Origin: a virus
Length of the DNA stretch: 21,898 nt
Virus record (IMG/VR): IMGVR_UViG_3300008055_000033
Coordinates: 1-21,898 of that record
Strand: one strand, 5' to 3'
Every line of letters begins with the position of its first letter. The first letter of the stretch is position 1. The notes under the pieces are model-generated. The model worked only from the letters and a program-made list of their open reading frames with translations, ran no database searches and was not told where the DNA came from. The position numbers were made by a program, and so were the translations under genes. Of the stretch, positions 1-21,898 are shown one piece after another.

Positions 1-1850
1 ATGACTATGCCGCCGCTGCTGTATTCGGTTCCTATAACAGCGAGTGCGCCATCGGTAGCTGAATAGTATCCCCTAAGAATTTCAGTGCCATCTGGAGAGG
101 AACTAGAGCCTGCCGTAATAACTCCACTTCTTACATCTAATTTTGTTAAGGGGCTCGTAGTGCCAATCCCTACGTTGCCTGCCGAGGTGATACGCAGACG
201 CTCAGTATTTGCAGTTAAAAGCCTGAGCGGGCCAGTGCTCGAACCATTGCTAATGCCGATATCAAAGCCTTGGGTTGTACTCGAATAGACATTTGTATAA
301 TCGTTGCCAGTAAATTCAATCTCATTTAGAGCAGAGTCGTTTGCGATTGTTAAGCGTCCGCTTGGCGAACTAGTCCCAATACCCACGAGCCCTGCCGATG
401 TGATGGTCATCCGTTGAATATTATTTGTCCAGAATGTCCACGGAAATGCGTCTGTGTTCAATAAATACGATTGACTTGTATCAGCACCAATAATTCCCTC
501 TCTCCCAGATGTTTTTACGCTGATGTTAGAGTCGGTTCCATTTGCTTCAAACCTAGCAACAGTGCCAGCGCTGGACTTTAATCCGTGAATTAAAAAGCTA
601 GGCGAATTGGTCCCTATGCCCACGAGCCCTGCCGATGTGATGCGCAGGCGTTCATTAGATGCAGTATTAAAGATTAAACCTGTATCAGCTCTAAGCTGGA
701 GACTGCCTCCTGCTACCCCGTTATTGTTTGCGTAGATGTTGTAAGTTCCATTCGCATCAATAAAGTGTTGACCGTAGTTGGTCGAGGAATACGTGAGAGC
801 TATGGCGCTTTGCGCTAATCCTCCTGACCCAAGAGAATCATTGCGAATGTTTAGGGTGCTAGCAGGGGTAGAAGTCCCCACGCCCACGAACCCTGCCGAG
901 GTGATGCGCAGGCGTTCGCTTGACGATCCCAAAAACACATGCTCGGTTGCTCGCATAAAAAGCGGACGAAGACCGCCAGCGTTGTCGCTAAGGCTGTCAA
1001 TAGCCACACCTTCTCCACTACTACCAACGTCGGATGGAGTGCGAATGTGGAAGTTGCAGTTAGTCCCAGCTCGCGCCGTGAGTATCCCGTACAACTGAGC
1101 AGTCCCTATGCCCACGAGCCCTGCCCCGGTAATGCGCATCCGCTCATTAGGGCTAGTAGCGCCTACATGAAAAGTTATAGCGTTATCAGCGCCGGTGGCG
1201 GATACCCGGATTTTATTCTTGTAGGAAGTACCAGCGCCAAAGGTTATAGAATGATTATCATAATAGGTTGTTGCATATGCCTCATTGGTGCTGAAACTAA
1301 GTTGCAGGTTTCCATCTGCTGTCGCCCATGCGCTGCCTGACGTAATTCTTACGTTCCCACTCGCATCAACAAACAACCTGCCAGACCCACCAGTGCTGAT
1401 GGCTAACTGATTTGTGCCGGCCAAGTATATACCTGTGTCCGGATCATTAGTAAACCGGACTGCAGGCAACCCAGCACTACCATTATCAAAAGTAATAGAT
1501 CCTGTGATGGAACCAGAGACTAATAAGTTTCCAGGAATTGTTACAGAACCCGCAGAATCGATACTGAGCCTAGAAGATCCGCCTGTAACTAACGCTACCT
1601 GATCCGCTCCAGGACTAATAATGCCTGTATTAGGATCATTAACAAATTTCAACGCGCAGTTAGATAGACTACCGACACTCAATGCACTATTAGAACCATC
1701 TTCACGCAGTAGCGGATAGCCAGCTACTTGAACACCGTCATGAATAACGCAAACCTTTTTTGTAGTATCAACGACAACCTCTCCATCAGCACCAATAAAT
1801 GTGGAGATATCAGCTGTAGTGCCACGGCGAAACTGTACTTGTGTAGCCAT
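1..1850 (-). CDS. Tail fibre / receptor-binding protein, 3' end cut by window edge
   Basis: I translated this frame by hand from ATG at 1850; it stays open for about 616 codons to base 1, so the C-terminus lies outside the window. The N-terminus (MATQVQFRRGTTADISTF, then GADGEVVVDTTKKVCVIHDG) is the type of domain that opens many aquatic phage tail fibres and resembles the N-terminal domain of the Bordetella phage tropism determinant Mtd; it probably attaches the fibre to the virion. The rest is a series of beta-rich modules, each ending with a motif close to ERLRITSAGxVGIGT, seen five times. Such repeats are typical of elongated fibres and intramolecular-chaperone-type tail spikes. It is the last gene of the minus-strand structural block. 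The role in host recognition is inferred from family and position. Confidence 0.85.
   Translation of the reverse strand, partial: MATQVQFRRGTTADISTFIGADGEVVVDTTKKVCVIHDGVQVAGYPLLREDGSNSALSVGSLSNCALKFVNDPNTGIISPGADQVALVTGGSSRLSIDSAGSVTIPGNLLVSGSITGSITFDNGSAGLPAVRFTNDPDTGIYLAGTNQLAISTGGSGRLFVDASGNVRITSGSAWATADGNLQLSFSTNEAYATTYYDNHSITFGAGTSYKNKIRVSATGADNAITFHVGATSPNERMRITGAGLVGIGTAQLYGILTARAGTNCNFHIRTPSDVGSSGEGVAIDSLSDNAGGLRPLFMRATEHVFLGSSSERLRITSAGFVGVGTSTPASTLNIRNDSLGSGGLAQSAIALTYSSTNYGQHFIDANGTYNIYANNNGVAGGSLQLRADTGLIFNTASNERLRITSAGLVGIGTNSPSFLIHGLKSSAGTVARFEANGTDSNISVKTSGREGIIGADTSQSYLLNTDAFPWTFWTNNIQRMTITSAGLVGIGTSSPSGRLTIANDSALNEIEFTGNDYTNVYSSTTQGFDIGISNGSSTGPLRLLTANTERLRITSAGNVGIGTTSPLTKLDVRSGVITAGSSSSPDGTEILRGYYSATDGALAVIGTEYSSGGIV
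150..1150 (-). repeat. Five dispersed repeats encoding RLRITSAG-GxVGIGT in the fibre gene
   Basis: Near-identical segments lie at about 150-206, 371-418, 611-655, 871-920 and 1103-1148, spaced roughly 220-260 nt. On the minus strand each reads close to GAGCGTCTGCGCATCAC, TCGGCAGGG, then GTGGGCATAGGGACT. The DNA is more alike than the protein alone requires, which suggests recent duplication or gene conversion between modules. Confidence 0.75.
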
Positions 1851-1874
1851 AACTGATTAAATTATTTACATATT

Positions 1875-2156
1875 CTACGCCCAAACTCTTACTGGATTCT
1901 TGGGATATACGACATACTTGTCCCATCCATCCAGCAGCTCGCCGATGTAGTTGACGTGCCAGCCGTCAAGAACGCTGGGGGCCGTGATGATATTGCCCTC
2001 CTCGTCCCATCCACCGCCACGGGAAATCTCGCCGATCACGTCAAGGGCATGGTTGTGGGAGGCGGTGATGAACTGCAGGTCACCATCCAGTAGCCCTGCA
2101 TCATCTAAGGCTTTCATGCCGGTTTCAACATCGGGGAAGCGTATGAAGTGTGTCAT
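1875..2156 (-). CDS. Small conserved phage protein, 93 aa, function unknown
   Basis: The ATG at 2156 is preceded by AAGGAATAACC, an acceptable ribosome binding site. The protein begins MTHFIRFPDVETGMKAL and contains SHNHALDVIGEI and LDGWHVNYIGELLDGWD, ending with NPVRVWA. From memory, small proteins with the same SHxHALDVIG and GWHVNYIGEL elements are common next to fibre genes in cyanophages and other marine phages, where they are annotated as hypothetical. It has no signal peptide or membrane segment. It sits between two fibre-type genes, so a role as a fibre accessory, chaperone or minor tail component is possible, but this is inference from position only. Confidence 0.8.
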   Translation of the reverse strand: MTHFIRFPDVETGMKALDDAGLLDGDLQFITASHNHALDVIGEISRGGGWDEEGNIITAPSVLDGWHVNYIGELLDGWDKYVVYPKNPVRVWA

Positions 2157-2178
2157 TGGTTATTCCTTAGAGGGGTTA

Positions 2179-4527
2179 TCACTGCGTTATCCCCTGGAGG
2201 GTTTCGTTGGGGAGGCGGCGAGGCCAGTAGGTGAGGCGGCGGATGGTGCCGTTTAAGTGAAGCGTAGTTGCATCACCACCATTGCCGATTTGCATCTGAG
2301 CAACAGCAGGCATTGCTCCTACTGTGTTTGCAACAGGAGTAATAATGCCTCCATTAACAGCAAGACTGACACTTGCCCCGTTTGCGCCAGCAGCAGCTCT
2401 AGCTACAGAGCTAGCGAGGGATTCTGTTCTATCTGCAGTGCTTACGCCACCAATTCGAGCAGTGGTGCGAACTGCTGTTGAACCCGTGCGTCGCATGTCC
2501 CATTTATCACTACTGCTACCAGTGCCCGTATTAACTTCAAGAATAAATCTATTTGTTGCGGTTACACCAGTTAATGTTTCTGAAACGCTATAAAATGTCC
2601 CCTCATCCTGCCGATACCAGGAGCTTTCAACCACCGTTACGGCTGCAGTGGTTGTTGGGATGTAAGCAGTTGCGGTGGAGCCGGTTTCAAGTTGGGCGCC
2701 CCAGACAACAAAGGTTTGCGCTGATCCAGCGCTATTTGGCCGAACAATACCGCGAACGCTAGTGGTATCTGCTGCATACACCATCCAATACCTATACCAC
2801 CCATCTCCAACAGCTTGAGACCCGGAGGAAACAAGAGTTCCAGCCGTTGAAGTAATTACACCCGTCAAAGGATTAAATATAATATGACGACCTGCCCCTG
2901 TGTCATCCCGAAACATCATTGATGCTGCTGTTCCGGCCTTTACATAAATAGAGTTGCTGTAGTTTACGCCAATAACAGAAGTAATCGTTTGAAAAACACC
3001 AAAGCCACTGTCTGCAGTAACGGTATCCGCAGTTAAAGTTCCGTTTGGCGCAATAACAGTGTTAGCAGAAACAGAAACTGAAGACCCTTTTGTCCAGCTC
3101 GCATTATCAAACTCCTCACTCCTCAGCAGCAAGTTTGTCCGCGAGACACCGAAGTTACTCCCCGTAATACTTGCCACGTCAGCACTGCGGGTGACTGCGC
3201 TTGTGGTGGTGGGGATGACGGAAGTGGCAAAGGCGCCTTGCTCAAACTGGGGCATCCCAATGCGGAGGGTAAAATCAACAGCTTCACCGTTAGCTGCCAA
3301 GAAATAAATATATGGGCGTGCAAGCGCGGCAGTTGCTGCGTTTATAGTTGCTGTTCCAGATAGTCGAGATAAAGTGGCACCAATTAGAGGCTTGATCTGA
3401 CCCAGAGTGGTGTCACCAATGTAAGAGCTGCCAGAGGTATAAAGATTAGCAGATAGAACTACATTACCAGACGGCAATGTTCCACTAATCAGAGATATCC
3501 AAGCACTAAGCGTCCAAGTTTGACCATTAGCAACTGGTACTGCAATACCATCCCACCTAGATATAAATTGCGTGCCTGCAGTTGTACCAAAAAATCTAAA
3601 ATCAATATAATCAATGCCGTTTTGAGTTCCTACCTCTACAACTTGTCTTGATAAGCCAGTTAATGATTCACCCCAATTCGTAGGCAGCGTCCCCGGCGTA
3701 CCAGCAACAGCACCCACCATCGTGTTATTGCGGATACTATTCGTCCTCTGCTCCTCCACCAGCAGCCCCAAGCTTTCGCCCGTGGTGGGGTTGTGATCAA
3801 ACCGTGGTGCGCTGTTGATCGTGCTGGTGGTGGGAATGTATTCACCGACGGTGCTCGATTGCTCTAGTTGGGCTCCCCAGAGGAAGATGGTTCCTGGTGA
3901 ATTAACAGCTCTAATCTCAGGCTTAAAGGTAGTGCCGCTAACAGAACCCGTAAAAGACACCCTGTACCAATCATTTCCAACTGGCACAATCGTGCCGGTT
4001 CCATTTGTGATAGAACCTGTAGCCAAATTTATCTGAATGCCGTGAACATCTTCGGCATCTTCGCGCCAGTTAATAATTGAGTTCGTCCCAGCTTTTAAGT
4101 AAATAGACGCTGTGTAAAAGACTCCTGGCGTGGCAGCAACGACCTGCCCCAGTCTTGCTATGCCTGCGCTATTTTCAACAAACTGATCTGCTGTTAGCGT
4201 GCCGTTTGGGGCAATTGTTTGATTGGCTGTAACTGTTGCATTTACTGTAGCCCAACTCGCATTATCAAACTCCTCACTCCTCAGCAGCAGATTCGTCGTC
4301 GCCCTTTGGATCACACCCTGACTATCGACGTAGGTGCCGCTACTGGCGCGGGTGAACGTGACAAGGTTTTGGCCGGTGGTGGCGTCAACTAGGCTTTTGT
4401 TCTCAGCAAAACGCAGATCTAGGGAAGGCACTGAACGTGCTTTATTCCATAACTCATTCTTAACCCATGGTCCAGCTAATGCACCACCAGGTGCAACACC
4501 GGTGCGAAAAACAGCAGAACCAAGCAT
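2179..4527 (-). CDS. Fibre protein with three jelly-roll (carbohydrate-binding-like) modules and a C-terminal lectin-like domain
   Basis: The protein has 782 residues. Three related modules follow a roughly 70-residue N-terminal part: residues 78-235 and 463-627 both open with TNLLLRSEEFDNASW and end with YIPTT, and a more divergent copy (255-443) opens with EEQRTNS and ends with VIPTTTSA. Each has the pattern of CBM4/9-type beta sandwiches (WxxSxYxKAGT, WYRxxFT, FLWGAQLExG). Residues 636-782 resemble a concanavalin-like fold, ending with LTYWPRRLPNETLQGIT, a common terminus in phage structural proteins. The likely role is binding cell-surface glycans as a fibre or virion decoration. The start shares one base with the stop of the upstream gene (TGATG), implying translational coupling. 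Confidence 0.85.
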   Translation of the reverse strand: MLGSAVFRTGVAPGGALAGPWVKNELWNKARSVPSLDLRFAENKSLVDATTGQNLVTFTRASSGTYVDSQGVIQRATTNLLLRSEEFDNASWATVNATVTANQTIAPNGTLTADQFVENSAGIARLGQVVAATPGVFYTASIYLKAGTNSIINWREDAEDVHGIQINLATGSITNGTGTIVPVGNDWYRVSFTGSVSGTTFKPEIRAVNSPGTIFLWGAQLEQSSTVGEYIPTTSTINSAPRFDHNPTTGESLGLLVEEQRTNSIRNNTMVGAVAGTPGTLPTNWGESLTGLSRQVVEVGTQNGIDYIDFRFFGTTAGTQFISRWDGIAVPVANGQTWTLSAWISLISGTLPSGNVVLSANLYTSGSSYIGDTTLGQIKPLIGATLSRLSGTATINAATAALARPYIYFLAANGEAVDFTLRIGMPQFEQGAFATSVIPTTTSAVTRSADVASITGSNFGVSRTNLLLRSEEFDNASWTKGSSVSVSANTVIAPNGTLTADTVTADSGFGVFQTITSVIGVNYSNSIYVKAGTAASMMFRDDTGAGRHIIFNPLTGVITSTAGTLVSSGSQAVGDGWYRYWMVYAADTTSVRGIVRPNSAGSAQTFVVWGAQLETGSTATAYIPTTTAAVTVVESSWYRQDEGTFYSVSETLTGVTATNRFILEVNTGTGSSSDKWDMRRTGSTAVRTTARIGGVSTADRTESLASSVARAAAGANGASVSLAVNGGIITPVANTVGAMPAVAQMQIGNGGDATTLHLNGTIRRLTYWPRRLPNETLQGITQ
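3098..4289 (-). repeat. 34-bp exact direct repeat at 3098-3131 and 4256-4289
   Basis: Both copies encode the motif at the start of jelly-roll modules 1 and 3 (LLLRSEEFDNASW). The identity is 34 of 34 bases, with the flanking sequence diverged. This indicates an intragenic module duplication that could recombine and delete about 1.16 kb in frame. Confidence 0.85.
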
Positions 4528-5084
4528 CAGAGTCCGGCCTCAAGTAAATTCAAACGTACTTGAACGGTGCTTGCACTAACTGGTGTATAAGCACCACGGG
4601 TTTCAAGTTCAGCAAATAACGTTGTACTAGCCGCAGCAAGTTTAACCAATCGGCCGGGGTAATCAATTTGTGTATATAAACTACTGCCAAAATCCAATGG
4701 GGTAGACAAATCGATATAGCCCATGTAATTGGCTCGTTCAGCGCTCAGTAAATCAAATGGCGCATTATCAGCAATTGCAGTAGGAATTGCACTATAAAGA
4801 TGTAAACGGAAAGCACCCATACCACTAGGTACAGAACTATCGCTAAACACTAACGACGCACTTTGTAAAATAACAAAACCGCCAGAAGGTCCTGCGTTTG
4901 TAAACGTAAGGATTGCACTGCCGCCGGTATCACCAACAACATCACCTGCTGTATAAGCAGTTGTATTGCTAGGTCTAGTAATCGTTACAGTGGTGCGATA
5001 TGCCTTACCGTCAACAGTGAGACTGCCGTTACCATCAGTAACAATTTGCTGACCTAAGGGGATTGTGAAATTAGTGGCGGTCAT
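4527..5084 (-). CDS. Putative virion structural protein, 185 aa
   Basis: The ATG at 5084 opens a beta-rich, cysteine-free protein starting MTATNFTIPLGQQIV and containing SLTVDGKAYRTTVTITRP. It has no catalytic motif, signal peptide or membrane segment. The middle (FVILQSASLVFSDSS, FRLHLYSAIP) alternates hydrophobic residues as in phage structural beta-barrels. From memory, similar proteins occur in aquatic phage structural blocks as hypothetical or virion proteins. It lies between a 68-aa peptide gene and the lectin-type fibre gene, with 6 nt to the former and a 1-nt stop-start overlap with the latter. A minor tail or fibre-associated protein is the best inference. Confidence 0.7.
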   Translation of the reverse strand: MTATNFTIPLGQQIVTDGNGSLTVDGKAYRTTVTITRPSNTTAYTAGDVVGDTGGSAILTFTNAGPSGGFVILQSASLVFSDSSVPSGMGAFRLHLYSAIPTAIADNAPFDLLSAERANYMGYIDLSTPLDFGSSLYTQIDYPGRLVKLAAASTTLFAELETRGAYTPVSASTVQVRLNLLEAGL

Positions 5085-5090
5085 GTCTTA

Positions 5091-5297
5091 CTAAACTTTT
5101 GTAATAGATGTGACTCTGTTATTACCATCGTAAGCCAAGGTTATCGTAGCAACTGTGCTGCCACCTGAACCACCGGTTTTATAGACCAGCTGCGTTAAAT
5201 TATTGCCTGTATACGTACAACTTACGTAGTCATGCAGAGGCGTGTTGAAATCTGCCATTGTGATGACTGGTCGCGTCCCGCTATTGACACTTGCCAC
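5091..5297 (-). CDS. Small phage protein, 68 aa (GTG start)
   Basis: The GTG at 5297 has AGGA seven bases upstream and is preferred; an in-frame ATG at codon 14 (MADFNTPLHDYV) lacks a convincing ribosome binding site. The C-terminal half (TYTGNNLTQLVYKTGG, then TVATITLAYDGNNRVTSITK) reads like an RHS/YD-type beta-hairpin unit: polar turn, short strand, DGNNRVTSI. It is far too short to be an RHS protein and probably forms a small beta structure in the virion or on a fibre. It is the first minus-strand gene after the divergent promoter gap 5298-5398. Its function is unknown. Confidence 0.65.
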   Translation of the reverse strand: MASVNSGTRPVITMADFNTPLHDYVSCTYTGNNLTQLVYKTGGSGGSTVATITLAYDGNNRVTSITKV

Positions 5298-5348
5298 TTT
5301 AAGTTCCTACTTCATGTACTGATTTTAGCATCATCAAACAAAGCAAGT

Positions 5349-5377
5349 TTGAGTTATAGTGCTTTTTACTTTAAAAT
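5349..5377 (+). promoter_or_regulatory. Candidate sigma70-type promoter for the plus-strand gene
   Basis: TTGAGT at 5349-5354 and TAAAAT at 5372-5377 are separated by exactly 17 nt. The expected transcription start near 5384 leaves a short leader containing the purine-rich GGAGAGAGAAGAAG segment before the GTG at 5399. Confidence 0.55.
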
Positions 5378-5398
5378 GGAGAGAGAAGAAGTTAAAAT

Positions 5399-5653
5399 GT
5401 GTCTGTGACTCCAGAACTGATTGTAGCTGTATTATCCGGAAGCGCAGGAGCTTTTGCTGGCCTTTCAAGAGCATTGTCAAACTTCAACAAAAAAATAGAA
5501 ACACGATTTGTCGATTTAGAAAGAGAAATTGACAACTTGCAAGATCGCGTAATACAGAACTATGTTCTTAAGGAAGATTTCTTACGTGAGGTACAAGCTG
5601 TCCATTTAAAGTTAGATCGTATATTAGATCACATCTTAAATCACGGCCGCTAA
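5399..5653 (+). CDS. Small membrane plus coiled-coil protein, 84 aa (holin/spanin-like size), only plus-strand gene
   Basis: The GTG at 5399 follows a strong purine-rich ribosome binding site (GGAGAGAGAAGAAG). An overlapping ATG two bases upstream hits a stop after three codons. Residues about 7-25 (LIVAVLSGSAGAFAGL) form one hydrophobic segment. Residues about 28-80 are charged and helical (NKKIETRFVDLEREIDNLQDRV, with LKLDRILDHIL), consistent with a coiled coil. One membrane helix plus a coiled coil fits an inner-membrane spanin, an antiholin-like protein or a membrane anchor; no diagnostic motif decides. It is transcribed against all its neighbours from its own promoter and ends exactly next to the stop of the convergent 141-aa gene. 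The lysis role is inference from size, topology and the lytic-enzyme genes elsewhere in the window. Confidence 0.75.
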   Translation: MSVTPELIVAVLSGSAGAFAGLSRALSNFNKKIETRFVDLEREIDNLQDRVIQNYVLKEDFLREVQAVHLKLDRILDHILNHGR

Positions 5654-6079
5654 TTAAGTAGGAATCCAAGAAGCTGTTGCTAAATCATACACAAAAAGTC
5701 CAGGAATTAGTTTATCATAGTGAAGTTGGCCATCAACAGGGTTGACAGGCTTACCGTTGCCAATAGAAGCAACAGCTTTTGGAGTTTGCCACGTACTCCC
5801 ATCATACAGTTTTTGAATGTACGTGCTTGACGTATCCAACCAAGATTCACCTTTACTGAATAAGTTGAAACCAGTGGCCGGAGTATTAGGTGCAGTAGCT
5901 CCAATAAAAGTAGGTCCGACTTTTATCAAATTTGTGGAGGGTGCTGCTGTATTGTCTGCAAAATAAAGACCAGGATCAGCAGAATTGAAATTAATTGCCA
6001 GTTCTGCATTACCTAAGCGAATTGGAAAAGGCCTGTCAAAGGCAATAGATGAACGTCTTGAAAGAATCTGAACAGCCAT
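5654..6079 (-). CDS. Putative tail/fibre-associated structural protein, 141 aa
   Basis: It begins MAVQILSRRSSIAFDRPFP and continues with RLGNAELAINFNSADPGLYFAD, a form of the GELAxN...LFxxD element seen in N-terminal parts of phage fibre and baseplate proteins. Later it has SWLDTSSTYIQKLYDGSTW, like the short beta repeats that describe a fibre shaft, and ends DLATASWIPT. It has no cysteines, signal or membrane segment. It starts two bases after the stop of the 765-aa structural gene, so it is probably translated in the same operon as a partner or adaptor. Its stop abuts the stop of the convergent plus-strand gene with no room for a terminator. Confidence 0.7.
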   Translation of the reverse strand: MAVQILSRRSSIAFDRPFPIRLGNAELAINFNSADPGLYFADNTAAPSTNLIKVGPTFIGATAPNTPATGFNLFSKGESWLDTSSTYIQKLYDGSTWQTPKAVASIGNGKPVNPVDGQLHYDKLIPGLFVYDLATASWIPT

Positions 6080-6081
6080 CG

Positions 6082-8379
6082 TTAGCTATTAATGTAAAGG
6101 CTCGCATCGACTATTGTATCCAATGCTGTCACAGGATCGTATGTTTCTGCATCTATTTGTACCAATGTAGCTATATCTTCAATTGGAGTTCCATTACGGT
6201 ACTCTCCACCATCAATAAAACCAAACTCAAACTCATTAGTATATTCACTTAATGGCTTATCAAGGAACCCAAATTTAGCTTCTTGGATAATCTTAGGATC
6301 TAGATTAAATAGCTTATTGACTAACCCAGTGAAACGGTTTGTACTGTTCGCTACAATACCTGTCCGACTTAAATTGCCTTCTCCATCACGTCGAATACTG
6401 TCATTTAAAACCATTGTTGTCAGTGCCGGTCCGAAGTTTGCAGCCTTCTCCGGATTATTGCCAGCGCCAGTAATTACTTGGTTTCCCTCCCAGCCTAAAT
6501 TTTGTGAATTAAAAACATAACGTTCTGTAACTTCTTTTAAACGCTGGCTTTCCTTGTCAAAATTTTTGTAAAACGTCTCTAACCCCGCACCCACAGGTTG
6601 ATCACTCGGTTCTAGCAACCAAGTATTTACATATTCGTGCGGCTTTAAATTTGATACTGTACAGTAACCTGACGTAGTGTCAGTGAATGGATAAACAACT
6701 GTGAATGTATCCTTTGATGGTACATCTGTGATTGTATATTCTCCTGAAATTGCATTGCCACTTGTAAAATCGAGTTGAATACGTCTGTTAGCTAATAAAC
6801 CATGGTCAGGTGCTGTAACTATAATATTTGGTCCAGATTGCTCGTATTTAGCGTTAATTGAAATGATGCCTCCACCTTCGTCATGAATCAGTGCCCACAT
6901 CGAAGCGTAAATGTGTTTGCACCATCGCATTTGATAATAAAGTAGATTTTGAAATGAAAATTGTTCAATATCTTCATATTCAGGTAATTGGTAAAAATTG
7001 TTTATAGTTGTATAGCCGATGTCCTGGAAAACACCCGGAGAATCACGGGTTTCTGTAAAAGTCCCATCAGGATTTAAAATGACGCCAGGTTTTAAGTTCG
7101 CTAATTGTGTTTTGGGAAATCTACGTTGTCTAAGTTGACTATATAAATTGTAATTATCTCGTTTACTGAAGTCTTCACAAGAGCATTGCCAACGTAGTTC
7201 AGTTGTAAGGTACCTACCAACTTCAAATCCTCTATGTGCAGGTACGACAGTCGCTGTAATCCCGTTTGTAGTTTTTGCTGCGTAGCTATCGTCTCTTTGA
7301 AAAATTAACTCATTTGTAATAGCGTCAGATCCAGTGACTGTATATCCGACATAGTCTAAATAGTTAAATCCGCGCAGAAGACGACTAACTGTTGCGTTTC
7401 CTGAAGTAGATCCACTCGTAATTGTTGTAATTACAAGCACAGTTACACTGGTTACAGTAACCTCATAACGACCAGAAGATACAAGTCCTGTTTCAATGTC
7501 TAAATAAATTGTATTGCCAGTGGAAAGGCCATGATTTTGCGTGCAAGTGAGGGTTACAGTTGATCCTGTACGACTATAAGTAGCAGAAATACCAGGATCG
7601 CGTTCGATTACACGATCGGTCATCCGTTCACCGGGTAAGAAAGCCGTTTCAGTAGGTAAAAATCTTAATGCAACTCGAACAAAGCGCCAACGTGAGTCCG
7701 TAAATGTTGTCGAGACCGCATAAGCAACGCCTCCGCTTGTCGTTAGTGATGCACCAGCAGTGACTGTAAAGGTATTTTGTGTTTTTTCGATGATTGTGAG
7801 TGTGCTATTTACAGCAGTACCCGATGAAAATACTAAGTAAACGTCATCCCCTGGAAATAAACCGTGGTTAGCTTTAGTAACAGTAATTGCGGTACCACTT
7901 TGAATATATGTTGCTTCTACTGAGTGACCTAAATAACGTACGCCAAGAATTGGAAGGCCGTAATCATAAAAAGTAAATGAGTTGGTATCGCGCATACCAA
8001 CAAGTTGCTCTCCAATATCTTGATTTGTTGATGGATATGTGAATAAACGCGCTGGAACAAAGACTCCTGGATATTGCTGAAAAGAAAAATAAAGTCGATA
8101 GTCACCTCTAATAGGTCGTTCAGTATCGTTTGATCCTAAGGCGCTTTGCGTAATTGCATACAGTTCATACCCACGGCGCCATCGCGCCCACAGGGAATCG
8201 TGATTATAGTACCGTACTTCACTTTCAATTTCCGGAGAAAGTGATGGATCAAACGGATTTTTAATTTCCGCTCTTTTATCTGTTCCGTTAAATTTTGTGA
8301 GGCCAGAAAAATTTTTATCGAGCTTCCCACTAAAAGGGCTGCCCTTTGATCTAGAAAATCCGCCTATACCAAAGGGCAT
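6082..8379 (-). CDS. Large virion structural protein with three FCCH-like beta repeats and a split SWIM-type CxC/CxH motif
   Basis: The protein has 765 residues. Three modules of the type NHGLxxGDxVYLxFxSG...TxNTFTV lie at about 165-222, 274-332 and 519-576; cyanophage annotations sometimes name such modules after the ubiquitin-activating-enzyme FCCH domain because of distant similarity, with no implied ubiquitin function. WQCSCEDF (Cys399, Cys401) and WCKHIYA (Cys487, His489) match the two halves of a SWIM zinc finger, separated by 85 residues. The rest has no recognised enzyme motif. Size, position and repeats point to a major tail, neck or baseplate protein. The N-terminus (MPFGIGGFSRSKGSPF) is basic and glycine-rich. 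The start is an ATG 10 nt after the stop of the 262-aa gene. Confidence 0.8.
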   Translation of the reverse strand: MPFGIGGFSRSKGSPFSGKLDKNFSGLTKFNGTDKRAEIKNPFDPSLSPEIESEVRYYNHDSLWARWRRGYELYAITQSALGSNDTERPIRGDYRLYFSFQQYPGVFVPARLFTYPSTNQDIGEQLVGMRDTNSFTFYDYGLPILGVRYLGHSVEATYIQSGTAITVTKANHGLFPGDDVYLVFSSGTAVNSTLTIIEKTQNTFTVTAGASLTTSGGVAYAVSTTFTDSRWRFVRVALRFLPTETAFLPGERMTDRVIERDPGISATYSRTGSTVTLTCTQNHGLSTGNTIYLDIETGLVSSGRYEVTVTSVTVLVITTITSGSTSGNATVSRLLRGFNYLDYVGYTVTGSDAITNELIFQRDDSYAAKTTNGITATVVPAHRGFEVGRYLTTELRWQCSCEDFSKRDNYNLYSQLRQRRFPKTQLANLKPGVILNPDGTFTETRDSPGVFQDIGYTTINNFYQLPEYEDIEQFSFQNLLYYQMRWCKHIYASMWALIHDEGGGIISINAKYEQSGPNIIVTAPDHGLLANRRIQLDFTSGNAISGEYTITDVPSKDTFTVVYPFTDTTSGYCTVSNLKPHEYVNTWLLEPSDQPVGAGLETFYKNFDKESQRLKEVTERYVFNSQNLGWEGNQVITGAGNNPEKAANFGPALTTMVLNDSIRRDGEGNLSRTGIVANSTNRFTGLVNKLFNLDPKIIQEAKFGFLDKPLSEYTNEFEFGFIDGGEYRNGTPIEDIATLVQIDAETYDPVTALDTIVDASLYINS

Positions 8380-8388
8380 TTTTAATAA

Positions 8389-9177
8389 TCAATAGTAACC
8401 GCCTTGCGCAGTGACGTAAAAGCCGTTAGTAAGAGCAGTAGTGCCACTATACGTAGCATATAACGCTTGACCACGTTTCAACATCAGGCCACGAATTTTT
8501 GGCGCGGTAGTGCTATTAGTGCTAGAAAAGTTTGCTCCAGCCTGTACGCTAGGGTGGTTAATCAAAGGCAGTACATTTTTTTCAGTCAAGCTATAGTACT
8601 GATTCTCGTAAACAGCAGGAATACTTACTACAAATAACGGAAAAAATTGATTAGTATTTGTGATTGATCCAGTTTCAACTAAGTAGATGCAAAAATCTAA
8701 AGGCAGACGACACTCAACGTTGCCGGTAATCGGCCCAGAAATACTCGGGATTGTACCAGTAAATGTAGTTGGTGTTACTGCAGTAACTGTGACAGCCTGA
8801 TCAATTGGAGTGGCTCCACTGCTATAAGAAGTGAAGTTTAGATAAACTTTTTGTCCGACTTGTACGTTATGGCCTCCACTGATTGTAACTACAACATTAG
8901 TGCTGTCGGCTGAATAAGTCCCAGTAGTTGGAGATACCGCATCAATAAACTCAATGTTCCGCTTCGAATATTGAAACCAAATTTCATCAATATAGGCGCC
9001 ACTGATTGATGTATCTGTTTGGGATGAGTCGACATCGAAAATTTTAGTCGCATTACCAACAGCAGTCGGGATCAGGCTTGTTGAAAATGCTTGGCCTGAA
9101 GCTACCGTTACCAAGCTAGAAGTAGTCGCCGGACGATCAACGAGGAGTGGTTGCTTGTTTGAGCTAGACGATGACAA
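8389..9177 (-). CDS. Virion structural protein with one FCCH-like module, 262 aa (TTG start)
   Basis: The frame has an in-frame TAG just upstream, and the only plausible start is TTG at 9177, preceded by GGGAG; no ATG occurs near the N-terminus. Residues about 93-150 (VVVTISGGHNVQVGQKVYLNF, then TPTTFTGTIP) form one copy of the HNxxxGxxVYLxF module found three times in the next gene. The N-terminal region resembles small phage stopper or decoration proteins without a diagnostic motif, and the C-terminus (LMLKRGQALYATYSG) is typical of beta-structured phage proteins. Shared modules and adjacency suggest that it contacts the 765-aa protein in the virion. Confidence 0.75.
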   Translation of the reverse strand: MSSSSSNKQPLLVDRPATTSSLVTVASGQAFSTSLIPTAVGNATKIFDVDSSQTDTSISGAYIDEIWFQYSKRNIEFIDAVSPTTGTYSADSTNVVVTISGGHNVQVGQKVYLNFTSYSSGATPIDQAVTVTAVTPTTFTGTIPSISGPITGNVECRLPLDFCIYLVETGSITNTNQFFPLFVVSIPAVYENQYYSLTEKNVLPLINHPSVQAGANFSSTNSTTAPKIRGLMLKRGQALYATYSGTTALTNGFYVTAQGGYY

Positions 9178-9239
9178 TTGACGCTACTCTCCCTGTGCAA
9201 TGCATTTTGTTGGGTAAATTCTAATGCAGATAACCTTGA

Positions 9240-9404
9240 TCAGGATGCTTTCTTTTTCTCAATACGCATCCGTGCTTTTTTTACAGCCTCTTTACGACGT
9301 TGCTTATCAATAGATTCTTTGTCAGATTCTTTTTCGGATTCTTGACCGCCTTTCTTTTTAAAATGGGCCAGAAGCTCCGGAGGCATCTTACCTTTGCCAG
9401 GCAT
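9240..9404 (-). CDS. Small highly charged protein, 54 aa
   Basis: Translating the minus strand from ATG at 9404 gives MPGKGKMPPELLAHFKKKGG, then a lysine/glutamate-rich helix (KESIDKQRRKEAVKKARMRI) ending KKKAS and TGA. From memory, short proteins opening MPGKGKMPPELLxxFKKK recur in structural regions of cyanophages, which supports a real gene. It is strongly basic toward the C-terminus and probably helical, compatible with binding nucleic acid or packing inside the head. No strong ribosome binding site is visible; competing hairpins lie just upstream at 9423-9448. Confidence 0.7.
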   Translation of the reverse strand: MPGKGKMPPELLAHFKKKGGQESEKESDKESIDKQRRKEAVKKARMRIEKKKAS

Positions 9405-9422
9405 TGTGTTAGCTGTTCAGGA

Positions 9423-9448
9423 CACGTATCATCGTATTCTAATACGTG
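9423..9448 (-). promoter_or_regulatory. Two mutually exclusive hairpins upstream of the 54-aa gene
   Basis: CACGTAT at 9423-9429 can pair with ATACGTG at 9442-9448, while CGTATT at 9433-9438 can pair with AATACG at 9441-9446. Both use the same 3' arm, so only one forms at a time. No T-tract follows on the minus strand, so an ordinary terminator is unlikely. Confidence 0.4.
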
Positions 9449-9458
9449 CCTAAGCTAC

Positions 9459-9749
9459 CTAGTACAAAACTTCGTCTAGGTCCTTGACCTCTCCACCTGC
9501 AGCATAAGGATTTTTAAGTACAGGCTCTTCAGCAAGATTGTTTATGTCTACGTTAAACGCATCACCAGCTAGACGAGAGCGTCCTGAATTATTACGGGGC
9601 ATCCGGCTACCTATTGCGTAATAACCACCTTCAGTAGCGAGCATTGCCTGAAAATCCTCAGCATTAGTTTTATGTGGAAATTCATGGGGTGCTTTGTTTG
9701 TGGTTATACCTAATGTATATCCCATTTTTTCGCCAGCGCGCCTAACCAT
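9459..9749 (-). CDS. Small phage protein, 96 aa, function unknown
   Basis: The frame is open further upstream, but the ATG at 9749 (MVRRAGEKMGYTLG) has AAGGAGG a few bases before it and is the clear start. The protein contains PHEFPHKTNAEDFQAML and TEGGYYAIGSRMPRNNSG, and ends with an acidic tail (GGEVKDLDEVLY). It overlaps the upstream basic-protein gene by 8 nt, so its ribosome binding site lies inside that gene. It has no signal or membrane segment. It belongs to a run of six small genes between the lytic enzymes and the structural block; its function is unknown. Confidence 0.75.
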   Translation of the reverse strand: MVRRAGEKMGYTLGITTNKAPHEFPHKTNAEDFQAMLATEGGYYAIGSRMPRNNSGRSRLAGDAFNVDINNLAEEPVLKNPYAAGGEVKDLDEVLY

Positions 9750-9981
9750 TTTGCTTCCTCCTTGAAGCCAATTCCACAGCACGTCGAGCTTTGCTTGCAC
9801 GCTCTGTGTTAGGCACAAATTGACGGCCCGTTCGAGAGGCTTGTTGTTTTTTCTTATCCGTACGTTTGCGTTCTTCAGGACTCAACTTAGCCCACGCTTC
9901 TTTAGGTAAGTACCGTTCTGTACTTTTTTGTCCAGGTTCAATTGCTTTATCGGTCATCGGATTATTGAATTGGTCCGCCAT
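9742..9981 (-). CDS. Small basic phage protein, 79 aa
   Basis: The body is lysine/arginine-rich: QKSTERYLPKEAWAKLSPEE, RKRTDKKKQQASRTGRQFVP, then NTERASKARRAVELASRR. From memory, the pattern YLPKxAWxxLSxEExxxTDxKK...GKQFVPNT occurs in small cyanophage proteins of unknown role. The start is uncertain: ATG at 9981 (MADQFNNP) overlaps the upstream stop by 20 nt, ATG at 9957 (MTDKAIEPG) begins just after that stop, and an open frame reaches 10014. No candidate has a strong ribosome binding site. The high positive charge suggests nucleic-acid binding, but no fold is recognisable. Confidence 0.7.
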   Translation of the reverse strand: MADQFNNPMTDKAIEPGQKSTERYLPKEAWAKLSPEERKRTDKKKQQASRTGRQFVPNTERASKARRAVELASRRKQNG

Positions 9982-10399
9982 ACAACCAAGCATCACAGGT
10001 GCGCGAGCCTGCACATTTAAATTTAAATAGCTGACAATATCCTAAGTTAGCGCGACACTGGACATCATAAGGATCTGCAGCTCCTTGTTCATTAATACCT
10101 TCAACAATGCAAGATAAAATTTTATCTGATTGATCAAAAGCTGCACAATTTTGACAACGTGCTGTCTGAACTGTGTCGAGATCAGTATTCCAAAGGTCGG
10201 CCTTCTTTTCCCAAAATCCAGGATCAGGTGAATCAGGATTTAAAGGACCATAAGCAAAATTTTGGATAGTCCAGTTCCGATTTTTAATATTGTCTTTAAC
10301 GTCAGTTGTGGCACGTGGGCAGGCGTCACCAACTTCTGCTACCTTTCTGTTTAGCAGAATTGTCGTTTTCGGATTGTTTTCTCCTGCTAAAAATTCCAC
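9962..10399 (-). CDS. Cysteine-rich protein, 145 aa, possible metal or Fe-S binding
   Basis: The first codon is GTG at 10399 (MEFLAGENNP). The C-terminal half holds a dense cysteine set: Cys82, Cys85, Cys97, Cys115, Cys122, Cys129 and Cys135, in the arrangement RCQNCAAFD ... YCQLFKFKCAGSRTCDAWLYGG. This resembles small phage proteins with a CxxC...C...YCxxxxFxC...CDAW pattern and is loosely like high-potential iron-sulfur or zinc-ribbon proteins. Four to eight cysteines could bind zinc or an Fe-S cluster. The N-terminal half has no known domain. It is followed by the basic 79-aa gene with overlapping reading frames. The cofactor and role are unproven. Confidence 0.75.
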   Translation of the reverse strand: MEFLAGENNPKTTILLNRKVAEVGDACPRATTDVKDNIKNRNWTIQNFAYGPLNPDSPDPGFWEKKADLWNTDLDTVQTARCQNCAAFDQSDKILSCIVEGINEQGAADPYDVQCRANLGYCQLFKFKCAGSRTCDAWLYGGPIQ

Positions 10400-10424
10400 G
10401 TCAGTAAAAGTTTATAAAAACAGT

Positions 10425-10658
10425 CTAACCTTCACCTTTCTCGTATTCTTTACGAGTCATCCATTTTTGTTCACCCCAACGATCCAGAGATTTTTGAGAT
10501 TCTGTTTTGCCCCCAGAATAACCACCTCCTCTTTTTTTATAGGCTTGCGCCAAAAGCTGTGCTTTGCGGGCCGACCATTGCCCAGGCTTCCCACCTTTAG
10601 AGCCGGCCATAATGCTGTCTTTGAGCCTTTCCCGTAACTCTGGTTTGGTGTAACTCAT
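10425..10658 (-). CDS. DUF5872-like small basic protein, 77 aa
   Basis: It begins MSYTKPELRERLKDSIMAGS and continues KGGKPGQWSARKAQLLAQAY, GGGYSGGK, SLDRWGEQKW. The order KPELRERxKxxIMAGxKGGKPGQWSARKAQL...GGGY...SLxxWxxQxW matches what I know of the DUF5872 family of short basic proteins, found in algal and giant viruses, phages and some bacteria. Function is unknown; the family is often fused to or placed near nucleic-acid-related proteins. Its start shares one base with the upstream stop (TAATG), so it is translationally coupled. Confidence 0.8.
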   Translation of the reverse strand: MSYTKPELRERLKDSIMAGSKGGKPGQWSARKAQLLAQAYKKRGGGYSGGKTESQKSLDRWGEQKWMTRKEYEKGEG

Positions 10659-10936
10659 TAAAAACCCTGCGAAGGACGTTTATTTAGGACGACGGGTGGA
10701 ATGTTATCTGCTCTACTGCGAGTGACCTCGCGCATGTAAGCAGGATTGTTTAACTGAAACCTAGGATCGTCTTCCCCATTATAAGCGACAACAAAGCCAC
10801 ACTTGTTATGCTCTTCTTTACGTTTATTATTGAAGGGGTCGCTAAAACTTGAGGTCGTCAAGCTATAGTCCCGGTACATGTTCTCATAGGTAACCGGAAA
10901 AGACGGCGAGTAGCCAGGGACAGCAGCGAATCGCAT
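10658..10936 (-). CDS. Small phage protein, 92 aa, function unknown
   Basis: The ATG at 10936 shares one base with the stop of the M23-like gene (TAATG), and its own stop shares one base with the next start, so three genes are chained. It begins MRFAAVPGYSPSFPVTYENM and is rich in Tyr, Arg and Asn (YRDYSLTTSSFSDPFNNKRK, then NKCGFVVAYNG). It has one cysteine and no signal or membrane helix. No family was recognised. Coupling to the lytic-enzyme gene suggests a co-produced virion component. Confidence 0.7.
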   Translation of the reverse strand: MRFAAVPGYSPSFPVTYENMYRDYSLTTSSFSDPFNNKRKEEHNKCGFVVAYNGEDDPRFQLNNPAYMREVTRSRADNIPPVVLNKRPSQGF

Positions 10937-11625
10937 TACGCTAAATAATTTGGGGTTTGATTAAACGCACCCATCAAAAGCTGTATTAGGTTAATTGAAG
11001 ATTTAATCTCCGGCGTTCCTGAAGATAGAAGCTGCTGCATATATGTACCTAAGAAATCATCAGTACTTTGTTTCTGAGCAGTAGATGCGCCAGGGAGGAT
11101 AATAAAAGTGTCTCCCTGTCTTGTTTGTTGCGGAGTTGATTGAGTCGTTGCAGGTTGAGGTGTGATTTGCGGTGTGGTTTGTTCTGACGTCTTACCGCCG
11201 ACAGTATGGAGTAAACGGACTTCGTAGGGAGTACCCTGAGCATCAGTTGTTTTGATGCTGCCATAACCACGGCCAGGGGTAAAAGTTCCGGGACCTTCCC
11301 ATGCCAATTGTGTTCCTCCAGCAACACCATAATCGTGCCCTAAGTGAAACGTCGACGCACCTTTAGTGGGTGCAGCACGCTTACCGTAACCAGACGTAAT
11401 CGTATACGCAGGATTCCATTGTTCACCTTGCTGCTGCCACAAAGCTTTACGTTCTTTTCCTACTTTTAAACGAGTTAGCAAAGAACGGATTGTACCAGGA
11501 TCGATATATTGCCCGTCTTTCAAGACACGTACATCTAAGTGCGGTCCTGTAGTTGGAAAAATATCTTCACCTGGATTTGCAACATAACCGACGTCTAAAT
11601 AGCCCTGCGTATCCGATTTAGCCAT
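10936..11625 (-). CDS. M23-like peptidoglycan endopeptidase with permuted motifs and C-terminal shared module, 229 aa
   Basis: Residues 22-50 (TTGPHLDVRVLKDGQYIDPG) look like the end of a LytM/M23 domain, normally TGPHLHFEVRxxGxxxDP. Residues 78-142 look like its beginning and middle: SGYGKRAAPTKG, STFHLGHDYGVAGGTQL, RGYGSIK, and LLHT. The motifs are thus in circularly permuted order. His94 and Asp98 fit the HxxxD zinc motif and His140 the third motif, but the usual HxH is His29-Leu-Asp31. A Gln/Thr/Pro-rich linker (about 144-171) leads to a C-terminal module (172-229) shared with the next lytic gene. It likely cleaves peptide cross-links as a virion-borne or lysis enzyme, but activity is not certain given the changed residue. 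It starts 9 nt after the stop of the transglycosylase gene. Confidence 0.7.
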   Translation of the reverse strand: MAKSDTQGYLDVGYVANPGEDIFPTTGPHLDVRVLKDGQYIDPGTIRSLLTRLKVGKERKALWQQQGEQWNPAYTITSGYGKRAAPTKGASTFHLGHDYGVAGGTQLAWEGPGTFTPGRGYGSIKTTDAQGTPYEVRLLHTVGGKTSEQTTPQITPQPATTQSTPQQTRQGDTFIILPGASTAQKQSTDDFLGTYMQQLLSSGTPEIKSSINLIQLLMGAFNQTPNYLA

Positions 11626-11634
11626 GGCAAGTGT

Positions 11635-12231
11635 TTAATATTGTGGTGCTTGGTCTAGGCCAAAGGCTTTGGTCAATAATGCGATGGACTCAAGACCTGG
11701 CGATATTTTTGGAGTCTCTGGATTGAGAATATTCTTTAAGATGAATCTATCTAAATTCTCTTTGGGATCGATCTGTGGCGGCATCCCCCCAAACAGAATA
11801 AAAGTGCGCCCACCAGGAGCGGCTGCTGTATCCTGCGTGGGTTGCTGTGTAGCCGCTTGGGCAGTTTGTGTAGCCTGTGCAGCTTGTTGTGCTTGTGGCA
11901 GAAAATCCTTATACTTACCACTCTTATAAACTGACCAAGCGCCTAAACCTTGGCTACCTAAAATTTGTTTTGCAGCCTTAACGTTTGTCTCTGGATCAAA
12001 AAGTTGCTCTTCTTTTTGGAGACCAAACTGTTTCATGCGTGCGGGGCCTAACCCACCGTACATGTTGACTTGAAACAGTCCATAGGATTTGTCAAGCCCA
12101 GTAGGATTAAAAGCTTTCGCGCGGCCACCAGATTCTGCCATCGCAATAGCAGTCATCGTCGGGATCTTATCTTGTGGGAATCCCTGTTGCTGAAGAAGGG
12201 ATGCGATTTGTTGTGGGTTGAGCTGGGACAT
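11635..12231 (-). CDS. Lytic transglycosylase-like muralytic enzyme with C-terminal shared module, 198 aa
   Basis: From ATG 12231 the protein has a lysozyme/SLT-like core: IAMAESGG (Glu33 the likely catalytic acid), SYGLFQVNM (49-57), a D-P-E-TNVKAAKQILG helix (about 79-92) and WSVYKSGKY, the usual order of the family. A Gln/Ala/Thr-rich linker (about 113-140) leads to a C-terminal module (TFILFGG ... LTKAFGLDQAPQY) shared with the following M23-like protein. It probably cuts glycan strands during DNA entry or lysis. The frame is also open back to ATG 12390, giving an N-terminus with a hydrophobic stretch and an SADA-K site like a signal peptide, but that start would overlap the upstream gene by 137 nt and lacks a ribosome binding site, so I prefer 12231. 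Confidence 0.8.
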   Translation of the reverse strand: MSQLNPQQIASLLQQQGFPQDKIPTMTAIAMAESGGRAKAFNPTGLDKSYGLFQVNMYGGLGPARMKQFGLQKEEQLFDPETNVKAAKQILGSQGLGAWSVYKSGKYKDFLPQAQQAAQATQTAQAATQQPTQDTAAAPGGRTFILFGGMPPQIDPKENLDRFILKNILNPETPKISPGLESIALLTKAFGLDQAPQY

Positions 12232-12253
12232 GACAGAACTGGACTGTTTGGCG

Positions 12254-12733
12254 TCAGCGGAAGTCGGTTGAGAGCATAAGGCGAGTGCCAACAGCGACGT
12301 CGGCAGGGCCTGGAAGGGCTTGAATAAATTCAGCACCTTCCCGATTAAACCGATACCGGGCTTGTTCGGGATTTCGGTAATTGGGGACATAAAGATGTAG
12401 GGCTAATCGATCCGTCTCGTATATGTAAATTGCCGTCCAGGTTTTCAGCGTGTCTCTAAAATCAGAGGTTGCAATCGTACGATCGACGTCACCGGCTATA
12501 CTTTCGATACGACTCCTGGGAACAGTATTGTTGTTCACACTTCCAGTCATGTCAGTGCGCTTTTCAGCTTCATCGCACCGACTGACTTGTTCGACAATTT
12601 TTGAATACCAGAACGAATCTGGGATGTTGTTGACAGCTTCTTCAAGACGCGCTAAATCACCTGCCGGAATAGACGTGGTGTTGTAACCAAGATGCCAGCG
12701 AACTTTAGACTTGAGGAAGGTATCGAGTTGCAT
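12254..12733 (-). CDS. Putative head-tail connector / neck protein, 159 aa
   Basis: It begins MQLDTFLKSKVRWHLGYNT and is mostly helical (IPAGDLARLEEAVNNIPDSF, SKIVEQVSRCDEAEKR). The C-terminus has YVPNYRNPEQARYRFNREGA, FIQALPGPADVAVG. From memory, proteins with VRWHLGYN...IPAGDxARLEEA and PNYRxPxxARYRFxRxGxEFIxAL are conserved in cyanophage structural regions. Placement after the capsid genes, length and helical character fit an adaptor that joins the portal to the tail, but no decisive motif is visible. A 7-bp inverted repeat (TACTCAA at 12734-12740, TTGAGTA at 12754-12760) lies directly upstream. Confidence 0.6.
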   Translation of the reverse strand: MQLDTFLKSKVRWHLGYNTTSIPAGDLARLEEAVNNIPDSFWYSKIVEQVSRCDEAEKRTDMTGSVNNNTVPRSRIESIAGDVDRTIATSDFRDTLKTWTAIYIYETDRLALHLYVPNYRNPEQARYRFNREGAEFIQALPGPADVAVGTRLMLSTDFR

Positions 12734-12805
12734 TACTCAAAAGAAATGCGTTATTGAGTACAACTTTTTAGTTATACCCAATAACACACTAGCACGCGCA
12801 AATTA

Positions 12806-13246
12806 TCACTCGACGCGAACGAGATTATCCTTAAACATCTCGTCCCAATCAATTCGCTTAATTGATTTAAGTTGATCTAGTCGAGTGAATTTCTCCCCAG
12901 GTAATGAGAGTTGCAGGTCTTTGATGTCACGTGCGGTTTTCAAACCAACCCCAGGCAGCGCATCCGCAATTTGGCGCGCACTTGCTGTGTTGATGTTAAT
13001 ACGTACGTCCAACGGGAACGTCTCACGTTGCGTTGGTTTAGGTGGTTTTACTCCTTCAGCCTCAAGCTGAACGGTCAATCGCTCTTCTGTCCGAATTTTC
13101 TCGTTTGTTGCCTCTAGATGCGGTGTTAGATCAGCCTCGTTCACATATAGAACTTCATCTTGAGAATCGATGCACATCACAATGTCCTCACCATGTTTAG
13201 AGATCATTTCAACAAGACCTCCAGTCAGGCGGTATTGATACAGCAT
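12806..13246 (-). CDS. Helix-hairpin-helix (ComEA-type) DNA-binding protein, 146 aa
   Basis: The C-terminal half is a clear helix-hairpin-helix unit: ININTASARQIADALPGVG (residues 83-101), LKTARDIKDLQ, then FTRLDQLKSIKRIDWDEMF, the order seen in ComEA/UvrC-type domains that bind the DNA backbone without sequence specificity. The N-terminal half (MLYQYRLTGGLVEMISKHGE) looks like a small beta domain. There is no signal peptide, so it acts in the cytoplasm or in the virion. It lies between the capsid terminator and the connector-like gene, so a role in DNA retention at the portal or in genome ejection is possible. That role is inference; DNA binding rests on a well-known motif. Confidence 0.8.
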   Translation of the reverse strand: MLYQYRLTGGLVEMISKHGEDIVMCIDSQDEVLYVNEADLTPHLEATNEKIRTEERLTVQLEAEGVKPPKPTQRETFPLDVRININTASARQIADALPGVGLKTARDIKDLQLSLPGEKFTRLDQLKSIKRIDWDEMFKDNLVRVE

Positions 13247-13302
13247 TTTTGTTAGTTGAACCTTCGATTAGCTTATCAAAATAAATCCTATACGCCTAGA
13301 CA

Positions 13303-13328
13303 CAAAAAACGGACCCTGAAAGGCCCGT
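13303..13328 (-). terminator. Rho-independent terminator after the capsid genes
   Basis: On the minus strand ACGGGCC (13328-13322) pairs with GGTCCGT (13315-13309), with one G-T pair and a 6-nt loop, followed by a run of T (13309-13304). It lies just past the stop of the 272-aa head protein and would limit transcription of downstream genes relative to the capsid genes. Confidence 0.8.
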
Positions 13329-13350
13329 TCGTTGCTTCTTGGAGTTACAA

Positions 13351-14169
13351 TCAGATGTCGTCGCCGCCCACTTGAGAGGCGAAGTCGATGTACTCGTTGA
13401 TCGTTTCCCAGCCAGCGGCGGCGGCAGGGCGGATGTAATTCACGCGGCACACCAGGTAGCCAGCCTTGCCAGCATCCTTGTCAGCCTGACTGATGAACAC
13501 ACCGTCGCCATCCACGGTGGTAGAGGTCACGCCGTTGACGTTGAACACCTTGAAGGTGGTGTCAGCGGTGACGCGATAGAACATCGAGTTGGCAAAGTCA
13601 GCCGCCACGATGCCCGCAGTAGTCACGCCACTGGTGAAGGGCAGATCTGCAACTGCGGTGTCGCTCAGACCCTGAGCAAACAGGCTGCTGGTAGCAGACA
13701 CAATCGCGCTAGCAGCGGCCAGACCATTGGCCTGAGACGAAGGCACGCCGAAGGGAACGCCAGCGTTATTGGGGCCGAGCAGCAGACCCTCAGTGCTGGT
13801 ACCGCCGATGTCGGCGGTCACAGGAGATGCAGGGAAGCCAGCCAGTCCACCAGAGGGCAGGTCCTGAGCCACAGCAATAGAAGCACCGTAGACATAAGCA
13901 GGACGAGCTGCGCTAGCTTGCACCACAAGAGAGGTGCGGTTGTCACGCACGCGATCGTCAGGACGACGATCAGGCGAGGGGACAATGATGTCGAAGCTCT
14001 TGAAGTTAGCCTTGTCAGCAGCGAGATTATCGATCTTGACAAAGCCGATCAACTCGTAAGCTTCTACGCCAGGCCAAGCATAAACACCTTCAGTGTTGTA
14101 CGAGGAGAGGCGGTTGATTTGGTTACCGGGTTGCAGAATTGCACCGGCTTCTTCTTTATAAGTAGCCAT
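13351..14169 (-). CDS. Second abundant head protein (decoration / capsid-associated), 272 aa
   Basis: The ATG at 14169 is preceded by AAGGAGGT, one of the strongest ribosome binding sites in the window. The protein starts MATYKEEAGAILQPGNQINR and is rich in Ala, Gly, Val and Thr, with few Cys or Trp, as in abundant phage shell proteins (LAAASAIVSATSSLFAQGLS, FYRVTADTTFKVFNVNG). It lies 18 nt after the major capsid gene and just before a terminator. Codon use is distinctly more GC-ending than in the fibre genes, as in the capsid gene, consistent with high expression. No family signature identifies it; a decoration or stabilising protein is most likely, and a tail-tube protein is an alternative. 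Confidence 0.7.
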   Translation of the reverse strand: MATYKEEAGAILQPGNQINRLSSYNTEGVYAWPGVEAYELIGFVKIDNLAADKANFKSFDIIVPSPDRRPDDRVRDNRTSLVVQASAARPAYVYGASIAVAQDLPSGGLAGFPASPVTADIGGTSTEGLLLGPNNAGVPFGVPSSQANGLAAASAIVSATSSLFAQGLSDTAVADLPFTSGVTTAGIVAADFANSMFYRVTADTTFKVFNVNGVTSTTVDGDGVFISQADKDAGKAGYLVCRVNYIRPAAAAGWETINEYIDFASQVGGDDI

Positions 14170-14187
14170 TTGTTAAGTACCTCCTTA

Positions 14188-15333
14188 TCACTCAACGATA
14201 GTGAAAGCAGTGGTAATGAAGTCCTTATTCAGGTTGGCGAAGCCAGCGTACAACTGCCAAATCAGAATGATAAAGCGGCTGAAATCATCATTGTTATTGA
14301 TGAGCACCTGAGCGTTAGGACCACCAATGCCCACACCCACTGCCTGAGGACCGAAGAACAGACCAGCAGGAGTAGTACGGGTTGCAGCGCCGCCGCCACT
14401 GCCAATGTCGACGGAGATACTCTTATCGGGGAAGTTGGTGGACTCGAAGAAGCGCACACCTTCAAACACGAAGCCAGAAGGCATTACAGGTTCACCGGCC
14501 ACAAACTGAGCTTGACCGAACTGACCACCGCCATACAGAGCGGCGTTAGGTGCCATCATTCCCATCAGCGGGTTGGGAGCACCAGTGCCGGGATAACGGG
14601 CCACTTCACGGAAGCCCTGATCAGCACGCAGGTCCTTCATGAAAGAAGGATCGGCAATACAACGGTAGTAGCCGTCAGCAAACACAGGGGTGTTACGCTT
14701 ACGCAGCTGCTTCACAACTTCAAGCAAGTCAGTCTTGACGTTAAACTTGAAGCGCTCGGAAGCGTACTCAGTAGCGGTATAGCTGTTAAGTACAGTTGCG
14801 GAAGACTTGGTCTTACCGTTGGGGAAGTAGTAACCACCCTGACTGTCAGACGCGGCGCCACGAGACTCAGCTTTAAACAGCTCGTCCAGGAACACACGAT
14901 CGCGCCAGCGGCGATAGTCGTCCAGCAGAGTCAGCGAACCGATGGACTGGTGGAACATGTTGAGGTTCCCGGTGTCCAGCAGCAGACGCTGAGCGGTCAT
15001 CAGAGTCTCACGAGCGATCTTAAAGGTGCTCGGGAGATTAGTATTGTTCGGGTCGGCAGGACCAGTGTACTCACGCAGAGACACCAGCACCTTATCCTTC
15101 ACGATCGACCGGCTGTTAGCGGTACCGATGGTTTGATCCTGGGTACGCTCACGGCTAGTCTTCGTTCCAGGGCTGCCCCAGAAACGATAGCGGTCGAGTT
15201 GAACGGTTTGACCCGGCTGTTTGGTGAAGTCGTGGACTACAACTGGCTCGCAAGCCATTTCCACGATGTAAGCTGGATGGGGGCGGTACAGCTCCGCACC
15301 CAACAGCTTGGGAAAGTCGTTATCAATAAACAT
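14188..15333 (-). CDS. Major capsid protein, 381 aa
   Basis: The protein begins MFIDNDFPKLLGAELYRPHP and contains GQTVQLDRYRFWGSPGTKTS, TQDQTIGTANSRSIVKDKVL, and RYRCIADP-type and SFMKDLRADQGFREVARYPG segments. Its length, position after portal and scaffold, and the N-terminal arm followed by helix-rich and beta-rich parts (LLDDYRRWRDRVFLDELFK) fit an HK97-fold coat protein of the type annotated in cyanophages. GC-ending, restricted codon use and a dedicated promoter with a hairpin-rich leader point to high expression. It is followed by the 272-aa head protein in the same transcript. It would assemble on the scaffold encoded upstream and be filled by the terminase. I cannot name the precise subfamily. 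Confidence 0.88.
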   Translation of the reverse strand: MFIDNDFPKLLGAELYRPHPAYIVEMACEPVVVHDFTKQPGQTVQLDRYRFWGSPGTKTSRERTQDQTIGTANSRSIVKDKVLVSLREYTGPADPNNTNLPSTFKIARETLMTAQRLLLDTGNLNMFHQSIGSLTLLDDYRRWRDRVFLDELFKAESRGAASDSQGGYYFPNGKTKSSATVLNSYTATEYASERFKFNVKTDLLEVVKQLRKRNTPVFADGYYRCIADPSFMKDLRADQGFREVARYPGTGAPNPLMGMMAPNAALYGGGQFGQAQFVAGEPVMPSGFVFEGVRFFESTNFPDKSISVDIGSGGGAATRTTPAGLFFGPQAVGVGIGGPNAQVLINNNDDFSRFIILIWQLYAGFANLNKDFITTAFTIVE

Positions 15334-15365
15334 GTTGGTTTCTCAGCGTAGGGTAAGCTGATACC

Positions 15366-15424
15366 TGAGACAACAAGTCTCAAACTCAACAGCCAAAGCT
15401 GTTAACTCTGGAACTGTTGGTTCC
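15366..15424 (-). promoter_or_regulatory. Structured leader of the capsid mRNA: three consecutive hairpins
   Basis: Perfect inverted repeats lie at 15410-15424 (GGAAC/GTTCC), 15388-15403 (AACAGC/GCTGTT) and 15366-15382 (TGAGAC/GTCTCA). On the minus strand they directly follow the promoter and precede the capsid start at 15333. None has a T-tract, so they are unlikely to be terminators; protection of the 5' end of an abundant mRNA is the likely role. Confidence 0.6.
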
Positions 15425-15433
15425 ATTAAGAAA

Positions 15434-15462
15434 ATTATAGCAATACTTTATCAATCCGGATT
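15434..15462 (-). promoter_or_regulatory. Extended -10 promoter of the major capsid gene with palindrome at the -35 position
   Basis: The minus strand has TGC followed by TATAAT (15442-15434), a perfect extended -10 element. No good -35 hexamer is present; instead the 10-bp palindrome AATCCGGATT (15453-15462) lies where the -35 would be. Transcription would start near 15427 and lead into the three-hairpin leader. Confidence 0.65.
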
Positions 15463-15463
15463 A

Positions 15464-15727
15464 TTAAGCTTCCGGATTTACAGGCTGGCCAAAATTGTAG
15501 CCGCCGATCATATTGCCAGGTGAATAAGCCATCGGAGCCATATAGCCAAGGGCGCGATATGGGTTAACATAACCATCCGCTGGTTGCATATCCACATTTT
15601 CGGCTTGAATCTCTGGATCGAGCAGCTGCGCTTGTGCCATTTGTAGCGCCGCTTCAAGCTCAGCAGTACGTGCTCCTGCTTGCTGTTTGCGAGCTTTGGC
15701 TTTCTTAACGGCTTTTTCTTTTTTCAT
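15464..15727 (-). CDS. Small phage protein, 87 aa, function unknown
   Basis: The ATG at 15727 (MKKEKAVKKAKARKQQAG) lies 5 nt past the stop of the upstream gene and has AAAGAGGT as ribosome binding site; a TTG three codons earlier is less likely. The N-terminal third is strongly basic and helical (continuing RTAELEAALQMAQAQLL), and the rest is Gly/Tyr/Pro-rich (NPYRALGYMAPMAYSPGNMI). A helix plus disordered tail suggests an internal head or scaffold-related peptide. Its last codons overlap the region just upstream of the capsid promoter. No family was recognised. Confidence 0.7.
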   Translation of the reverse strand: MKKEKAVKKAKARKQQAGARTAELEAALQMAQAQLLDPEIQAENVDMQPADGYVNPYRALGYMAPMAYSPGNMIGGYNFGQPVNPEA

Positions 15728-15732
15728 TAGTC

Positions 15733-16164
15733 TCAACCTCTTTTGGTGTTAGTGGCAGGAGGCAGGCCCACAGAAAGCTGACCATGTACAGGCATCATCT
15801 GCAAACGTGCATATTGCTCATTTGTAATGATATTGTTTTGTGTTGCTTCAGCAGCCCGCTGGTTTTGGGCGGAAAGAAGCGCATTTCCCGGTAAAGGTGA
15901 TCCTGGCAGATTTAATTTTAAATATGCAGTATCAATGTCTCGTGGCATTGCAGGCGCGGGAGCATTTGTTGTGCCGATTACGCGACTGTTAGCGGCATTA
16001 CGCATTGCTGCATATTCATCGACTAACCCGGACTGCACTTGTGCGGCTAGATTAGAGGCGCCAAAAGTATAAAGACCTACGGAACCGACCGGTCCACCCG
16101 CCGTTCCAACATTAACTAAAAATCGCTCCGCCCTCTCTCTAGCGCTACTTTTTTGGGCTGCCAT
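15733..16164 (-). CDS. Putative head-associated protein, 143 aa, function unknown
   Basis: The ATG at 16164 opens MAAQKSSARERAERFLVNVG, followed by Gly/Ala-rich sequence (TAGGPVGSVGLYTFGASNLA), a helical segment (VDEYAAMRNAANSRVIG) and a Pro/Asn-rich C-terminus (HGQLSVGLPPATNTKRG). There are no cysteines and no signal peptide. The hydrophobic GGPVGSVGLYTFGASNLAA part is too polar to be a clear membrane helix. It sits between scaffold and capsid genes, preceded by its own control region, and is followed with a 5-nt gap by the 87-aa gene. Role unknown; a minor head protein is the best guess. Confidence 0.65.
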   Translation of the reverse strand: MAAQKSSARERAERFLVNVGTAGGPVGSVGLYTFGASNLAAQVQSGLVDEYAAMRNAANSRVIGTTNAPAPAMPRDIDTAYLKLNLPGSPLPGNALLSAQNQRAAEATQNNIITNEQYARLQMMPVHGQLSVGLPPATNTKRG

Positions 16165-16181
16165 AATAAAATTCCGCTAAA

Positions 16182-16207
16182 TAAAAAGAGGTAGCATTGC
16201 TACCCCT
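16182..16207 (-). terminator. Strong hairpin with T-tract before the 143-aa gene
   Basis: On the minus strand AGGGGTAGC (16207-16199) pairs with GCTACCTCT (16195-16187), 9 bp with one G-T pair and a 3-nt loop, followed by TTTTTATTT. It fits an intrinsic terminator of the portal-scaffold transcript. Because a candidate promoter overlaps its 5' side, it might also be the 5' stem of the next transcript. Confidence 0.7.
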
Positions 16208-16208
16208 T

Positions 16209-16248
16209 ATTTTACAATTACTCATTTTCTCGATAAACGCCGTTTATC
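16209..16248 (-). promoter_or_regulatory. Candidate promoter with palindromic operator-like site
   Basis: A perfect palindrome, GATAAAC-GGC-GTTTATC (16232-16248), overlaps a -35-like TTTATC (16237-16232), followed after 17 nt by TAAAAT (16214-16209). A repressor bound to the palindrome would cover the -35. The -35 is weak (3 of 6), so the promoter is tentative. Confidence 0.4.
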
Positions 16249-16261
16249 AGGATTCCGAGTA

Positions 16262-17260
16262 TCAGTCCATCACAAGCATTTTCTGACGGAATACATCAGG
16301 GTTCTGTTGTGCAGAGTTCAGATAGCGCCAAGCATTGGCGGGATCCCGCTCAGCCAGGGCTCCAAAGTTGTTCCAGAAGGCGGCTGGATTGCCTTGAGCT
16401 TGCGGCTGAGGGGGCACGGGCATCTGAGGGCGCTCAGGAGCAACTGGACGTTGATACTGAGTGCCAACAACTTGACCTTGCGGACGACCGTATCCAATCT
16501 CCGAATCGGGGATTGGGTAAGGACCGTTCTCTCCGAAGAACTCACAGGTATAATCGGCAAGAATATCGGGATCTGTAAGAATAGCCTCGTAAGCGCGGTG
16601 CTCATAAGAAAGTTCTTGAAGCAGACCGATGGCTTCCTGGAGCTGATTGTTCGTGAGGATCAGTTGATCTTCGACGGCACAAGAGTACTCGTTAAGGAGC
16701 GCAGGAGCATCGGCTCCAAAGTGATTGATAACATCAAGACTTTGCTCGCTTACCCCGTTGTCCAGCAGCATTTCCTCCGTTATTACCGGAGAAGTTTGGG
16801 AATAGTCGTTGTAATACGCCTGGCTGCTGTTGTTCGAAGGCGTATAGGTCTCCGTCGCCGTATTGCTGTACTGGAGACCCTGTTGGGAACCGTAATTGGC
16901 CTGCTCGTAAGCCTGGTTCTGACTGTACTGTTGACCCTGGAATGGGAATTGGACGGGCGAACTCAGGAGCCCCACTACCTTGTTGAACGCCTCCTTGTAA
17001 GGGTTCTCCGCTTGTGGGGGCGCCTGGTACGCTTGGGGGTATGACGCTGTAGGGGTTGACAGGTACGGGTTGACCCCCATCTGGGCCTGCATTTGCGGGG
17101 CTGGGGCCACCGCTTGCTGGTAAGGCGCCACCCATTGGGACGTCGTTGAAACCGCTGGCGCTTGTGCCGCCGTCTGCGCCACCGGAGCCCCGTAGCTGCT
17201 CGGCTGGATCGGGGATACTTGGGGTGCCGATTGGGTCGGCATTGCGGTATCGGCCTGCAT
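16262..17260 (-). CDS. Capsid assembly scaffold protein, 332 aa, overprinting the portal C-terminus
   Basis: The ATG at 17260 is preceded by AAAGAGGTAACTT, a good ribosome binding site. The N-terminal half is Pro/Gln/Ala/Tyr-rich and disordered; residues about 86-100 (NPYKEAFNKVVGLLSS) and about 160-262 are helical (SLDVINHFGADAPALLNEYS, QEAIGLLQELSYEHRAYEAI, DILADYTCEFFGENGPYP), as in scaffolds of aquatic phages recalled from memory. The C-terminus (FWNNFGALAERDPANAWRYL) may be the capsid-binding end. Position between portal and capsid supports the call. The first 527 nt also encode the portal C-terminus in the preceding frame, so both proteins are translated from the same DNA. A terminator-like hairpin follows. 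Confidence 0.82.
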   Translation of the reverse strand: MQADTAMPTQSAPQVSPIQPSSYGAPVAQTAAQAPAVSTTSQWVAPYQQAVAPAPQMQAQMGVNPYLSTPTASYPQAYQAPPQAENPYKEAFNKVVGLLSSPVQFPFQGQQYSQNQAYEQANYGSQQGLQYSNTATETYTPSNNSSQAYYNDYSQTSPVITEEMLLDNGVSEQSLDVINHFGADAPALLNEYSCAVEDQLILTNNQLQEAIGLLQELSYEHRAYEAILTDPDILADYTCEFFGENGPYPIPDSEIGYGRPQGQVVGTQYQRPVAPERPQMPVPPQPQAQGNPAAFWNNFGALAERDPANAWRYLNSAQQNPDVFRQKMLVMD

Positions 17261-18992
17261 AAGTTACCTCTTTTTGTAGGCTTTCGAGTGTTCGGTAAAG
17301 GAAGGGAGTGAGATCTAATCTCGGATCCGCAGCCATCGGTAAATTCGGTTGCTGCGGATGTGGTGTTCGCATTTCTTGATTGATTAAATCAATAAATGCT
17401 GAGTAGGCCCTCTGTACTTCCCCTACCATTCGGAATGGGAAACCGGAGAGCATTCCCGCGATTTCATCATCCGTTTTAGAAGGGAATAAATACTTCAGTG
17501 CTTCAATGCTATCAACCCCTAATTCCTGTAGGTTCCTGGTGAAGATAGATTGATTGAGTTTATCTTGGGCTGTGTCTTCATACACAGGACCCATCCAGCG
17601 CCACAAAACAGTGCGGTCACCATCTGGGGCAAGCCCAAGAACGCCAGTAGGAATTTCACGCGTTTCAATAACAGCATCTAGCGCTTTTTGTAGCTTCTTC
17701 TCATAACTTACTAACTGCTTTTCGTACTTAGCTACAGCGGCTTCATCCTCAACATCTTCGGGAGGGACAGGGTACTTAATGCCCAATGAGTAAGCTAAAG
17801 ATTTACGGAAGATTTGCTCTTCCTGAAAAATCATCAGCTCAAAACAACGGCAAATGCCGTATGTATAAAGCATCAGACATTTCTTTTTAGCTGTAGCACT
17901 AACACGGCCATAAGCAGATTTGATTTCAGTTGCAGTGACGTTAGTGATGCTTAAATCGTCAATACCACCAAGTGCTAAGCGGATTTCACTACGAAGCTGT
18001 TCAGCATAACGCGCTTGGTCGGTGCTAACGGCGTTTGGAGTGATAAAGCCGACACGATCTGTCGGCTCCAGGTTTGCGATAACCCTAGGCACACGCATGC
18101 CAGATCCAGGTTTTCCAATGTACCCAGGAGGTTGGCGTGTTACGTTATCTTGCTTAAATGTTGAACTAGATAAAAAGAATTCAGATTGGAATCCAGATTG
18201 ACTAGAGATGCTGGGCCGTTGGGCTACATCTGTATCAGTGCTCTCGATAATATCCTGCTTTGGCCTAGAGGAAAGCAGCGTAGGATTACCAAAAAATGAG
18301 AGATTCGCCCGGATATTTTTAACCATTTCATCGTGAGCGATGATCTGGTTAGCCATCCAATCAAACTCACCACTGCCCTCCGTACCAAAAGCATCTGGAT
18401 TGTTAAAAACTTCCACACACGGAATAAATTCCATGCTGTTGACAACCGTCTTTTTCTCCAGGGCACCGGTCTCTAACGAAGGCATATCAAAAGAGATTTC
18501 TTGCTCGCTATGAAACTCTTCGATTTCAGTTGCCGTAATACGAAGGCGCATGTAGCGCTTATCTGTGCTTAGGCCGACGCCCTGGAAGCCTTTTGTGGAC
18601 TTTACCTTGTACGGATAGATGATAATGACTTCTTCTAAATCACCTTCTGGTGAGTAGTAGGTCCGATATGCGTCTTTATCAAACCAATAAAGCCGATATG
18701 TTTTCTTAGTCGGACGAATGTAGAAAAGTCCTCTACCATAGGCCAAAAAACGATCCCAAATGGAATCCAGGCGAGCATCTAGTTTATTAAATTTGATGAC
18801 TTGCTGGATAAAATCAAATCGCTGTGTGCCTAGGTTGTCTTGAGAAGGGAAAAATTCAACGCCCTGACGCACCCCAAACATCTTCATCTGGGAAAGGTGG
18901 GCATTCACCAGCATGGTGTCGGTTTGATCGCCACCATCGCGGGTAATGACCGCCTTGAGCATAGAATCTAGGACGCTTTTACTATCGCTCAT
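16734..18992 (-). CDS. Portal protein, 752 aa, with C-terminal extension overlapping the scaffold gene
   Basis: Start ATG 18992 (MSDSKSVLDSMLKAVITRDG); a TTG two codons earlier is possible. The body has portal-type features: helical N-terminus (FDFIQQVIKFNKLDARLDSI), LAYGRGLFYIRP, WFDKDAYRTYY, then NQIIAHDEMVKNIRANLSFF and GNPTLLSS, the TEIKSAYGRV region and long helices near the middle. Length and place between large terminase and scaffold agree. The last ~175 residues are Gly/Pro/Gln-rich (GGALPASGGPSPANAGPDGG) and end in LQRLFPNFSGNNGG and a basic GQRGKRAKS tail; they are read from DNA that also encodes the scaffold N-terminus in the next frame. The portal forms the ring through which DNA is packaged by the terminase. 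Confidence 0.88.
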   Translation of the reverse strand: MSDSKSVLDSMLKAVITRDGGDQTDTMLVNAHLSQMKMFGVRQGVEFFPSQDNLGTQRFDFIQQVIKFNKLDARLDSIWDRFLAYGRGLFYIRPTKKTYRLYWFDKDAYRTYYSPEGDLEEVIIIYPYKVKSTKGFQGVGLSTDKRYMRLRITATEIEEFHSEQEISFDMPSLETGALEKKTVVNSMEFIPCVEVFNNPDAFGTEGSGEFDWMANQIIAHDEMVKNIRANLSFFGNPTLLSSRPKQDIIESTDTDVAQRPSISSQSGFQSEFFLSSSTFKQDNVTRQPPGYIGKPGSGMRVPRVIANLEPTDRVGFITPNAVSTDQARYAEQLRSEIRLALGGIDDLSITNVTATEIKSAYGRVSATAKKKCLMLYTYGICRCFELMIFQEEQIFRKSLAYSLGIKYPVPPEDVEDEAAVAKYEKQLVSYEKKLQKALDAVIETREIPTGVLGLAPDGDRTVLWRWMGPVYEDTAQDKLNQSIFTRNLQELGVDSIEALKYLFPSKTDDEIAGMLSGFPFRMVGEVQRAYSAFIDLINQEMRTPHPQQPNLPMAADPRLDLTPFLYRTLESLQKEVTYAGRYRNADPIGTPSIPDPAEQLRGSGGADGGTSASGFNDVPMGGALPASGGPSPANAGPDGGQPVPVNPYSVIPPSVPGAPTSGEPLQGGVQQGSGAPEFARPIPIPGSTVQSEPGLRAGQLRFPTGSPVQQYGDGDLYAFEQQQPGVLQRLFPNFSGNNGGNAAGQRGKRAKS

Positions 18993-19012
18993 GGTCAATT
19001 GTTGAATTCAGC

Positions 19013-19195
19013 TTACTGTTCAATATCGTAGCCAGCAGCAATGCGTTTGAGCGTGATGGTGTCGTCATCTACCTCAACTTCAAAACGCTCATTAGGTTGG
19101 AGCGCCATGTCGTGACACAGTTCGTCGGGCAGGGGAATGACGGCAGAGCCGTAGGCATCCTGTTCAAGCTCTAAAGTGTAATAGCTGGTGGACAT
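19013..19195 (-). CDS. AbrB/MazE-like swapped-hairpin DNA-binding protein, 60 aa
   Basis: The whole protein fits one SpoVT-AbrB-type domain: AVIPLPDELCHDMALQPNER, then FEVEVDDDTITLKRI, matching the usual pattern of IPLPxEL...LxxGDxxEVExxDxxIxLKR. Such domains form dimeric swapped-hairpin barrels that bind DNA; they include transition-state regulators and antitoxins. No toxin gene lies next to it, so an antitoxin role is not supported here. It is placed between large terminase and portal, so it may regulate the late operon or help packaging. The N-terminus MSTSYYTLELEQDAYG has no basic arm. Confidence in the fold is moderate, in the function low. Confidence 0.65.
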   Translation of the reverse strand: MSTSYYTLELEQDAYGSAVIPLPDELCHDMALQPNERFEVEVDDDTITLKRIAAGYDIEQ

Positions 19196-19254
19196 CGGAA
19201 ATAGGACCTTTTCAGTTTAGATCCAAAATACTTTATCGCTGTTTATATCCAGAT

Positions 19255-20778
19255 TTAGAACGACAATTCCAATTTCCCACGCGTCATCAGGCCATTGCAA
19301 AGCCAAACAAGCGCATCAACTGTGTCATCGTGGGAACTGACCCCAAAATTAATGATCTCGTCTGTCAACGGCCCAAATCGACGATATTTATTGAAAATTA
19401 ACTTACGCTGCTCAAATAAACCCATAATTCCACGGAAACGTGCAACCTTGTCACCGCGAAACCCTTTCACTGCATGCCAGTGCATGTTATAGAGCCCGTG
19501 GTCGCCAAGACAAATCCGTTTGAAATCAGCCTCTAGCGAAGCCTGATAAGCAACAGCCTCTGACCAAATATCAATGTTGCTTCCTGTTGGGAAATAGCGA
19601 CCACTGTCTTTATGAATGACTCCCCACTCTTCCATCATCTCCATGAGCGCTTCTAATTTTTCCAGATTCCCCATAATGCGAATCCGCTTACAATCAATGA
19701 TATGGATTTTGTCTTTAACGCGCCCACCCATTACAAATGCAGTGTAATCATTCTGTTCTCGGACTCCAGCGGACAAATCCACTCCAACTCCCATAGAGTC
19801 AAACTGCGTAGCAATTGTACCTTTCACGATTAAGTCAGGTGAAAGTGAAAGCTCACTTGTCTGGACAATCTGATTCTGGTATTGAAAACTAAAAGCAATA
19901 GGAGCTTGTCTACGGCGGTCTTGCAAATACTCAAGCGACCACATGTCTGGCCAATATGAGATCTCTTCACCTTCTTCGTCAACGACAATTGCAGATTGTA
20001 CCAGTTGAACCCAATCATTGGCTGGGATAAATGTGGTGCCGTGCATATCATCGTGACGGAAGCGCGTGCCCAAACAAATGGCGCGTCCACCTTCAAACAT
20101 GGTCGGAACGATAACCGAGTTCCAGTTATCTTCCATCGCGGATCGAATATCTCTGTTCTTAATCTCGTCAGCAGATTTGCAAATATCGTCAATAATACAA
20201 AGATGGGAGCGTTTAGACGTCACGGCTCCCTTCAGACCTGCACAACAAACTGTAAATTCTTCTTCACCAGTTGATTTAATGCCTGCAAATTTCCAATCAA
20301 TACTCCAGTACTCGTTAGAATTGATCCCTTTAGCAATCTTAACCATTGGGAAGATTTCGTTATAAGTCTTACTCTCTTCGATAATTCTCTTGATCGCTGC
20401 ACTTTTTGGTCTGGCGACATCAATTGTGTATGAAATATATAGAATTTTCAGCGGCATCTTGTGTAGCGCATGTACACCAATAGTCCAAGCTGTAAACAAA
20501 CCCAAAACACTTGATTTAGCACTGCCCCGTGGAGCAAGGATGTCAATATTTGGTCCAGCGATACCTTTTAAACAGACTGAGTCTTCGTTTGTGCATAAGT
20601 GCTTATGCCACTCAAGATGGTGTGTTGCTGGCGGCTTATCTCCAACAACATCACAAAAGTAAGCAAAATCAGTACGTGCACGCTCGATGTCAACGCTACT
20701 ACTCTGCTTAACTACTCGCTTTTGAGCTGCTGCTCGTGCCGTGCGCCTATAAACTGAATAGATACTCGTTCCTGCCAC
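19255..20778 (-). CDS. terL: Terminase large subunit, 507 aa
   Basis: The packaging ATPase-nuclease. ATPase motifs: Walker A at residues 82-89 (APRGSAKS), Walker B at about 193-199 (LCIIDDI), and the coupling motif LGTRFRHDD (236-244). Nuclease residues: Asp334 in GVDLSAG, Glu407 in WSEAVAY and the SSHDDTVDAL motif (481-490). Length is normal for TerL. The start is GTG at 20778 with a weak AAGG nearby; no ATG follows for about 100 codons. It is preceded by the candidate small subunit and a UNCG-type hairpin, and followed by the AbrB-like gene and portal, the usual packaging order. It docks on the portal and drives DNA into the prohead. Confidence 0.95.
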   Translation of the reverse strand: MAGTSIYSVYRRTARAAAQKRVVKQSSSVDIERARTDFAYFCDVVGDKPPATHHLEWHKHLCTNEDSVCLKGIAGPNIDILAPRGSAKSSVLGLFTAWTIGVHALHKMPLKILYISYTIDVARPKSAAIKRIIEESKTYNEIFPMVKIAKGINSNEYWSIDWKFAGIKSTGEEEFTVCCAGLKGAVTSKRSHLCIIDDICKSADEIKNRDIRSAMEDNWNSVIVPTMFEGGRAICLGTRFRHDDMHGTTFIPANDWVQLVQSAIVVDEEGEEISYWPDMWSLEYLQDRRRQAPIAFSFQYQNQIVQTSELSLSPDLIVKGTIATQFDSMGVGVDLSAGVREQNDYTAFVMGGRVKDKIHIIDCKRIRIMGNLEKLEALMEMMEEWGVIHKDSGRYFPTGSNIDIWSEAVAYQASLEADFKRICLGDHGLYNMHWHAVKGFRGDKVARFRGIMGLFEQRKLIFNKYRRFGPLTDEIINFGVSSHDDTVDALVWLCNGLMTRGKLELSF

Positions 20779-20793
20779 GCCTTTTTAACATTA

Positions 20794-20809
20794 CTAAGCC
20801 GTAGCTTAG
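20794..20809 (-). promoter_or_regulatory. UNCG-tetraloop hairpin between small and large terminase genes
   Basis: On the minus strand CTAAGC-TACG-GCTTAG forms a 6-bp stem with a UACG loop closed by C-G, an exceptionally stable tetraloop class. It lies 16 nt before the TerL start. No T-run directly follows, so it may be an RNA-processing or translation-control element rather than a terminator. Confidence 0.5.
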
Positions 20810-20819
20810 CGTACTCAGC

Positions 20820-21305
20820 TTATGACTCTTCTTGCAAAATCTTTGTCCAAACTCCCATAGACGCCTCAGTGAGTGGTCCCTCAATAGGATCATCACGGAA
20901 AATCAACAGCATTTCTCGTAGCGCTCTATCAGCACCGGCAAGAATCAGACCTTGTTTATCTAAAAGAACGCGTTCATCACTCAACTGTTTAATAGTCCCG
21001 CGTAACTCTTTTTGCAGCATAGCAATTCGAGCTGTTCCCATATCCTGTTTGACCATTCCCATATCAATAGCCTCGCGTAATTTTAAAATATCCTGCTGCA
21101 TTGCATCAATCTCATCCTCTAATAAAGCGCTAAAGTCGCGCTTCTTATGTTTTCGCTTAGCCCACTCCTCGCACTCAACAATGCTACCTGTAAACCCGAG
21201 AAAACGGGCATACAGATACATCTGAACTGGCGAATTCGAAGTCTTGCAAAAATTGCAAAAGTTTTCCCGGTCTTTGTCGCTTAACCTTTCAAGCCACGAA
21301 ATCAT
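20820..21305 (-). CDS. Candidate terminase small subunit, 161 aa
   Basis: The gene lies directly upstream of the large terminase, the usual place for the small subunit. The N-terminal part (LSDKDRENFCNFCKTSNSPV, then QMYLYARFLGFTGSIVECEE, WAKRKHKKR) could form a helix-turn-helix; the middle and C-terminal parts form a long helical, probable coiled-coil region (LLEDEIDAMQQDILKLREAI, LQKELRGTIKQLSDERVLLD) that would serve for ring assembly, as in known small terminases. No diagnostic sequence motif is visible, so the call rests on position, size and architecture. Its start overlaps the stop of the upstream repeat protein by 4 nt (ATGA). Confidence 0.65.
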   Translation of the reverse strand: MISWLERLSDKDRENFCNFCKTSNSPVQMYLYARFLGFTGSIVECEEWAKRKHKKRDFSALLEDEIDAMQQDILKLREAIDMGMVKQDMGTARIAMLQKELRGTIKQLSDERVLLDKQGLILAGADRALREMLLIFRDDPIEGPLTEASMGVWTKILQEES

Positions 21306-21898
21306 ACACGATACTGGCGCTGAGCCTGAGCATAATCACGCTCTTCTTTATAGCGCCGGAACATCTCTTCTTGCAAGCCAGTTGCACGTTGTTCGCTTCC
21401 GGTTTCTCGGATTCCTGCTCGCTCCTCTTCGCCGCGGACACGAGTAAGACCTGTTTCACCAGCAAAGCGTTCTGTTTGTGTCAGACGCTCTTGTGCCCCC
21501 GTTAACCCTATCTGACGTTCTTGTCCGGCCAGAAGCTGTGCCTGAGTTGCCCGCTGCTCTTCACCGGTTGTTTGAATGCCACGGCGCTCCTCTACGCCAC
21601 GCGCCGCGACACCTAAGCGTTCTTGTTCACCAGTTAATCCAATTTGTCGCTCTTGTCCGGCAAGGAGTTCTGCTTGAGTAGCCCGCTGTTCACGTCCAGT
21701 AGTGGCGATACCTAAACGCTCCTCAAGACCACGAGCTGCGATACCTAAGCGCTCTTCTCGACCCGTAAGGCCAATTTGACGTTCCTGACCAGCAAGGAGT
21801 TCTGCTTGAGTGGCGCGTTGCTCTTGACCAGTAGCGGCGATTCCTAAACGCTCTTCTTCACCACGAACGCGTGTAAGTCCTGTTTCACCTGCAAAGCG
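21302..21898 (-). CDS. 11-residue (hendecad) repeat protein, 5' end cut by window edge
   Basis: I translated this frame by hand: 198 residues to the stop TGA at 21302, all in frame to the window edge. The sequence divides into eighteen 11-residue units with little or no slippage, most resembling TGxEERLGIAA, TGxEQRATQAE or LLAGQERQIGL. It contains no proline, cysteine or tryptophan; it is rich in Glu, Gln, Arg, Gly and Ala and should form a long amphipathic helix or right-handed coiled coil, like the 11-residue repeats of apolipoprotein-type, synuclein and LEA proteins. The last two units (EEMFRRYKEER, DYAQAQRQYRV) differ and may be the C-terminal cap. It overlaps the candidate small terminase gene by 4 nt. 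Its function is unknown; a scaffold, internal virion or membrane-contacting role is possible. Confidence 0.8.
   Translation of the reverse strand, partial: RFAGETGLTRVRGEEERLGIAATGQEQRATQAELLAGQERQIGLTGREERLGIAARGLEERLGIATTGREQRATQAELLAGQERQIGLTGEQERLGVAARGVEERRGIQTTGEEQRATQAQLLAGQERQIGLTGAQERLTQTERFAGETGLTRVRGEEERAGIRETGSEQRATGLQEEMFRRYKEERDYAQAQRQYRV
21530..21811 (-). repeat. 132-bp higher-order DNA repeat in the hendecad gene
   Basis: The AAGGAGTTCTGCTTGAGT segment at 21662-21679 recurs exactly at 21794-21811, and a diverged copy begins at 21530, so the period is 132 nt (44 residues, four 11-residue units). The RFAGETGLTRVRGEEER block also recurs, at the window edge and about 429 nt further on. 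Confidence 0.75.

Follow-up and report, generated by a model that had tools for sequence, protein, structure and literature searches.

The question raised by this locus is whether a protein in which the motifs of an M23 metallopeptidase stand in an unusual order, with one of the expected zinc ligands exchanged, is an M23-type enzyme, and what such an enzyme might do for a virus. The protein is encoded in a viral record of 21,898 bases (the window), which also contains terminase, portal-like and major-head genes. In M23 enzymes, the metal is held by an HxxxD motif and the second His of an HxH motif, and activation of water falls to the first HxH His and to another His (PMC9662197). Canonical domains present these elements in the order HxxxD ... 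His ... HxH, whereas in the window protein the order is HLD ... HxxxD ... His. A preliminary description of this DNA had interpreted the arrangement as a circular permutation of an M23/LytM domain, in which HxxxD is kept and HxH has become His-Leu-Asp. Its placement of the 229-residue open reading frame (ORF), and every motif and residue number, proved correct on re-reading of the sequence: T26-G-P-H29-L-D31-V-R33, D42-P43, S78-GYGKR83, H94-LGH-D98-YG, G120-Y-G122 and L138-L-H140. The parts of the gene are as follows (TMP, tape measure protein).

10936..11625, minus strand: permuted M23 peptidase gene, 229 amino acids (ORF and relatives; AlphaFold2 pLDDT)
11488..11601, minus strand: residues 9–46, N-terminal here, matching the C-terminal end of canonical M23 (IG..G.TG.STGPHLHFEV..G..VDP; hhalign, canonical columns 113–157, E 3.6e-8)
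11527..11550, minus strand: TGPHLDVR, residues 26–33; His29 corresponds to the first His of HxH, and Asp31 stands in place of the zinc-ligand second His (conservation in 117 domains)
11410..11487, minus strand: residues 47–72, new linker between the former C- and N-termini (length differs between cyanophage and TMP groups; in the re-permuted alignment with canonical M23, at or outside the ends)
11200..11409, minus strand: residues 73–142, matching the first two thirds of canonical M23 (ISS.FG.R ... HxxxD ... Y-A-H; hhalign, canonical columns 41–111, E 1.4e-9; a relative's model, 45–138, on lysostaphin 252–340)
11332..11346, minus strand: HxxxD zinc motif, His94 and Asp98 (both 117/117)
11206..11214, minus strand: LLH, residues 138–140; His140 is equivalent to LytM His260 (117/117; role of this His: PMC9662197)

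Homology of the permuted domain to M23

Profiling of each half separately, as the preliminary description had proposed, gives the two hhalign matches listed above. The exchange of segments can also be seen from the opposite direction. A small profile built from four permuted domains was run against those loci in genomes of the order that carry canonical M23s. All 28 canonical sequences, each with an intact HxH, were matched as two pieces in swapped order, with model positions ~41–119 first and ~2–31 downstream. The first pieces have i-E values of ~1e-8 to 1e-10; the second pieces are weak singly (mostly 0.1–5, three at 25–79), yet are placed at the TGPHLH site. The family profile behaves likewise on a protein of known structure, NMB0315 (PDB 3slu; E 1e-8), where profile positions 69–137 fall at 226–296 and 6–42 at 310–342, again swapped. 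Searching the PDB by phmmer with the single window protein gave no match.

A further test consisted of cutting the family after residue 55, re-joining the ends, and aligning the result by hhalign with an alignment of canonical M23 domains. As encoded, the permuted family scores 82.8 over 84 columns; re-permuted, it scores 122.4 over 123 columns (E 3.4e-20). For the cyanophage rows alone, the score rises from 56.9 over 68 columns to 89.8 over 108, while the cyanophage alignment with its columns shuffled scores 11–17 in three controls. In the re-permuted alignment, Asp31 falls on the second His of HxH. Re-permutation also extends the match of Pfam PF01551 to the related domains in phage TMPs, from 2–54 of 96 positions (21.3 bits) to 2–85 (25.0 bits) in Acinetobacter and from 2–52 to 2–86 in Moraxella. 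Both stay below the Pfam M23 gathering score (28.7 bits) even when re-permuted. For the window protein, Pfam M23 gave no match, whether whole, as halves or re-permuted; it takes the closer TMP domain for the Pfam test to work.

Structure prediction followed by Foldseek had been proposed as a check in the preliminary description. The AlphaFold2 model of the window protein (66 sequences) is confident in both halves, with block-mean pLDDT values of 91–98 over residues 11–140 (~96–98 for the greater part of this range) and mostly low values in the tail. Neither Foldseek against PDB and BFVD nor VIA-align matched this model to an M23 structure, possibly because sequential aligners may fail on a permuted fold. 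LecB-type lectins were rejected as a match, since their Z of ~4 lies under the tool's meaningful level. The best BFVD row, A0A0R6PJE2 (prob 0.99, 33% identity), may be a relative.

The Acinetobacter TMP domain (P0002) gave a model with pTM 0.83. Among PDB entries, lysostaphin matches this model best (4qpb; Foldseek prob 0.94 at 33% identity, but E 0.23), and the top VIA ranks are all M23 structures (4qpb, Z 5.5; 4lxc, 5.1; 6ue4, 4.6; 2gu1, 4.3). Residues 45–138 superpose on lysostaphin chain positions 252–340 (rmsd 3.0, 87 residues), and the alignment stops before the HxH strand, which is the pattern expected of a permuted domain. As the Z values lie below 8, they back the sequence result rather than prove it. 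The permuted protein would form a LAS-type sheet in which residues 22–50 supply the last M23 strand and the ligands converge.

The profile tests, with this partial match of a relative's model to lysostaphin, support the earlier proposal of a true circular permutation, and judged by profile comparison the whole permuted domain is homologous to M23. Compared with PF01551 members (lysostaphin, LytM, MepM, ShyA, NMB0315), the window protein retains HxxxD, the first HxH His and the third catalytic His (His140, which comes after HxH owing to the permutation), together with the FG.R, GYG and TGPHL landmarks. It differs in its permuted segments, the Asp in place of the second HxH His, the new linker, the missing V..GD.V..GQ loop, and the lack of a Pfam match above the gathering cut-off. 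Strict tests of motif order and HxH set it apart from ordinary M23 members, yet its homology spans the whole domain.

Relatives, conservation and the metal site

The window virus is related to S-EIV1, a cyanophage of fresh water, and AHV82231.1 of that phage ('peptidase M23 family') is a permuted orthologue, 48% identical over 140 residues. The record of AHV82231.1 annotates it as plain M23 and leaves the permutation unmentioned. Its C-terminal tail differs from that of the window protein, and no SLT gene was recognised adjoining it. A scan of viral contigs gave 23 relatives; a later one gave more than 500, and the 80 best were retained. What the preliminary description had treated as a single protein is a whole family. 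S-EIV1-like cyanophages have it as a stand-alone gene; in Acinetobacter phages (for example, Ab105-2phi) and Moraxella Mcat phages it is a domain within the TMPs (PHROG 1506, 3519). The TMP relatives share the HLD, but their domain sits in a long chain (~900–1700 residues) and retains the canonical IG.SG.SG lead-in. The permuted form is also found in Acinetobacter genomes and in two more genomes of the same order (L274 and L306, both with HLD). A query of genome contigs with the TMP domain gave the permuted form from Acinetobacter alone, and among 398 genomes sampled across the phylum (E 1e-13) no permuted domain was found beyond the known Acinetobacter genome. One locus picked up by an HLH pattern (L303) was rejected as it is no relative of the family.

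Thirteen residues are invariant in 117 distinct domains: T26, H29, L30, S78, G81, R83, P86, A90, H94, D98, L138, L139 and H140. These relatives keep the permuted order as well, which places the order beyond chance. The gene is not an assembly artefact, because it is carried by many independent metagenome contigs, by the isolate S-EIV1 and by isolate prophages. Values of dN/dS (0.09 for the window against L002, 0.03–0.20 in other measurable pairs) show that the domain is under clear purifying selection.

The change of HxH to His-Leu-Asp noted in the preliminary description is a family trait: position 31 is Asp in 115 of the 117 domains and His in two (codons GAT and CAT), although this frequency is biased and the Asp share perhaps inflated, as the pattern of some searches contained HLD. 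The scan that yielded the His variants, that with 23 viral relatives, was run without the HLD motif. Both variants are cyanophage permuted enzymes (L007:2954–3631 and L008:5001–5678) with the canonical HLH, in the form TAPHLHV rather than TGPHLDV. Zinc is commonly bound by Asp as well as by His, and their natural exchange at position 31 is as expected if this residue binds zinc. By mapping onto M23, His94, Asp98 and Asp31 are predicted metal ligands, and His29 and His140 are predicted to be catalytic. The preliminary description had regarded loss of conservation of the putative ligands among homologues as evidence against its proposal; the invariance of the four His and Asp residues outside position 31 points the other way.

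In the open-licence literature, no permuted M23, LytM, lysostaphin or metallopeptidase was found, though a description may exist elsewhere; a review of M23 enzymes (PMC9662197) contains no word starting with 'permut'. The nearest precedent is provided by permuted NlpC/P60 enzymes (YaeF/YiiX, LRAT), permuted kin of another peptidoglycan peptidase superfamily (PMC3142127, PMC6403190), although those are cysteine-type and their fold is unrelated.

Transglycosylase partner and shared tail

In the window, the peptidase gene is directly preceded by that of a transglycosylase, and the two proteins end alike.

11635..12390, minus strand: partner, SLT/lysozyme-fold transglycosylase with the same tail (PF18896 SLT_3, E 1.2e-13; PF01464 SLT, E 3.7e-8)
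10939..11115, minus strand: C-terminal tail of the peptidase, residues 171–229, also on the preceding transglycosylase; proposed anchor (67/67 loci)

When just these two proteins are compared with each other, their last ~70 residues show 33% identity over 76 columns (E 2e-7). The shared pattern, of ~60 residues, reads TFI..PG ... FL..Y ... P.i.s.i.p..LL..AF.QTPNYL. Wherever a second ORF with the tail occurs (i-E < 1e-5), it lies directly before the peptidase ORF (67 of 67 such loci). The SLT catalytic part ahead of the tail is of several types in related viruses (L001, L058, L051, L084 and others), so that, as read from these sequences, SLT modules are exchanged on a constant tail. As the catalytic part varies across loci, the tail seems to serve as a shared anchor; it is likely to be a virion anchor or targeting domain. 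The SLT gene probably starts at the ATG at 12231. An apparent signal peptide on the SLT ORF (12231–12390) was rejected, because here the ORF runs out of frame through the end of the conserved gene before it (phrog_29158). The tape measure chains of L274 and L306 each carry an SLT-like stretch (MMQES..G..YFQT, recognised by eye) after the permuted M23. An endopeptidase and a glycan-cleaving enzyme are therefore paired in both the cyanophage and TMP groups.

Other features of the window include two long ORFs on the minus strand, 16262–17260 and 16734–18998, which overlap by ~530 bases. Since the portal-like ORF matches its PHROG to the end, the overlapping 332-residue ORF probably starts later than listed. 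On the plus strand, a 670-residue open frame (13339–15351), likely a by-product of codon usage, lies antisense to the major head gene and the gene beside it. An 84-residue ORF (5399–5653, plus strand), whose neighbours lie on the other strand, has a match to phrog_462 ('lipoprotein', E 4e-9).

Proposed activity and place of action

The gene product is very probably a circularly permuted, zinc-dependent peptidoglycan endopeptidase of M23 type, with delivery by the virion, together with the transglycosylase, as a proposal. Its virion location is suggested by gene neighbourhood and by analogy with the tape-measure relatives. It is possible, though unlikely, that the active permuted enzyme instead serves as an endolysin at the end of infection. 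This would suit a small stand-alone gene that adjoins a second muralytic gene, and the TMP relatives do not prove the role of the cyanophage form. Yet the gene sits among structural genes, with head genes on one side and tail-like genes on the other, its relatives form part of TMPs, and the tail held in common with the SLT protein suggests attachment.

Rather improbable is a catalytically dead module, comparable to EnvC or NlpD, which would bind peptidoglycan or activate the neighbouring transglycosylase, and in which the change from His to Asp would mean loss of zinc. Degenerate M23 proteins are known (PMC9662197), and HxH is altered in nearly all of the domains. Such a module would, however, hardly be expected to keep H29, H94, D98 and H140 invariant across two groups that are only ~30% identical, or to admit only Asp or His, both zinc ligands, at position 31. 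Even less credence can be given to two leftover M23 fragments of tandem domains that are decaying, or that complement each other between subunits, with no permuted fold. The absence of the canonical M23 loop would fit, but both halves are modelled with high pLDDT, dN/dS is low, and the catalytic residues of both halves are all conserved together. A chance likeness of short motifs, in line with the failure of Pfam to find M23 in the window protein, is already ruled out for practical purposes by the separate matches of the halves (E 4e-8 and 1e-9) in permuted order, against the scores of the shuffled controls.

For the permuted endopeptidase, the following course may be envisaged. The starting point was probably a tandem duplication of an ancestral M23 domain ('AP..GAS..HxG.D' type), after which copy one would have lost its first part and copy two its last. 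The HxH strand would now come from the new N-terminus, whereas HxxxD and the third His would come from the new C-terminus. In the fold, the metal would be bound by His94, Asp98 and Asp31, the latter replacing LytM His293, and water would be activated by His29 and His140. The virion would bring in the peptidase and the neighbouring transglycosylase, both via the same C-terminal tail. At DNA entry into the cyanobacterium, the transglycosylase would cut glycan strands and the peptidase presumably the peptide cross-links. Most likely, the protein is a virion-carried zinc endopeptidase that opens peptidoglycan in infection.

A single M23 permutation, together with a His-to-Asp zinc-ligand swap that created a His-Asp-Asp site, has probably founded a still-active phage family that spread between stand-alone genes in freshwater cyanophages and the TMPs of Moraxellaceae phages. 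Few cell-wall hydrolases have been studied as much as the M23 enzymes (lysostaphin and its kin), which also have antimicrobial use. A natural permuted form with a different metal site implies that the fold tolerates new termini, and the natural Asp/His pair offers a means to test the requirements on the third zinc ligand. The permutation also explains why profile and structure searches overlook these lysins in phage tail proteins; with its recognition, the permuted-domain content of tape measure proteins becomes annotatable.
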